From Peribacillus loiseleuriae (GTDB lineage: Bacteria; Bacillota; Bacilli; Bacillales; DSM-1321), in the NCBI RefSeq assembly GCF_001183985.1, contig NZ_LFZW01000001.1, forward strand, positions 145,261 through 209,260: DNA of 64,000 bases, in the 5' to 3' direction. The notes beneath the pieces are model-generated. The model worked only from the letters and a program-made list of their open reading frames with translations. It was not told where the DNA came from and made no database searches. Of this stretch, positions 1 through 64,000 are shown one piece after another. How positions within the stretch are numbered: position 1 is the stretch's first letter; each line of letters opens with the position of its first letter. Made by a program: the position numbers and the translations under genes.

Positions 1-2057
<2,057 letters not shown>

Positions 2058-2180
2058 TATTGTTCTTGAAAAAAGCAAAAACCCTTCTTATTATCTAGTT
2101 TTGAAAGAATGAAAATTATTATTGATTTTATTTTCAAAATCTATTATAATAATAGATGTCTTTCGAAAAAAAGAATATGT

Positions 2181-2296
<116 letters not shown>

Positions 2297-2340
2297 GTTC
2301 CATTTTTTTATTTTGAGTTTTATAGGAAACATTATACTAT

Positions 2341-2415
2341 TCCGCAGTAGCTCAGTGGTAGAGCATTCGGCTGTTAACCGAACGGTCGTAGGTTCGAGTC
2401 CTACCTGCGGAGCCA
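2341..2415 (+). tRNA. tRNA-Asn (GTT)
   Basis: Cloverleaf with acceptor TCCGCAG/CTGCGGA, anticodon loop CTGTTAA and T-loop GGTTCGAGTCC. The 3' CCA is encoded. Confidence 0.97.
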
Positions 2416-2416
2416 T

Positions 2417-2489
2417 GCTTCCATAGCTCAGCAGGTAGAGCACTTCCATGGTAAGGAAGAGGTCAGCGGTTCGAGCCCGCTTGGGAGCT
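2417..2489 (+). tRNA. tRNA-Thr (GGT)
   Basis: Acceptor GCTTCCA/TGGGAGC, anticodon stem-loop CTTCC-ATGGTAA-GGAAG giving GGT. No encoded CCA. It starts one base after the Asn tRNA, so the two must be processed from one transcript. Confidence 0.95.
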
Positions 2490-2525
2490 TCCTGATTGAC
2501 TATTATGTAATTAGTTTTAAATACC

Positions 2526-2597
2526 GGCCCCTTGGTCAAGCGGTTAAGACACCGCCCTTTCACGGCGGTAACACGGGTTCGAATCCCGTAGGGGTCA
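2526..2597 (+). tRNA. tRNA-Glu (TTC)
   Basis: Acceptor GGCCCCT/AGGGGTC, anticodon stem-loop CCGCC-CTTTCAC-GGCGG giving TTC. CCA is not encoded. Confidence 0.96.
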
Positions 2598-2610
2598 CTA
2601 TATATATTTT

Positions 2611-2683
2611 GGAGGATTAGCTCAGCTGGGAGAGCATCTGCCTTACAAGCAGAGGGTCGGCGGTTCGATCCCGTCATCCTCCA
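2611..2683 (+). tRNA. tRNA-Val (TAC)
   Basis: Acceptor GGAGGAT/ATCCTCC, anticodon stem-loop TCTGC-CTTACAA-GCAGA giving TAC. CCA is not encoded. Confidence 0.96.
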
Positions 2684-2697
2684 TCATTACCTATATT

Positions 2698-2773
<76 letters not shown>

Positions 2774-2780
2774 GTTTTCT

Positions 2781-2864
2781 GGAGGGGTAGCGAAGTGGCT
2801 AAACGCGGCGGACTGTAAATCCGCTCCTTAGGGTTCGGCAGTTCGAATCTGCCCCCCTCCACCA
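2781..2864 (+). tRNA. tRNA-Tyr (GTA)
   Basis: Class II tRNA with a long variable arm, acceptor GGAGGGG/CCCCTCC and anticodon loop CTGTAAA giving GTA. CCA is encoded. Confidence 0.96.
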
Positions 2865-2960
2865 TTTTATAAAAAAATTATCTGTTGGTCAGTTATATAT
2901 TATCCTTAAAAGGGAAGTATATGATTACCACCTATTTTTTTGTCAAAATGCTGTATTTAT

Positions 2961-3035
2961 TGGGCTATAGCCAAGCGGTAAGGCAACGGATTTTGATTCC
3001 GTCATGCGAAGGTTCGAATCCTTCTAGCCCAGCCA
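2961..3035 (+). tRNA. tRNA-Gln (TTG)
   Basis: Acceptor TGGGCTA/TAGCCCA, anticodon loop TTTTGAT giving TTG. CCA is encoded. About 95 nt separate it from the preceding Tyr tRNA, the largest gap in the cluster. Confidence 0.96.
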
Positions 3036-3103
3036 TTTTTTATAGCAGTGTATACAAACATGTATCAAACGAATTAATACGCATCTTCTCATTAGTCTTA
3101 TTC

Positions 3104-3176
3104 GAGCCATTAGCTCAGTTGGTAGAGCATCTGACTTTTAATCAGAGGGTCGCAGGTTCGAATCCTGCATGGCTCA
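3104..3176 (+). tRNA. tRNA-Lys (TTT)
   Basis: Acceptor GAGCCAT/ATGGCTC, anticodon stem-loop TCTGA-CTTTTAA-TCAGA giving TTT. CCA is not encoded. Confidence 0.96.
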
Positions 3177-3184
3177 TTTTAATT

Positions 3185-3259
3185 GCGGAAGTAGTTCAGT
3201 GGTAGAATACAACCTTGCCAAGGTTGGGGTCGCGGGTTCGAATCCCGTCTTCCGCTCCA
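3185..3259 (+). tRNA. tRNA-Gly (GCC)
   Basis: Acceptor GCGGAAG/CTTCCGC, anticodon stem-loop CAACC-TTGCCAA-GGTTG giving GCC. CCA is encoded. Confidence 0.96.
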
Positions 3260-3275
3260 AGTCTTGATAACGTAA

Positions 3276-3351
3276 GGGGCCTTAGCTCAGCTGGGAGAGC
3301 GCCTGCCTTGCACGCAGGAGGTCAGCGGTTCGATCCCGCTAGGCTCCACCA
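3276..3351 (+). tRNA. tRNA-Ala (TGC)
   Basis: Acceptor GGGGCCT/AGGCTCC, anticodon stem-loop CCTGC-CTTGCAC-GCAGG giving TGC. CCA is encoded. Last tRNA of the cluster, followed by a terminator. Confidence 0.96.
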
Positions 3352-3376
3352 TCTAATTACATATCACTACATTTAT

Positions 3377-3409
3377 GTCTTAAGCCATCCAGGTTTAAGA
3401 CTTTTTTTA
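3377..3409 (+). terminator. Terminator of the rRNA/tRNA operon
   Basis: Inverted repeat GTCTTAAGCC/GGTTTAAGAC (10 bp with one G-U pair) around a 5-nt loop, followed by TTTTTTT. It lies 25 nt after the Ala tRNA. Confidence 0.85.
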
Positions 3410-3777
3410 TTGGTTGTACCCATTCTTCCATTTTTATCAGAAATCAAGAATAAGTTTGGAATGGAGTAAACAGATTATATATCCCTAATGAAAGAAACAG
3501 GATTAATAATGCGAAGGCCTTAGACTTTGTGCATTTGTCTCATATGCTGACACTTCAAAAGTAATATATCGTATTTCTGTATATATGTTACAAATTATTC
3601 GGAGATATCAATAGAAGAAGCGGAGATTGAAGATAGGTTTTAGATAATTGATAGACCCCAACTTAATAAGAGTGCAGATCCCCTGCTTATGAATGGATAT
3701 ATATCCTTTATATTTCTATTATTGGATTTAATTAAACATATTTGGTTAAAGTTTGTTAAAATAATAGTAATGTTTTT
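3410..3777. other. Gene-free stretch between the tRNA cluster and sigW
   Basis: About 370 nt, AT-rich, with stops in all frames and no ORF with a ribosome-binding site. I see no recognisable element until the sigW promoter at its right edge. Confidence 0.6.
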
Positions 3778-3803
3778 TGGAACCTTTTAGCTTGCGATTC
3801 GTA
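3778..3803 (+). promoter_or_regulatory. SigW-type autoregulatory promoter
   Basis: TGGAAC (3778-3783), then exactly 16 nt, then CGTA (3800-3803). This matches the known B. subtilis SigW/ECF promoter pattern TGAAAC-N16-CGTA with one substitution. It sits 37 nt before the sigW start, consistent with sigW transcribing its own operon. Confidence 0.85.
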
Positions 3804-3839
3804 TACGTATCGTACAGCCGCATGAGCGGGGGTAAATAA

Positions 3840-4403
3840 ATGGAGTTAATTGTTAAACAGAGAATTCATCAAGTATTAAAAGGCGATCAAAATGCTTTCG
3901 GGGAAGTTGTCGAGCTATATAAAGATAAAGTCTTTCAACTTTGCTTTCGAATGTTAGGCAATCGCCATGAGGCTGAAGACATGGCACAAGAAGCCTTTGT
4001 AAGGGCATATGTGAATATTCATCGATTTAATACTCAAATGAAATTCTCGACCTGGATTTACAGAATTGCAACGAATTTATGTATAGACCGGATTAGGAAG
4101 AAGAAGCCTGATTATTTTTTAGATGCGGAAGTTGCAGGTACTGACGGCTTGGACATGTATTCTCAAATTGCAGCTGAAATTGCCCTGCCAGAAGAGCAGG
4201 TAGAATCGATGGAGCTGCAAGAAACGATTCAAGCCGAAATTCTTAAACTGCCAGAAAAGTATCGATCAGCGATTGTATTGAAGTATATTGAGGAATTATC
4301 TTTAAAGGAAATCAGTGAGATCTTGGATTTGCCAATTGGTACGGTAAAAACGAGGATACATAGAGGTCGAGAGTCATTAAGAAAGCAAATGCGCCATTTA
4401 TAA
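3840..4403 (+). CDS. sigW: ECF sigma factor SigW
   Basis: RNA polymerase sigma factor of the extracytoplasmic-function class; in B. subtilis SigW directs genes against membrane-active antibiotics, bacteriocins and alkaline shock. The 187 residues equal the B. subtilis length. Region 2 covers about residues 15-90 (LYKDKVFQLCFRMLGNRHEA, then DMAQEAFVRAY), and region 4 about 125-185 with the helix-turn-helix LKEISEILDLPIGTVKTRIH. The ATG is preceded by GCGGGGGT. Eighteen nt separate it from the downstream anti-sigma gene, and an ECF promoter lies just upstream, so the pair is very likely autoregulated. Position beside cdaA-glmM-glmS matches B. subtilis gene order. No defect seen. Confidence 0.95.
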   Translation: MELIVKQRIHQVLKGDQNAFGEVVELYKDKVFQLCFRMLGNRHEAEDMAQEAFVRAYVNIHRFNTQMKFSTWIYRIATNLCIDRIRKKKPDYFLDAEVAGTDGLDMYSQIAAEIALPEEQVESMELQETIQAEILKLPEKYRSAIVLKYIEELSLKEISEILDLPIGTVKTRIHRGRESLRKQMRHL

Positions 4404-4421
4404 AAAGAAGGTGAAGAAAGA

Positions 4422-5036
4422 ATGAAATGTCCTGATAAAGTTTATGAATATATGCATAATTATTTAGATGAAGAAATCAGTGCAGAAGATGAGGGACTTT
4501 TGAGAAAGCATTTACAGGGCTGTGAAGAGTGTCGTACGTATTTTCATGAAATGAAGAAAGCAGTGGCATTAGTGCAAAGTACGTCGCATATTAAAGCCCC
4601 TGACAACTTTACAGAACGAGTAAAGGCGAGTCTTCCAAAAGAAAAGAAAAAGATCAGTGCTCAGCGATGGATGAGAAATCACCCGCTGTTAATTGCTGCT
4701 TCGTTGTTTATTATTTTAATGGCAGGGTCGCTGTTCTCAACATGGAACCAGGATGCAACCTTTTCTGTATCAAAACAAAATAATTTGGTAGTAGACAACG
4801 AGACCGTCATTATACCTGCTGGCGAAATTGTTAAAGGGGATGTAGTCGTTAGAAATGGGGACATTCGTATTGAAGGGGAAGTGCAGGGCAATGTAACTGT
4901 TATCAACGGTGAGCAATACATGGCTTCTGCAGGTAACGTTACTGGTCAAATTTACGTAATTGATCAAATGTTTGAATGGCTTTGGTTTAGTATAAAGGAC
5001 ACAGGAAAAGATTTATTCCAGTTGGATGAGGATTGA
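4422..5036 (+). CDS. rsiW: Anti-sigma-W factor RsiW, zinc-binding membrane protein
   Basis: Holds SigW inactive at the membrane until cleaved in steps by site-1 and site-2 proteases (known for B. subtilis RsiW). The 204 residues show an N-terminal zinc anti-sigma domain with Cys3, His30, Cys34 and Cys37 (HLQGCEEC), one membrane span at about residues 87-107 (HPLLIAASLFIILMAGSL), and an extracytoplasmic tail that contains a short bactofilin-like repeat pattern (GDVVVRNGDIRIEGEVQGNV). Start ATG has AGAAGGTGAAG upstream. It is co-transcribed with sigW and closed by a terminator at 5053-5085. Length is close to the roughly 208 residues of the B. subtilis protein. Confidence 0.93.
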   Translation: MKCPDKVYEYMHNYLDEEISAEDEGLLRKHLQGCEECRTYFHEMKKAVALVQSTSHIKAPDNFTERVKASLPKEKKKISAQRWMRNHPLLIAASLFIILMAGSLFSTWNQDATFSVSKQNNLVVDNETVIIPAGEIVKGDVVVRNGDIRIEGEVQGNVTVINGEQYMASAGNVTGQIYVIDQMFEWLWFSIKDTGKDLFQLDED

Positions 5037-5052
5037 CCAAAAATACAAATAT

Positions 5053-5085
5053 GAAGCCCTATTTTTGTAAGTAGGGCTTATTTGT
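5053..5085 (+). terminator. Terminator after rsiW
   Basis: AAGCCCTA/TAGGGCTT stem with an 11-nt loop, followed by a short T-rich tail (TATTTGT). It separates sigW-rsiW from cdaA. Confidence 0.75.
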
Positions 5086-5216
5086 CTATGATTGAAATTC
5101 AGGATACGTATCTCAATTTAAAGATATACATTCCTTAGAAGTATTAGAAAATAAATGGTATACTAAGGTGTGTTGCTATGAATGGCTTTAGAGTATCACC
5201 GACTGGAGGAAGTACC

Positions 5217-6038
5217 ATGTCATTATCCAACTTTACTTTCCTGGATTATTTCATAAATATTATTGATATTGTCCTTGTATGGTTTGTTATATATAAATTA
5301 TTAGTTGTTATTAAAGGAACGAAGGCAATTCAACTGCTTAAAGGGATATTTGTCATTGTTGTAGTTCACAGTTTAAGTAATCTGCTTGGGTTTAATACGC
5401 TCGGATGGCTTATGGAGCAAGTGATGACCTGGGGGGTCCTCGCCATTATTATTATTTTTCAACCAGAATTAAGGAGAGCGCTTGAGCAGCTAGGTAGAGG
5501 GAAATTTTTCTCAAGGAGCATCGTGCAAGAGGAGGAAGAACAGGACCGCTTGGTAGAAGAAATTGTAAAGGCTACTTCTTATATGGCAAAACGAAGAATT
5601 GGTGCATTGATTTCAATTGAAAAGGATACAGGTTTAACCGACTTCATTGAGACGGGTATTCCATTAGGATCTCATATTTCATCGGAGTTATTAATAAATG
5701 TCTTCATACCTAATACCCCGTTGCATGATGGTGCTGTTATACTAAAGGATAATCAATTGGCAGCTGCAGCCTGTTATTTACCGCTATCAGAGAGCCCATT
5801 CATATCAAAAGAACTTGGAACGAGGCATAGAGCGGCGATTGGGATCAGTGAGGTGACCGATTGTATTACAGTGATTGTATCCGAGGAAACCGGCGGAATC
5901 TCCGTAACGAAAAATGGAGAGATTTATCGTGAGCTCAGTCTTGAGACTTTTAAAGAAATGTTGACGAAAGAGCTTGTTGATGACACGAAGGCAGCTTCCT
6001 CAGGACGTTGGAATTTGAGGGGGAAGAAAAATGGATAG
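5217..6038 (+). CDS. cdaA: Diadenylate cyclase CdaA, membrane-bound c-di-AMP synthase
   Basis: Condenses two ATP into c-di-AMP, the essential second messenger controlling potassium uptake, osmolyte balance and cell-wall homeostasis. From the ATG at 5217 it is 273 residues, the B. subtilis length. That start is preferred over an in-frame ATG at 5178 because GGAGG lies at 5205-5209 directly before it. Three membrane helices (about residues 10-85) precede the DAC domain with the catalytic DGA (in NTPLHDGAVIL) and RHR (in GTRHRAAIG) motifs. It overlaps the next gene cdaR by 8 nt, as expected for its direct regulator, and glmM follows; the three-gene module is conserved in Firmicutes. Confidence 0.95.
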   Translation: MSLSNFTFLDYFINIIDIVLVWFVIYKLLVVIKGTKAIQLLKGIFVIVVVHSLSNLLGFNTLGWLMEQVMTWGVLAIIIIFQPELRRALEQLGRGKFFSRSIVQEEEEQDRLVEEIVKATSYMAKRRIGALISIEKDTGLTDFIETGIPLGSHISSELLINVFIPNTPLHDGAVILKDNQLAAAACYLPLSESPFISKELGTRHRAAIGISEVTDCITVIVSEETGGISVTKNGEIYRELSLETFKEMLTKELVDDTKAASSGRWNLRGKKNG

Positions 6039-7350
6039 ATTTATGAACAGCATTTGGTTCACGCGAATTATTGCTTTTGCAATCGCTGCTCTTTTATTTA
6101 TTTCTGTCAATTTTGTGCCTGATTCGAAACTCGGTAAAGCAGGTACATCTACCCCTGGGGAAAATGATACTGAACTTATTAAAGATATACCGGTAGAAAT
6201 ATACTATGATCAGAAGAATCTTGTTGTTACTGGCGCACCGGAAAAGGTTGATGTTACGTTAACAGGTGTGAAGCCTGTCCTAATGTCTGCAAAAAGTAAA
6301 CGGGATTTTAAAGTATACATTGACCTTTCAGATCCAGACATTACAATGGGCGATAAAAGAGTGCCAATTAAGATCATGGATTTAAGTGAAAAGTTGAAAG
6401 CCACAATTGACCCTGGATATGTGACGGTGAATGTTCAAGAACGGGTGACAGAAGAGTTTTCAGTAGAACCAGATTATAATCGGGCAAATCTAAAAGATGG
6501 CTATACGACAGAATCCGTAGTTATTAATCCCCAAACTGTGAGGATTACAGGGGCGAAGGATACGATTGACCAGATTTCTTATGTAAAGGCGATGCTTCAG
6601 TTAAATAAAGATATAAAAGATACTGTCAATGGACAAGCAACCATTCGCGCACTGGATCGAGACTTGAATAAGTTAAATGTTATAATTGAGCCAGCTACTG
6701 TACGCTTTACGTTAAAGGTAAATATCTCTTCCAAAACTGTTCCGATTACACTCGTTCAATCTGGTAAAGTAAGAAGCGGTCTAGAGATAAAAAGTGTTAC
6801 AGCTGAACAGAAGGAAGTTGTCCTTTACGGTAAAGCGTCGGTCTTACAAAATATAAAAGAAGTAAAGGTTCCCGTTGATGTATCAAAAATTGCGGGTGAT
6901 GAAGAATTTGACTTGCCGATTGCTGTCCCCGATAATGTTCAAAGGATTTCTAGGGAAGTAGTAACAGTGAAAATTCAGACAGACCGTGTTAAAGAAGAGG
7001 CAAGCCCGCCGACCAATCAGGTAACGGAACAGCCAAAAGATCAGGAGGTTTCTGTACAGACGAAGACCATCCCCAATCTTAAAATTCAAGCGATTGGATT
7101 GCCAGCGGAGAAACATTTGGAGTTTTTATCACCAACAAATGGTGTTACAAGTATCCTTATAAAAGGACCTGAAGATGAATTGAAAAAAGTGAATGAGTCC
7201 AATATACAGCTTACGATTAACGCAGCGGATTTGGAGGAAGGTGAGCATGATTTAGAGATTCAAGTCAATGCTCCATCTTCAATAACCTGGGAACTGCAAA
7301 ACAAACAGACATCAGTATCGATATCGATTATAAAAAAAGACGAGACATAA
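6031..7350 (+). CDS. cdaR: CdaA regulatory protein CdaR (YbbR-domain protein)
   Basis: Extracytoplasmic regulator that binds CdaA and modulates c-di-AMP synthesis. The 439 residues start with a membrane anchor (FTRIIAFAIAALLFISV, about residues 10-27) followed by tandem YbbR domains to about residue 315, a Pro/Glu/Gln-rich linker (about 320-345) and one more YbbR domain to the end. The B. subtilis homologue has four such domains and is somewhat longer (about 480). Translation is probably coupled to cdaA, since the ATG lies inside the 3' end of cdaA behind GGGGGAAG. No break seen. Confidence 0.92.
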   Translation: MDRFMNSIWFTRIIAFAIAALLFISVNFVPDSKLGKAGTSTPGENDTELIKDIPVEIYYDQKNLVVTGAPEKVDVTLTGVKPVLMSAKSKRDFKVYIDLSDPDITMGDKRVPIKIMDLSEKLKATIDPGYVTVNVQERVTEEFSVEPDYNRANLKDGYTTESVVINPQTVRITGAKDTIDQISYVKAMLQLNKDIKDTVNGQATIRALDRDLNKLNVIIEPATVRFTLKVNISSKTVPITLVQSGKVRSGLEIKSVTAEQKEVVLYGKASVLQNIKEVKVPVDVSKIAGDEEFDLPIAVPDNVQRISREVVTVKIQTDRVKEEASPPTNQVTEQPKDQEVSVQTKTIPNLKIQAIGLPAEKHLEFLSPTNGVTSILIKGPEDELKKVNESNIQLTINAADLEEGEHDLEIQVNAPSSITWELQNKQTSVSISIIKKDET

Positions 7351-7397
7351 TGTGATGTATTCCATTTAGGAATCATTTGAAGAAGGAGCGAATTGTA

Positions 7398-8747
7398 ATG
7401 GGAAAATATTTTGGAACGGATGGGGTTAGAGGAGTCGCGAACAGTGAATTAACACCTGAATTGGCATTTAAATTAGGTAGATTTGGGGGCTATGTGTTAA
7501 CCAAGAATACGGAACGACCTAAAGTATTAATTGGCCGTGATACTCGCATTTCCGGTCATATGCTTGAAGGCGCCTTAGTGGCAGGGCTATTATCCATTGG
7601 AGCTGAAGTCATGCGTCTAGGAGTTATTTCAACACCAGGTGTTTCGTACTTGACGAAAGCCTTAAGTGCAGAAGCAGGTGTTATGATTTCTGCTTCACAT
7701 AATCCGGTAGCTGATAACGGAATTAAATTTTTTGGACCAGATGGATTCAAACTTTCCGATGATCAAGAGCAAGAGATAGAGGATTTAATTGATTTAGAAA
7801 CGGATCATTTACAACGTCCTGTAGGTGGAGATTTGGGTCATGTAAATGATTATTTTGAAGGCGGTCAGAAATACCTTCAATATTTGAAGCAAACTGTCGA
7901 TGAAGATTTCACGGGGATTCACGTAGCTTTGGACTGTGCACATGGTGCGACATCTTCATTGGCTGCACATTTATTTGCAGATTTAGATGCAGATATTTCT
8001 ACAATGGGTGCTTCACCTAACGGATTAAATATAAATGATCAGGTTGGATCTACTCATCCAGAAGCTCTTTCACAATATTTATTGGAAAAGGGCGCAGACA
8101 TTGGGTTAGCATTTGATGGAGATGGAGATCGTTTGATTGCCATTGATGAAAAAGGGAATATTGTCGATGGTGACCAAATTATGTATATCTGTGCAAAATA
8201 CTTGAATGAAGAAAATCGACTGAAACACGGTACGGTTGTTTCAACAGTTATGAGTAATCTTGGCTTCTATAAAAAGTTAGATGAAATTGGTATTAAAAGT
8301 GTTCAAACCGCTGTTGGCGATCGTTATGTTGTAGAAGAGATGAAGAAAAACGGATATAACTTAGGCGGAGAACAGTCAGGCCATATCATCTTCTTAGACT
8401 ACAATACAACCGGGGATGGCTTGTTGACTGGTGTGCAACTCGTTAGTATTCTCCAAATGACAAAAAAACCATTATCTGTGCTTGCTGCTGAAATGAAGAA
8501 ATATCCACAAACGCTGGTAAATGTTCGTGTCACTGATAAGTACGGTGTGACAGAAAATGCTAAAGTTCAGGAAATCATTTCTGAAGTAGAAGCAGAAATG
8601 AATGGAAACGGAAGAATTTTGGTCCGCCCATCTGGTACAGAACCATTGGTCCGTGTAATGGCAGAAGCTCCTGATGCCGAACAATGTAATCAGTATGTAG
8701 AGCGTATTGTAACAGTTGTGAAAGCGGAAATGGGACTTGAAGAATGA
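7398..8747 (+). CDS. glmM: Phosphoglucosamine mutase GlmM
   Basis: Interconverts glucosamine-6-phosphate and glucosamine-1-phosphate, feeding UDP-GlcNAc for peptidoglycan and teichoic acids. From the ATG at 7398 (GAAGGAG at 7382-7388) it has 449 residues, near the 448 of B. subtilis; an in-frame TTG at 7377 is the longer but less likely start. Visible motifs are the phosphoserine loop ISASHNP with catalytic Ser100, the metal loop DGDGDR, and the phosphate-binding [12 protein letters not shown] near the C-terminus. It sits 47 nt after cdaR, so c-di-AMP control and wall-precursor synthesis share a transcript. GlmM itself is a known inhibitor partner of CdaA. A strong terminator follows. Confidence 0.96.
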
Positions 8748-8755
8748 AACAAGTG

Positions 8756-8795
8756 TGCATAAGAGGAACATTTTCCCCTCTTATGCATATTTTTA
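8756..8795 (+). terminator. Terminator after glmM
   Basis: Perfect 11-bp stem TGCATAAGAGG/CCTCTTATGCA followed by TATTTTTA. It isolates glmM from the ribozyme-controlled glmS transcript. Confidence 0.85.
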
Positions 8796-8821
8796 TAAAA
8801 GCAAGAGTTTTAACAAGATGA

Positions 8822-8850
8822 TTGACGAATCATAATGTTTAGGTTATGAT
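8822..8850 (+). promoter_or_regulatory. Probable sigma-A promoter of glmS
   Basis: TTGACG (8822-8827), 17-nt spacer, TATGAT (8845-8850). Transcription would start near 8857, leaving about 57 nt before the ribozyme cleavage site. Confidence 0.65.
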
Positions 8851-8909
8851 TATCCTGTTTTTACATGAATGGGGAAAAAATTATGGGAGGAGGATTGTGT
8901 CAGTACTAA

Positions 8910-9072
8910 TATAAGCGCCAGAACTAAGCTCGGACGATATGGCTTAGTTGACGAGGTGGAGGTTTATCGAGATTTCGGCGGATGCCTCCCGGTTGTATGT
9001 GTATAGCCGCAAAAATTTCGATTTTAAAACAGCTGGGCAACTTGCTGCACAAAGGATCGGAAATACACATAA
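8910..9072 (+). ncRNA. glmS ribozyme (glucosamine-6-phosphate-responsive)
   Basis: Self-cleaving RNA that uses GlcN6P as cofactor and triggers decay of the glmS mRNA, giving feedback control. The sequence carries the class core: cleavage context ATA-AGCGCCAGAACT (predicted cut between 8914 and 8915), GAGGTGGAGGTTTATCGAG, the conserved GGCGGATGCCTCCCGG, and the closing pairing TGTGTAT/ATACACA (about 8998 and 9063). It lies directly upstream of glmS on the same strand. Boundaries are approximate. Confidence 0.95.
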
Positions 9073-9084
9073 AAAAATAGTAGA

Positions 9085-9119
9085 GACAAGGGGGCAAGCA
9101 TGCCCCCCAGCATTCTTGT
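9085..9119 (+). promoter_or_regulatory. Hairpin between ribozyme and glmS start
   Basis: GGGGGCA-AGCA-TGCCCCC stem-loop extended by outer ACAAG/CTTGT pairs. It is not followed by a T-run, so it is not an obvious terminator; it may stabilise or separate the ribozyme from the coding region. Function inferred only. Confidence 0.5.
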
Positions 9120-9148
9120 TCCCTTGACGATTTCTGGAGGAACAAATT

Positions 9149-10951
9149 ATGTGTGGAATTGTTGGATATATTGGTAATCAAGATGCAAAGGAAATTTTAT
9201 TAAAAGGCTTAGAAAAGCTTGAATATAGAGGCTATGATTCTGCAGGTATTGCTGTCAAAAATGAGTCAAGTGTGCAAGTTTTTAAAGCAAAAGGACGGAT
9301 TGCTGATTTACGTAGAGTTGTGAATGTATCGGCAACTGCAAACACAGGGATTGGCCATACGCGCTGGGCAACACACGGTGTGCCAAACCATGAGAATGCT
9401 CATCCGCATCAAAGCACATCAGGACGATTGACATTGGTTCATAATGGAGTGATTGAGAACTATGCAATCCTAAAGCGCGACTATTTGGATGGAGTAGCAT
9501 TCAACAGTGATACAGACACAGAAGTTATTGTTCAGCTTATTGAGAAGTTCGTCAATGAAGGACATGATGTTGAAGCCGCCTTTATTTTAACGCTTAAGCT
9601 TCTTAAGGGATCTTATGCACTTGCATTACTAGATAACCAAAATGACGACACGATTTTCGTTGCAAAAAATAAAAGTCCGTTGCTCATTGGTGTAGGAAAT
9701 GATTTCAATGTAATCGCTTCTGACGCTATGGCTATGATTCAAGTAACCGATCAATACGTAGAATTGATGGACAAAGAAATTGTCATTTTAACGAAGGAAA
9801 ACGTGACAATTAAGAACTTGGATGGTCAAGAAATGATTCGTTCCCCTTATACAGCAGAGCTGGATGCAAGTGATATTGAAAAAGGGACGTATCCTCACTA
9901 CATGTTGAAGGAAATTGATGAGCAGCCTGCTGTTATGCGTAAAATTATTCAAGCTTATCAGAATGAAGAAGGTCAGCTTGTCATTGATTACAATATTGCT
10001 GAAGCAGTGAGTGAAGCGGACCGTGTTTATATTGTTGCATGCGGAACAAGTTATCATGCAGGTTTAATTGGCCAACAATTTATTGAGAAAATGGCGAAGA
10101 TTCCAGTTGAGGTTCATGTTGCATCTGAATTTGTCTACAATATGCCATTGCTTTCAGAAAAACCGCTATTCATCTTTATCTCGCAGAGCGGTGAAACAGC
10201 TGATAGCCGTGCCGTACTTGTAGCCATTAAAGAACTTGGACATAAAGCTCTAACGATTACAAACGTTCCTGGTTCCACCTTGTCACGTGAAGCAGATTAC
10301 ACATTGCTATTACATGCAGGTCCTGAAATTGCTGTTGCTTCAACGAAGGCTTATACAGCACAAATTGCTGTACTTGCTATTTTGGCCAATGTAACAGCTA
10401 AATTCCGTAACCAGTCTATCGAGTTTGATCTTGTAAAAGAACTGGGGATTATCGGAACAGCCATGGAAGCACTTTGTGATTCGAAAGAAGAATTTGAAGC
10501 CATCGCTCGTGAATATCTGTCTGTTACACGCAATGCATTCTTTATCGGGCGTTCATTAGATTATTACGTTGGTCTTGAAGGGTCACTGAAGCTTAAAGAA
10601 ATCTCATATATCCAAGCAGAAGGATTTGCGGGCGGCGAATTAAAACACGGAACCATCGCCTTAATTGAAGATGGAACACCAATTATTGCCCTTGCCACTC
10701 AAGAGAAAGTAAACTTAAGCATCCGCGGCAACGTTAAAGAAGTCGTAGCCCGTGGAGCAAATCCATGCATCATTTCAATGAAAGGCTTGGAAGAAGCAGA
10801 CGATCGCTTTGTCATCCCTGCTGTTCATGAATTATTAACACCTCTTGTCTCTGTTATACCGTTCCAACTCATTGCCTACTATGCAGCGCTTCACCGCGAA
10901 TGCGACGTAGATAAACCACGTAACTTAGCGAAAAGTGTTACAGTGGAGTAA
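9149..10951 (+). CDS. glmS: Glutamine--fructose-6-phosphate aminotransferase GlmS
   Basis: Makes glucosamine-6-phosphate from fructose-6-phosphate and glutamine, the first step of amino-sugar synthesis. The 600 residues equal the usual Bacillus length. The N-terminal class II glutaminase domain begins [10 protein letters not shown] with the nucleophile Cys exposed after Met removal, followed by the RGYDSAGIA and GHTRWATHG signatures; two SIS sugar-isomerase domains follow ([11 protein letters not shown], then the C-terminal KSVTVE tail). The ATG is preceded by GGAGGA at 9136. Controlled by the upstream ribozyme and functionally paired with glmM. It is followed by small A-rich repeats and a terminator. 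Confidence 0.97.
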
Positions 10952-10983
10952 GGTTTAAGCTGAAAATGACATGTGTTGTTATA

Positions 10984-11042
10984 TGAAAAAAAGTTCTTTA
11001 CGTGAAAAAAAGTCCTTTACAAGATAAAAAAGCTGTTTACTA
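10984..11042 (+). repeat. Three imperfect ~20-nt tandem repeats after glmS
   Basis: Copies at 10984-11002, 11003-11022 and 11023-11042 share the pattern TGAAAAAAAGTYCTTTAC; the third is diverged (GATAAAAAAGCTGTTTAC). They lie between the glmS stop and its terminator, so in the 3' UTR. Confidence 0.7.
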
Positions 11043-11057
11043 ATGAAACAAATTTTA

Positions 11058-11090
11058 CCTCTAATGCTCTTTTGGATTAGGGGTTTTTAT
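11058..11090 (+). terminator. Terminator after glmS
   Basis: CCTCTAAT/ATTAGGGG stem (8 bp, one G-U) with loop, then TTTTTATTTT. Confidence 0.85.
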
Positions 11091-11220
11091 TTTGTGCAAA
11101 TAACCTCTCCATATTCAATTAAAGGGCCAAATTATTGAGCAAGACATTTAAAGAAAATTGGATATCTATATTACAGTGTAGACGAAATTGTGAAAGTTTG
11201 TACTTAAACTAAAGAAGCAG

Positions 11221-13116
11221 GTGTGCGGCCGAGCCTAGGTCGTATCATATAACGGGTGGGATTCCCGTCGAGTAAGAATTAGCCATTCGCTCGTAGCGAG
11301 TCTTGGAGGGCTAAAGGTAACTTTAGTCCTTAAGCGTAGACAGTTAGGTGGCGGGCCGAAAGCCAAAAGGATGAAGGGATTGAGCTCCATAATGTTAGTG
11401 AATCGAGAGGGCTGATGCCTTACCTGCAGCAGAAAGCTACATTTTATCCTGCGTTAAAAGGCAAGAAGGATAAAACCTCTCTGAAGTCAGAGACCTTGGC
11501 ACGTTACACATTGATATGATACGGCAACTCGGGAGACCCTACCGGTCTTTTCTTCCTTTTAGAAGAGTATGGTGTACAAGCGATAATAAGCAAGGAAACC
11601 AAATGCCGATGTAGGAAAGGCTAGCTACCAGTTATCACCCTTATTAGGGACACATTTACTACACACAGAGGTAGGTATAATAAATGGAAACAAAACTACT
11701 AAGGATAGCAGAATTAGCAAAATCTGATCCTAAAATGAAATTTACATCTCTTGCACATCTTTTAAATAAGGAAGCATTAGTTCAATGTCATCATGAACTT
11801 CCCAATAAGAGGGCAACTGGGATCAACGGTACAACTAAAGAGCAATACGGTGAAAGTTTAGAAGAAAACATAGAGGATTTAATAAGTAGGCTTAAAAGCA
11901 AAAGTTACCGTCCTGTTCCAGTAAGGAGAATGTACATTCCAAAGCTCAGTTCAAACAAGAAAAGACCATTGGGAATACCTGAACATGAAGATAAAATTGT
12001 TCAAAAAGGCATTACAAAGATACTTAATACCATTTATGAAAATGACTTTCTAGATTGTTCATTTGGATTCCGTTCAAATAGGAGTTGCCATGATGCTTTG
12101 AAAATACTGAACCACTATATTGAAAAGAGGTCAGTAAATTATGTAGTAGATGTAGATATTAAAGGATTCTTCGACAACGTTGACCACATATGGATAATGG
12201 AGTTCTTAAAACTGCGAATCTCTGACCCTAACTTACTAAGAATGATTGGTAGGTTTCTTAAAGGTGGATATATGGAGGAAGGTAAGAAACATAGAACAGA
12301 TAATGGTACACCGCAAGGTGGAGTGATATCTCCGGTATTAGCCAATGTGTATCTTCATTATGTCCTCGACCTTTGGTTTGAGAAAAGGGTAAGAAAACAG
12401 TGCAAAGGACAAGCATACATAGTGAGATATGCAGATGATTTTGTCTGTTGTTTTCAATATAAGAGCGAAGCTCAGGAATTCTTCCAATCATTAAAACTTA
12501 GATTAAAGAAGTTTAAACTAGAGATAGCTGAGGATAAAACTAAAATTATTCCCTTCGGGAGGTTTGCGGAGAAAGATGCGAAACAAAAGGGAAATAGAAA
12601 ACCAGCAACCTTTGATTTCCTAGGTTTTACACACTATTGTGGGAAGAGTAAACAGGGAAATTTTCGAGTGAAAAGGAAATCAAGCAGGAAGAAAGTCCAA
12701 GGCAAACTTAAGGAATCAAAAGAATGGTTGAAGAATAATAGAAATAAAGATATTCATATGATTATGGATAGATTTAAACGCTCACTAATAGGTTATTACA
12801 ACTATTACTGCATCACAGATAACATCCAAAGTGTAAACAAATTCAAAGACAAAATCGGATACATACTGTATAAATGGCTCAACAGAAGAAGTCAAAGGAA
12901 ATCCTTTACATGGGATAAATTCAGACTATTTCTTGATAAATATCCACTACCTTCACCAAGAGTTAAGGTCAATATATATGACTTAAGAAAAGAGATTAGC
13001 TACATTTTGTGAATGATAACTAGGAGGAGCCGTGTGCGTGAATAGCGCAAGCACGGTTCTGTGAGGGGGGAGGAACACAATCTACCGAAAGGTAGAAAGG
13101 TTCCCTTCTACTCGAC
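11221..13116 (+). mobile_element. Group II intron, apparently complete
   Basis: A retro-element of about 1.9 kb. The 5' end fits the group II rule (GTGTGCGG at 11221), an RT/maturase ORF sits in the 3' half, and domain V is seen at 13027-13059 (GAGCCGTGTGCG paired with CGCAAGCACGGTTC). A domain VI-like hairpin follows (CTACC-GAAA-GGTAG at 13082-13095) and a 3' end of TTCTACTCGAC ending in AC at 13116. The encoded protein has no endonuclease domain. It inserts in non-coding DNA about 130 nt after the glmS terminator. Ends are read from consensus, not from an empty-site comparison. Confidence 0.85.
11684..13012 (+). CDS. ltrA: Group II intron reverse transcriptase/maturase
   Basis: Multifunctional intron protein that helps splice its own intron RNA and copies it at new sites. 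In 442 residues it shows RT blocks in order: the NKEALVQCHHELPNKRATGI start, KRPLGIPEHEDKIVQ, GFRSNRSCHDAL, VVDVDIKGFFDNVDH, NGTPQGGVISPVLANVY, the catalytic IVRYADDFV box, and DFLGFTHY. A thumb/maturase X domain follows. It then stops without a D/En (HNH) domain, so retrohoming would have to use single-stranded or replication-fork DNA. The frame is intact and all catalytic Asp residues (in DVDIKG and YADD) are present, suggesting a potentially active element. Confidence 0.93.
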   Translation: METKLLRIAELAKSDPKMKFTSLAHLLNKEALVQCHHELPNKRATGINGTTKEQYGESLEENIEDLISRLKSKSYRPVPVRRMYIPKLSSNKKRPLGIPEHEDKIVQKGITKILNTIYENDFLDCSFGFRSNRSCHDALKILNHYIEKRSVNYVVDVDIKGFFDNVDHIWIMEFLKLRISDPNLLRMIGRFLKGGYMEEGKKHRTDNGTPQGGVISPVLANVYLHYVLDLWFEKRVRKQCKGQAYIVRYADDFVCCFQYKSEAQEFFQSLKLRLKKFKLEIAEDKTKIIPFGRFAEKDAKQKGNRKPATFDFLGFTHYCGKSKQGNFRVKRKSSRKKVQGKLKESKEWLKNNRNKDIHMIMDRFKRSLIGYYNYYCITDNIQSVNKFKDKIGYILYKWLNRRSQRKSFTWDKFRLFLDKYPLPSPRVKVNIYDLRKEISYIL

Positions 13117-13212
13117 TAGTTGAAGAAGAATCGGTAATTTTTAGGGATTAAATACAAGAAGAATAAATGGTAAAATTATTATAAAGTTAAGAAAATATTT
13201 AAGGAGAATAAT

Positions 13213-13518
13213 TTGATACCTATCATGAGTCAATTTATAAACAGAATATTTAAAGACAGAATTAAAAAAATAGTAATTATCCAATTTATTTTGCTGATTC
13301 CATTATTAATAATGGCGGTTTATTCCTTTCCTACTAATAGCATTAATTATCTCTATAATGGACTATTTCAAATTATTTTTGCTTTAATTAATATTTTAAA
13401 TAGTGTTGAACAATTCATTTTGAAAAAGAAAGGTTTGAGCATCTCTTTTTTCATTTTAGGTATCCTTTTCGTTTATTTATCAATTAAAAGTTACAATTTA
13501 TACCTTTTGAGTAAGTAA
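13213..13518 (+). CDS. Small membrane protein of unknown function
   Basis: I do not recognise this 101-residue protein. It is strongly hydrophobic, with three likely membrane helices at about residues 18-38 (VIIQFILLIPLLIMAVYSF), 45-63 and 74-95. A TTG start at 13213 is chosen because AAGGAG at 13201-13206 is 6 nt away; the in-frame ATG at 13225 is a fallback. It lies about 100 nt after the intron and 100 nt before the next small gene, with no terminator seen in between. Function cannot be assigned. Confidence 0.6.
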   Translation: MIPIMSQFINRIFKDRIKKIVIIQFILLIPLLIMAVYSFPTNSINYLYNGLFQIIFALINILNSVEQFILKKKGLSISFFILGILFVYLSIKSYNLYLLSK

Positions 13519-13616
13519 GTGATTACTTGAATATCTCTTGAATATAGTACTTGTTCAACTAGCGGGCAAATAAGTTAAGAAGGTTGACTCATTATAATTA
13601 AAGGGGATATGCACTA

Positions 13617-14066
13617 ATGAAAAATATTTTTAATCATATGCATACAGCAGAAGTTTTAAAACGTATTGACAAATTGAGTCCAAATTCACAACCAAAATGG
13701 GGAAAAATGGATGTTGCCCAAATGCTAGCGCATTGTTCATCTTTCCAAGACATTGCAATGGGAAATTCTTTTCCACCAAGGAGTTGGTTAGGAATAATAG
13801 TAGGGAGGTTTGCAAAACAAATCATTTACAATGACAAGGCATTGCCCCATAATATGTCTACTATTCCAACCATTTTGATTGCAGATGATAGAGAATTTGA
13901 CGCAGAAAAAGAAAAGCTTAAACAAAAAATTATCACATTCCAAAATAACGGACCAGAGAAGTGCACAACTCATCCACATCCTTTTTTTGGTAAACTCACT
14001 TCTGAGCAATGGGGTAAAGGAATATACAAGCACCTTGACCATCATTTTAAACAGTTTGAAGTTTAA
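13617..14066 (+). CDS. DUF1569-family protein (DinB-like fold)
   Basis: Resembles the DUF1569 family, small four-helix proteins related to DinB-like metal-binding proteins, of unknown reaction. The 149 residues contain the family-like stretches WGKMDVAQMLAHCSSFQD near residues 24-41 and HPFFGKLTSEQWGKGIYKHL near the C-terminus, with conserved His residues (AHC, HPHPFFG, HLDHH) that could bind metal. The ATG at 13617 has AAGGGGAT upstream. A terminator at 14168-14212 follows. No operon partner is obvious. Confidence 0.75.
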   Translation: MKNIFNHMHTAEVLKRIDKLSPNSQPKWGKMDVAQMLAHCSSFQDIAMGNSFPPRSWLGIIVGRFAKQIIYNDKALPHNMSTIPTILIADDREFDAEKEKLKQKIITFQNNGPEKCTTHPHPFFGKLTSEQWGKGIYKHLDHHFKQFEV

Positions 14067-14167
14067 ACATTGAAAAACAAAATGAAACGATGTGCATCGT
14101 TAGTTGAAGAAGAGTTACTAAAAAATGATCAAAATTTTTTATAAAACTGAATACTAAATCACCAGGA

Positions 14168-14212
14168 AAGAAACCATTTTGATCAATCTTTGTTCAAAAT
14201 GGTTTCTTTTCG
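14168..14212 (+). terminator. Terminator after the DUF1569 gene
   Basis: GAAACCATTTTGA/TCAAAATGGTTTC, a 13-bp perfect stem, with a TTTTC tail at 14207. Confidence 0.8.
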
Positions 14213-14245
14213 TTCGGTATAAAATTTGACTTTAAAGGTTACTTT

Positions 14246-14375
14246 TAATCAAACTTTTTTTCAAAGCTACAATAACATCGCATCTTTTTTATAAACATCG
14301 TAACTTTATTTTAAAGCCACAAAACAACTTTGTTGTAAATTAAATAACTTTATTTGTAATTCAATGTCTTTATTA
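14246..14375 (+). repeat. Degenerate ~20-nt repeat array A
   Basis: Loose tandem units resembling ACATCGYAACTTTWTTTTAAA, e.g. at 14266-14330 (CAATAACATCGCATCTTTTT, ATAAACATCGTAACTTTATT), continuing with more diverged copies. A second array of the same unit is at 17085-17170. The rest of the gap to 14590 holds an 11-bp palindrome (CCTTTATTTTC/GAAAATAAAGG at 14505-14537) and nothing coding. Confidence 0.65.
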
Positions 14376-14590
14376 TTACTCAACGGTAACGCATCTAAAT
14401 GAGGCTTAACCTGTTTTTACTAATATGAATTTACGAGAAATTCAATAAAGAACAGTACTGATAAAATGCTATTACCCTTTTAAAGTATTTCCAACATCCA
14501 GAAACCTTTATTTTCTTTGGGTGTGCGAAAATAAAGGGTAACTGGCAATTGGCCAAACTCAAAATTATTTTGGGTTTTAACTGGCACTGC

Positions 14591-15553
14591 TTATGGGCAG
14601 AATAAGCATAATCTCGCTTGTAAACCTTCTAAGACTTCTTCTGGCACTTCCCTGATCTTGATATCCCCACCTAGGAAAAGCAGCCAATTTGTTATTTCAG
14701 ACAATTCTTCTGAATTATTAATATCGATAAAAGTCTTTAGAATGGCTGTCATTTGGTAAGGATTCGTATAGGAAATTGAAACTTTTAAAGGATGATATTT
14801 TTTGAACTGGGCAATCGCTTTTGGACCAAGTTCAAGGACAAGGTTAATTTCTTCTTCCTGCTTACTTAGTTTTTCTAAAATCTTTTTCTTACTTAATCTT
14901 TTTTTCGTCGGGTAGGGTTTGACATTGGTGAGATTATCGACAGGAAAAATCCGTTTCTTTTCTTCTTTTAAGTCAAATCCTTCAATCAACCAAAGACCTT
15001 TTTCATGATAAAGGTGCAAGAGATTAATTGGATAAGACTTTATCACCTTCTCTTCTTTGATAGTAATCAATAAATAGCTATCCAAAAGAAGGATTTGGAT
15101 GAATTTTTCTAGCATGGGATGAGGTAGGTCTGACAGATCAAGTAGGTCGGGATTATTGGGGTTGGTCCCTTCAAAAAGTAAGATTTGATTTAAAAGAACA
15201 AGTTCATTTTGTTGGTTTTCTGAGATGAGGCCTAGTAATTTTTCAGCTAACGACTGACGACTCTTTAGATAAGGGAGTTGTTGATTTTTTGTGGCCATAA
15301 AGGCAATAAAAAGAGCTTTAATCTCATTATCTGTAAAACGAACAGTGGGCAGGACAGAGTTGTTCATGACAAAATACCCCCCATCCCTTCCAACTTCAGC
15401 GACAAGCGGCATCCCCATGGCTTCAATTTCTCTAATATCTCTAATAGCTGTCGAACGAGAGATGTTAAATTCCCGCATGATTTCAGAAATTGTAAAGTGG
15501 GCGCGGTTGTTGATATACCGCATGATGATATTAATCCGTTCAACTTTTTTCAT
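14591..15553 (-). CDS. HTH and WYL-domain transcriptional regulator (YafY type)
   Basis: Predicted DNA-binding regulator of 320 residues. The N-terminal winged helix (about 1-60) contains FTISEIMREFNISRSTAIRD, then IEAMGMPLVAEVGRDGGYF, typical of DeoR/HTH_11 type YafY proteins. The remaining C-terminal part matches the WYL ligand-sensing layout (LYHEKGLWLIEGFDLKEEKK) and a WCX-like tail. The start ATG has GGAGGCC upstream (minus strand). It is divergent from the effector-binding-domain gene at 15663 over a 109-nt spacer, so it most likely controls that gene and the next. Ligand unknown. Confidence 0.85.
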   Translation of the reverse strand: MKKVERINIIMRYINNRAHFTISEIMREFNISRSTAIRDIREIEAMGMPLVAEVGRDGGYFVMNNSVLPTVRFTDNEIKALFIAFMATKNQQLPYLKSRQSLAEKLLGLISENQQNELVLLNQILLFEGTNPNNPDLLDLSDLPHPMLEKFIQILLLDSYLLITIKEEKVIKSYPINLLHLYHEKGLWLIEGFDLKEEKKRIFPVDNLTNVKPYPTKKRLSKKKILEKLSKQEEEINLVLELGPKAIAQFKKYHPLKVSISYTNPYQMTAILKTFIDINNSEELSEITNWLLFLGGDIKIREVPEEVLEGLQARLCLFCP

Positions 15554-15662
15554 CGGGGCCTCCTAAACAGTATCATTTTTTGACATGATTTAAGGTTATT
15601 ATAAACCCATCAAGTGAAAAGACAAATCATTTGATGAATAAAAAAAGAAGAAGGTTCTGAAT

Positions 15663-16142
15663 ATGACAAATTATACACTGGAAGAAAAAGACAGCTTTAC
15701 CGTTTTAGGTATTGAAACTGAGCTTAAGAGCAATTTCACAGACTTTGCTGGCATAAGCAATGAAAAAGCAGCCTTTTGGAGAGCCGTCAAACAAGATGGA
15801 AGACTTGGCACTTTAAAAGCCGTAGCCACAAATGACTACATTTTTGCCGTGAACGAAGCGGTGAATAACAAGTTGATGCATTATGCTGGCGTCATGACAG
15901 AGGCATCGGTACCAGAAGCATCGAGAGTTATCCAATTTCCTAAGGGGGAATACTTAGTTGTTAAAGGGGAAGAGAAGACGGCTGATGAGTTGAGTAATAA
16001 GCTTGCTGGCATTGTCTTTGGTCAAATCTTGCCAGAAGCAAAGAATTTTGCCTATGTTGGTGGGCCCAATACAATGGTTGAGATGGGGCAGCGAAACGGC
16101 TTAGTATTTGGTGAAATGTGGATTCCTGTTGTTAGGAAATAA
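15663..16142 (+). CDS. GyrI-like/AraC effector-binding-domain protein
   Basis: Stand-alone small-molecule-binding domain of 159 residues, of the kind found at the C-terminus of AraC/MerR regulators and in GyrI/SbmC proteins. Recognisable features are the N-terminal strand (YTLEEKDSFTVLGIETELKS), the central FPKGEYLVVKG, and the C-terminal FGEMWIPVVRK, which is typical of the family's final strand. Start ATG has GAAGAAGG upstream. It is divergent from the WYL regulator and 22 nt ahead of the next gene, suggesting a two-gene operon under that regulator. Whether it binds a drug, another ligand or gyrase is unknown. Confidence 0.75.
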   Translation: MTNYTLEEKDSFTVLGIETELKSNFTDFAGISNEKAAFWRAVKQDGRLGTLKAVATNDYIFAVNEAVNNKLMHYAGVMTEASVPEASRVIQFPKGEYLVVKGEEKTADELSNKLAGIVFGQILPEAKNFAYVGGPNTMVEMGQRNGLVFGEMWIPVVRK

Positions 16143-16164
16143 CGAGATAAAAGGAAGGATAGAA

Positions 16165-16629
16165 ATGTCTTATATCGTTGATTTTAAAAATGTGTCTACG
16201 GTTGGTTTGGAGTCTTCACCTATAGTGGACGCACTTGCTGGTTTACGTGCTAATGAAGCCCGTTACTTTATGAACAAATACAAGCATGAATTTACGGTTG
16301 TACCAGCTAGCGAAAGCCAGAAGACTCTTGATTATGTGAACCGAATTTTGAAAGCAGAACGTGATATTGAATTTGCGGCCACACCATTAGAAACGTCGCG
16401 TTTTCAAGTGGAAAATATCCAATTTGCCTACGTCATTTATGAGGATGGTCTTGTGCTCAACGTCATGTATACGGTTGATGACCCTAAGAAGCGAGCTGTT
16501 GGTTTTAAACTTTCTGAGGGGATGGATGTACCAAAGGAGTTAGAAGGAAAGTTTAAGTTTGCTAGGCAGAAGTCTAAACTAGCTGGAACAATTCGGGGCT
16601 CGTTTTTTGTAATTAAAGGAGAATATTAA
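16165..16629 (+). CDS. Conserved hypothetical protein beside a WYL regulator
   Basis: I do not recognise a named family for these 154 residues. The ATG at 16165 is chosen over an upstream in-frame ATG at 16108 (which lies inside the previous gene) because AAGGAAGG sits at 16151-16158. The protein is soluble, alpha/beta in character, with no signal peptide or membrane span, and ends in a basic strand-rich part (KFKFARQKSKLAGTIRGSFF). It is the second gene of the presumed operon after the effector-binding-domain protein. A stress or phage-defence role cannot be argued from sequence. Confidence 0.7.
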   Translation: MSYIVDFKNVSTVGLESSPIVDALAGLRANEARYFMNKYKHEFTVVPASESQKTLDYVNRILKAERDIEFAATPLETSRFQVENIQFAYVIYEDGLVLNVMYTVDDPKKRAVGFKLSEGMDVPKELEGKFKFARQKSKLAGTIRGSFFVIKGEY

Positions 16630-16796
16630 CTTAAGCAAAAGCGCAAGTGGAGGAATTCATCCATTTTTTGTATTTGGTCATTCTTTTACTTCATTTGGAT
16701 AAGAAAATCCTGATTGAGCAAAAAAAATTAAATTCATCGCAAGAGCAAAAACAACCATTCATGCAACAAATGTCCATCTAGGCATTCAAATAACAA

Positions 16797-16841
16797 AACA
16801 GCACCTTTCCATCAAATTAAAGGGTGCTGTTACTTTTTTCG
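16797..16841 (+). terminator. Terminator downstream of the WYL-linked operon
   Basis: AACAGCACC-TTT/AAA-GGGTGCTGTT stem with a short loop, followed by ACTTTTTTC. It lies about 170 nt after the stop at 16629; no gene in between. Confidence 0.75.
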
Positions 16842-17176
16842 CAAAAACCTCGTTTACTGATGGTACCGGTTCCCCACTATAAATGCTAAATTACATCCTC
16901 AACAATCATGGCCCTTTAATTGAACAATACAGCTGGAGTTTAAGAGTCAAAAGAAACACCTAATTAATAAAGGGTTTTATCAATTTATAAATGATCAAGT
17001 TTTATTTTAAATCAACATGTTTTTCTTATGCTCTATAATATGGTGAGAAAAATACCATTAAATAAAGATTATCTAAGGGAAAAGCATCGCAACATTTTTC
17101 TAAACGTCGCGACTCTATTTTAAACATTGCATCTTTTTTACAAACGTCGTGACTTTATTCCAAAGCCATAGTTATA
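16842..17176. repeat. Gene-free stretch with degenerate ~20-nt repeat array B
   Basis: No ORF with a start signal. From 17085 to about 17170 it holds copies of the same unit as array A: GCATCGCAACATTTTTCTAA, ACGTCGCGACTCTATTTTAA, ACATTGCATCTTTTTTACAA, ACGTCGTGACTTTATTCCAA. The units keep a CGCAAC/CGCGAC core at a spacing of about 20 nt. Confidence 0.7.
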
Positions 17177-17210
17177 CCCCCTTAGACATGATCTGAAGGG
17201 GTGTTTATTT
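17177..17210 (+). promoter_or_regulatory. Hairpin overlapping a ribosome-binding site
   Basis: CCCCTT (17178-17183) pairs with AAGGGG (17196-17201); the tail is TGTTTATTT. The right arm doubles as the probable ribosome-binding site of the reading frame starting at GTG 17214, so it is either a weak terminator or a translational control element. Confidence 0.45.
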
Positions 17211-17213
17211 ATA

Positions 17214-17568
17214 GTGAAAAAGGAAAGAACACCTGAATTTGAAAAGTGGATTAAGGAACTGATAAGTGACAATAGTTGTTCCGTTAAAGGGCAGGTTAGA
17301 AAAAATACTTGTAATTGTTAATGATTATAAAGATCAATTTCTGATAATTAAGGAGATTAAATATGATGTTACTTGGTATGAATTCTTTGAAAGAACGGGT
17401 ATACCTATTGAAGATTATACGTTATTAGCTATTAAACAAGCGAAGCAAATTGCTAATTCGTATACTAGTGAAGGATTCATAGAATATGTAAAGGCAAATG
17501 TTGAATATAGACCAAAAACAGTTGGAAGGATTCCAAGTTTAGCGACATTTAATGAAAAACTAAATTGA
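17214..17568 (+). pseudogene. Unknown small gene, probably frameshifted
   Basis: A GTG at 17214, about 12 nt after AAGGGG, opens a frame (MKKERTPEFEKWIKELISDN...) that runs 35 codons and stops. A second frame from GTG 17266 overlaps it and continues to 17568 (100 codons, with DYKDQFLIIKEIKYDVTWYE and GIPIEDYTLLAIKQAKQIAN). The first frame has the better start signal and the second the longer conserved-looking body, so a single-base shift around 17270-17300 probably broke one gene of about 118 residues. Family not recognised. A sequencing error would give the same picture. Confidence 0.5.
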
Positions 17569-17698
17569 CATGGTATCCGCATCCCAAAATACCCATATAA
17601 GAGCCGGAGTGTTTAAGAATCAAAGGAATACTATAAAACACTAAATAGAATTTGAATACGGGTATTGCAAAAAAACAGGAACACAGGAGATGTGGGAT

Positions 17699-18087
17699 AT
17701 GAAGATCAATAGAATAGATCATGTGGGTGTAATCGTAAATGATCTTTCAGCAGCTAAAGCGTTTTTTCTCGATTTTGGACTTGAAGTGTAAGGGGAAGAA
17801 GAAGTTGAAGGAGAATGGGTGGATTGGATAGTTGGGATTAATGACGTTAAAGGCAAATGTGTAGTATTGCAGCCGCCAGATGAACAAGGTATTCAGAAAC
17901 CCTTTGCAAATATGCTGGGTATCCGACATATTACATGTGCTGTTGAAGATATTGAAGCTGTTGTTGCCAAATTGAAAAAGAAGGGAACGGAAGTCTTTAG
18001 TGAGAGCAATATGAAGAAAGCTATAAGTTATGCTACGTTCGTGGGCCAGAGGGAATTATTTTGGAGTTGGCTGAGGAAATCAAATAA
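17699..18087 (+). pseudogene. VOC/glyoxalase-family protein, broken by a stop and a frameshift
   Basis: The reading frame from ATG 17699 (MKINRIDHVGVIVNDLSAAK) is a clear vicinal-oxygen-chelate (glyoxalase/bleomycin-resistance type) domain. It meets TAA at 17789 after 30 codons, resumes in frame (GEWVDWIVGINDV, then GIRHITCAVEDIEAVVAKLK), and then shifts by one base near 18020, after which the family's typical end YVRGPEGIILELAEEIK appears in the other frame and stops at 18087. An internal deletion between about residues 55 and 60 also seems likely by comparison with remembered homologues. Metal-binding His in DHVGV and Glu in LELAEE are still recognisable. Non-functional as read. Confidence 0.85.
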
Positions 18088-18432
18088 ATATTGAGGGGGA
18101 AGCTTTGAATTGATTTCGATCTCCAACTTGGTATTGAAACTGGATCTAACAGTTTACAAACAACTTTGATGCACATCATATTGGCGATATCTATTTAAAA
18201 GACGTTGTGGAGTTAAGCAATCGGGCGCAATTCTAGAGTAGAAGTTGCGCTCTTTCTTTATGTATAGAGCCAGATTTAGGGGGATTAGAAGATTTGGGTT
18301 CTTCAAATAATCAGGTTATTGGAAGAAGGAAAGCTAGGTAAAATTATTGATGTAAGTTTATGCTTTTCATGTAATAATTATTTTATAGAAATGTAAATTT
18401 ACAATTCATACGTAGTGGAAGTGGGGATCATA
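18088..18432. other. Gene-free stretch with one terminator-like hairpin
   Basis: No convincing gene. GCGCAA/TTGCGC (about 18226-18231 and 18246-18251) followed by TCTTTCTTT resembles a terminator. The bases just before it (AAGCAATCGGGCGC) belong to a motif also seen at 24985-24999. Confidence 0.5.
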
Positions 18433-18873
18433 ATGGCAACGGGAACACATACAGTAGAAATTCCAGTAGATGTACAAGCAGTTTGGGAGTATGTCAGTGA
18501 TCTTGAAAAATGGGCAACGACAGTACCAGCCTATAAAGAACATGAAATCATAAATGGCAAGCAATCTATTTGGACATTTGAAGGTAGTGTGAAAGGTATT
18601 AAAAAAACAATACAAGCGCAGGTAGATATTACTGAATGGAATGAACCTTCAAATATTACGTTTGAACTAAAAGGTTTAACAGATAATTTTACAGGAAGCG
18701 GTCACTTTACTGCAGAAGATGTTAATGGTAAAACTACAATGACTTGTACGGTGGAAGTCCATGCAGGTGGAATATCGGGTGCGGTGTTAACACCAATTAT
18801 TAAATGGGCTGTTCCAAAAGTAGCATCTCGTTTAACAGAATCTATCGCACGTAAAATTGCAGTATTCTCATAG
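18433..18873 (+). CDS. CoxG/SRPBCC-family protein
   Basis: Small START-like lipid/ligand-binding-fold protein of 146 residues resembling CoxG (carbon monoxide dehydrogenase subunit G family). The start MATGTHTVEIPVDVQAVWEY is the usual SRPBCC first strand and helix; TFEGSVKGIKKTIQAQVDIT and the ending GGISGAVLTPIIKWAVPKV are also family-like. The ATG at 18433 is preferred over a GTG at 18415; TGGAAGTGGGG lies upstream. No CO dehydrogenase genes are nearby, so a role in CO metabolism is not supported. A terminator follows at 18984. Confidence 0.78.
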   Translation: MATGTHTVEIPVDVQAVWEYVSDLEKWATTVPAYKEHEIINGKQSIWTFEGSVKGIKKTIQAQVDITEWNEPSNITFELKGLTDNFTGSGHFTAEDVNGKTTMTCTVEVHAGGISGAVLTPIIKWAVPKVASRLTESIARKIAVFS

Positions 18874-18983
18874 TTTTCAAATATTGAAAGTCGCTTTATT
18901 TAGGAGATACCTTCTCTGAAGCAAAGATGGTAACCAATGCAATGTTAAAGAGTTTTACTAGAAATTTTATAATTAGCGGAAAG

Positions 18984-19016
18984 GGGGCTGTCCAAAAATG
19001 GACGGCCTCTTTTTTC
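18984..19016 (+). terminator. Terminator after the CoxG-like gene
   Basis: GGCTGTCC/GGACGGCC stem (one G-U) with a 5-nt loop and TCTTTTTTC tail. Confidence 0.82.
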
Positions 19017-19265
19017 GTTGTGTCAGCCATATACTAATGCTAATTCAAATAATTGATGATGATGATTTTACAATTAGCAGAGTCTTTATTGGTTTTACTT
19101 GCTCCCTTTAATCATTCATCGAAAAAAATAAAATGAAGTCATATAAAGATTTTCTAGTCGGTGGCTTTTCGATTTCTATGTTAAATATTGGACTTATTGT
19201 TAGGATATTTATTGACCCAGGCAAATTTATATAAGTTTCTTAGTCATAAATAATAATGAGTAAAA
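19017..19265. other. Gene-poor stretch, one doubtful 33-codon frame
   Basis: The only frame of note is ATG 19133 to TAA 19234 (MKSYKDFLVGGFSISMLNIG...), partly hydrophobic, without a convincing ribosome-binding site. It may be a gene fragment. Nothing else is recognised. Confidence 0.35.
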
Positions 19266-19555
19266 TCATGAAGGGCTGAACAATTTATAGTGTTTCAACG
19301 CCACGAATGCCTGAACCTGGCTTTCATCTTTTGCCACATCCAGACCAATGACTGGATTCATGTTTTATCTCCTCCTCAAGAAAATTGCCGGTACCCCTAA
19401 TTCCTTCTTGTAGTGTCATAGCTTCGCTTGTTATACGAGATCCAAGTCCCAACCAGCCTCAATCATGTTTCTACAAGTAGGGGCGAACGGTTTAACGGAC
19501 GGGATCAAGTCCCAAGGGCCATTACGTTCTACCCCGGCTACCGTTATCATATATC
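19266..19555 (-). mobile_element. IS110-family element, 5' remnant
   Basis: On the minus strand GAGGAGG is followed by ATG (19361) and MNPVIGLDVAKDESQVQAF, the RuvC-like N-terminus of IS110-type DEDD transposases with its first catalytic Asp. Homology ends after about 19 codons and an unrelated frame stops at 19266. Upstream on the same strand, about 190 nt up to near 19555 (TAGCCGGGGTAGAACGTAAT ...) looks like the long non-coding leader of such elements. The rest of the transposase and the other end are absent. Confidence 0.75.
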
Positions 19556-19560
19556 GATAT

Positions 19561-19600
19561 AAAAAAAGGTCAACCAGAAATATGTTCTGGCTGACCTTAT
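19561..19600 (-). terminator. Terminator of the PucR-type regulator gene
   Basis: AAGGTCAACCAGAA/TTCTGGCTGACCTT (one mismatch) with loop ATATG; on the minus strand it is followed by TTTTTTTAT. It lies about 160 nt downstream of the minus-strand gene ending at 19761. Confidence 0.8.
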
Positions 19601-19760
19601 AATACGAAGGGCCAGTTTGTTGAGCAACGGTTTGATTTAGTAAAGCACATTTTATATTGTGTTCATCGTTTAATTAAAATGACTTCTTAAAAGGGTAGTA
19701 CTTTATTTGTAGTTAACAGCACTTACCCTTAAGGAGTTAAATACCTTGCTTTTTCAACTT

Positions 19761-21839
19761 CTAATACGTTTCACTTAGATGACAGGCTAGGAGCAACTTA
19801 AGCCAAACATTAGAATCGTTTAGATCAACTGCAAGAGCTTCCTCGATTTTTCTTATTCGATGGTAGAGTGTATTTTGGTGAATATGCAGACGTTCTGCCG
19901 TATCGGATATAGATCGATTAGCAGCAATGTATGTTCTCAGTGTCAACTCCAGATCACTTGCCTTGGCCTTAGGAGATTGGAGCGGTGCAAACACCTCTTG
20001 AATAAATTGTTCAATATCCTCGGTCTGCTGATTCAGAAACAATCGGTTAATGCCAATACTTTCATAACTGATAATGCCAGGAGTCCCACGACTTAAGAGA
20101 TAAGCTAATGATTTATTCGCTTCTTTAGAACTCCTCACAACATGCTCTAGACCTGGGTAAAGCCTTCCTATACCTCCCATAAGAAGTGGAGTATCTTTAT
20201 TTGTCCACAACTTTACTGCTTTGTTTAATTTTTGGATTAGGCTGTCCTGTTGAGACTCGGTAGTGGCATTCATTATGATCGTCACTTTATCATGAAAACC
20301 GAACAGGAGGTACTCTAAAGACCCCAGCTCTTTATGTAGAGTGGAAATTAGCATTCTCTGGTGTGTTTCTCGTTTCTTGACGACTTGTGCCTTCCCACTC
20401 AGTTGTATTACTGTGACGAAGAGTGGTTTGTCTGGAGAAAGACCAAAATCTCTTGATTTAGAAGCAAGTAGATTTGGCTCCCTATATTGGAGAAGTTCAT
20501 TAAAAAATTCATAGCATTGTTTATAGTACATATCCGTCATGGAATAGGTATTAACCATTTTTAGTGCCACCAAAGCACTTCCCTGCTCTAACACTACAGT
20601 ATCAAGAGGACGGAGCGATCGGCGAAGCTCCACCACAAAGTAACCGATTGGAACCCCATCATTCACAATGGGATACAAATGAACAGAAGTTTCGTTAATA
20701 GTAACTGTCAATGTGTTCACACGATTTTCCCATCCTTTTATTAAATCTGTATCCTTTAGCCTCCTTGAAAGAGGAGTGTAATGTGGATACCATTCATTTT
20801 TAGTCATATCGAAAAGAGAAACAGGAAGGTTGATCATCTGTTCAACTGTTTTAGCAACCATTATCAAATCAGAATCCTTTAAAGAGAGTTTAGTAAAAAC
20901 TTCATGAATATGGTTTCGTTTAACCAAATATTCGTTTGTTTCTCTTAGATTTGAAAAAAGTCTTGCATTGGTAATCGCAATCGCTGCCTGATCGGCAAAA
21001 CCCTGCAACCAGCGTAAATCATCATTTGTCAACTTTCGATTTTTATTAATCTGGTGGACGATCATTACACCAAGCTTCTCTTTTTTCATACTAACAGGAA
21101 CAGCCATCGAAAATAGAACAGTATTTCCCTCTGTATTTTCCATTGCGGCCATTAAATTTTTCATGTTGTCCGGCTTGATATTCGATATAGCTGCAAATCC
21201 TTGTTCCATATTGTAGGTATGGCCGACTCCATCCCGGTAAACCTCCCCTCCAATCCCCTCCCCTAATTCGGTCTTGAAATCGTAGATAGACGGTCCCATT
21301 CCAATGCTTGCTTTAGGGACAAGCCTTTGTATCTCAGGGTCATAAAGCATTAAAAATCCACGGTCAACGGCTGGAATAGCGATCAATGCGTTGTGCATGA
21401 TGTTGTGTAACAGCTCATCCAACTCAAGAATGGAAGTTAACGAATGCAAACCCTCGAGCCATGCATCATTCTCTTGCCAATGCCGCTTTAATGTTTGTTG
21501 AAGAAGCAAATAACGGACTTGTAGCACAAAATGATCGCACTCTAATTTAGATAACGTCCTACCAGAACATATGCACGCGCGAACTGAAGTTGATTCAGGA
21601 ACTTCCGTTTTAAACAAAAACAGTTGGCTACCGTTATCAGGATTGTAGCAAGTAGCATAATGATTACTTTCTATGCATGTTAAATTCGGCCAATTATCTT
21701 CATGCGAAAAAATAATTTTATCACGATTGGTGAGGGGTTCCCCGCATATGTGGACCCAATCCTCTGTAGAATCCAATATCCAAATATGGTATGTATAGGT
21801 CCAATCAGGTTTGCACATTATAACTTCTTTCTGTTCCAT
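19761..21839 (-). CDS. PucR/CdaR-type transcriptional regulator with GAF domain
   Basis: Large regulator of about 692 residues. An N-terminal region of unknown fold (about 1-130) is followed by a GAF sensor (about 135-300: DRGFLMLYDPEIQRLVPKAS, then LGEGIGGEVYRDG and the closing ADQAAIAITNARLF), a GGDEF-like linker region typical of this family, and a C-terminal PucR HTH (LRTYIAANRSISDTAERLHI, then HQNTLYHRIRKIE). ATG 21839 is preferred because AGGGTG is 6 nt upstream; a GTG at 21848 is possible. It is divergent from the MFS transporter gene over about 180 nt and followed by the M20 amidohydrolase, so it probably activates that pair in response to their substrate. Confidence 0.85.
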   Translation of the reverse strand: MEQKEVIMCKPDWTYTYHIWILDSTEDWVHICGEPLTNRDKIIFSHEDNWPNLTCIESNHYATCYNPDNGSQLFLFKTEVPESTSVRACICSGRTLSKLECDHFVLQVRYLLLQQTLKRHWQENDAWLEGLHSLTSILELDELLHNIMHNALIAIPAVDRGFLMLYDPEIQRLVPKASIGMGPSIYDFKTELGEGIGGEVYRDGVGHTYNMEQGFAAISNIKPDNMKNLMAAMENTEGNTVLFSMAVPVSMKKEKLGVMIVHQINKNRKLTNDDLRWLQGFADQAAIAITNARLFSNLRETNEYLVKRNHIHEVFTKLSLKDSDLIMVAKTVEQMINLPVSLFDMTKNEWYPHYTPLSRRLKDTDLIKGWENRVNTLTVTINETSVHLYPIVNDGVPIGYFVVELRRSLRPLDTVVLEQGSALVALKMVNTYSMTDMYYKQCYEFFNELLQYREPNLLASKSRDFGLSPDKPLFVTVIQLSGKAQVVKKRETHQRMLISTLHKELGSLEYLLFGFHDKVTIIMNATTESQQDSLIQKLNKAVKLWTNKDTPLLMGGIGRLYPGLEHVVRSSKEANKSLAYLLSRGTPGIISYESIGINRLFLNQQTEDIEQFIQEVFAPLQSPKAKASDLELTLRTYIAANRSISDTAERLHIHQNTLYHRIRKIEEALAVDLNDSNVWLKLLLACHLSETY

Positions 21840-22020
21840 ATCACTCACCCTAAACCATTTCTTTTTTTAAAATTGTACAATTCTCCATTCATTATCTTAT
21901 GCATTGTTGAGATTTACAATTGAATGCTGAATATATTGTTTATTTTGACAATGACAACTAACAGCTTGTTCTATTAATATTTATTTTGTAATCATTCAAG
22001 TAAAAAAGGGAGGTTTTACA

Positions 22021-23256
22021 ATGAGTGAAAGCGCTAACAATTCAAGAGAAAAAATGATTTTATTAGTTCTCTATTTTGGATGGATTATATCGTACATTGA
22101 CAGAACTGTTATAAGTCTTGCAATTGTGCAGATTGGAGAAGATTTAACACTTGATGCGTCAAAATTAGGGATTGTACTAAGTGCCTTCTTCATGGGTTAT
22201 GCATTAATGCAGATTCCAGGTGGCTGGCTCGCAGACCGTTTTGGATCACGAAAAGTCATCGTGGCAGCTGTTGTGGCCTGGTCGATATTTACTGCATTGT
22301 CTGGACTTGCCTGGTCCCTTACTTCGTTAATTCTAATTCGGTTTCTTTTTGGAATTGGTGAAGGGGGATATCCTGCAGCAAGTACTAAAGCAATATCTGA
22401 TTATTTTCCCGCTGATAAAAGGACGAAAGCTCAATCCACAATGATGTCTTCAAATGCATTTGGTGCTGCTCTTGCACCGATTATTTGTGCCCCACTATTA
22501 GTCGCATTTGGTTGGCGGAACGTGTTTTTGTTTGTCGGCCTATTAGGTATTGTTTTTTTGGTCTGGTTCCTTCTATCTACTAGACAAGCAGGGAATTACT
22601 CTAATTCTGGGGTAGCAGTTAAGCCTAGTCGAAAAGAATATACACAGCTGCTCCGCAATTCTTATTTATGGAAAGTTCTATTAATCTTCTTTTTTGTTAA
22701 TGTTACAAATTGGGGTCTTATTTCCTGGATGCCTTCATACTTAATGCAGGGGCTTGGAATCGATCTTAAATCAGTTGGGTTATTCACTGCGATTCCCAGC
22801 TTGTTTCTGACAATAGGGATGATTATTAGTGGAAGAATCATTAATAAGATTGGTTCGAAGGCAAAATATGGAGTATTAACTGGAATTATTATTACAGGGG
22901 CTTCTCTTTATTTAATGTCACTTTCATCCGGTGTTTTTCAGGTAATTATGTATCAGAGCATCGCGTTTACTTTTATGTCATTTGTCATGAGCTTTGTCTT
23001 TACAGTGCCACATCGGGTTATGGAACAGAAAGTAGTGGGTACCGCATTTGGCATCATAAATTTTGGAGGTCAGGCTGCAGGTATTTTTTCCCCAATGATT
23101 ATGGGTGCTCTTATCGCTTCGACAGGGTCTTACAAAGCCGCGTTCATTTTCTTAACGATATGTTGCCTCGTCGCTGCAGTTGTTGTTTGTTTCTTACCAT
23201 CAGCTAAAAAGAGCCAAGCAGCAACAGAGTATTCTACCATAGAAAAAGCAAATTGA
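22021..23256 (+). CDS. MFS transporter, anion:cation symporter-like
   Basis: Twelve-helix major facilitator of 411 residues. The loop 2-3 signature GGWLADRFGSRKV and the segment RFLFGIGEGGYPAASTKAIS are typical of the ACS branch that imports organic anions (hexuronate, galactonate, phthalate and similar). Start ATG 22021 has GGGAGG at 22010. The divergent PucR-type regulator and the downstream M20 hydrolase suggest that it takes up an N-acylated or amide-linked compound that the hydrolase then splits. Substrate is not identifiable from sequence. It is about 170 nt from the hydrolase gene, with no terminator seen between them. Confidence 0.85.
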   Translation: MSESANNSREKMILLVLYFGWIISYIDRTVISLAIVQIGEDLTLDASKLGIVLSAFFMGYALMQIPGGWLADRFGSRKVIVAAVVAWSIFTALSGLAWSLTSLILIRFLFGIGEGGYPAASTKAISDYFPADKRTKAQSTMMSSNAFGAALAPIICAPLLVAFGWRNVFLFVGLLGIVFLVWFLLSTRQAGNYSNSGVAVKPSRKEYTQLLRNSYLWKVLLIFFFVNVTNWGLISWMPSYLMQGLGIDLKSVGLFTAIPSLFLTIGMIISGRIINKIGSKAKYGVLTGIIITGASLYLMSLSSGVFQVIMYQSIAFTFMSFVMSFVFTVPHRVMEQKVVGTAFGIINFGGQAAGIFSPMIMGALIASTGSYKAAFIFLTICCLVAAVVVCFLPSAKKSQAATEYSTIEKAN

Positions 23257-23429
23257 GTGATTAATCGCAGGATTGAATGAATAATTAGGCTGTTTTAAAC
23301 ATTAGTGTTGATCAAATAGTAGCCATTACGTTATTCATTTGAATAAAACCGATACGCATGAATAATAATAGATTATTTTCAACATTGAACTTTAGCAGAG
23401 TCAATAATTAAAGAAAAGGTGGAGAAGAA

Positions 23430-24863
23430 ATGGGCAAATCGAACATTACTAAGTGGATGGATGAGAATGAAGCTAAATTTACAGACTTGGCCAAACAAAT
23501 TTGGGCAAATCCTGAATTAGGCTATAATGAAACGTTTGCATCTACCTTGCAAATTAAGACTTTAGAAGAAGCAGGATTTGAGGTTACTTCTGGGATTGGT
23601 GATGTGCCAACCGCTTTTGTTGCACAATACGGAAAAGGAAAACCAGTCATAGGGATTCTCGGTGAATTTGATGCCCTACCAGGATTATCCCAAGATATCA
23701 CTCCAAATTATAACCCAATCGTTCCAAATGGCCCAGGACATGGCTGTGGTCACAACTTGCTTGGAACAGCTGGGGTAAATGCTGTGATTGCTCTTAAGGA
23801 AAGAATGGAAGCAGAAATGCTACCAGGAACCATTCGATACTATGGGTGCCCTGCTGAAGAACTTCTCTCCGGAAAAACGTTTATGGCAAGGGCGGGTGTA
23901 TTTGATGATTTAGATTGCGCCCTTACATGGCACCCTGGAACGGTCAATACGACAGCTAATTTCCGTATGCAGGCATTAACTGCAATCGAATTTTATTTCT
24001 CTGGGAGAACTTCCCACGCCGGTGCTGCTCCACATCTTGGACGCAGTGCACTAGACGCCGTTGAGTTAATGAATGTCGGTGCTAACTATTTACGGGAGCA
24101 TGTTCTAGATGGTACCCGAATTCACTATCAGATTACAAACGGGGGAATGGCACCCAATGTCGTACCAGATAAGGCTAGTGTTTATTATTTCTTACGTGGG
24201 GCAGACCGTAAGCAGGTGGAGGAATTAGAGGAAAGGTTAATAAAAGTTGCTCAGGGGGCAGCTATGATGACAGAGACCTCAGTATGCTGGGAAATCAAAT
24301 CTGGATGCTATGAAACATTGCCAAACGAAACTTTGAATGAGCTTATGTATATGCAAGAGGAAGCAACAGGATTATTTACTTTTACCCAAGAGGAAGAGAA
24401 ATTTGCTGAAGAACTTCTCCAAACGGTTGAGCCATCTGTATTGGTAGGTGCTAAAAATCAACTCATGAGTGCGGATGCAAGCAAAATGCTCGATACAGCC
24501 TTTTACCACAACATGAATCATTTCGGTTTATCCATTGGTGGATCATCCGATGTAGGAGATGTATCTTGGATTGTTCCAATGGGGCAAATAATGACCACCT
24601 GCGCACCACTCGGGGTTCAATTCCACACTTGGCAGGCTACGGCCTCATTTGGTTCATCAATCGGCCTGAAGGGAATGCACTATGCAGCAAAAATAATGGC
24701 ATTATCTGCTTACGAATTACTGTTGGATCAAGATGGTATTCTTGAAAAAGCAAAGGACGAATTCAAAGCAAGCACAAAAGGAGCGGCTTACAAATCTGGT
24801 ATTCCATCTGATGTGAAACCACCTGTGCTAAATAGTGACGCTGTTCCAGTATCAGCAATCTGA
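23430..24863 (+). CDS. M20-family amidohydrolase, AbgB-like
   Basis: Metal-dependent hydrolase of 477 residues of the M20 peptidase/aminoacylase family, closest in layout to AbgB (p-aminobenzoyl-glutamate hydrolase subunit B) and related carboxyamidases. Visible metal-site motifs are GEFDALPG, GHGCGHNLLGTAG and CPAEE; the dimerisation/lid domain begins near FSGRTSHAGAAPH. The ATG at 23430 has AAAGGTGGAG upstream. A terminator follows at 24914. With the MFS importer and PucR regulator it forms a plausible uptake-and-cleavage unit for an amide of an aromatic or amino acid. AbgA or AbgT partners are not present, so the exact substrate is open. Confidence 0.88.
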   Translation: MGKSNITKWMDENEAKFTDLAKQIWANPELGYNETFASTLQIKTLEEAGFEVTSGIGDVPTAFVAQYGKGKPVIGILGEFDALPGLSQDITPNYNPIVPNGPGHGCGHNLLGTAGVNAVIALKERMEAEMLPGTIRYYGCPAEELLSGKTFMARAGVFDDLDCALTWHPGTVNTTANFRMQALTAIEFYFSGRTSHAGAAPHLGRSALDAVELMNVGANYLREHVLDGTRIHYQITNGGMAPNVVPDKASVYYFLRGADRKQVEELEERLIKVAQGAAMMTETSVCWEIKSGCYETLPNETLNELMYMQEEATGLFTFTQEEEKFAEELLQTVEPSVLVGAKNQLMSADASKMLDTAFYHNMNHFGLSIGGSSDVGDVSWIVPMGQIMTTCAPLGVQFHTWQATASFGSSIGLKGMHYAAKIMALSAYELLLDQDGILEKAKDEFKASTKGAAYKSGIPSDVKPPVLNSDAVPVSAI

Positions 24864-24913
24864 GATGGAAATTGCATGGTGAATCCGGGAGAAGATATGT
24901 AGCTGATCATTTT

Positions 24914-24948
24914 TAACGTCACCTTTATAAGGTGGCGTTATTTATAGT
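24914..24948 (+). terminator. Terminator after the M20 hydrolase gene
   Basis: AACGTCACC/GGTGGCGTT stem with loop TTTATAA, then ATTTATAGTT. Confidence 0.75.
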
Positions 24949-25412
24949 TGTCCAACAATATGCAATATAAGAGTAGCTTGTTCAACAATCGGGCGCGATT
25001 GTGGTAGATATAAACGACTTTATTGTTATATTTTTTAGTACATTAAGCAACTTTATATTAACCCCGTCCTAAAATATAGGACTCGTTATGGCTGACCCTT
25101 AGCTGCACTTTGATATTTAGCCTGCGAAGTGTGAAAAAAGCCATTTGAGTCCCTCTTTTTTGATGACTTTACTAAGGCCAGATTTGGCTTTGTATATTTA
25201 TGTGAGGTACTACACTTACCAAGCTATTTTGATGAAGCACTTGTACTTTTAGGCGTATTATCCTTTAAAAGTATAGAGTTGTTTAAATCACGCTTATTGG
25301 CTTATAATTAAAAGTTCGTAATTGCTATTCTTACGAAGGTGTAAAAAGGGATCTGTTGCAAATAATACCTATTTATTAGAAGGAACAATTAATGAATGGA
25401 GGAAATGAAATA
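24949..25412. other. Gene-free stretch with a dispersed intergenic motif
   Basis: Contains GCTTGTTCAACAATCGGGCG at about 24978-24997, related to the motif at 13550-13566 (ACTTGTTCAACTAGCGGGC) and to 18214-18228. The rest is AT-rich with stops in all frames. No gene is seen until the ribosome-binding site at 25395. Confidence 0.5.
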
Positions 25413-25754
25413 ATGTTTGATTTACCAAATTGTCCAAAATGTAATTCTGAATACACGTACGAAGATGGAAGTCTTTTTGTTTGCCCTGAATGTAGTCATG
25501 AGTGGACTTTAGAAGTAGAGACTGAAATCGGTGAAGACGAAAAGGTTATTAAAGATGCAAATGGCAACGTCTTAAATGATGGTGATTCTGTAACAGTAAT
25601 CAAAGACCTTAAAGTAAAAGGAAGTTCATTAGTTGTAAAAATAGGGACAAAAGTAAAAAGTATACGTTTGGTTGATGGGGATCATGATATTGATTGCAAA
25701 ATTGATGGTTTTGGAGAAATGAAATTAAAATCTGAATTTGTTAAAAAGGTTTAA
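25413..25754 (+). CDS. PhnA/YjdM-family zinc-ribbon protein
   Basis: Small protein of 113 residues of the YjdM (formerly PhnA) family, which despite its old name is not a phosphonoacetate hydrolase and has no settled function. The N-terminal zinc ribbon has CPKC near residue 6 and CPEC near 23, followed by the family stretch [20 protein letters not shown] and a small beta-barrel ending [20 protein letters not shown]. The ATG at 25413 is chosen because GGAGG sits at 25397-25401. Monocistronic, with a terminator at 25870. Confidence 0.88.
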
Positions 25755-25869
25755 AGAAACAGACCGAAATAGATTCTATAATAATAGGCGTGCTATAGAA
25801 CACTTCCACTATAAAAACCTCGATTCTCTTTATAGTCATCACATATCATCTAAATAATTGATAAAAAGA

Positions 25870-25912
25870 ATGTCCATTAAGATCGTTTTTAATGGGCATT
25901 TATCTTTTTTAA
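25870..25912 (+). terminator. Terminator after the YjdM-like gene
   Basis: ATGTCCATTAA/TTAATGGGCAT stem (one G-U) followed by TTATCTTTTTT. Confidence 0.82.
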
Positions 25913-26107
25913 AGACTTAAATCTGGAAAAAGGCTGAAGTACGTGATTTTAAACAATTCCCTCTTCTTTTATCCCACATTAACGGGCAGTAAACCCTATC
26001 TCAAAGCCTAGAAGAATCAAAGAAGCGTAGTTAGAGGATGATGAAAGAAACCTAAACTGATTGAATTTCTACTTTATTTCATTTTGAGTTTCTAAAAGAG
26101 AAGTTAT

Positions 26108-26473
26108 TCATTTTTGCTTTTCTGTTATCTTCCCATCTTTGGATGCATCATGACTTACAGTAAAGTTTAAAGTGATAACACCGATAATAATGAGAAGTAT
26201 TGAAGCAATTTTTAAAAGGCTAAAGCTTTCATTAAAGAAAAAAACGCCAATGAAAGTAATAATCAAGATACCAATACCGGACCAAATTGCATAGGCGACT
26301 GACACTTCAATGGTCTTCAGTGCTAATGTTAAAAAGCTAAGGCTACCAATATAAAAGAAAATTAATAATATACTTGGTATTAATTTGGTGAAACCATCAG
26401 ATAACTTCATATTGATTGTGCCCGCTACTTCAAGCAAGATAGCTAGGCATAAATAAACCCAAGACACATTCAT
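26108..26473 (-). CDS. Small multidrug resistance (SMR) efflux protein
   Basis: Four-helix proton-coupled exporter of 121 residues. The essential Glu15 lies in helix 1 (LCLAILLEVAGTINMKLSDG, matching the EmrE E14 region), and the family stretch VSVAYAIWSGIGI marks helix 3. A hydrophilic tail of about 20 residues follows helix 4. The ATG has GGAGG upstream on the minus strand (26477-26485). There is no partner SMR gene next to it, so it would act as a homodimer. I looked for a guanidine (ykkC) riboswitch upstream and did not see its conserved boxes. Substrates (quaternary ammonium or guanidinium) are not predictable. Confidence 0.88.
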   Translation of the reverse strand: MNVSWVYLCLAILLEVAGTINMKLSDGFTKLIPSILLIFFYIGSLSFLTLALKTIEVSVAYAIWSGIGILIITFIGVFFFNESFSLLKIASILLIIIGVITLNFTVSHDASKDGKITEKQK

Positions 26474-26485
26474 TCCTCCCTCTAT

Positions 26486-27130
26486 TCTCCTATTTTATCT
26501 CGGTTTCACAAGCTGTACTCCTACATAGATGGCCGGTTCCAGTTCGCATTATTTTGATTTATCTTAAGAAATAAATTCGCTTTGTATTCTCAAATCCCCT
26601 TTTCCGTAACGAAGATTCCTAACAATATTATTTAACAGAGCCTAAATTAAATAAATTGTTTCTCGTGGAACAATTATTTTCATTTAAGCCAATCCTCTCC
26701 GTCTGTGATATTTATCCCCGGGTCCTATCGAATTCATTAGTTAGTTGATCTTTCAATTTAAGTAGCCGTTGCTTCCCAGCCATTGTCCTACTCGTGACTA
26801 CAGGGCGGCTATACTCTAAAGCTTATCATCTGCATAGCTTTTATTGAATCCCTTTTAAGGAGTCAGCGGGGAAATTGAGTTGTACGAAGAAGGAGTGATT
26901 AATAGGATGTAATTAATGAAAAAATAGAGGGTAGTATTGTATAATCCAGAAATAATGTGATAAGAAATAAATTTGTGGTTCTGAAGGATGGAAGGCACTT
27001 CTTCAAGGACGGATCTCATACGAGTCGATCAAAAAATGATGTAGGAGATCTGAATTCTTTCGTAATTTGACCATAATGGATTAAAAGCATGGTTTGAAAG
27101 GATCATAAACGTTTAAGGGGGTGAGGTAAA
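26486..27130. other. Gene-free stretch upstream of two small frames
   Basis: About 640 nt without a convincing gene. The part 26700-26880 is less AT-rich than its surroundings (CCCGGGTCCTATCGAATTC, then GACTACAGGGCGGCTATACT) and may be a decayed insertion-sequence end, but no transposase frame can be read. Confidence 0.4.
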
Positions 27131-27214
27131 ATGGTAAATAAAACTTGGTTGCCAGATTCTGCAACATCTCATGCAAAGCCTAGTATTGGAAAGGCGATAC
27201 TTTGTATGGGGTGA
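27131..27214 (+). CDS. Possible 27-codon small protein
   Basis: ATG 27131 follows a strong ribosome-binding site (AAGGGGGTGAGG at 27115-27126) and gives MVNKTWLPDSATSHAKPSIG then seven more residues before TGA. No family is recognised. It could be a real small protein, a leader peptide for the next gene, or the stump of a truncated gene. Confidence 0.35.
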   Translation: MVNKTWLPDSATSHAKPSIGKAILCMG

Positions 27215-27312
27215 ACACGTATTTAATATCGCCCAAATTTAGTTCAAATTATTTCTAATAGTTGGCTTTGCACCTTATTTTCATTTACACAAAAAATAAG
27301 GGGCTGGCAGAA

Positions 27313-27579
27313 ATGAAATATGTAAATGCAACGACTATTTTACCCGAAAAGCTGATCATAGAAATTCAAAAGTATATTCAAGGAGAAACCATTTATATAC
27401 CTAAATTAGAAACGAACTATCAAAAGTGGGGGACACGTTCTGGAGGAAGAAAGTTAATGGATGCCAGAAATACCACTATTAAAAATGCTTTTAAAAATGG
27501 CAGGACGATCCATCAATTAGCTGAAGAATATTTTCTTTCAATTGAAACAATCAAAAAAATTGTTTATTCTAAAAAATAA
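27313..27579 (+). CDS. CD3324-family HTH-like protein
   Basis: 88-residue protein resembling the CD3324 family common in Firmicutes. The body MKYVNATTILPEKLIIEIQK, then QKWGTRSGGRKLMDARNTTI and a C-terminal helix-turn-helix (GRTIHQLAEEYFLSIETIKK) suggests DNA binding. ATG 27313 is preferred over an in-frame upstream TTG-type start at 27262; GGGGCTGG precedes it. The basic C-terminus and HTH fit a small regulator, but the target is unknown. A MITE-like element starts 22 nt after the stop. Confidence 0.7.
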   Translation: MKYVNATTILPEKLIIEIQKYIQGETIYIPKLETNYQKWGTRSGGRKLMDARNTTIKNAFKNGRTIHQLAEEYFLSIETIKKIVYSKK

Positions 27580-27600
27580 TGGAACTCTCAGTGGTTCCTT

Positions 27601-27726
27601 AAAAGAGGATGTCTCATAAGGGTCTGGCTTCGCACTCTAAATCAGTATGTAGTGTTTCATACACTTATCTTATACTGTATTTTATTGTTGCGGGGTTTGA
27701 CCTTTTGCTTTGAGACATCCTCTTTT
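27601..27726. mobile_element. MITE-like element with 16-bp terminal inverted repeats
   Basis: AAAAGAGGATGTCTCA at 27601-27616 is matched by its exact reverse complement at 27711-27726, enclosing about 94 nt with no ORF. The ends resemble those of IS1182-type transposons (GAGGNTGTCTCA). The right arm followed by TTTTATAT could also serve as a terminator for the preceding gene. No flanking target duplication could be established by eye. Confidence 0.7.
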
Positions 27727-27927
27727 TATATGGTAAGTTTGCTTCATAGTCATTTTCTACATTGAAAAAGGTAAGCAGAACTTTTAAAATAAATAGGGAA
27801 TTTAGCAATAATAATGGGTGTGGAATGTATGGTTACAAAAGAAAAGAATGTAATGGGTTTTCTAATATGATGGCTTCTTGGCAGCTTGATTTAGCTACAA
27901 AATAATATAGTACCAGGAGTGATGAAA

Positions 27928-28566
27928 ATGGAACTTTTTATTAGAAGTGATCAGTATAACTTTATTAAGGCCCAAACACAGATTCTAATTAATGGTCACT
28001 CGACTGTAAATGATATTGAAGTTCTTCATGCATTAAAATCTATTGTTCAAGAAAAAGTTCTACATTTATTCATGGACATTAGCGAAGAGCAAAGACAGAT
28101 ACTACATCCAATCATTAACATTGAAGATAACGATAAGGCTGAGGAGTTTCTATCGCATGTTTTGCCGTATGTGATTCCTTTCAAAGAAGTAACAGAAAAA
28201 ACGATAAAAAAATTATTCCCTAAAGCAAAGAAGCTAAAAGTTCCAATACTCGAAAACATGAATCTGTATGAGATTTCATATTTGGGTTGGAACGATAAGG
28301 GATCTAATAAAAAATATATCGTAGCTCATCATCATAATAAGCTCATAGGCATACAAGGCACATATAAAAGTATAAACAAAAAAGGAATTTGTGCACTGTG
28401 TAATCATCACGAAGAAATAGGAATGTTTCTTTCTGAAGCAAAAGGAACAGCAATCGGTACATTTATTAAAAGAGGGAACTATATTTGTGAAAATAGTCAA
28501 AAGTGTAATCAAAATATAATTTCACTTGATAAATTAAATGATTTTATTGAGAGACTTACTAGTTAA
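27928..28566 (+). CDS. FusB/FusC-type EF-G-binding zinc protein
   Basis: Resembles FusB-family proteins, which bind elongation factor G, release it from fusidic-acid-stalled ribosomes and so give resistance. From ATG 27928 (CCAGGAG at 27913-27919) it has 212 residues; FusB is 213. An N-terminal helical bundle precedes a C-terminal treble-clef-like zinc finger: CALC (KKGICALCNHHEEIGM) and, after GTFIKRGNY, ICENSQKC; these four Cys are the expected ligands. It is a lone gene next to a MITE-like element in an accessory region, compatible with acquisition, but chromosomal homologues in soil bacilli may be intrinsic. GTG 27919 and ATG 27922 are alternative starts. Confidence 0.85.
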   Translation: MELFIRSDQYNFIKAQTQILINGHSTVNDIEVLHALKSIVQEKVLHLFMDISEEQRQILHPIINIEDNDKAEEFLSHVLPYVIPFKEVTEKTIKKLFPKAKKLKVPILENMNLYEISYLGWNDKGSNKKYIVAHHHNKLIGIQGTYKSINKKGICALCNHHEEIGMFLSEAKGTAIGTFIKRGNYICENSQKCNQNIISLDKLNDFIERLTS

Positions 28567-28776
28567 TAGGGTTGATATAATGTCTGCGGACGCTTACAAT
28601 GTCAAAATATTTGCCAGTGGTGTAACGTGGCAAATGGACTGAAGAATTTTAAGAGAAGTAGGGTGGGGGCTTAATAGTCAAACGTTTACAAGGTAAAGCT
28701 TGTGTAGAACTGCTCTAGTATATTCTGTGATTGTAAAAAATGTTTATCATTCATGATCAAGATAGGCTTTTTCCAG

Positions 28777-28817
28777 TAAAAAAACCAGCCTTCTCATTCA
28801 GAGAACTGGTTTTTTTA
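28777..28817. terminator. Bidirectional terminator between fusB-like and GntR genes
   Basis: AAAAAACCAG/CTGGTTTTTT with an inner TTCTC/GAGAA pair; A-run on one side and T-run on the other serve both convergent genes. Confidence 0.82.
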
Positions 28818-28855
28818 GGATATTGCAATAAGAGAGAGGTCTAATCTTTGTTTAC

Positions 28856-29518
28856 CTATTGTTCTTGTTCAGCATAGAAAAGATCAATAGGATGAAGCCA
28901 ATTGATTCGTGCCAACTTAGCAGCCTCTTCTTTATTTTTCTCTTCGAAAGCATTCAAAATTGCTTCATGTTCTTCGATCGAACGTTGAGTAAAGACAATT
29001 GATGAATGAAAATAAAGTCGAAAAACATGCGACTGAAGCGTGGAAACCGAACTTGAGATATATTCATTGTGGGCGTTTTCTACAATGATATTGTGGAATT
29101 GTTCATCAAACCTTAGGGCATTGTCAGAGTCGCCATTTTTAATAGACTGAGCAAATCTTGTATTAATATCGCGTAACAAATGAATCGTTTCTTGATTAAT
29201 GACAGGTGTTGCTAGTTCTGCTGCCAAAGCCTGTAATACTGCTAACGGAGGCAATATTTTTGAAACATCTTCTTTCTTTAAGGCGGTGACTTGTGTACCG
29301 ACTCCGGGATACATTTCGACGAAACCTTGGACAGTGAGCAATTGCAAGGCTTCCCTAATAGGCGTTCTACTTACACCTAATGCTTGTGCAAGGTCGGCAT
29401 CATTCAGTTTTTCTCCTGGCTTAAAAGTACCATCAATAATCCATTCCTGTATTTGATTAAATGCACGTTTTTTTGCAGATACACGAGGCTTTATTGAGAA
29501 ATTAGCAGGTATGGGCAT
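28856..29518 (-). CDS. GntR-family (FadR-type) transcriptional regulator
   Basis: 220-residue regulator. The N-terminal winged HTH shows FNQIQEWIIDGTFKPGEKLN, then LGVSRTPIREALQLLTVQGF, the hallmark of GntR proteins; the all-helical FCD ligand domain fills the rest (RFDEQFHNIIVENAHNEYIS, then the His in EEHEAILNAF as a likely metal ligand). Start ATG has AGGTGG upstream. It is divergent from brnQ across about 250 nt that hold two copies of AATATATTGC, so it may control that transporter and itself. Effector unknown, possibly a branched-chain amino- or keto-acid. Confidence 0.87.
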   Translation of the reverse strand: MPIPANFSIKPRVSAKKRAFNQIQEWIIDGTFKPGEKLNDADLAQALGVSRTPIREALQLLTVQGFVEMYPGVGTQVTALKKEDVSKILPPLAVLQALAAELATPVINQETIHLLRDINTRFAQSIKNGDSDNALRFDEQFHNIIVENAHNEYISSSVSTLQSHVFRLYFHSSIVFTQRSIEEHEAILNAFEEKNKEEAAKLARINWLHPIDLFYAEQEQ

Positions 29519-29649
29519 AGTATGACCACCTTTTAAAATTGTTTATAATATGATAATGAAATAATTTTGAAAACGTCTCGTGAATTTTATCTACTCTTAA
29601 ATCTTAGGTTGTATTTAATTGTAGTATATAAAAAAACTAAGTTAAACTC

Positions 29650-29698
29650 AATATATTGCATATAAATTAAAAATTGCAAATTCTTTGAAATATATTGC
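29650..29698. promoter_or_regulatory. Direct repeat AATATATTGC in the GntR/brnQ intergenic region
   Basis: Two identical 10-bp copies at 29650-29659 and 29689-29698, 39 nt apart, inside the divergent promoter region. They are candidate regulator-binding sites; AT richness makes chance occurrence possible. Confidence 0.35.
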
Positions 29699-29768
29699 GT
29701 AAGTATAATTTATATGATATCTTTCGTATATTAAAAAAATAATTTACTTGCTACGAAGGGAGTTTAAT

Positions 29769-31112
29769 ATGACGAAAAAAATATCGTTTTCATTTTTAGT
29801 AGCTATAGGATTTATGCTATTTGCTTTATTCTTTGGGGCTGGGAATCTTATTTTTCCTGTAATGTTAGGTCAATCATCAGGAACGAATTTTTGGTCAGCC
29901 AATGCAGGGTTTGTCGTAACAGGAGTTGGGCTTCCGTTACTTGGAGTTCTGGCGTTTGGGGTATCGGGGAAAAGTGACTTACAATCGTTAGCGAGTCGAG
30001 TACATCCTATCTTTGGACTTGTTTTTACGATGGCTCTTTATCTATCAATTGGCCCGTTATTCGCTATACCAAGAACTGGCAGTGTTTCGTATGAAATAGC
30101 TCTGAAGCCTTATTTATCTGAAAATACTGGCTTTTTACCATTGCTAATTTTCACGATTATCTTTTTCGGCGTTACTTGCTTTTTTTCACTAAATTCTGCG
30201 AAAATTGTCGATATAGTAGGGAAAATCTTGACGCCTATTTTGTTAATCGTAATAGCAATACTGATTATAGCTGGTTTCATTAATCCGATTGGGCAATACC
30301 AAGCTCCGATTGAAGCTTATACGGAGCGTGCATTCTTTAAAGGATTCCAAGAGGGATATTTAACAATGGACACTCTTGCGGCGTTTGTTTTTGGTATCAT
30401 TATTATTAACGCTATTAAGGATAAAGGTGTAACAACTAAGAAGCAAACGATGATCGTTTGTACACAAGCTGCACTAATTGCTTCAGCGCTTTTGGCTATT
30501 ATCTATACTTCTCTTACGTATATTGGAGCGTCCAGTGTAGAAGGGATTGGACATTTAGAAAATGGTGGAGCAGTTTTAACAGCCGTTTCTAATCACTACT
30601 TCGGATCATTCGGAGGCCCAATACTAGGAATAATCGTATTAGGAGCATGTTTAACAACGAGTATCGGACTTATTACGGCATGTTCATCTTATTTCCATAA
30701 GTTATTTCCAACCATTTCTTACAAAATGTTCGCCGTTGTATTGTCTATTTTTAGCATGATTTTTGCTAATGTTGGTTTAATGAAATTAATTAGTATATCC
30801 GTCCCTGTTCTCACAGCGATTTATCCATTAGCAATCGCGTTAATCTTTTTAACTTTCTTACATTCGTTCTTTAAAGGGAGACAAGAAGTTTATCTAGGCA
30901 CAATGCTAATGACTTTTATTATAAGTTTATTTGACGGATTAAGTGCTGCAGGATTAAATATTAAAGTAATTGATGACCTATTTAGTGCGATTCTACCTGG
31001 ATATGAAGTAGGACTTGGCTGGATCGGTTCTGCTATTATCGGGGGAGTATTAGGATATGTTATCAGTTTGTTAAGAAAAAAAATCAATCCATACTCTGCT
31101 CAACTAGATTGA
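29769..31112 (+). CDS. brnQ: Branched-chain amino acid transporter BrnQ
   Basis: Sodium- or proton-coupled importer of Leu, Ile and Val of the LIVCS family. The 447 residues form about 12 membrane helices. Typical features are the N-terminal FMLFALFFGAGNLIFPVMLG and the SIGPLFAIPRTGSVSYEI segment. ATG 29769 is chosen over an upstream in-frame ATG-like start at 29748 because GAAGGGAG lies at 29756. It is divergent from a GntR regulator and followed by a terminator. No dedicated T-box or CodY motif was identified by eye, although the AT-rich leader could hide one. Confidence 0.93.
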   Translation: MTKKISFSFLVAIGFMLFALFFGAGNLIFPVMLGQSSGTNFWSANAGFVVTGVGLPLLGVLAFGVSGKSDLQSLASRVHPIFGLVFTMALYLSIGPLFAIPRTGSVSYEIALKPYLSENTGFLPLLIFTIIFFGVTCFFSLNSAKIVDIVGKILTPILLIVIAILIIAGFINPIGQYQAPIEAYTERAFFKGFQEGYLTMDTLAAFVFGIIIINAIKDKGVTTKKQTMIVCTQAALIASALLAIIYTSLTYIGASSVEGIGHLENGGAVLTAVSNHYFGSFGGPILGIIVLGACLTTSIGLITACSSYFHKLFPTISYKMFAVVLSIFSMIFANVGLMKLISISVPVLTAIYPLAIALIFLTFLHSFFKGRQEVYLGTMLMTFIISLFDGLSAAGLNIKVIDDLFSAILPGYEVGLGWIGSAIIGGVLGYVISLLRKKINPYSAQLD

Positions 31113-31191
31113 GAAAGTAGAGGAGTATAAAGAATCGTTGCGTAAATCAGATTCTCTATAGCACTACTTAATCGAGAACTGATCCATACTA

Positions 31192-31229
31192 AACATCATT
31201 CGAAAATAATTCGAGTGATGTTTTTTCTT
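31192..31229 (+). terminator. Terminator after brnQ
   Basis: AACATCATTCGAA/TTCGAGTGATGTT stem with short loop, then TTTTTCTTG. Confidence 0.82.
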
Positions 31230-31363
31230 GTAAAGACTTTTAACTAATTAACGGTTGCTTGACTAGTAGAGGGGCCCATAATAAAAGGGTCAGATCCAGA
31301 GGCGTTATAAAGGGTTGTATAGTGTGCGAGTTAAGAACCTCCATCCTTTATTTTTATCATTTT

Positions 31364-31510
31364 CTGAGTGAAGTATCCTGGTTACAGCTCAAAAGTATAA
31401 TTGAATACAAGGAGAAATGGTATGGAAAACAAGTCGTAACGGTTGCAACAAACTTCCCTTCCAGTCAACTTTGTTCGTGTTGTGGCTATAAAAATGAAGT
31501 GGTGGGTAGT
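31364..31510 (+). pseudogene. TnpB (IS200/IS605 OrfB) C-terminal fragment
   Basis: A 50-codon stretch reads LSEVSWLQLKSIIEYKEKWY, then GKQVVTVATNFPSSQLCSCC and GYKNEVV. This is the RuvC-II/zinc-finger region of TnpB nucleases, with the first CxxC of the zinc ribbon. The frame ends right after it with no second CxxC and no catalytic DRD region; nothing of the N-terminal half is visible upstream. It is a dead remnant of an IS605-type element. No end structures are recognised. Confidence 0.75.
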
Positions 31511-32058
31511 TAAAGTGTAGGTTCTATTCTAGATTGGTATATTTTTCATACAATTTAGTATAGTCTAACCTTTTTCTAAAAAACCTAAGAATACGGCATC
31601 GAATAACAGCATAGCTTGCTCGAAAAGTGACTTCATTGGTTGGAGCGTCCTATAAACCCTTTCAGATTGAAATATTACCGATCTAGGAAATTTAACGGTA
31701 ATATGAACTTACCAATCGTGAATTCAGGAGAAATCCTTACAGATGCGTTTGTCTCACCTATCCTTTGCTTTATTAGCTATCGAAATCAATGTCTCATTTT
31801 TTGTGATATAGAGCCGATCATCAACATATCGTCTGTTTCTAAATGGGTCGTTACCGTTACACTGACCAAATATGCATAGCTCATGAATCTAGATTTGTCT
31901 GCTTCAGCAGCAGAGCTTTTTTAATACAAGTATCTTGTTGACTAACAATCCAGCTTATTCATTTAAAATGAAAATCACGCTTTGATTTAATTTTTCGATA
32001 ACTTTGTATGTATTAATACTTGCACCAATGATACAGCCTTTACTAATCGTAAACAGGT
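31511..32058. other. Gene-free stretch between the TnpB remnant and the HxlR gene
   Basis: About 550 nt. Short frames exist on both strands, but none has a start signal. A 45-codon minus-strand frame near 31570-31700 might be a decayed gene end. The divergent partner gene usual for HxlR regulators is missing here. Confidence 0.4.
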
Positions 32059-32085
32059 AATTATACTAAGTATATTAGTATAATT
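32059..32085. promoter_or_regulatory. Palindrome upstream of the HxlR regulator
   Basis: AATTATACTA (32059-32068), 7-nt spacer, TAGTATAATT (32076-32085): perfect 10-bp arms. A second small palindrome AAGTATACTT lies at 32119-32128. The shared GTATA-type half sites make these candidate operators for the regulator starting at 32159. Confidence 0.5.
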
Positions 32086-32158
32086 ATAGTACATGCTTAT
32101 TTTGAATATAATGGTAAAAAGTATACTTAATGTAATATAAGTGTTGGAGGTGGAGCAA

Positions 32159-32524
32159 ATGCCCAATCTAGAGAATAAATTTTTTAATTGTGAAAAGGAA
32201 TTGACTCTTTCAGTTATTGGTGGTAAGTGGAAAATGTTGATATTGTGGCATTTGGGGAAAGAGGGAACCAAGCGCTTTGGTGAACTGAAGGCGCTCATGC
32301 CGGGGATTACCCAACGAATGCTGGTGAATCAATTGCGTGAGCTAGAAGATCATTTGATTATACATCGAGAAGTTTATCCTGTTGTACCGCCAAAAGTAGA
32401 ATATTCCCTTACTGAACATGGACGGAGTCTGATGCCGATTCTGGATTCTATGTATGAATGGGGGAAATATTATATCGAGAATGTTCTGGAAACGGAAACT
32501 GAAGAAAATGAGTCCATTGAGTAG
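32159..32524 (+). CDS. HxlR-family winged-helix regulator
   Basis: 121-residue MarR-like regulator. Diagnostic HxlR features are the N-terminal Cys in [20 protein letters not shown], the recognition region [20 protein letters not shown], then [20 protein letters not shown]. The Cys could sense aldehydes or oxidants as in HypR/YodB. ATG 32159 is chosen because GGAGGTGGAG precedes it; the in-frame start at 32141 lies before that site. HxlR regulators usually control a divergent oxidoreductase gene, but that side holds only a transposon remnant, so the regulator may be orphaned or autoregulatory. Confidence 0.88.
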
Positions 32525-32551
32525 CAATAAGATTATCTCATTATAATAAAT

Positions 32552-32595
32552 TCCACGGTCGGCAATTTGATCGAAGGGCTTTCCGTGGTTTTATG
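32552..32595 (+). terminator. Terminator after the HxlR gene
   Basis: CCACGG/CCGTGG outer stem with extra pairing inside, followed by TTTTATG. Confidence 0.6.
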
Positions 32596-32625
32596 AAAAT
32601 ATTTCTCCCCTTTTAAAAATACCTC

Positions 32626-32654
32626 TTGCAAACGCAAACATGCTTTTATATAAT
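32626..32654 (+). promoter_or_regulatory. Promoter of the beta-glucoside operon with overlapping cre
   Basis: TTGCAA (32626-32631), 17-nt spacer, TATAAT (32649-32654). TTGCAAACGCAAACAT at 32626-32641 fits the CcpA-binding consensus WTGNAARCGNWWWCAW at every position. A repressor bound there would cover the -35 box, so glucose repression is expected. Confidence 0.85.
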
Positions 32655-32667
32655 AATGGTAGACAAA

Positions 32668-32757
32668 GGATTGTTACTGTTCGGCAGGCAAAACCTGGAT
32701 TGATTGGAGTATTACGGGGAAACTGTAATATTGGGATCAGTTCAGGTTTTTTTGTTA
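32668..32757 (+). promoter_or_regulatory. LicT-type RAT antiterminator and terminator 1
   Basis: The 28-nt ribonucleic antiterminator at 32668-32695 (GGATTGTTACTG ... GGCAGGCAAAACC) is a near-exact copy of the LicT/SacY-type site. Its 3' bases AAACCTG overlap the left arm of a terminator that closes with CAGGTTTTTTT (about 32744-32755). LicT binding would open the terminator when beta-glucosides are imported. Confidence 0.92.
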
Positions 32758-32790
32758 GTATTTAAAAAATCAGTGATAAGGTGACTCATT

Positions 32791-33636
32791 ATGCGCATAA
32801 AAAAAGTCTTTAACAACAACGTTATACTGACAGAAGATGGGAACCTAGAAGAAATGGTTGTTATGGGGCGTGGACTCGCTTTTCAGAAGAAAGTTGGAGA
32901 TGAAATCGATGAAACGAAGATTGAGAAAACCTTCGTCATTCACTCGAAAAATGTCTTTGATAAATTATCTGAATTGCTCAAAGAAATCCCATTTGATCAC
33001 TTGGAACTGTCTAATGATATTATCGAATTGGCCAAACGAGAATTGGGATATCAGTTAAACGAAACCGTTTACTTGTCATTGACGGATCATATCCATTTTG
33101 CGCTAACAAGGATTCAAGAAGGACTGATAGTGAAGAATGCCCTATTGTGGGAAGTTAAGAAATTTTATAAAGATGAATATCGAGTAGCTAAACAAGCGGT
33201 TCAGATGATTGAGGACCGGACAGGTATTCAATTACCAGATGATGAAAGTGCATCGATTGCGCTGCATCTGTTTAATGCAAGGCATGATTCGGCAGGCATG
33301 GAACAAACCATGGAGATGACGAAGATTGTCAATGACATCATTACGATCGTGAAGTATCATTTTGGCATCACGTTTGATGAAGATTCAATGAATTATAGTC
33401 GATTTATTACTCATTTACGCTATTTTGCTTACCGTATGCAAAGAGGTGAACTATCCCGTGAAGATGAGGACTCGTTATTTGATCAAGTGAGTAAGCAATA
33501 TTCTGAAGCGTATCAATGTACCATCAAAGTACAAACTTATTTGCAGTTAAGTTATAACGTCCAGATGACGAAGGATGAAATGGTGTATTTCATGATCCAT
33601 ATTCATCGCGTATCTAGTCGTGAGAAAAAAGCATAA
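32791..33636 (+). CDS. licT: BglG/LicT-family transcription antiterminator
   Basis: RNA-binding antiterminator of 281 residues. The CAT RNA-binding domain is at 1-55 (MRIKKVFNNNVILTEDGNLE, then VVMGRGLAFQKKVGDEID), followed by PRD1 (about 65-170) and PRD2 (about 175-281), with the regulatory histidines visible in LTDHIHFAL, SIALHLFNARH and YFMIHIHRVSSRE. PRD phosphorylation by HPr and by the cognate EIIB sets its activity. The gene lies between two RAT sites, so LicT controls its own synthesis and that of the downstream PTS and glucosidases. ATG has AAGGTGA upstream. Confidence 0.95.
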   Translation: MRIKKVFNNNVILTEDGNLEEMVVMGRGLAFQKKVGDEIDETKIEKTFVIHSKNVFDKLSELLKEIPFDHLELSNDIIELAKRELGYQLNETVYLSLTDHIHFALTRIQEGLIVKNALLWEVKKFYKDEYRVAKQAVQMIEDRTGIQLPDDESASIALHLFNARHDSAGMEQTMEMTKIVNDIITIVKYHFGITFDEDSMNYSRFITHLRYFAYRMQRGELSREDEDSLFDQVSKQYSEAYQCTIKVQTYLQLSYNVQMTKDEMVYFMIHIHRVSSREKKA

Positions 33637-33648
33637 TTTTTCTGATTA

Positions 33649-33750
33649 GGATTGTTACTGTTCGGCAGGCAAAACCTGAGAAGAAATGTTGAGAAAAGTG
33701 GGTGTGTAACCCTCCTTTCTATCTGCATTTCTTTTCAGGTTTTTTATTTT
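33649..33750 (+). promoter_or_regulatory. LicT-type RAT antiterminator and terminator 2
   Basis: A second 28-nt RAT at 33649-33676, identical to the first, overlaps the terminator AACCTGAGAAGAAATG/CATTTCTTTTCAGGTT followed by TTTTATTTTTT. It lies between licT and the EII gene, giving a second antitermination checkpoint in the operon. Confidence 0.92.
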
Positions 33751-33888
33751 TTACCGTAAATGATGGGGCAGCAAACCCTCTTATCTCGAAAAATCAAGGA
33801 TAAAAGGAATTTAGGAGGGGGATTACTACTTATAAAAACTTAACGACGGATAGGATATCCTAGTCAAATTACAAAAAGGGGAAACTAA

Positions 33889-35733
<1,845 letters not shown>

Positions 35734-35736
35734 GAT

Positions 35737-35770
35737 GTGAATCGTATGTCGAATGGGGCATACGATTCAC
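35737..35770 (+). promoter_or_regulatory. Intercistronic hairpin between bglP and the first glucosidase gene
   Basis: GTGAATCGTATG/CATACGATTCAC, 12 bp perfect, with a 10-nt loop, immediately after the bglP stop. No T-run follows, so it is more likely an mRNA-stability or partial-termination structure. Confidence 0.65.
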
Positions 35771-35899
35771 AGTGATTAAACGATACGGGAGATAGCAAAC
35801 GCCATTTTTTGTTGTGAGAAAGTAACGGATCACTAAAACATGAAAACACAAAGGTTTATTTTGTAAAGAAAGTCAGTCGAAGAAGGTAAATAAATATAA

Positions 35900-37324
<1,425 letters not shown>

Positions 37325-37406
37325 TCTAATTTGGGGCTATTTCTAAGATTCATAAATTCGAGAATTTGTATATGTTAGTAATACTGAAAAAGATAGTAGA
37401 AAATGA

Positions 37407-38888
<1,482 letters not shown>

Positions 38889-38953
38889 TATCATCATTAA
38901 TTGTATGGTTACGAGTTAATATTTGACTTGGTTTGTAAAATTTCCATAGCTAT

Positions 38954-38993
38954 ATGCACAATACCGTCTACATTTGTGGACGGTATTGTGCAT
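38954..38993 (+). terminator. Hairpin closing the beta-glucoside operon
   Basis: ATGCACAATACCGTC/GACGGTATTGTGCAT, 15 bp perfect, 10-nt loop; the tail (ACTTTAACTTCATTTTT) is only moderately T-rich. Confidence 0.65.
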
Positions 38994-39254
38994 ACTTTAA
39001 CTTCATTTTTTCAATGTACCACCAGCGTAATGAAGGGTCCAATCCAACTGAACCATCCCGATGCCCTTTCTAGGCCAAATATTCCTGGAATAAACGGAAG
39101 ATAACAATAATGATAATCCACTGAACAATATAAATATTACTAATAGCGAAGTTGATAGACATTCTATCTTGAGTTATCTTTAGTAGGATAGTGCATGTTA
39201 TTAGCGAATGTAGGTAATGATGATGGGTGGAAATTGATAAACGGAGGCGAAGGG

Positions 39255-39758
39255 ATGTATAGTACAATTGAAGATTTTTTGACCAATTGGAAGCATGAAA
39301 GTGGATCAACGCAAAAAATATTGAATGCATTGACAGATGAATCATTAGCGCAGGAGGTATCACCTGAGGACCGTACACTTGGACGAATCGCCTGGCATGT
39401 CGTTACGACGCTTGATGAAATGATAGGACGTACAGGGCTTGTTTTTAAAGCGGCGCGGCATAATTCGCCAGTGCCGAAAACAGCGAGTGAAATCGCTGAA
39501 GCATACCGCACGTCAAGTGAAGAGATGGTCGCTTCGATTCGCGAGCAATGGAATGACGAAACATTAAACGAAGAGAGAGATATGTACGGGCAAATGTGGT
39601 CGATTACCACCGTGCTTGGGCTAATAATCACTCATCAAGCACATCACCGTGGCCAAATGACCGTGCTCATGCGTCAAGCGGGTCTGACTGTTCCTGGCGT
39701 ATATGGACCGGCAAGGGAAGAGTGGGCGACATTTGGTGAACAAGCACCTGAAGTATGA
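39255..39758 (+). CDS. DinB-family metal-binding protein
   Basis: Four-helix bundle protein of 167 residues of the DinB/YfiT superfamily, related to bacillithiol transferases and other thiol-dependent enzymes. The three expected metal ligands are visible: His in RIAWHVVTTLDE (about residue 48) and two His in ITHQAHHRGQMTVLMRQAGL (about 128 and 132). ATG 39255 is chosen because GGAGGCGAAGGG precedes it directly; the in-frame ATG at 39195 lacks a site. Substrate unknown. A degenerate copy of its 3' end lies about 200 nt downstream. Confidence 0.87.
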   Translation: MYSTIEDFLTNWKHESGSTQKILNALTDESLAQEVSPEDRTLGRIAWHVVTTLDEMIGRTGLVFKAARHNSPVPKTASEIAEAYRTSSEEMVASIREQWNDETLNEERDMYGQMWSITTVLGLIITHQAHHRGQMTVLMRQAGLTVPGVYGPAREEWATFGEQAPEV

Positions 39759-39817
39759 TTATGAAAATGGAAATTGAACCTTAAACAACCTATTTATTTA
39801 AACACAGCACTTAAAGA

Positions 39818-39868
39818 ACACGTATGAGTTAAGCGATGAAAGTCGCTTTTCATACGTGTTTTTTTAGG
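39818..39868 (+). terminator. Terminator after the DinB-family gene
   Basis: ACACGTATGA/TCATACGTGT outer stem with an inner AAGCGA/TCGCTT stem, then TTTTTTTAGG. Confidence 0.85.
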
Positions 39869-39948
39869 TAAAGAAATAAATCTATTTTAGTCGAGTAACC
39901 TATTGCTACAAGGAATACATCATATAATGTAAATCCATTCTATATTCA

Positions 39949-40000
39949 ATGACTGTACTCATGTACCAAGAGGGTCCGACTGTTCTTGGGCATATATGAT
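39949..40000 (+). pseudogene. Remnant of a second DinB-family gene (3' end)
   Basis: Reads MTVLMYQEGPTVLGHI then TGA, which aligns with MTVLMRQAGLTVPGVYG of the intact gene at about 39659-39709. Nucleotide similarity is also evident (CTCATG ... GGGTCYGACTGTTCYTGG). It is the only recognisable piece, so most of a tandem paralogue has been lost. Confidence 0.6.
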
Positions 40001-40070
40001 TGATATTTAGTAGAAACACAGCTGAAATCTAAGTGCAAAAACGGCATTTGAAGTGCATATATGGATTAGA

Positions 40071-40112
40071 AAGACCCTGCTCACAAGTTATTCGGTGTGT
40101 GCAGGGTCTTAT
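40071..40112 (+). terminator. Hairpin upstream of the Ugp-type operon
   Basis: AAGACCCTGC/GCAGGGTCTT, with inner CACA/TGTG pairs, followed only by ATTATG. Possibly the old terminator of the lost DinB copy. Confidence 0.55.
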
Positions 40113-40220
40113 TATGATAAGATTTCCCTCGCTTTAACAGACTGATCCTCTACCATCACCATAACTTCTGCTAGAAAAATGCCCATTGGAACTAAGTAAT
40201 CAAAATAATGAAGGGGTTTC

Positions 40221-40270
40221 TACACATAAAGTTAACCGTGTCTTAACAATTACATTACAATATTCTGGTA
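40221..40270 (+). promoter_or_regulatory. PhoP-binding region (Pho box) of the Ugp-type operon
   Basis: Successive hexamers TACACA (40221), TTAACC (40232), TTAACA (40243) and ATTACA (40254) are each separated by exactly 5 nt, an 11-bp period; a weaker CTGGTA follows at 40265. This is the known architecture of Bacillus PhoP targets (TTAACA-like direct repeats). A candidate -10 box TATATT lies at 40291-40296, with the start codon at 40332. Confidence 0.8.
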
Positions 40271-40331
40271 TTCAATAGATTTATAGATGATATATTGATA
40301 GAGATTTGAACAACATGTAGGAGGTCCAACC

Positions 40332-41426
40332 TTGGAAGTACAAATGAAAGATGTCACGATGCAATTCAATAATATAACTGCTGTAGATCGCATGAATGTT
40401 ACGATTGAAGACGGTGAACTAGTTTCTATGCTAGGTCCTAGTGGTTGCGGGAAAAGTACAACTTTATTTATGCTGGCAGGATTGTACAAACCAACTGCTG
40501 GTGAGATATTCTTTGGAGATCGTCTCGTGAACAAAATTGAACCAGAACACCGTGAAATTGGCATGGTGTTTCAAAACTATGCCTTGTACCCGCATTTATC
40601 CGTTTTAAAGAATATTATGTTTCCTTTGAAAATGAGGAAAGTATCTAAAGGGGAAGCGGAAGAGCTTGCAAGAGAAATGGCAAAACTCGTTCAAATTGAT
40701 CATCTATTGGATCGTAAGCCTGGACAATTATCAGGTGGGCAACAACAACGTGTTGCAATAGCGCGAGCATTAGTAAAAAAGCCAAAAATCCTTCTCTTAG
40801 ATGAACCTCTATCTAATTTAGATGCTAGGCTCCGTCTAGAAATGAGAGAAGAAATAAGACGAATTCAGCAGGAAGTCAAAATAACAACGATTTTCGTTAC
40901 TCATGACCAAGAAGAAGCCATGAGTATTTCCGATAAGATCTTATTAATGAAGGATGGGAAGTTTCAGCAGTTTTGTCCGCCGCAAGAGATGTATGATCAT
41001 CCAGAAAATGAGTTCGTGGCTAGCTTTTTAGGAAGTCCTCCTATTAATCTATTTCCAGCTTCTTTGATGGACAACTTAAAAGATGTTTCGATTAGCGGAA
41101 CTAACGATGTCATTACACTTTCATCTCCTTTGAAAGAAGGAATGGACCCTGCAAGGCAAGTAACGTTAGGTATAAGACCAGAGGATTTTTATATTGAAAC
41201 AGATGAAAAGAAGCAAGGGATTCTCGGAAAAACCATTATGGTAGAAAGAATTGGCCGCGATAACTTGTTAAATGTAGAAGTTCAGAATAAAACGGTTCGA
41301 GCCATAGTATCTCCAGATTTACGAATTGAGCGTGGGGATGTTGTGAAATTAGGCATTCTCCCTGAACGTGCCCATTTGTTCGCTGTTCATACCGGAGAAA
41401 ATTTACTTGATTCGAAATTACGATAG
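40332..41426 (+). CDS. ugpC: ABC transporter ATP-binding protein, UgpC/MsmK type
   Basis: Energises the importer formed with the next three genes. The 364 residues show the Walker A GPSGCGKST, Q-loop VFQNYALYPH, signature LSGGQQQRVAIARAL, Walker B ILLLDEP and switch His in FVTHDQEEA, then a C-terminal TOBE regulatory domain (about 240-364) as in MalK/UgpC. TTG 40332 is used because GTAGGAGG lies at 40317-40324. First gene after the Pho-box-like repeats. Placing the ATPase first differs from E. coli ugpBAECQ, where it comes fourth. The symbol is by similarity; substrate is not proven. Confidence 0.88.
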   Translation: MEVQMKDVTMQFNNITAVDRMNVTIEDGELVSMLGPSGCGKSTTLFMLAGLYKPTAGEIFFGDRLVNKIEPEHREIGMVFQNYALYPHLSVLKNIMFPLKMRKVSKGEAEELAREMAKLVQIDHLLDRKPGQLSGGQQQRVAIARALVKKPKILLLDEPLSNLDARLRLEMREEIRRIQQEVKITTIFVTHDQEEAMSISDKILLMKDGKFQQFCPPQEMYDHPENEFVASFLGSPPINLFPASLMDNLKDVSISGTNDVITLSSPLKEGMDPARQVTLGIRPEDFYIETDEKKQGILGKTIMVERIGRDNLLNVEVQNKTVRAIVSPDLRIERGDVVKLGILPERAHLFAVHTGENLLDSKLR

Positions 41427-41435
41427 GAGGGAGCT

Positions 41436-42329
41436 TTGTTGAACGATACGCCAACCATTGGAAAAACACTTAAAGCTTTGCTCTATTTAGCTCCCGCCCT
41501 CCTTATTATCGGTACGTTTAATATTTATCCAATCATCAAGTCATTTTTAATGAGCTTTTATACCGACTATGATTATTTTAAAGATATTGTTAATGAGCGA
41601 GGACTAAGTAACTATAGCTATATTTTCCAAGATCCAGAGTTTTGGCTTTCTATGAAAAATACGATGATCTTTGTGATCGGTGTTGTACCCATTTCTATCA
41701 TCTTATCTTTGGGAATTGCCGTTTTATTGAATCAAAAGATAAAATTTAGAGGTTTTTTCAGAACCGTGTATTTCATTCCATTTGTTACATCTGTTGTGGC
41801 CGTTTCCATCGTATGGCGTTGGATTTTCCACACTCAGTATGGATTACTTAACCACTTCCTTGGTTTCTTTGGAGTATCGCCAATCAAGTGGTTATCAGAT
41901 CCGCAAATGGCCATGCCAGCGCTTATTATTTTAGCGGTTTGGAAGGGGCTCGGTTATAACATTATTATCTTTTTAGCGGGGTTACAAAATATTAATCAGC
42001 AATACTATTTAGCAGCGAAAATAGATGGAGCATCGTCTTGGCAAAGATTTAAAAACATCACAGTTCCATTGTTATCATCAACCACTTTCTTTATTTCAAT
42101 TATATCAATAATCAACTCGTTTAAAGTATTTGATGAGGTGTTTGCGTTATTTGGTGGACAACCAGGTCCTGCAAATAGTGCACAAACCGTTGTGTATTAT
42201 ATCTTTAATAAATTTTATGGAGAATGGGACTTTGGTGTTGCATCAGCAGCCGCTTATGCTTTGTTTATCGTTATTTTTATCCTGACCCTCGTACAATTAT
42301 ACGTGGGTAAACGTAAGGTCAACTACTAA
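41436..42329 (+). CDS. ugpA: ABC transporter permease, UgpA/MalF type
   Basis: Inner-membrane permease of 297 residues with six predicted helices and the cytoplasmic EAA-like loop AKIDGASSWQRFKNITVPLL that docks the ATPase. TTG 41436 (or the next codon TTG 41439) is taken as start, 9 nt after the ugpC stop and behind GGAGGGAG. It pairs with the following UgpE-type permease. The family imports sn-glycerol-3-phosphate, glycerophosphodiesters or other small organic solutes; the apparent Pho control favours a phosphorylated substrate. Confidence 0.88.
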   Translation: MLNDTPTIGKTLKALLYLAPALLIIGTFNIYPIIKSFLMSFYTDYDYFKDIVNERGLSNYSYIFQDPEFWLSMKNTMIFVIGVVPISIILSLGIAVLLNQKIKFRGFFRTVYFIPFVTSVVAVSIVWRWIFHTQYGLLNHFLGFFGVSPIKWLSDPQMAMPALIILAVWKGLGYNIIIFLAGLQNINQQYYLAAKIDGASSWQRFKNITVPLLSSTTFFISIISIINSFKVFDEVFALFGGQPGPANSAQTVVYYIFNKFYGEWDFGVASAAAYALFIVIFILTLVQLYVGKRKVNY

Positions 42330-42345
42330 TGAAGGAGGGAGAAAT

Positions 42346-43170
42346 TTGCAAAGAGAAGCTCTCTCAAAAGGTTTTGTATATACGTTATTAATAATTGGTG
42401 GTCTGTTAATGATTTTGCCATTCGTATGGATGATTAGTACCTCCTTAAAAGCGCCAAATGAGGTCATGATCATGCCACCGAAATGGATCCCAGATATTTT
42501 CCACTGGGACAATTATGTAACTGCTTGGACGATGGCTCCATTTGCTCGCTATACATTGAATAGCCTAGTTGTTGTAATTGCCAGCACAATTGGTGAATTA
42601 ATTACGACGATATTGGCCGCTTATGCCTTTTCGCGAATTAACTTTTATGGACGAGATATTGCGTTCGCTGTATTACTTGGAACAATGATGGTTCCAGGTG
42701 AAGTATTGTTAATTCCTAATTTCGTCACACTAGCCAATTTAGGGTGGATTGACCAATACGAGGCGCTCATTATCCCTTGGTTAGCAAGTATTTTCAGTAT
42801 TTTTCTATTACGACAATTTTTCCTTTCGATTCCAAAGGAGTTATCATTTGCTGCAAAGATTGACGGATGTAGTGATTTTCGGTTTTTATGGTCTATCATG
42901 GTACCACTTGCAAAGCCGGCTTTAATCACGATTGCTCTATTAAAAGCAATCGGTAGCTGGAATGCGTTTTTATGGCCACTAATCGTAACAAGTTCTGAGA
43001 ATATGCGTACTCTTCCAGTAGGATTAACGTCTTTCAGTACAGACGCAGGTACGATGTATGAGCTATTAATGGCTGCTTCTACAATGATTATCTTACCAAT
43101 GATTATTTTATATATCATTCTACAAAAGTACATCATTGAAGGAGTAGCGAGAGCGGGTATTAAAGGGTAA
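42346..43170 (+). CDS. ugpE: ABC transporter permease, UgpE/MalG type
   Basis: 274-residue permease with six predicted helices and the EAA loop FAAKIDGCSDFRFLWSIMVP. Signature stretches LPFVWMISTSLKAPNEVMIM and the C-terminal YIIEGVARAGIKG are typical of the carbohydrate uptake 1 (CUT1) permeases. TTG 42346 is preceded by GGAGGGAG at about 42334. It is 16 nt after the ugpA-like gene and forms the second half of the channel. Confidence 0.88.
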   Translation: MQREALSKGFVYTLLIIGGLLMILPFVWMISTSLKAPNEVMIMPPKWIPDIFHWDNYVTAWTMAPFARYTLNSLVVVIASTIGELITTILAAYAFSRINFYGRDIAFAVLLGTMMVPGEVLLIPNFVTLANLGWIDQYEALIIPWLASIFSIFLLRQFFLSIPKELSFAAKIDGCSDFRFLWSIMVPLAKPALITIALLKAIGSWNAFLWPLIVTSSENMRTLPVGLTSFSTDAGTMYELLMAASTMIILPMIILYIILQKYIIEGVARAGIKG

Positions 43171-43290
43171 AGAATGTTTGAAAAGTCATGAAACGGATCA
43201 TGTGAATGACTTTAAGGAGGTGGTGTTCCACCACGTTGAATTCCAGCAACATGCAAGATAATAATTAAACGTTAACGGAGGGTTTATTAG

Positions 43291-44634
43291 GTGAAAAGAT
43301 TCCTTTTACTAGCTATAACAGCCATTTTGACATTTGCTTTAGCCGCTTGTTCAAATGGTTCAACTGCAAAAACGAATTCATCAAATAGCGAAAAATCAGA
43401 TTCAAAAAATGGACAAACGAGTGGGATCACGACAACGATTGATAAACCAGTTACGATTGAATTTTGGCATGCAATGACCGGACATTTAGGTGAAACACTA
43501 CAAAAAATGACAGATGAATTTAACAATTCACAAGAAAATATTACAGTTAAACTTGTGAGCCAAGGGAACTATGGCGATCTATCTAAGAAAGTAATGGCTT
43601 CTGCAAAAGCGCGTACTTTACCTGTCATGTCACAGGCCTATGAAGATTGGATGACACAATATATCCAAAATGACCTCATTACAGATTTAACACCTTATGT
43701 GCAAGATGAGAAATATGGGTGGACGGACGAGGAGTACAACGACATTGTAAAGGTTTTCCGTGATGCGAATACTTGGGATGGAAAATTATATGGAGTACCG
43801 TTCAATAAAAGTACAGAGATTCTTTACTATAATACAGATATGTTTAAAGAAAATAATTTAGAAGCTCCAACGACTTGGGAAGAGCTACGTAATGCTGCGC
43901 AAAAGTTAACGAATAAAGATAAAAAAGTTGTAGGGCTAGGGCTTGAGAATTCAATTGGCACTTCATTCCCTACATGGGTGAGACAAGCTGGTGGAACGTT
44001 CCTTGATGAAGGAAGTAACAAAATTATGTTTGATTCACCAGAAGGAAAAGAAGCACTTGAATTCTTAAATGGCATGATGGTAGATGGAATTGCACGATTA
44101 GCTGGAGAAGATGAATACATGTCTAACCCATTTGGTCGTGGAGACACAGGTATCTATATCGGATCGTCGGCAGGTATCCCATTTGTGTCACAAGCAGCAG
44201 AAGGTAATATTAACTGGTCTGCGGCTCCACTGCCAAAAGGTAAAGTGGGAGCAACTTCTTTCCAAGGCACCAACATAACAGTATTTTCTTCTGCAACAGA
44301 TGAAGAAAAACTAGCAGCATGGGAATATTTGAAATTTATGACAAGCAAAGAGCAAACGGTATTCTGGGCGAAAGAAACGGGATACATTCCTGTTCGTACA
44401 TCTGCACTAGAAGATCCAACTTGGAAGCAATATATCGAGGAAAACCCAGTGTACGGTGTGGGACAACTACAATTTGAATCTGGCTTCTACGATCCACGTC
44501 CAGTCGGGGCTTTTGATATGAAGAATGTTGTATCAAAAGAAGTTCAATCCGTTCTTCTTGGACAAAAAAAAGTTGATCAAGGTTTAGCAGATGCAGCAAA
44601 AGGTGCACAAGACGCACTAGATAAAGCGAAGTAA
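43291..44634 (+). CDS. ugpB: ABC transporter substrate-binding lipoprotein, UgpB type
   Basis: Extracellular solute receptor of 447 residues. A lipoprotein signal peptide (MKRFLLLAITAILTFALAAC, lipobox LAAC, Cys20) is followed by a Ser/Asn-rich linker and the CUT1-type binding fold (IEFWHAMTGHLGETLQKMTD, then WDGKLYGVPFNKSTEILYYN). Similar wording appears in glycerol-3-phosphate-binding UgpB proteins. GTG 43291 follows GGAGGG. The 120-nt gap after the permease gene may hold a processing or differential-expression element. A partial hairpin at 44680 follows. Confidence 0.88.
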   Translation: MKRFLLLAITAILTFALAACSNGSTAKTNSSNSEKSDSKNGQTSGITTTIDKPVTIEFWHAMTGHLGETLQKMTDEFNNSQENITVKLVSQGNYGDLSKKVMASAKARTLPVMSQAYEDWMTQYIQNDLITDLTPYVQDEKYGWTDEEYNDIVKVFRDANTWDGKLYGVPFNKSTEILYYNTDMFKENNLEAPTTWEELRNAAQKLTNKDKKVVGLGLENSIGTSFPTWVRQAGGTFLDEGSNKIMFDSPEGKEALEFLNGMMVDGIARLAGEDEYMSNPFGRGDTGIYIGSSAGIPFVSQAAEGNINWSAAPLPKGKVGATSFQGTNITVFSSATDEEKLAAWEYLKFMTSKEQTVFWAKETGYIPVRTSALEDPTWKQYIEENPVYGVGQLQFESGFYDPRPVGAFDMKNVVSKEVQSVLLGQKKVDQGLADAAKGAQDALDKAK

Positions 44635-44679
44635 TGAAGAAAGAAGCAGAAAAGGATATTCTTATTTACTAATAAAACA

Positions 44680-44727
44680 AAGAGGTTGTCTTTGGGGTCA
44701 TAGCCCTAAGCTTTTAGGCAGCCTCTT
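44680..44727 (+). promoter_or_regulatory. Hairpin between the Ugp-type operon and the MBL gene
   Basis: AAGAGGTTGT/GCAGCCTCTT long stem with a large internal loop, without a T-run; perhaps a leaky terminator that lowers expression of the two downstream hydrolase genes. Confidence 0.45.
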
Positions 44728-44768
44728 ATCAAATGAATTTGATAATTTGAATGGATGGGGTGATTTGG

Positions 44769-46172
44769 GTGGCAACACTCGAACGGACAAATATTCGTTT
44801 TTTTGGTGGGTTACGAACAATTGGTGGAACAATCGTGACAGTGGAATATAAAGATTCTAGAGTTGTGTTTGACTTTGGATTAAAATACGATCCTGCCAAT
44901 AACTTTTTTGACGGAAAGCTTCAATTGCGCACAACTTCCATTGTTCAAGATTATTTACGTTTAGGCATGATTCCAAAGATAGATGGTCTATATTCCGAAA
45001 AGGACTTAGCGGGAAATGAAGGCGTTATTCCTGCAGAATTAGACAAACGGCAAACAGCTGTGATTATTTCCCATATCCATCTTGATCATATTGGTGCCAT
45101 GGGAACGATTGCTCCTGAAATACCTGTATATCTTACAAGCGATTCACTAAAGCTCTATCATGCTCTTGACACGATCGGAGAAGGTGTGCCAGGGAACAGA
45201 GATTATCAGAACTGTGATTATGACCAATCTTTCAGTGTTGGCGAAATAATAGTTACTCCAATCCAAGTAGATCACGACATATTAGGAGCCTGTGCATTCC
45301 ATATTGAAACGCCAGAGGGGTCTATATTCTACACGGGTGATCTTCGATTACATGGTAACTATCCAGAACGAATCGAGCAAATGATTCAAAAAGCAAAAGA
45401 ATGTGGTTTTGATGTTCTTATTATGGAAGGAACGACTTTAAATAGTGTAGAAGTACAGCGAGATTCGATGGTTTCAACGAATAAAATTTTTGAAGACCTT
45501 TTAACGGAGGCTCAATTGCCGAGAAAAATGGTAGAAGCTTTAGAAGAAGCAAAAGGGGTTGGCTGTTTCAATATTTATAATCGAAACCTTGATCGAATAG
45601 AAGGTATTTTAACAGCAGGAAAAAGTAGTAAACGAATCGTAGTATTTGAACCGGAACTGGCATATCTTGCATCCTTGTTCATGCCTGAAAGTGAATTCGC
45701 TGTTTATTTATCTTCCCAAACGAAAGAAGAGATGAAGAACGATTCATTATTAGAATGGAAGAAAGCTGTACTCGAGCGATATGAAACATTGGATGCTGTC
45801 CAAATCAATGAAGACCCTTCGCGTTATTTTGTACAAAATAGTTATGAACAGACAATGGAGATGTTTGATTTACACGTAGAAAATGGCGTTTATATTCATT
45901 CAAACGGCGTACCGTTGGGGGATTTCGATCCATCTTATCAAAACTTGAAAAACTTCTTAAAAAGAATCGGTATCAATCACGTACTTGTTGGAACATCAGG
46001 CCACGCGATTCCGAATCATTTACAATATATTGTAGACGAACTCGATCCGGATTTCTTAATTCCACTTCATAGTTTTCATCCGGAACGATTAATTCCTAGG
46101 CGCGGTAAGCAAGTATTACCTGAGTATGGTGTGACGTATGTGTTGAAGAACCACGAGTTAACAAAACAGTAA
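44769..46172 (+). CDS. Metallo-beta-lactamase-fold protein, RNase J-like
   Basis: Cytosolic MBL-fold hydrolase of about 467 residues. The metal site HxHxDH is seen in IISHIHLDHIGAMG, further ligands in VDHDILGACAFHIET and FYTGDLRLHGNY, and the C-terminal His in LIPLHSFHPER. The layout (MBL, beta-CASP-like insertion, MBL) resembles RNase J or predicted phosphodiesterases, but it lacks the C-terminal RNA-binding domain of RNase J. GTG 44769 is preferred (GGATGGGGTGA upstream), with ATG 44751 possible. It follows the importer and precedes a phosphoesterase, suggesting that it acts on an imported phosphodiester. Substrate inferred only. Confidence 0.75.
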   Translation: MATLERTNIRFFGGLRTIGGTIVTVEYKDSRVVFDFGLKYDPANNFFDGKLQLRTTSIVQDYLRLGMIPKIDGLYSEKDLAGNEGVIPAELDKRQTAVIISHIHLDHIGAMGTIAPEIPVYLTSDSLKLYHALDTIGEGVPGNRDYQNCDYDQSFSVGEIIVTPIQVDHDILGACAFHIETPEGSIFYTGDLRLHGNYPERIEQMIQKAKECGFDVLIMEGTTLNSVEVQRDSMVSTNKIFEDLLTEAQLPRKMVEALEEAKGVGCFNIYNRNLDRIEGILTAGKSSKRIVVFEPELAYLASLFMPESEFAVYLSSQTKEEMKNDSLLEWKKAVLERYETLDAVQINEDPSRYFVQNSYEQTMEMFDLHVENGVYIHSNGVPLGDFDPSYQNLKNFLKRIGINHVLVGTSGHAIPNHLQYIVDELDPDFLIPLHSFHPERLIPRRGKQVLPEYGVTYVLKNHELTKQ

Positions 46173-46309
46173 GAGTGAGCATTGGCACTAGAAATATCAT
46201 ATCTCATAAACTTGTTGGATTTACGATCTTATAAATGATTATATTCGAGATAAATAGAAATTCATATTCTGGTTCTGATTAAAGAGCTAAAAAACAATGG
46301 AGGTGATAC

Positions 46310-47935
46310 ATGGTGGATAACGACGAAACAATTAAGTTAACCATTCTTTATACAAGTGATATTCACGGAAGCATCTATCCAATTAACTATGCAAATAACG
46401 AGACGGTCGAATGGGGATTAAGTAAGATAGCCACGAAGGTTAAGATGGAAAGGGCCGAAGATCCCGATTTACTATTGATTGATAATGGTGATCTGATTCA
46501 AGGCTCGCCCTTAACCTATCATTATGGACAATTTTTACAGGATAAAGAACATCCGATGGTACGCCTTTTAAATCATTTATCATATGATGCGGCCATCATT
46601 GGCAATCACGAGTTTAATTATGGTCTTGATCTGCTAAATCAAGCTGTAAATGAATCTAATTTTCCATGGTTATCTGCAAATACGATCGATTCAATCTCAG
46701 GTAAGCCATATTTCGGTAGACCGTACATTATCAAAGAAATAAAATCTGTGAAAGTTGCCATATTAGGTATTACGACACATTACATCCCGAATTGGGAAAA
46801 GCCTGAAAATATTCAGGGGATTGAATTTAAAAACACGTTGCAAGAAACGAAGAAATGGGCTTCATATTTGAAAGAAAAAGAGAAACCAGATGTATTAATT
46901 GTTTCGTATCATGGTGGTTTTGAAAGGGATTTAGAAACAGGTGAACCAACTGAAGTCCTTACAGGAGAGAATCAAGGGTTTGCGATTTGTCAGGAAGTTG
47001 AAGGAATTGATGTGTTATTAACAGGTCATCAGCACCGTGAGCTTACAGGCAAGATTAATGGGGTGGAAGTCATTCAGCCATCCTTCAAAGGGCAGGCATT
47101 GGGGAAAATAACCGTAAGCTTGAATAAGCAAAAAGAGATTCTTGAAAAAAACTCCGAATTGTTATGGATGGATGAAGTTGAAGTGGATACAGAGATCCTC
47201 AAACTTACTTTAAAGTACGAAGATGAAACGCAAAAATGGCTAGATACACCCATTGGATTCATTGAAGGAGATATGCGGATAACCGACCCGCTACGAATCC
47301 GAACGCAAGATCATCCACTTATTGAGTTTATTAACAAAGTGCAAATGGATGTAGCTGGTGTAGAAATTTCTAATACAGCATTATTTGATAATACCTCACT
47401 CGGCTTTGGCAACCAAGTAACGATGCGTGATATAGTTTCAAACTATATCTATCCTAATACATTAACCGTTTTGCGCTTATCCGGACATGATATCAAAGCG
47501 GCGCTTGAGCAAAGTGCTAGCTACTTTACTATTGATCAAGCGGGAGAGCTTGCGATAAACCCCTCATTCATTCAGCCGAAGCCGCAACACTATAATTATG
47601 ATATGTGGGAAGGCATTGAGTACATTTTGGATATTACAAAACCAATTGGATTGCGTGTAACAAAATTATATTTTAAAGGCAAGCCCTTAAACCTCGATTC
47701 AATGTTCGATGTTGTGATGAATAATTATCGTGCTTGTGGTGGTGGGGATTATATGATGTTTAAAGATAAACTAGTTGTGAAGGATATTCCAATGGATATG
47801 ACGGAGCTAATTGCGAATTATATACGTAAGAGAAAAACGATCCAAGCGACAGCGAACCACAATTGGAATGTTATTTGGAAAAAAGATCTAGTTACCCTTG
47901 GGAATTCGTATGGCATATCTAAGCAAGAGGAATGA
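46310..47935 (+). CDS. Cytosolic 5'-nucleotidase/2',3'-cyclic phosphodiesterase-like protein
   Basis: Two-domain metallophosphatase of 541 residues of the UshA/YfkN/CpdB family. The N-terminal calcineurin-like domain carries all metal motifs: LYTSDIHGS, DNGDLIQGSP, GNHEFNYG, SYHGGFE and LTGHQHRE. The C-terminal substrate-binding domain shows LSGHDIKAALEQS, YNYDMWEGIEYILDIT and YRACGGGDYMMF. Unusually for a family that is mostly exported, there is no signal peptide; the protein starts MVDNDETIKLTILYT. ATG has GGAGGTGA 6 nt upstream. Placement after the Pho-box-controlled importer and an MBL-fold protein suggests release of phosphate from an imported ester inside the cell. Confidence 0.85.
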   Translation: MVDNDETIKLTILYTSDIHGSIYPINYANNETVEWGLSKIATKVKMERAEDPDLLLIDNGDLIQGSPLTYHYGQFLQDKEHPMVRLLNHLSYDAAIIGNHEFNYGLDLLNQAVNESNFPWLSANTIDSISGKPYFGRPYIIKEIKSVKVAILGITTHYIPNWEKPENIQGIEFKNTLQETKKWASYLKEKEKPDVLIVSYHGGFERDLETGEPTEVLTGENQGFAICQEVEGIDVLLTGHQHRELTGKINGVEVIQPSFKGQALGKITVSLNKQKEILEKNSELLWMDEVEVDTEILKLTLKYEDETQKWLDTPIGFIEGDMRITDPLRIRTQDHPLIEFINKVQMDVAGVEISNTALFDNTSLGFGNQVTMRDIVSNYIYPNTLTVLRLSGHDIKAALEQSASYFTIDQAGELAINPSFIQPKPQHYNYDMWEGIEYILDITKPIGLRVTKLYFKGKPLNLDSMFDVVMNNYRACGGGDYMMFKDKLVVKDIPMDMTELIANYIRKRKTIQATANHNWNVIWKKDLVTLGNSYGISKQEE

Positions 47936-48064
47936 CAAAAAATCAATCTACTGGAACTTTTTGCCCAATCTAATTGTAATTTCATAAACATATCTCTTGA
48001 AAATTAACAAGACCTATGGCAAAGTTAATAGATAATAAGGCACTAAACGAATTGAATAACGAAA

Positions 48065-48156
48065 CATGTAGGGGGACCAGTGTTGCTGGTTGAGACCGTA
48101 TCCAATAGATACATACCCTTGGAACCTGATCTGGTTAAAACCAGCGTAGGGAACAT
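48065..48156 (+). promoter_or_regulatory. TPP riboswitch (THI element)
   Basis: Conserved cores are GGGGGACC, TTGAGACC (the CUGAGA-like box), ACCCTTGGAACCTGATCTGG and CCAGCGTAGGGA, with outer pairing ATGT/ACAT. Thiamin pyrophosphate binding should favour the terminator at 48186-48217 and shut off the downstream operon. Confidence 0.95.
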
Positions 48157-48185
48157 ATTTAAACAGGACTCAATTGTTACGATAT

Positions 48186-48217
48186 GCACCCTAGGTATAA
48201 ACCTACGGTGCTTTTTT
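48186..48217 (+). terminator. Riboswitch expression-platform terminator
   Basis: GCACCCTAGGT/ACCTACGGTGC stem with loop ATAA, then TTTTTTA, just after the TPP aptamer and before the first gene. Confidence 0.88.
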
Positions 48218-48306
48218 ACGTAGCGCTGTTCCTATTAAACGTTTACATATCTTCCTCCTTGTTTCTTCGTTTGCTGCTTTGTAAAGACATGTTAAAAGGA
48301 GGAATT

Positions 48307-49302
48307 ATGATGAAGAAATGGCTTGTATTGCTATGCACGGTACTGATTCTCGCTGCTTGTGGGAATAGTAAGGACGATGGTTCGAAGGGAAATAATCAAG
48401 AGAAGCTAAAGAAAGTCACCATGGTTTTAGATTGGACGCCGAATACGAATCATACTGGTTTGTATGTTGCAAAAGAAAATGGGTATTTTGAAGAAAAGGG
48501 ATTAGATGTTGAGATTATAATGCCAGGTGAAGCGGGAGCTAACCAGCTTGTCGCGGCAGGAAAAGCAGAGTTCGGAATTGGCTACCAGGAATCTTTGACA
48601 GAAGCGCGTGTACAAGGTGTGCCATTAGTTTCTATTGCCGCCATTATTCAACATAACACGTCTGGGTTTGCTTCTCCAGCTGATAAGAAAATTACTTCTC
48701 CGAAAGATTACGAAGGCAAGACTTATGGTGGCTGGGGTGCACCTGTCGAGAAGGCTGTCCTTTCTTCTCTGATGAAGCAGGAAAATGGAGATGTGGAAAA
48801 AGTCGGTATTGTGAATATGGGAGATACGGATTTTTTCACAGCGGTTAAACGAGATGTTGATTTTGCTTGGATTTATTATGGATGGACAGGTGTAGAAGCT
48901 GAGCTGCGTGGCGAGAAATTGAATATGCAATATTTGACCGACTACACGGAAAAGCTAGATTACTATACGCCTGTTCTCACAACGAGTGAGAATCTGATAA
49001 AAGAAGATCCAGAGACAGTCCGTTCCTTTGTAGCCGCAGTTTCAAAAGGTTATCAATATACGATTGATCATCCGGATGAAGCGGCTAGCATCTTAATCAA
49101 AGCAGTTCCAGACTTAGATCCGGAATTGGTAAAAGCTAGTCAAAAATGGTTATCACCGAAATATCAAGATGACGCTTCAAAATGGGGTGTTCAAGATCAA
49201 AAGGTTTGGGAAAACTATGCAAGCTGGATGTTAGAGAACGGTTTGCTTGAAAGTGAATTAGACGCAAAAAAAGCATTCACCAATGAATTTTTACCGAAAT
49301 AA
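48307..49302 (+). CDS. thiY: ThiY-type substrate-binding lipoprotein (pyrimidine thiamin precursor)
   Basis: Receptor of the ThiXYZ ABC importer, which in Bacillus takes up the base-degraded thiamin product N-formyl-4-amino-5-aminomethyl-2-methylpyrimidine. The 331 residues begin with a lipoprotein signal (KKWLVLLCTVLILAACGNSK, Cys18-19) followed by the NMT1/THI5-like domain start LDWTPNTNHTGLYVAKENGY and GEAGANQLVAAGKAEFGIGY. ATG 48307 or the adjacent 48310 is the start, behind AAAGGAGG; a longer frame from 48184 overlaps the terminator and is not credible. Controlled by the TPP riboswitch. Confidence 0.92.
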   Translation: MMKKWLVLLCTVLILAACGNSKDDGSKGNNQEKLKKVTMVLDWTPNTNHTGLYVAKENGYFEEKGLDVEIIMPGEAGANQLVAAGKAEFGIGYQESLTEARVQGVPLVSIAAIIQHNTSGFASPADKKITSPKDYEGKTYGGWGAPVEKAVLSSLMKQENGDVEKVGIVNMGDTDFFTAVKRDVDFAWIYYGWTGVEAELRGEKLNMQYLTDYTEKLDYYTPVLTTSENLIKEDPETVRSFVAAVSKGYQYTIDHPDEAASILIKAVPDLDPELVKASQKWLSPKYQDDASKWGVQDQKVWENYASWMLENGLLESELDAKKAFTNEFLPK

Positions 49303-49315
49303 GGAGGAGAGCAAC

Positions 49316-49609
49316 ATGAGCGACTCATTAGTAAGCATTCAAATTATCCCGAAAACAAAAAATGGGGAAGATGTGATTCCTTATGTAGATGAAGCCATAG
49401 CGATTATTCATGACTCTGGAATTAAATATGAAGTTCATCCACTTGAAACAACCATGGAAGGAAATTTGACAGAAATCTTTTCAATTATCGAAAAAATGAA
49501 TCAACGGATGATTGAGATTGGCAGTAGAAATGTGATTTCTCAAGTGAAAATTCTTTATCAACCGAGCGGCGCATCTATGGCTAAATTGACAGAGAAATAT
49601 CGCCCATGA
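49316..49609 (+). CDS. MTH1187-family thiamin-binding protein
   Basis: Small ferredoxin-like protein of 97 residues of the DUF77/MTH1187 family, related to one half of YkoF, which binds thiamin or its hydroxymethylpyrimidine part. Seen: SDSLVSIQIIPKTKNGEDVI, then the conserved YEVHPLETTMEGNLTEIFSI and VKILYQPSG. ATG 49316 has AAGGAGG upstream. Its stop overlaps the ThiX start by 4 nt (ATGA), so translation is coupled. Its place in a TPP-regulated transport operon supports a thiamin-precursor ligand-carrier role. Confidence 0.87.
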   Translation: MSDSLVSIQIIPKTKNGEDVIPYVDEAIAIIHDSGIKYEVHPLETTMEGNLTEIFSIIEKMNQRMIEIGSRNVISQVKILYQPSGASMAKLTEKYRP

Positions 49610-50376
49610 AGATTTGGTATAAAGGATGGAGACCAGCTCTGGTCCTCATCCTTTTATTCATCATATGGGAAGTGTCCTGTCGATTGTTCGAAATACCAAA
49701 ATGGCTTCTACCTTCCCCGACGCAGATTTTGTTAGAAGGAGCAGCTGGATGGCCGAATTACTACCGCCATCTAACATCGACAATTGGATTAGCAATCATC
49801 GGCTTTTTAATTGGCTCAAGCGTAGGTATCGCAGTGGCTATTGGTCTTCACCTTATTCCGAAGCTTAGAGAAGCACTTTATCCGATTATCATTCTCTCGC
49901 AAAATATTCCAATCATTGTGTTGGCGCCACTTCTTGTTATTTGGTTCGGGTTCGGAATATTACCTAAGCTCATTGTCATTACACTTGTTTGTTTTTTTCC
50001 AATCACAGTAGCTGCTTTGGATGGATTTAGACAAACGAGTTCAGAGCTTATGCACTATATGAAAATGGCTGGGGCTTTGAAGAAACAAATTTTTTGGAAA
50101 TTGGAGTGGCCTTATGCGCTACCATCCATTTTCTCAGGCTTGAAGATCTCCGCTACGTATAGCGTGATGGGGGCTGTTATTTCTGAATGGCTTGGGGCAA
50201 AAGAAGGAATTGGCGTCTATATGACATTAGCTTCTTCTTCCTTTCGAACGGACCGTGTCTTTGTCGCCATCTTTTTGATTATGGTTCTGAGTCTGGTATT
50301 CTTTGCCTTGATTGTTTCGCTAGAACGGATGATTGTGAAGTGGAAGCCGAAAGGAGATGGAAAAGGGCGTGACTAA
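49606..50376 (+). CDS. thiX: ThiX-type ABC transporter permease
   Basis: Permease of 256 residues of the SsuC/TauC/ThiX group with about six helices. The EAA loop reads YMKMAGALKKQIFWKLEWPY followed by ALPSIFSGLKISATYSVMGA, typical of this group. ATG 49606 overlaps the previous stop. Partner of ThiY and ThiZ. No defects seen. Confidence 0.9.
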   Translation: MKIWYKGWRPALVLILLFIIWEVSCRLFEIPKWLLPSPTQILLEGAAGWPNYYRHLTSTIGLAIIGFLIGSSVGIAVAIGLHLIPKLREALYPIIILSQNIPIIVLAPLLVIWFGFGILPKLIVITLVCFFPITVAALDGFRQTSSELMHYMKMAGALKKQIFWKLEWPYALPSIFSGLKISATYSVMGAVISEWLGAKEGIGVYMTLASSSFRTDRVFVAIFLIMVLSLVFFALIVSLERMIVKWKPKGDGKGRD

Positions 50377-51106
50377 ACTTTTAATTGAGAACCTATCGAA
50401 ATCATTTGGTGAAAGTCAAGTGCTGAATCAGTTATCTCTTCATGTAAAAGAAGCAGAGTTCGTGTCGATATTAGGACCTTCTGGGAGTGGGAAAAGCACT
50501 TTATTCCAACTAATCGGCGGATTGTATTCACCGGATTCTGGAGAAATCAGACTTGATGGTAAACGAATTAACGGCAAAACTGGTTCGATTAGCTATACAC
50601 CTCAAAGCCCATCTCTGTTGCCTTGGCGAACAGTTCTCGGCAATATCTTGCTTGGTGGAGAACTTGTTGGGGAGACAGATGAAGCAGCTGCTTTAGATAT
50701 GATTAATAAAGCGGGTCTGAAAGGATACGAGAACGCTTATCCATATGAACTGTCGGGAGGGATGAAGCAGAGAGTGGCGTTTATTCGCAGTCTGCTAAGT
50801 CCGCAATCGCTGATTTGTTTAGATGAACCTTTTTCAGCGCTCGATGAATTCACGCGTCTTGAAATGCAAAACTGGCTCTTATCTGTTTGGGAAGAGGATA
50901 AACGTGCCATTTTACTCGTAACCCATAATATTGAAGAAGCTCTTTACTTATCTGATCGCATTATTGTGTTATCAGAGAAGCCTACCCAAGTGAAAAAAGA
51001 GTTTATTGTTCCGTTTCCGAGACCGAGACAAGCAGCGCTTTTACTAAGTGAGGAATTTTTACATTGGAAAAAGAAGATTTACAATGAATTGCGGGTGATT
51101 ATGTGA
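50357..51106 (+). CDS. thiZ: ThiZ-type ABC transporter ATPase
   Basis: ATPase of 249 residues with Walker A GPSGSGKST, Q-loop YTPQSPSLLPW, signature LSGGMKQRVAFIRSL, Walker B SLICLDEPFSALDE and switch His in LVTHNIEEA. ATG 50357 lies inside the end of thiX, with GAAAGGAG immediately before it; that spacing is too tight, so GTG 50369 is a realistic alternative start. It overlaps the TatD gene by 4 nt. Member of the TPP-regulated operon. Confidence 0.9.
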   Translation: MEKGVTKLLIENLSKSFGESQVLNQLSLHVKEAEFVSILGPSGSGKSTLFQLIGGLYSPDSGEIRLDGKRINGKTGSISYTPQSPSLLPWRTVLGNILLGGELVGETDEAAALDMINKAGLKGYENAYPYELSGGMKQRVAFIRSLLSPQSLICLDEPFSALDEFTRLEMQNWLLSVWEEDKRAILLVTHNIEEALYLSDRIIVLSEKPTQVKKEFIVPFPRPRQAALLLSEEFLHWKKKIYNELRVIM

Positions 51107-51879
51107 AACATTCTATAATTGACTCTCATATTCATTTTGACCAATATTCAGAGAGTACCCGGTCTACCATTTTAAAAGAATTGCCAGAATATAAGGTGGA
51201 GGCACTTATTTCCGTGTCAACGAATCTAGTCTCTGCTCAAAAAAACCTAGCTTTAGCAGAGGTGGATGAACGAATAAAGCCTGCTTTCGGTTTTCATCCA
51301 GAACAAGAGCTACCAAGTGATTGGGAAGTGAATCAATTATGTTCATTCTTAAATGAACACAAAAATCAAATGGTTGCTATTGGTGAAGTAGGCTTACCCT
51401 ACTATTTGCTGCGCGAACATCCCGAAATAAAGGTTGAGCCGTATCTTGAAATGCTTGAAATTTTTGTAAAACAAGCTTCGGAGCTGAATAAGCCAATTAG
51501 TCTTCATGCTGTATACGACGACGCTCCTGTGGTCTGTGACCTTTTAGAAAAATACTCGGTGACAAAGGCACATTTCCACTGGTTCAAAGGTGATGAAAGA
51601 ACGGTTCAACGTATGATTCAGAATGGGTATTATATTTCAATTACTCCGGACTGCTTGTATGAAACAGAGATTCAGCAATTGATAAAAGCCTATCCGTTAG
51701 CCAATATGATGGTAGAAACGGACGGACCATGGCCATTCGGAGGACCATTCCAAGATACTGTGACTCATCCTAAAATGATTCATGACAGTGTACAACAAAT
51801 AGCAGAAATAAAGAGGGTTCAGGTAGAGAAAGTATACGTGGAGTTGTATAAAAATACGAAAAAATTTTATGGATTGTAA
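51103..51879 (+). CDS. TatD-family metal-dependent hydrolase in the thiamin-salvage operon
   Basis: TIM-barrel hydrolase of 258 residues. Metal ligands of the TatD family are all present: HxH in IIDSHIHFDQY, Glu in AIGEVGLPYYL, His in ISLHAVYDDAP, His in KAHFHWFKG and Asp in VETDGPWPFGG. TatD proteins are usually DNases or deacylases. Here the GTG start overlaps the thiZ stop (GTGA), tying it to pyrimidine import, so it may deformylate or hydrolyse the imported compound, a job done in B. subtilis by the unrelated amidohydrolase YlmB. That assignment is inference. Confidence 0.8.
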   Translation: MKHSIIDSHIHFDQYSESTRSTILKELPEYKVEALISVSTNLVSAQKNLALAEVDERIKPAFGFHPEQELPSDWEVNQLCSFLNEHKNQMVAIGEVGLPYYLLREHPEIKVEPYLEMLEIFVKQASELNKPISLHAVYDDAPVVCDLLEKYSVTKAHFHWFKGDERTVQRMIQNGYYISITPDCLYETEIQQLIKAYPLANMMVETDGPWPFGGPFQDTVTHPKMIHDSVQQIAEIKRVQVEKVYVELYKNTKKFYGL

Positions 51880-51939
51880 ATCATATTTGAATAGCTTACC
51901 AAAGGACGGTGTCCTATCAAAAATATTTCCGTTAATAAT

Positions 51940-51968
51940 TTGCAATCGTTGCCAAATCCTGTTATTAT
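51940..51968 (+). promoter_or_regulatory. Promoter of the cold-shock gene
   Basis: TTGCAA (51940-51945), 17-nt spacer, TATTAT (51963-51968) with an extended TG two bases upstream. It implies a leader of about 115 nt before the coding region, the long 5' UTR usual for csp genes. Confidence 0.65.
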
Positions 51969-52090
51969 TAAGAGGAATTATTTTTGTTCGGTACTGTAGG
52001 AATCTAAAAGTGAGAACTTTTTGACTCGATTGTCACTCAGAGCAAGGATAGTAATATAATGTGTGATGAACGCACTAGGAGGCAACAACA

Positions 52091-52291
52091 ATGGAACAAG
52101 GTAAAGTAAAATGGTTTAACGCAGAAAAAGGTTTTGGATTCATCGAACGCGAAAACGGAGACGATGTATTCGTACATTTCTCAGCTATTCAAAGCGAAGG
52201 TTTCAAATCTCTTGACGAAGGTCAAGAAGTGACTTTTGAAGTTGAACAAGGTCAACGTGGACCACAAGCTTCTAACGTACAAAAAGCTTAA
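52091..52291 (+). CDS. Cold-shock protein of the CspB/CspD type
   Basis: 66-residue RNA chaperone with a five-strand OB fold. RNP1 is KGFGFIE (residues 13-19) and RNP2 is VFVHFS (about 26-31); it begins [20 protein letters not shown]. These bind single-stranded RNA and DNA and resolve secondary structure at low temperature or in stationary phase. ATG has AGGAGG upstream. The long leader and a strong terminator define a monocistronic unit. Confidence 0.96.
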
Positions 52292-52301
52292 TTGATACAT
52301 G

Positions 52302-52338
52302 CAAAAGACAGACTCTATATTAGAGTCTGTCTTTTTTA
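52302..52338 (+). terminator. Terminator after the cold-shock gene
   Basis: AAGACAGACTCTA/TAGAGTCTGTCTT stem, TTTT tail and loop TAT. Confidence 0.9.
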
Positions 52339-52374
52339 ACGTTTGAATTAGAGTTCATTTGTTATGTAAACAAA

Positions 52375-52461
52375 ATAATTAAAAAAATCCCACTCAATGA
52401 ACAAGTGGGATAACAGTAGTAACAAGTAAAGTAAATTGCATAAAAGGTTTTTCTAAGTATA
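52375..52461 (-). ncRNA. Candidate small RNA on the minus strand
   Basis: On the minus strand a -10-like TATACT (52456-52461) is followed about 45 nt later by a terminator: ATCCCACT/AGTGGGAT (52387-52394 with 52404-52411) and then TTTTTTTAAT. No minus-strand ORF lies upstream that this terminator could serve, so it probably ends a short RNA of about 70 nt. An AGGTTTTTC/GAAAAACCT inverted repeat (about 52445-52484) spans the promoter. No -35 box is clear. Confidence 0.45.
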
Positions 52462-52484
52462 ACATAGTCATTTTGGAAAAACCT

Positions 52485-52814
52485 AGTTTAACTATTTTTC
52501 AATATAACAAATTGTGACTTACAGCCACAACTAGTGGCAATAAGCAAAAAGGTAACTGGGGATGAGGTTGCACATATTATAAAAAAACCTCTAAGAGCAT
52601 CTGATTCTAACTAAAACTTTGAAAAAGGTTCAGGTTCTCAAATTGCATCACCTTATGAAAGTGGAGCTGTGGAGCTGATTTTGCGAAGCCCCGCCATTTT
52701 TCCATAGAAAAGTATTTGGATTCCACGAATTAAATAGTAATAGTTACGATTTACAAATTTAAAAAGATGGGTTATGATTGAGAAAAATGGGCTTATGAAA
52801 ACTCGAGGTAGCTA
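52485..52814. other. Gene-free stretch with a partial copy of the 169-bp repeat motif
   Basis: No gene is seen. GCGAAGCCCCG at 52684-52694 equals the core of the repeats at 53231-53399 and 56804-56972 and may be a truncated third copy. The ribosome-binding site of the next gene is at 52805. Confidence 0.4.
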
Positions 52815-53171
52815 ATGATGAATGATATTCTAATGGAATTTTTACTGCGAGATATTGTTTCGAATTTATCGGATGAAAAGCGTGAGATTTATCAATATAT
52901 AGTAAATGAAGAAGACCAATTGGCTCAGCAAGCGGATACCGCCGATCATCTTCTGCAGTTGTTTGTGAAGCATGCGCCACATCTGACTGCGGCCAAACAC
53001 TTTCATTTGGAATATGGTGAAATGATTAAGTTTATGCATGACATTGAAGGGGAAATAAATGAGAAGTTGGAAGAAAGATGTGCGAAAGTCAAATGGATTG
53101 ATATGACAGATAAAATTAAACACCCCAACTCCTCAAAAAATCCTGTGTTTACATATTTGTTAATCACTTGA
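52815..53171 (+). CDS. Hypothetical protein, helical
   Basis: I do not recognise this 118-residue protein. It is predicted to be mainly helical and acidic, with a repeated pattern of His and Leu (HLLQLFVKHAPHLTAAKHFH, then LEYGEMIKFMHDIEGE). No signal peptide or membrane span. The first of two adjacent ATG codons (52815, 52818) follows GAGGTA. A terminator closes it at 53185, right before the left inverted repeat. Could be a regulator-like helical bundle; function unknown. Confidence 0.65.
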   Translation: MMNDILMEFLLRDIVSNLSDEKREIYQYIVNEEDQLAQQADTADHLLQLFVKHAPHLTAAKHFHLEYGEMIKFMHDIEGEINEKLEERCAKVKWIDMTDKIKHPNSSKNPVFTYLLIT

Positions 53172-53184
53172 CATTGATTAAGAT

Positions 53185-53230
53185 AAAGGCTATTTCAAGG
53201 GGGTTTTCCTTTTGGGAATAGCCCTTTTTG
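53185..53230 (+). terminator. Terminator after the helical hypothetical gene
   Basis: AAAGGCTATTTC paired with GGGAATAGCCCTTT (one bulge), then TTTG. Confidence 0.75.
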
Positions 53231-53399
53231 CATGAAGGACATGGGGACGGGGCTTCGCGATTTACTAATATAGACCATCTATTTTGCAAATATACGTATT
53301 TTATTAAGAAAGTACTTCAAAATCCGGCTCCGCATCGCCACCATTGTGATAGGTGAGTGTAGCATGCTACAGGATTAATCTTTCATGGTAAATGGTGGC
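53231..53399 (+). repeat. 169-bp repeat, left copy (inverted relative to the right copy)
   Basis: Begins CATGAAGGACATGGGGACGG and ends ATCTTTCATGGTAAATGG; the reverse complement of 56804-56972 matches along the whole length with scattered substitutions. Its own ends are inverted (ATGAAGGA ... TCTTTCAT), a MITE-like property. No ORF. Confidence 0.8.
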
Positions 53400-53574
53400 G
53401 CTTTGTATGGTCCCTATTTTTTTCACAACTATCCTTCATGCTATGTTCTCACCCTAACAAAAATACGAATACCTCGAGACTAAGGTATATCAATCTTCCT
53501 ATGAGTACCATTAGGTAATTTCATTAATTTTTGATACAATGGTAAATAGCGATTTGTTTTTTGGAGGTATATAT

Positions 53575-54627
53575 ATGGGAAAATTAAATAGAAATGCACC
53601 GTGTGAATGTGGTAGCGGGAAAAAGTACAAGAAATGTTGTGGTAGAAAAGTCGACGAAAGCCCAACAGCCGTTCATTATGAAGAAGCATCACTCATGCAG
53701 AAGGCTTTATTGGATTTTACAGAAAAGAATTATAAAGCTGAAATCAATCAACTTTTGCTTGATTATCCACTTCCGGCTACTGTGGGTGAAGAAGTACAAG
53801 AAATTTATCAATTCAATGTGAATATATGGGGTACTTTCACGCAGCCGTTTGTAAATGGTGATACAATCTTTGATACATTTATGAAGCAAGAAGGGTCGAA
53901 TATTGTAAGAGAAAAAACGAGAGAGATCGTAGAGTCATGGAAAGGTACGGCACCGGTATTGTTTTCAATTAAGGAATTAATTAGTGAAACAATTACTCTA
54001 GAAGATATCGTGACTAAACAAACTACGACGCTTCCATTTACGCCATATGCAAACCAAGAATTAGGAATTGGGGAAATCATTCTTGGGTATTTGGTTGATA
54101 TGGGAACAAGAAGTGATTTCTTTGGTCAGTTTATTAGTTTTGAGCCGAGGCATACAGACAACATTTTAAGAACGATAAACGAACAAGTAGAGGCGTACAA
54201 GCATACTGGCGGAAAAGCAGAAGAGTTCATGGTTCGGGAATTCTTGCAAATTTTCCATAGTCTTGCGGCTATTACAGAAGGTATCGAATTACCAAAAACT
54301 GAAACAAATGAGCTAGTATGGTACAATGAGAAAGAAAGAGAAACAGCTGAAATGGTGAAACAAGGAATGCATGAAGAGGGTTATCCGGATGCATTAATAG
54401 AACGTGTTCAAGTGTTATGGAACACCTATTGTATGGAACATTCTCCATCTATTCGAAAACCAGAAGCCTTTGCTGCAGCGCTGGAGTATACAGTGAAACA
54501 GCTTTCTAAAGGGGAGTTCAGTCCTTCTCAGACTAAGCTTGCTAAGAAATATGGGGTAGGCGCTTCCACTTTATCGAATCGTTATAAAGAAATTGAAGCA
54601 GCGGTCGGAGAAAAAATAGAAATATAA
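53575..54627 (+). CDS. SEC-C zinc-motif protein with C-terminal HTH, copy 1
   Basis: 350-residue protein of unknown role. The N-terminal SEC-C zinc motif is PCECGSGKKYKKCCGRK (CxC...CC; residues about 9-25), as at the end of SecA. A long helical middle follows (about 35-270). The C-terminus (about 290-345) has IRKPEAFAAALEYTVKQL and a helix-turn-helix SQTKLAKKYGVGASTLSNRY, reminiscent of a cyclin/TFIIB-like repeat. ATG 53575 is chosen because GGAGG sits at 53561. It is the first of two tandem paralogues between inverted repeats. The combination suggests nucleic-acid or ribosome-related binding, which is inference. Confidence 0.85.
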   Translation: MGKLNRNAPCECGSGKKYKKCCGRKVDESPTAVHYEEASLMQKALLDFTEKNYKAEINQLLLDYPLPATVGEEVQEIYQFNVNIWGTFTQPFVNGDTIFDTFMKQEGSNIVREKTREIVESWKGTAPVLFSIKELISETITLEDIVTKQTTTLPFTPYANQELGIGEIILGYLVDMGTRSDFFGQFISFEPRHTDNILRTINEQVEAYKHTGGKAEEFMVREFLQIFHSLAAITEGIELPKTETNELVWYNEKERETAEMVKQGMHEEGYPDALIERVQVLWNTYCMEHSPSIRKPEAFAAALEYTVKQLSKGEFSPSQTKLAKKYGVGASTLSNRYKEIEAAVGEKIEI

Positions 54628-54631
54628 ACAA

Positions 54632-54664
54632 ATAGGCTACCATATTGGTAGCCTATTTGTTTAA
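54632..54664 (+). terminator. Terminator after SEC-C copy 1
   Basis: AATAGGCTACCA/TGGTAGCCTATT stem with TAT loop, then TGTTTAA. Confidence 0.85.
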
Positions 54665-54944
54665 CAGCATCTAGCGAAAATAGGCCCTTGAGGCTTAAAT
54701 GTTATCCGGGCTCTAAAAGGACGGGCTTTAGGGGGGCTTGAAGAACCTAAGCTTGTCGGACATTTGTACAGGAGCAATTGCTGACTTCAACGTTTGACGC
54801 AGTGTGTGGCGAACATAGTCGGTCTTTCCAGGCTCAAGGAGTTTATGTTTTCAAGGTGCTCCTTTAACTAATAAGGGTATGTTAAAATCCCTAGTTTTTG
54901 TAACTAAGGACCGATGATGGTTTTTATAAAAGGAGGAAAGTTTT

Positions 54945-56045
54945 TTGAGTGAAATATATCAAGATAATCCCTGTCCGTGTGGAAGTGAGAATCGATATAA
55001 AAGTTGTTGCGGAAAGAATGTAATAGAGTTTCCAACGATATCGATTAGTGAAGAAGCAGCAATATTTCAAAATGAGTTATTAAAATATGCTCTTGAAAGA
55101 TATGAGACTGTGATTCTAGATCTTGCTTTTCAGTATCCGTTATTCGACTTTACGGATGTTGAAGAGGACCCAATTCTTGTAGAAACACATGACACCTATA
55201 TGCAATACATGCGCACATGGGCAGTGTTTAACCTGCCGATTGCTAAAGGACAGACGATTTTTGAAGAATTTTATCGAAAGAAATCCTCTAAAATAGTAAG
55301 GAAGAAAATGAAAAATCTGATTCAATCATGGCGTGGATCGACACCAAAACTATATCTGTTAAAGACAATCTATTCGGATAGGGTCGTGATAGAAGACATA
55401 CTTGGTAGGACTGAGTATGAACTGCAGCTTGAGTATGAAAAAGAAATGGTGGAGGAAAACAGTTTACTACTTGGAATGCTGTTGGATATGGGTTCTGGAA
55501 TGGACTTCTTAGGAGACCCCATAAGATTCCCCGCCGCTGGGACGGTAAAGTTAGTGAAAGAATTTCAGGATGAATTGGAAGAGCATCTTGAAGATGGCGG
55601 AGGGTATGACGATTTTTACCAAATTGATTTTCCATACATCCTTGAAAGGCTACTCCTGAGGATGGTGGGGGATATTGAACTGCCAGATATAACGCAATTT
55701 GAATGGAGCTCAGAAAAAGAGCTACAAGTTGCGATTCTGATTCAAGAATATATGAGAAAAGACGATTGCTCCATAGATATGATCATGACCGCTATTGTAA
55801 TTTGGAAGTCGTATTGTGAGAAAGAGTCACCTTCTATACGTAAACCGGAGGTGTACGCCGCATCAATTGACTACTTGGTACAATCAGCTTTACTGGATAT
55901 GTCAGCGCCGTCACAAAAGGAAATCGCTGATAAGTATGAAATTAGTGCAGCTACCGTTTCCAAACTATACAAAGAAATTGGAGATACCCTCTATGAAGAA
56001 TTGGAAGGTCTCGTGATGACCGAAGAAATGGATTATGAATATTAA
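54945..56045 (+). CDS. SEC-C zinc-motif protein with C-terminal HTH, copy 2
   Basis: 366-residue paralogue of the preceding protein. SEC-C motif PCPCGSENRYKSCCGKN (residues 9-25), helical middle, then IRKPEVYAASIDYLVQSALL and the HTH SQKEIADKYEISAATVSKLY near the C-terminus, with an acidic tail. TTG 54945 is used as start because AAGGAGG lies just upstream (54931-54937); the next in-frame ATG is far inside. The two copies are clearly diverged, so this is an old duplication. A terminator of copy 1 lies between them, so each has its own promoter. Function unknown. Confidence 0.85.
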   Translation: MSEIYQDNPCPCGSENRYKSCCGKNVIEFPTISISEEAAIFQNELLKYALERYETVILDLAFQYPLFDFTDVEEDPILVETHDTYMQYMRTWAVFNLPIAKGQTIFEEFYRKKSSKIVRKKMKNLIQSWRGSTPKLYLLKTIYSDRVVIEDILGRTEYELQLEYEKEMVEENSLLLGMLLDMGSGMDFLGDPIRFPAAGTVKLVKEFQDELEEHLEDGGGYDDFYQIDFPYILERLLLRMVGDIELPDITQFEWSSEKELQVAILIQEYMRKDDCSIDMIMTAIVIWKSYCEKESPSIRKPEVYAASIDYLVQSALLDMSAPSQKEIADKYEISAATVSKLYKEIGDTLYEELEGLVMTEEMDYEY

Positions 56046-56445
56046 TGGAAAATAAGGATATCTCTCAAATGGCATGACTACACACTCTATACACCGTCTA
56101 TTGTGTTAATTATAGGTTAAACGCTATATAGCAGATTTTAGTCTGATTCCTTCGTTAGTTGTCTAGATGTTTTGTAAGATACAGCTTCGCGACTATGGAG
56201 AAAATGACGATTGATTGAAAGTAGAAATTAAGAGAAAGTATTAGGGTCCGTAAATCGGTATGATGAGTTCTTTGATTGCATGGGCTGGATTTAGATTCAG
56301 TTGTATAGTGGAATCTTAATTAGTTAAAAGATGATGAATTGTTTTATATCCCTTTTATCAAGAAACTTTTTTGAATTGTGTTCAGTTACTTTGATGATAT
56401 TGTCTAAGTAAAGAAGGAAGCGTGTGACCTGTTATAAAAAACAAA
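56046..56445. other. Gene-free stretch after SEC-C copy 2
   Basis: About 400 nt, AT-rich, no start signal or hairpin recognised. Its right edge is the promoter of the candidate RNA below. Confidence 0.5.
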
Positions 56446-56665
56446 TTGCCAAGCAAGCATTCATATGGTAAAATTTCCATAACTTAAATGAAACGGAGGG
56501 GTTTACGGTGAAGTTTGTCAGACTACGTTCAACACTTTGTGCCGCTAACTGAATAGTGCTCAAAAAGCTCTGTCTGTGTGCAGGGTGAACGGGATAAGTC
56601 TGCCTAATTACCAAAACCCTATAATGAAAACATGAGGGAAGGGCGAATGAACGCTCTCTTTTTTT
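56446..56665 (+). ncRNA. Candidate structured leader or small RNA with a 14-codon mini-ORF
   Basis: TTGCCA (56446-56451), 17-nt spacer and TAAAAT (56469-56474) form a good promoter. Transcription from about 56481 would run to a terminator-like GGGCG/CGCTC hairpin followed by TTTTTTTG (about 56640-56666). Inside, GGAGGGG is followed by GTG (about 56508) and 13 more codons (MKFVRLRSTLCAAN) before TGA. No larger ORF lies downstream before hflX. It is either a small RNA or an attenuator-like leader. No known Rfam family was recognised. Confidence 0.45.
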
Positions 56666-56718
56666 GTCTATACTAAAAAGAGTGCTATATCCTTTGCGTC
56701 ACTTTTTTCGTTTACTCA

Positions 56719-56746
56719 AACACAGGCGACGGGTCTGTGTTTTTTA
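56719..56746 (+). terminator. Terminator-like hairpin
   Basis: AACACAG/CTGTGTT with a 9-nt loop, then TTTTTAGC; second hairpin downstream of the candidate RNA. Confidence 0.65.
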
Positions 56747-56803
56747 GCATATTCAATCTGCGGTGTAGCAAGGATACTTACAAAACAAATATGGCGTTAA
56801 AAA

Positions 56804-56972
56804 GCTACCATTTACCATGAAGGATAAATTATATAGCACGCTACACTCACCTAATCACAATGGTGGCGGTGCGGAGCGGGATTTTGAGGTACTTTCTTAA
56901 CAAAGTAAGTATATATGCAAAGTAGATTGTCTATATAAGTAAGTCGCGAAGCCCCGTCCCATGTCCTTCATA
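56804..56972 (-). repeat. 169-bp repeat, right copy
   Basis: Reverse complement of the left copy at 53231-53399. Shared blocks include GCGAAGCCCCGTCCC, CACAATGGTGGCG and TACCATGAAGGA. It ends 9 nt before the hflX ribosome-binding site, so the hflX leader may contain it. Confidence 0.8.
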
Positions 56973-56996
56973 CAAAACTTAAGGGGGAATATGCTA

Positions 56997-58265
56997 ATGG
57001 AAGAATTACAACAAAAAGCGGTATTAGTTGGAGTGAATATTAATAACCATCGGGACTTTGCTTACTCTATGGAAGAGCTCGCAAATTTAGCGGAAGCATG
57101 CGGTGTAGAGGTCGTTGGCGAGATGACTCAAAATTTACAAAGAGTGAATTCATCTCATTATATTGGTAGTGGTAAGGTAGATGAAGTAAAAACTCTTGTA
57201 GAATATAGTGAGGGTAATCTGGTTATTTTTAATGATGAACTATCTCCATCACAAATTCGTAACTTAGAACGGGATTTGGACTGTAAGGTGATTGATCGTA
57301 CGATATTAATCCTTGATATCTTTGCAGATCGGGCGAAGACGAGAGAAGCGCAGCTACAAGTAGAAGTGGCGGAATTACAATATATGTTGCCACGCTTGAT
57401 CGGTCTTAGAGAATCACTTGGACGTCAAAGTGGTGGTGTTGGAACAAAGAACAGAGGGGTTGGGGAGAAAAAGCTCGAGCTGGACCGCCGAAGAATCGAA
57501 GAGAAGATTAATGTATTGAATAAAGAACTAGAAACGCTCGTTGCTCACAGGAAAACACAGCGAAAGCAGAGAAAGAAGAATGCAATCCCTGTTGTTTCAC
57601 TTGTTGGGTATACAAATGCTGGGAAGTCAACGATCATGAATGCTCTTGTTGAGAAGTTTCATACATCTACGGAGAAGCAGGTTTTTGAAAAGGATATGCT
57701 ATTTGCGACATTAGAGACATCTGTCCGAAACATTCCGCTTCCAGACAATAAAGAATTTCTGTTAACAGATACAGTTGGATTTGTTTCAAAGCTGCCACAT
57801 CATCTTGTAAAAGCATTTCGATCAACGCTTGAAGAAGTGGCAGAAGCTGATTTACTTATTCATGTTGTTGATTTTTCTAATGCGAATTATGAGCAGCTTA
57901 TTGAAATTACACATGAAACACTTAAAGCAATCGGAATTGAAAATATCCCAACCGTTTATGCTTATAATAAGGCGGATTTAACGGAAATGGAGATTCCACA
58001 AGTTCGTGCTGATTCTGTGTATTTGTCAGCAAAACAGAGAATTGGTGTGGATGAATTGATTGAAAAGATTCGTGAAAACATCTTCACAGATTATGTTCGT
58101 TGTGAACTGCTCATCCCATATGATCAAGGTCAGATCATCTCTTATTTTAATGAACATGCGCAAATCCTTGAAACGGAATATGAAGAAGAAGGCACGAAAA
58201 TCAAAGTAGAGTGTAAGCAAAGTGATTGCGAAAAATATCGGACGTTCGTGGTGAATGAATCGTGA
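56997..58265 (+). CDS. hflX: GTPase HflX
   Basis: Ribosome-binding GTPase that splits or rescues 70S ribosomes under stress. The 422 residues contain the N-terminal HflX domain (about 1-180, with LQRVNSSHYIGSGKVDEVKT and GGVGTKNRGVGEKKLELDRR), a coiled-coil, and the GTPase domain (G1 GYTNAGKS, G3 DTVGF, G4 NKAD). ATG 56997 is preferred over 56991 because AAGGGGG ends 9 nt before it; the frame extends upstream into the 169-bp repeat but has no start signal there. Monocistronic. Confidence 0.94.
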   Translation: MEELQQKAVLVGVNINNHRDFAYSMEELANLAEACGVEVVGEMTQNLQRVNSSHYIGSGKVDEVKTLVEYSEGNLVIFNDELSPSQIRNLERDLDCKVIDRTILILDIFADRAKTREAQLQVEVAELQYMLPRLIGLRESLGRQSGGVGTKNRGVGEKKLELDRRRIEEKINVLNKELETLVAHRKTQRKQRKKNAIPVVSLVGYTNAGKSTIMNALVEKFHTSTEKQVFEKDMLFATLETSVRNIPLPDNKEFLLTDTVGFVSKLPHHLVKAFRSTLEEVAEADLLIHVVDFSNANYEQLIEITHETLKAIGIENIPTVYAYNKADLTEMEIPQVRADSVYLSAKQRIGVDELIEKIRENIFTDYVRCELLIPYDQGQIISYFNEHAQILETEYEEEGTKIKVECKQSDCEKYRTFVVNES

Positions 58266-58326
58266 AAGCGAGCGAGTAGGTAAGCAGGATTATTTATTTT
58301 AACCATGTGGAACATGTAAGACTGGA

Positions 58327-58358
58327 GGGATTTCTGTGAATGCGGGAATCCCTTTTTC
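58327..58358 (+). terminator. Terminator after hflX
   Basis: GGGATT/AATCCC stem with long loop, then TTTTTCTTTTTC. Confidence 0.75.
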
Positions 58359-58528
58359 TTTTTCATGCAGGATGAATCATAGAAAAGCGGTAAGTGAGAT
58401 AGGGAGTACGTTTATTGCAAACCAATAGCATCATAATGCCACATCATAGGTTCCATCCGATCCATATTAAAGCGGCGTTGATAGACAAGCCAAAAATCAA
58501 CAGCGTTATATAACACAGTCATTCAATT

Positions 58529-58568
58529 AAATAAAACGGGTTAGCTCCAATGCTAACCCGTTTTATTT
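58529..58568. terminator. Bidirectional terminator between hflX and yhfH
   Basis: AAATAAAACGGGTTAGC/GCTAACCCGTTTTATTT, 17-bp perfect palindrome with a 6-nt loop; ends the minus-strand yhfH gene and any plus-strand read-through. Confidence 0.9.
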
Positions 58569-58573
58569 TGAAT

Positions 58574-58705
58574 TCATTTTTTTGATGAGCATTCTGTACA
58601 CTTAACCGCGTAGGATTCTGCTTGTTCATCAATATGATGACCGCAGTCCGGACATTGTTTAGGTGGTAAGTTTCTGAAGAATTCCATCGGTTTTTTTGTT
58701 TGCAT
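58574..58705 (-). CDS. yhfH: YhfH-family zinc-ribbon small protein
   Basis: 43-residue protein missed by length-limited gene callers. It reads MQTKKPMEFFRNLPPKQCPD and then CGHHIDEQAESYAVKCTECS plus SKK. CPDC and CTEC form a zinc ribbon like that of B. subtilis YhfH (46 residues), of unknown function. The minus-strand ATG at 58705 is preceded by AAAAAAGGAGGAACTACAC, a strong ribosome-binding site. A 17-bp terminator palindrome follows 5 nt after the stop. Expression in spores or stress has been suggested for the family but cannot be seen here. Confidence 0.88.
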   Translation of the reverse strand: MQTKKPMEFFRNLPPKQCPDCGHHIDEQAESYAVKCTECSSKK

Positions 58706-59027
58706 GTGTAGTTCCTCCTTTTTTATAGTACAGATCCAATTTATTGTTTGTTGTTATAATACAGTATATACCCATTCGTTAAAAATGTATAGATAATTAA
58801 CTGAAAAATAAAATAATTTTTCGTAATCCAATACTCTTGAGTTTTTTTGCCACACTCGTTTAAAAATTATGGGAGAAATGGATATTCCATTTGGCAAATA
58901 TCCTATCTTCGTGTTATTAAAAGTGTGAAGATCGTGGAGATTGAATATATCGAATAATAAAGAGAAAAGGAGAATAAGTAGATTTGGTTAATGGTAGGGG
59001 ACAACTGGGGTGATTTCCAATCATTTT
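58706..59027. other. Divergent intergenic region of yhfH and trhO
   Basis: About 320 nt, AT-rich, without genes. AAAAGGAG at about 58965 is not followed by a usable frame. Confidence 0.5.
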
Positions 59028-59057
59028 TTGACGATTATGCAGTTTTATTGGTATAAT
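59028..59057 (+). promoter_or_regulatory. Probable promoter of trhO
   Basis: TTGACG (59028-59033), 18-nt spacer, TATAAT (59052-59057). Confidence 0.65.
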
Positions 59058-59135
59058 ATTTAGCTGTAAGAGTAAAGTGTCTAAAAGGATCACCTTTTAT
59101 ATCTTGCAAATATAATTGGATAGGTGGTAATAAGA

Positions 59136-60104
59136 ATGTTAGAAAGTAAACCGTACAGAGTATTGCTGTACTATTATTATGTCACGATTGAGAACCCAGA
59201 GGAATTTGCAGCTGCACATCTTGCTTGGTGTAAAGAACAAGAGCTAAAGGGGCGCATTTTAGTTGCAAATGAAGGGATTAACGGGACTGTATCAGGTACC
59301 ATTGAACAAACTGATGCGTACATCAACATGATGAAAAGCGATCCTCGATTTGAAGGAATCGTATTTAAAATAGATGAAGCTGACGGACACGCATTTAAGA
59401 AAATGCATGTCAGACCACGAAATGAGTTAGTCACGCTTCGTTTGGAAGATGATATTAATCCACTCGAGGTTACTGGCCGTTACTTAAGTCCAACGGAATT
59501 TTTAGAAGGACTTCAAGATGAAAATACCATTGTTCTAGATGCAAGAAATGATTATGAATACGAGTTAGGACATTTCAGAAATGCCATTAAACCAGATATT
59601 CAATCTTTCCGTGAGCTACCACAATGGGTACGCGATAACAAAGAAATGTTAGAAGGTAAAAAGGTATTAACCTATTGTACAGGCGGTATTCGCTGTGAGA
59701 AATTCTCTGGCTGGCTTGTAAGAGAAGGGTTTGAAGATGTAGGTCAGCTTCATGGCGGGATTGCCACATACGGAAAAGACCCTGAAGTACAAGGCGAGCT
59801 TTGGGATGGACAAATGTATGTATTCGATGAGCGAATTTCTGTTCCGATCAATCAAAAGGAACATGTCATTGTCGGCCGCGATTATTTCACTGATGAGCCT
59901 TGTGAACGTTATATTAATTGTGCAAATCCTGAGTGTAATAAACAAATCCTTGCATCAGAGGAAAATGAACACAAATATATGCGCAGCTGTACACATGAGT
60001 GCCGCGTACATCCACGTAACCTTTACGTAAAGCAACACAATCTAACAGATGAAGAATGGGCTGAAAGAGCAAGCCAGCTTACTGAACCAATTGCTACGAA
60101 ATAA
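59136..60104 (+). CDS. trhO: tRNA uridine-34 hydroxylase TrhO (rhodanese-like, YbfQ)
   Basis: Oxygen-dependent enzyme forming 5-hydroxyuridine at the wobble position of tRNAs. The 322 residues match B. subtilis YbfQ in length. An N-terminal UPF0176 acylphosphatase-like domain (about 5-100: [20 protein letters not shown]) precedes a rhodanese domain (about 120-220) with the active Cys in [16 protein letters not shown], then a Cys-rich C-terminus (CANPECNK ... [11 protein letters not shown]). ATG 59136 is preferred over GTG 59124; TAGGTGGT is upstream. Own promoter and terminator. Confidence 0.93.
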
Positions 60105-60117
60105 TGAATGTAATGAA

Positions 60118-60156
60118 AAACACCTCACTTCCGAAAGGAAATGAGGTGTTTTTTGA
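60118..60156 (+). terminator. Terminator after trhO
   Basis: AACACCTCACTTCC-GAAA-GGAAATGAGGTGTT (one mismatch), then TTTTG. The A-run on the left could also serve the convergent chemoreceptor gene. Confidence 0.88.
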
Positions 60157-60212
60157 ATAAGCTACAACAGTAAATAATCATGTAGGTAGGCCACGCCGAC
60201 TTTACTATCTTC

Positions 60213-61898
60213 CTAAGCTCGAATACCCTTTGTCTGTTCGCCTAGCTTGCTAGATAAATCATTGAGCACTTTCCCGATTTCATACGTTCCTTTATATTGT
60301 TCTAGTTGTTCTTGAAAGCTGGATAGCATTTGTTCAGCGCTAGCACTTGTCTGCTGTGATAGTGCTACGTATCTTTCGGAAGATTGTTCAACTTCTGGTA
60401 GGGAATTTTGCAAGTTTTTTAAGATCGATTCAATGAACCGAAGCTTAACGTTGACCTCATCAACATGTGAACTCCATAAATCAATCGAGTCTTTACTCTT
60501 TGATGCTACTTGGACATTTTTGTTGACAATATGATAAATATCCTCAAACTCACGATGTGTCTGGTTGGTTATCCCCTCCATTTGCCCCATCGTTGTAGCG
60601 ATTTCTTCAGCTGCTTTGGAAGATTCATTAGCGAGCTTTCTGACTTCTGTTGCAACAACGGAGAATCCCTTACCGGCTTCACCTGCTCTTGCGGCCTCGA
60701 TCGTTGCGTTCAGAGCCAGCAATTTCGTCTGTTCAGCAACGGACTGAATCAATGAGACGATGGAAGTGACGGAGACTGAATGAGTTTTCAATGTATCCAT
60801 CGTTTGTGTGATGTGTTTAAATTCTTTTTGAAATAAACCTAGTTCATTTACTAGCTGATCCATATGGTTTTTCCCGCTAAGAGAAGAAGCCTCCATCGTT
60901 TTCGAGATGTCAAAAATATGTTGCATTTCCTGAAAGGTCTGGTAAATATCTGCCTTCATTCTTTCAAAAGCAACCATGGATACTTCAGAGCTAACGGCTG
61001 TTTCATCTGCGGCTTTTTTGACCGTTTCTACTTCATTTATCAATTCCTGATTTCGGACTAAAACAACATTTGAGGAAGTTTGCAGCTTGGCTCCGGTTGT
61101 ATGTAATTGATTAGTGGTTGAGCCTATGTTTTGTAGCATGCTTTTCACTGTGAGTAATAATGATTCGAAGCTTTTAACAAGAGATGTTACTTCTGCTGAG
61201 CTCCTTGGGATATCTTTAAGCGATATATCAAAATTACCTTCACGGGCTTCTTTCATGAGCCCACGTAGTTTTTCTAAAGGCCTTGTCAATTGATTAACGA
61301 GTACGATGACAAGAAGAGCTGTAATAATTACACAAGCAATCGTGACTGTGAGAATTGAAAATGCCATTTCATGTATTTTAGTCAAATAGACTTGTTGTGG
61401 TAGAGCGATGACAAAGGCGCCTTTGACTTCTTGAATTTGTTGAAAAGCAAATGTATAGGTAACACCGTTAATTTTTTTATGTAAAATGCCTTTTCCCTTT
61501 TTAGTGATTTCTGTTTGCAGAGACTCAGGGATTGTTATTGTCGTTCTCTGGCTTACAGAGAAAGGGATGGCTTCTTTTCCTTTAATGAGGAAGTAGTCAC
61601 TATGGAGGCCATCTTGACTCATATCCGCGTTTTGGCTTTTAATGACGCCCTCTATTTTTTTGTTGAAATTCTTTTCATCTCCTACATGAAGATACATGAG
61701 GTTTTGCGACATTTGATAAAAAAGCATAACTTCTCTTTTTAAACGTTGTTCGACAGCGGTCATCGTAGCATCTTTTGATTTTGCATAAGACATATAACTA
61801 ATAATACCGGACGTGAAAATTAAGATAAATATTATAAATAGTAAGAGTTTGGTCTTTAAGGACCAGTTTGCATAAAAATTAAATAATTTTCCCATCAT
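60213..61898 (-). CDS. Methyl-accepting chemotaxis protein
   Basis: Chemoreceptor of 561 residues. Two membrane helices (about 16-36 and 180-202) enclose an extracytoplasmic sensor of about 140 residues resembling a single Cache-type domain ([20 protein letters not shown] ... [20 protein letters not shown]). A HAMP domain follows (about 203-256: [20 protein letters not shown]). The signalling domain holds the tip sequence [22 protein letters not shown] in slightly varied, conserved form. The ATG at 61898 or the next at 61895 follows GAAGAGGTGG. Gene stands alone; the ligand is unknown. Confidence 0.92.
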
Positions 61899-62092
61899 CC
61901 ACCTCTTCTTTCTGGGTCTAATTATCCATGAATGATGTTAAAAGTTTGTGAAGGTTATGTAAATTTTTTGTGTAGAAATGTTTGATTGCAGTTCGGAAAA
62001 TGAAGCAAATAAGTATTTCTGATAAATAGAAAAGACGTTATTATGGTAAATTAAAGATAGAAAACATATAGAAAAGGTGGTTTAAAGGATAG

Positions 62093-64000
62093 ATGGAAAT
62101 ATTTCTAATCGTTTTACTTCTGTTGTTCATCATTGGCCTATCCAGTATGATTAATCACTTTATACCATTCATTCCGGTACCGCTTATTCAAATCGCTTTG
62201 GGCGGGATAATGGCAATTTTGCCTATGGGCCTTCAAGTGCCAATGGAGCCTGAGTTGTTTTTTGTATTATTCATTGCACCGTTGTTATTCAATGATGGAA
62301 AAAATGTTCCGCGTAAGGCGCTATGGAAACTTAGAGTACCAATTTTATTATTAGCATTAGGACTAGTTTTTGTAACCGTTCTTGTAATCGGATATTTAAT
62401 TCATTGGTTGATTCCGTCTATTCCTTTACCAGCTGCTTTTGCGCTTGCAGCCATCCTTTCGCCGACCGATGTAGTGGCCGTCGGTGCCATGGCTAGCCGT
62501 GTTAAGCTACCGAAAAACATAATGCATACCCTTGAAGGAGAAGGATTAATGAATGATGCATCAGGTCTTGTAGCATTTAAGTTTGCTGTGGCGGCTACGG
62601 TAACGGGCTACTTTTCCTTAGCGGAAGCATCATTAAGCTTCATCATTATTGCTTTAGGGGGCCTTATCGGGGGTGCAATCATTGCCTTTGCTATTATCAG
62701 GCTGAGGGTCATAATCCGCCGACTGGGCATGGAAGATGTGACGATCCATATGCTCATTCAGATTTTGACCCCATTTGTGATTTATTTAAGCGTCGAACAT
62801 TTTCACCTTTCAGGAATCTTGGGTGTTGTAGCTGGTGGAATCGTCCATGCAATTGAAAGGGATCGTGAGCAGTCGCCGACGATAAAGCTGCAAATCGTTT
62901 CGAATAGTACCTGGTCTGTAATTTTATTTATTTTGAATGGTCTTGTTTTTGTCTTGCTTGGTTTGCAAGTGCCAGGTGTAGCGAACTCTATTTTCGAAAA
63001 CGCTGCTTTTAATAATATGGATGTGATCGGTTATATCATCGTAATCAGTGCGTCTCTATTCGTTCTCCGTTTCGTTTGGATATTGGCAGCATGGTGGACT
63101 GGCTGGAAGGTGAAGCAGGGAATAGTAAAGCCACCATTAAAAGCCATTGGGATTATGACTATTTCAGGTGTCCGAGGTGCTGTTACATTAGCGGGGGCCT
63201 TTACTATCCCATTTGCACTAGATGATGGCAGTCCGTTTCCAGAACGTTCATTAATCATTTTTATTGCGGCCGGAGTCATTTTGATGACACTTTTGGTTAC
63301 AAGTATTTTCTTGCCGGTTATTGCCCGATCAAAAGAAGAACAGACGGGTGAGAATAAAGCTGAAAAAGAAAAACGTGCCTTGATTCAATCGCATTCGGCG
63401 GCAATCAAAGCTGTGGAATCTTCCATTACAAATGAAAACCGCGAAGCTGCAATAAGAATTATCTCTAAATATAATGTAAGGATTAATCAAGCGCATGCAG
63501 CCGGGGGTCAAAAGAATCAATTGGAAATCAGAGAGAAAGAAAATAAGATTCGACTGATAGGACTTGAGGCAGAGGAACGAGAAATCATGAAATTTGTAAA
63601 AGCGGAACAAGTTGAACATGAAGTAGCAAACTTGTGCTTAGAGCATATTCGCAGAATGAAAATGGCGGTAACCAATCGAAAGAAATATCGTAGGCTGATA
63701 TCCTTCCTTGTGTTTAAAAAGCTGTTAGTAATGAGTAGTAGTCTATTTTTATCTAAAAAAAGAGAATTAATCGAGCAACGTAAAGAGGGTCTCCATAAAA
63801 TCATCGCAATGAAGGTGAAGACAGCTAAGGCAGCGATCAGAGAGATTAAGGAGCAAACAAATCCAGATGATAAGGGGATTTCTTTAATAGTGATCGCGGA
63901 ATATAGTTCTCTAATTTCAAGGTTAAAAAGGGAGACTAAAGCAAGTAAGGGGCACGAACAAGTAAACTTCGAGCGTGATTTACAATACACAGCCATTCAA
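62093..64000 (+). CDS. CPA1-family Na+/H+ antiporter, partial (runs off the window)
   Basis: The frame from ATG 62093 stays open to the last base (636 codons), so the C-terminus lies outside. The membrane part (about 1-410) has the family motifs LAAILSPTDVVAVGAMASRV, EGEGLMNDASGLVAFKFAVA (the ND ion-binding pair) and SGVRGAVTLAGAFTIP, typical of NhaP/YvgP (NhaK)-type antiporters exchanging Na+ or K+ for H+. A long hydrophilic, charged C-terminal domain (about 420 onward) is predicted to be cytoplasmic and helical. AAAGGAT and GGTGG lie upstream. Divergent from the chemoreceptor gene. Confidence 0.9.
   Translation, partial: MEIFLIVLLLLFIIGLSSMINHFIPFIPVPLIQIALGGIMAILPMGLQVPMEPELFFVLFIAPLLFNDGKNVPRKALWKLRVPILLLALGLVFVTVLVIGYLIHWLIPSIPLPAAFALAAILSPTDVVAVGAMASRVKLPKNIMHTLEGEGLMNDASGLVAFKFAVAATVTGYFSLAEASLSFIIIALGGLIGGAIIAFAIIRLRVIIRRLGMEDVTIHMLIQILTPFVIYLSVEHFHLSGILGVVAGGIVHAIERDREQSPTIKLQIVSNSTWSVILFILNGLVFVLLGLQVPGVANSIFENAAFNNMDVIGYIIVISASLFVLRFVWILAAWWTGWKVKQGIVKPPLKAIGIMTISGVRGAVTLAGAFTIPFALDDGSPFPERSLIIFIAAGVILMTLLVTSIFLPVIARSKEEQTGENKAEKEKRALIQSHSAAIKAVESSITNENREAAIRIISKYNVRINQAHAAGGQKNQLEIREKENKIRLIGLEAEEREIMKFVKAEQVEHEVANLCLEHIRRMKMAVTNRKKYRRLISFLVFKKLLVMSSSLFLSKKRELIEQRKEGLHKIIAMKVKTAKAAIREIKEQTNPDDKGISLIVIAEYSSLISRLKRETKASKGHEQVNFERDLQYTAIQ

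Follow-up and report, generated by a model that had tools for sequence, protein, structure and literature searches.

The 64-kb window, by which we mean the whole stretch of DNA analysed, contains six same-strand genes 3' of a Pho box, encoding an importer in the order C-A-E-B, an MBL/beta-CASP hydrolase (MBL) and a phosphoesterase of the 5'-nucleotidase family (NTase). The same six genes are present in Cytobacillus depressus and Lederbergia citrea. Scans of these genes for promoters, terminators, Rfam families and RNA folds returned nothing of weight; the three terminator-like sites detected each lie within a gene, and the intergenic gaps contain none. Upstream of the importer, on the same strand, are two ORFs classed by eye as glycosidase-like (35915-37324 and 37431-38888).

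Table 1. Features of the six-gene cluster and its upstream region (window coordinates)
Feature	Position	Strand	Basis or remark
Pho box, four hexamers, 11-bp period	40221-40259	+	Ends 72 bp 5' of the first start codon
UgpC-type ABC ATPase with MalK-like OB/TOBE domain, TTG start	40332-41426	+	Pfam ABC_tran, OB_MalK, TOBE_2; NCBIfam UgpC 382.6 bits
UgpA-type permease	41436-42329	+	Pfam BPD_transp_1
UgpE-type permease	42346-43170	+	Pfam BPD_transp_1
UgpB-type substrate-binding lipoprotein (SBP)	43291-44634	+	Pfam SBP_bac_8
Possible hairpin, SBP-MBL gap	44680-44728	+	RNA fold of 44635-44768, z -1.63 (weak); no T run 3' of hairpin
EF2904-type MBL/beta-CASP hydrolase, predicted cytosolic phosphodiesterase	ORF 44751-46172	+	2az4 match, motif residues
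5'-nucleotidase-family phosphoesterase (NTase) without signal peptide	46310-47935	+	Metallophos + 5_nucleotid_C

The B. subtilis PhoP consensus is TT(A/C/T)A(C/T)A. The hexamers of the box, TACACA (40221), TTAACC (40232), TTAACA (40243) and ATTACA (40254), follow one another at steps of exactly 11 bp and match this consensus at 21 of 24 positions, with a single mismatch in three of the four. The exact period had already been pointed out in the sequence-only reading; compared with simulated sequence, the box in the 250 bp upstream region has p = 0.006. Sites scoring at least 21/24 occur twice in the window, against a mean of 0.27 in 30 second-order Markov copies, and the other site, located elsewhere in the window, is stronger than the operon box. 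Against the corresponding regions of C. depressus and L. citrea, the alignment takes in two whole hexamers and part of another, with hardly any match in the DNA above them. At a threshold of at least 20 of the 24 consensus positions, a box was found upstream of 12 of 16 related operons versus 6 of 211 background upstream regions; one of these six precedes an additional SBP gene of this type and is perfect (24/24), and another belongs to the window's own chemotaxis gene (23/24). None of four operons with the order C-A-E-MBL-B had a box at this threshold, and once these are included the count becomes 12 of 20 operons with transporter genes in line. At divergent loci the threshold was reached in 1 of 12, the remaining 11 falling below it. 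These figures, like those for linkage and phosphatase exchange given below, are plain counts of genomes or loci in which kinship is ignored. The box in 12/20 in-line operons supports the phosphate-starvation control proposed earlier, and the operon is likely PhoP-controlled.

By family, the importer is of the Ugp type, as it had been called from sequence alone, and the NCBIfam Ugp cut-offs are reached by none of its subunits (UgpC, 382.6 of 432 bits; UgpA, 115.3 of 335; UgpE, 154.4 of 297; UgpB, 117.1 of 411). The SBP carries a lipobox, LAAC (read by eye), and the columns for phosphate ligands are occupied by Y94, S174, S292 and Y365. In one account, the phosphate-ester-binding UgpB group (UgpB, GPC- and U3G-binding proteins) is defined by phosphate ligands from two Tyr and two Ser residues, and a T. 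thermophilus relative of UgpB is named as the UpG-binding protein (PMC12718374). The tetrad was found in 28 of 30 SBPs compared, supporting an importer for a phosphate ester rather than a plain sugar, as had been suggested. It is likewise present in 9/9 SBPs without an adjoining MBL gene, and thus indicates phosphate-ester binding and not dinucleotides. The Trp188/Trp191 glycerol clamp is missing from the window SBP, which has L and S in those columns. Its closest PDB chains are 7c0x/7c0f (E 5.6e-48), with the UgpB chain 6r1b at E 9e-23; the nearest chains are of a Thermus SBP that we take to be the UpG-dinucleotide-binding protein, and 6r1b is presumably the M. tuberculosis glycerophosphodiester binder. 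In a tree, the Thermus chain fell on the MBL-linked side, with modest support (90/79) and on a long branch. A model of the SBP, predicted with three close sequences as input, was of no use (mean pLDDT 36.3), and no SBP relatives were found in the viral contigs searched.

The best relative of the MBL protein is EF2904 (PDB 2az4; E 3.4e-52), with RNase J next; the earlier label "RNase J-like" was therefore right at the superfamily level. Translation probably starts at GTG 44769, rather than at 44751, and the N-terminus, read by eye, shows no signal peptide. All ten residues of MBL motifs 1-4 and beta-CASP motifs A, B and C are in place (D41, H108, H110, D112, H113, H175, D197, E226, H418, H440), and motif C is His in all 34 of the fetched MBL rows that reach it, the form assigned to RNA substrates in the literature (PMC3095777). 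The NCBIfam RNase J model gives 77.4 bits, short of its cut-off of 400, and elsewhere in the genome a 571-aa MBL relative (G000:C1:1741434) is probably RNase J. MBL matches were also obtained on plasmids (22 records, five of them examined). Three of these, from Thermus brockianus, Rhodothermus and Rhizobium, have 23.6-24.9% identity and no importer annotated in the stretch inspected, and look like other MBL proteins.

The NTase contains both PF00149 (Metallophos) and PF02872 (5_nucleotid_C), and its nearest solved chain is 3qfk/4q7f (527 aa, E 1.8e-106). No export signal was seen by eye at its N-terminus, MVDNDETIKLTILYTSDIHG, bearing out the observation that this phosphoesterase lacks a signal peptide and supporting the proposal that the substrate is used inside the cell.

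Linkage across genomes divides the three partners. In a sample of 398 genomes, homologues of Ugp A/E/B were found in 24 of 29 MBL loci, and importer genes were not found in the stretch read at the other five. Within 1.5 kb, Ugp permease or binding-protein genes accompany 23/29 MBL loci, 0/30 NTase loci and 1/30 loci of an unrelated HAD phosphatase. The SBP matched with at least 220 bits in 21 genomes, all 21 of which have the MBL, and the best SBP without MBL scored 215 bits; this cut was chosen after the list had been seen. The MBL gene keeps company with the importer in differing gene orders, following the SBP gene, lying between UgpE and SBP, or divergent. Among 37 MBL loci, the window included, the phosphatase is the NTase in 6, the HAD phosphatase in 9 and neither in the stretch read in 21; one or the other is present somewhere in 27 of 29 MBL genomes, and both together in none. 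Genes for a PhnD/C/E (Phn) importer lie beside the NTase in 18/30 loci and beside the HAD phosphatase in 15/30. An HAD-like gene near the MBL in locus L047 is of another family (18% identity), and a Rieske-type gene after the SBP in L042 was taken as unrelated. On the question of whether the two hydrolases occur without the importer in most relatives, one of the points on which the sequence-only reading had let its single pathway turn, the answer is divided: the MBL does not, but the NTase does, with Ugp A/E/B at none of the loci sampled. The pairing of importer and MBL therefore stands, while the NTase as a fixed partner does not, and the comparison of genomes argues for a pathway built on importer and MBL, in which the phosphatase can be exchanged.

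What the importer carries is a separate question, and here a glycerophosphodiester or a teichoic-acid fragment (a glycerol-phosphate dimer or oligomer) is the main competitor of RNA dinucleotides; the MBL would then be a glycerophosphodiesterase, and the phosphatase would free phosphate from glycerol phosphate. Relatives of the SBP bind glycerophosphocholine and glycerol-3-phosphate through the same phosphate residues (PMC12718374). The window SBP has the tetrad and is without the tight glycerol-3-phosphate clamp. Some MBL-fold enzymes, Pce and NAPE-PLD, cleave choline or ethanolamine phosphodiesters. However, another ugpCAEB operon, with GDPD genes after it, is present in this genome (best upstream box 17/24, p 0.66), which makes glycerophosphodiesters less likely than had been thought; moreover, the SBP is nearer to the Thermus chains than to the UgpB chain 6r1b, and the His form of motif C points to RNA. 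We consider this substrate unlikely, though it is the strongest of the alternatives; an RNA dinucleotide, which the first reading had not named, fits the SBP and the beta-CASP domain better. An inositol-phosphodiester substrate, to which an inositol-monophosphatase-like gene next to the L059 MBL had pointed, was set aside: this is one locus of 37, and its SBP is without the phosphate tetrad.

The MBL might instead stand outside catabolism, as a regulator of RNase type or an enzyme that processes the operon's mRNA, leaving only importer and phosphatase as the pathway. Among PDB entries its beta-CASP relatives are RNases, and the possible hairpin precedes it, but that hairpin, examined in the window sequence, is only weakly better than shuffles, and the MBL accompanies the importer in different gene orders, so that we regard this role as improbable. 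Least probable of all is an ordinary importer of sugars or sugar phosphates with unrelated hydrolase neighbours. The importer does belong to the carbohydrate (CUT1) family, and the glycosidase-like ORFs lie upstream; against this, those ORFs have no homologue near the six genes in the stretches read from C. depressus and L. citrea, and the frequencies of phosphate ligands, Pho boxes and MBL-linked importer genes point elsewhere.

We therefore favor, by a modest degree of belief, a phosphate-starvation operon through which small phosphodiesters, most likely RNA dinucleotides, are imported and hydrolysed inside the cell. At low phosphate, active PhoP would bind the four-hexamer box; the lipoprotein would capture the phosphodiester, for which a 3'-5' RNA dinucleotide is the likeliest candidate, and the UgpAE-C transporter would carry it in whole. 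The MBL/beta-CASP enzyme would then cut it in the cytosol, and a phosphomonoesterase, which is the NTase in this operon and the HAD phosphatase in other species, would free phosphate, leaving nucleosides; we infer this order of hydrolyses and the two activities. More tentatively, and at somewhat less than even chances, the system may be dedicated to RNA dinucleotides or similarly short RNA. It would then be Pho-controlled and include a cytosolic beta-CASP dinucleotidase of its own as well as an exchangeable phosphomonoesterase, and RNA would be scavenged for phosphate by importing its last fragments and not by full digestion outside. In that case the EF2904 family would acquire a function, and some of the Bacilli PhnD/C/E "phosphonate" importers would be importers of phosphate monoesters with the same two phosphatases.

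If true, some Bacilli take up RNA fragments whole as a phosphate source. The proposal suggests what an orphan enzyme family of known structure may do, and names a ligand that can be tested on a clade of binding proteins labelled "sugar/G3P". The swapping of two unrelated phosphatases across two kinds of importer is also a hint, at the genome level, that in Bacilli some transporters annotated for phosphonate or sugar carry phosphate esters. A literature search by title and abstract, with most subscription papers outside its scope, found no description of the operon or of the importer-MBL pairing, and the passages searched of a paper on the Streptococcus suis Ugp system contain nothing on an MBL or nucleotide (PMC12001685).

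Among known systems, several comparisons can be drawn. E. coli UgpBAEC is a Pho-controlled importer paired with the cytosolic phosphodiesterase UgpQ, and resembles the window operon in importer family and in the phosphate residues of the SBP. It differs in that the window SBP is without the Trp clamp and the NCBIfam cut-offs are unmet, and in that the phosphodiesterase is of the GDPD type, in contrast to the MBL/beta-CASP enzyme and extra phosphatase found here. The Thermus thermophilus protein that binds uridylyl-3'-5'-phosphoguanosine (U3G) shares the phosphate tetrad and presumably supplies the nearest PDB chains, but is remote in sequence from the window SBP. YfkN, UshA and CpdB share the Metallophos and 5_nucleotid_C domains with the window NTase, which lacks a signal peptide and does not reach their equivalog cut-offs. 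RNase J has the MBL and beta-CASP motifs in common with the window MBL, but the latter is shorter and scores far below the RNase J cut-off. The nearest solved relative of the MBL remains EF2904 of Enterococcus faecalis, termed a hypothetical protein in the literature (PMC3095777), and on its side a cluster (L051) contains the same six gene types in the order C-A-E-MBL-B-NTase.

Six consecutive genes on one strand of the window make up the array listed in the table, so the importer that the sequence-only reading had described, with its ATPase gene first and a metallo-beta-lactamase protein (MBL) and a phosphoesterase (NTase) as same-strand neighbors, is present. The closest named matches to the cluster, in Cytobacillus depressus and Lederbergia citrea, carry the identical six-gene set in the same order, with protein identities of 80 to 97%. 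No terminator-like sites were found when the gaps between the six genes were scanned, and, given the sizes of the larger gaps (E-B, 120 bp; B-MBL ORF, 116 bp; MBL-NTase, 137 bp), the six genes may share a single transcript or be divided among more than one. The cluster probably ends after the NTase gene, because the next gene encodes an NMT1/THI5-like protein behind a TPP riboswitch.

Features of the window and their coordinates
Feature	Position	Strand	Remark
Pho box, four PhoP-like hexamers	starts 40221, 40232, 40243, 40254		21/24 consensus positions
UgpC-type ATPase (C), UgpA-type (A) and UgpE-type (E) permeases, UgpB-type lipoprotein (B), MBL, NTase	40332-47935	+	six consecutive genes
TPP riboswitch	48060-48169		
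NMT1/THI5-like protein gene			first gene 3' of NTase, behind TPP riboswitch
Methyl-accepting chemotaxis protein gene	60213-61898	-	Pho box 61936-61974 (-) upstream
Group II intron	11259-13116		
glmS ribozyme	8903-9072		

To evaluate the linkage, the MBL was searched for in 398 genomes of the same class (cut-off E ≤ 1e-40), and was present in 29, including the window's own, with a patchy distribution (5/150 near relatives, the window's genome again counted). A frame-free tblastn map of the 29 loci (28 fetched stretches and the window) placed UgpA, E or B homologues at 24, and detected none in the stretches of L041, L047, L054, L056 and L057; in the genomes of L056 and L057, the contig also carries an importer at a distance of ∼65 kb, with a binding protein (SBP) 52-54% identical. 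Ugp importer genes were found within 1.5 kb at 23/29 MBL loci, 0/30 NTase loci and 1/30 loci of an unrelated HAD-family phosphatase (HAD), the NTase and HAD sets being the 30 top-scoring loci out of 107 and 52 genomes, respectively, so that most HAD genes of MBL operons lie outside that 30. Counting the ATPase too, 3/30 NTase loci had importer genes. Thus, the conserved co-occurrence looked for in relatives held for the MBL and importer, but not for the NTase. The importer was also present at all seven further MBL loci (L003, L004, L062, L181-L184), and gene orders included C-A-E-B-MBL, C-A-E-MBL-B, A-B-E-MBL, and an arrangement lacking C in which the MBL lies divergently to A-E-B. Conversely, an SBP match of at least 220 bits, a cut chosen after viewing the list, occurred in 21 genomes, each of which carries the MBL, and the best SBP without it scored 215 bits.

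Some copies lie in unusual settings. The record OL539428.1 (L062), named as E. coli plasmid pCTX-M-55, holds a Gram-positive-looking chromosome stretch (LiaFSR, KtrC and this operon) and is probably mislabelled or misassembled. A Lactobacillus delbrueckii plasmid (L063) bears the cluster in pieces, and an MBL remnant adjoins an NTase gene at L176 (G270).

The phosphatase beside the MBL appeared exchangeable. Among 37 MBL loci (the window and 36 fetched, one a broken plasmid copy), NTase was found at six (window, L003, L004, L051, L055, L062), HAD at nine (L039, L040, L045, L050, L054, L060, L061, L181, L183), an inositol-monophosphatase-like gene at one (L059), and none of these at 21. At L183, HAD lies directly 3' of the MBL, the slot held by NTase in the window; at L040 it overlaps the end of the SBP gene, and at L054 it adjoins the MBL despite the missing importer. 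Genome-wide, at HAD and NTase cut-offs of 1e-15 and 1e-60, the 29 MBL genomes carry HAD in 20, NTase in seven, both in none, and neither in two (G271, G333); over all 398 genomes, three carry both vs. 14 expected without correction for kinship. PhnD/C/E importer genes, whose identity was verified with NCBIfam on eight examples, lie alongside at 18/30 NTase loci (L067-L096), 15/30 HAD loci (L185-L214) and 0/29 MBL loci, and in G025 and G059 (L210/L209) a 23/24 Pho box separates the HAD gene from a divergent PhnD gene. These neighborhoods point to two unrelated cytosolic phosphatases working with two importer types, with the MBL on the Ugp type only. The PhnD/C/E 'phosphonate' importers may carry phosphate esters. 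In a simple interpretation, the Ugp type brings in phosphodiesters, whose breakdown takes one additional hydrolysis.

The Pho box was scored against the PhoP hexamer consensus of B. subtilis. Based on 30 Markov copies of the window, an equally good site is expected 0.27 times per 64 kb (p = 0.006 for the local 250 bp), and in the alignment with C. depressus and L. citrea the well-conserved stretch starts within the box. When the 250 bp ahead of the first gene were scored in operons with the same importer kind, 12/16 reached the threshold of at least 20, vs. 6/211 upstream regions of other ORFs at the same loci (Fisher p 1e-12), although these rows are not independent, since several operons are closely related. 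L051, L052, L053 and L062 (best score 19) were dropped from the 16 only after scoring showed no box, and adding them gives 12/20 (p 5e-11). Of the four among the 16 that fell short, L181 carries a box scoring 21 at 263 bp upstream, past the scored 250 bp, in the interval that separates the operon from a divergent HAD gene. Only 1/12 divergent MBL/UgpA regions reached 20 (L058, 21). The six background regions at or above the threshold are those of the window's chemotaxis gene (23) and of an additional G088 gene for this kind of SBP (24/24), plus four single 20s.

Two of these sites were observed in their own right. In G088, a further SBP from this group (L036, 885-2384) with a perfect box lies ahead of an operon itself preceded by a 22/24 box. 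In the window, the box 37 bp ahead of the chemotaxis gene is stronger than the operon's, and the protein is possibly a phosphate-starvation chemoreceptor.

By sequence, the PDB chains closest to the window's SBP were 7c0x/7c0f (E 5.6e-48), followed by the G3P-binding UgpB 9lff (1.7e-29), a hypothetical sugar binder, 7bvt (7.6e-28), and further UgpB chains 6x84 (1.7e-25), 4aq4 (1.6e-24) and 6r1b (9e-23). We take 7c0x/7c0f to be from Thermus, and 7c0f to be the U3G-binding protein. Further chains are single-residue variants of 7c0f, changed at the first Tyr, first Ser or third place of a tetrad of phosphate ligands, which fits a ligand-site mutant series. PMC12718374 describes phosphate bound by two Tyr and two Ser in UgpB, a GPC-binding protein and a T. 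thermophilus uridylyl-3'-5'-phosphoguanosine (U3G) binding protein, and glycerol clamped by Trp188/191 in UgpB; 9lff bears the residues named there at a constant offset. The tetrad was complete, its third place taken by either Ser or Thr, in 28/30 SBPs of the group (the window's and 29 fetched, two not adjoining an MBL), the exceptions being L059, whose SBP is of another type, and L060, a fragment that stops short of the first Tyr. None of the 30 has the double Trp clamp; nine other SBPs had the tetrad in 9/9 and the clamp in 0/9. In a tree whose branches are long and whose support is modest (90/79), the Thermus chain lies on the side of the SBPs linked to an MBL; seven of the nine others group with 9lff.

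The MBL has 10/10 MBL and beta-CASP motif residues, unchanged across 37 aligned rows (window, EF2904 and 35 fetched) wherever rows extend that far, those of L060 and L061 being fragments. Its motif C residue is His, taken as a mark of RNA substrates in PMC3095777, where EF2904 appears as a beta-CASP structure of a hypothetical protein. Both family domains were found in the NTase, and inspection by eye revealed no signal peptide.

The nearest SBP relative, the RNA-type beta-CASP enzyme and the nucleotidase-family phosphatase together make a phosphodiester substrate well supported, and a dinucleotide moderately so, as judged from sequence. HAD adds little to the dinucleotide case, because its matches to pyrimidine 5'-nucleotidase models are below cut-offs and scattered among many other HAD models (best, TIGR02253). 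Teichoic-acid or glycerophosphodiester fragments are a possible alternative substrate. Glycerophosphodiesters are probably served by their own importer, since the 5.43-Mb genome has a second ugpCAEB operon with two GDPD genes behind it, and its SBP scores better against the UgpB model (241 vs. 117 bits for the window's SBP); no Pho box comparable to the window's was found at that operon. With a small phosphodiester, most likely a dinucleotide, as substrate, phosphate shortage would lead PhoP to bind the box, the SBP would pass the phosphodiester to the transporter, the MBL would cleave it, and NTase or HAD would release phosphate.

The MBL scores far under the cut-off for RNase J. The component families are already known, but a literature search by title and abstract yielded no pairing of importer, MBL and exchangeable phosphatase, nor its Pho control or the proposed dinucleotide use. 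The pairing is best viewed as a variant of Ugp-kind organophosphate scavenging.
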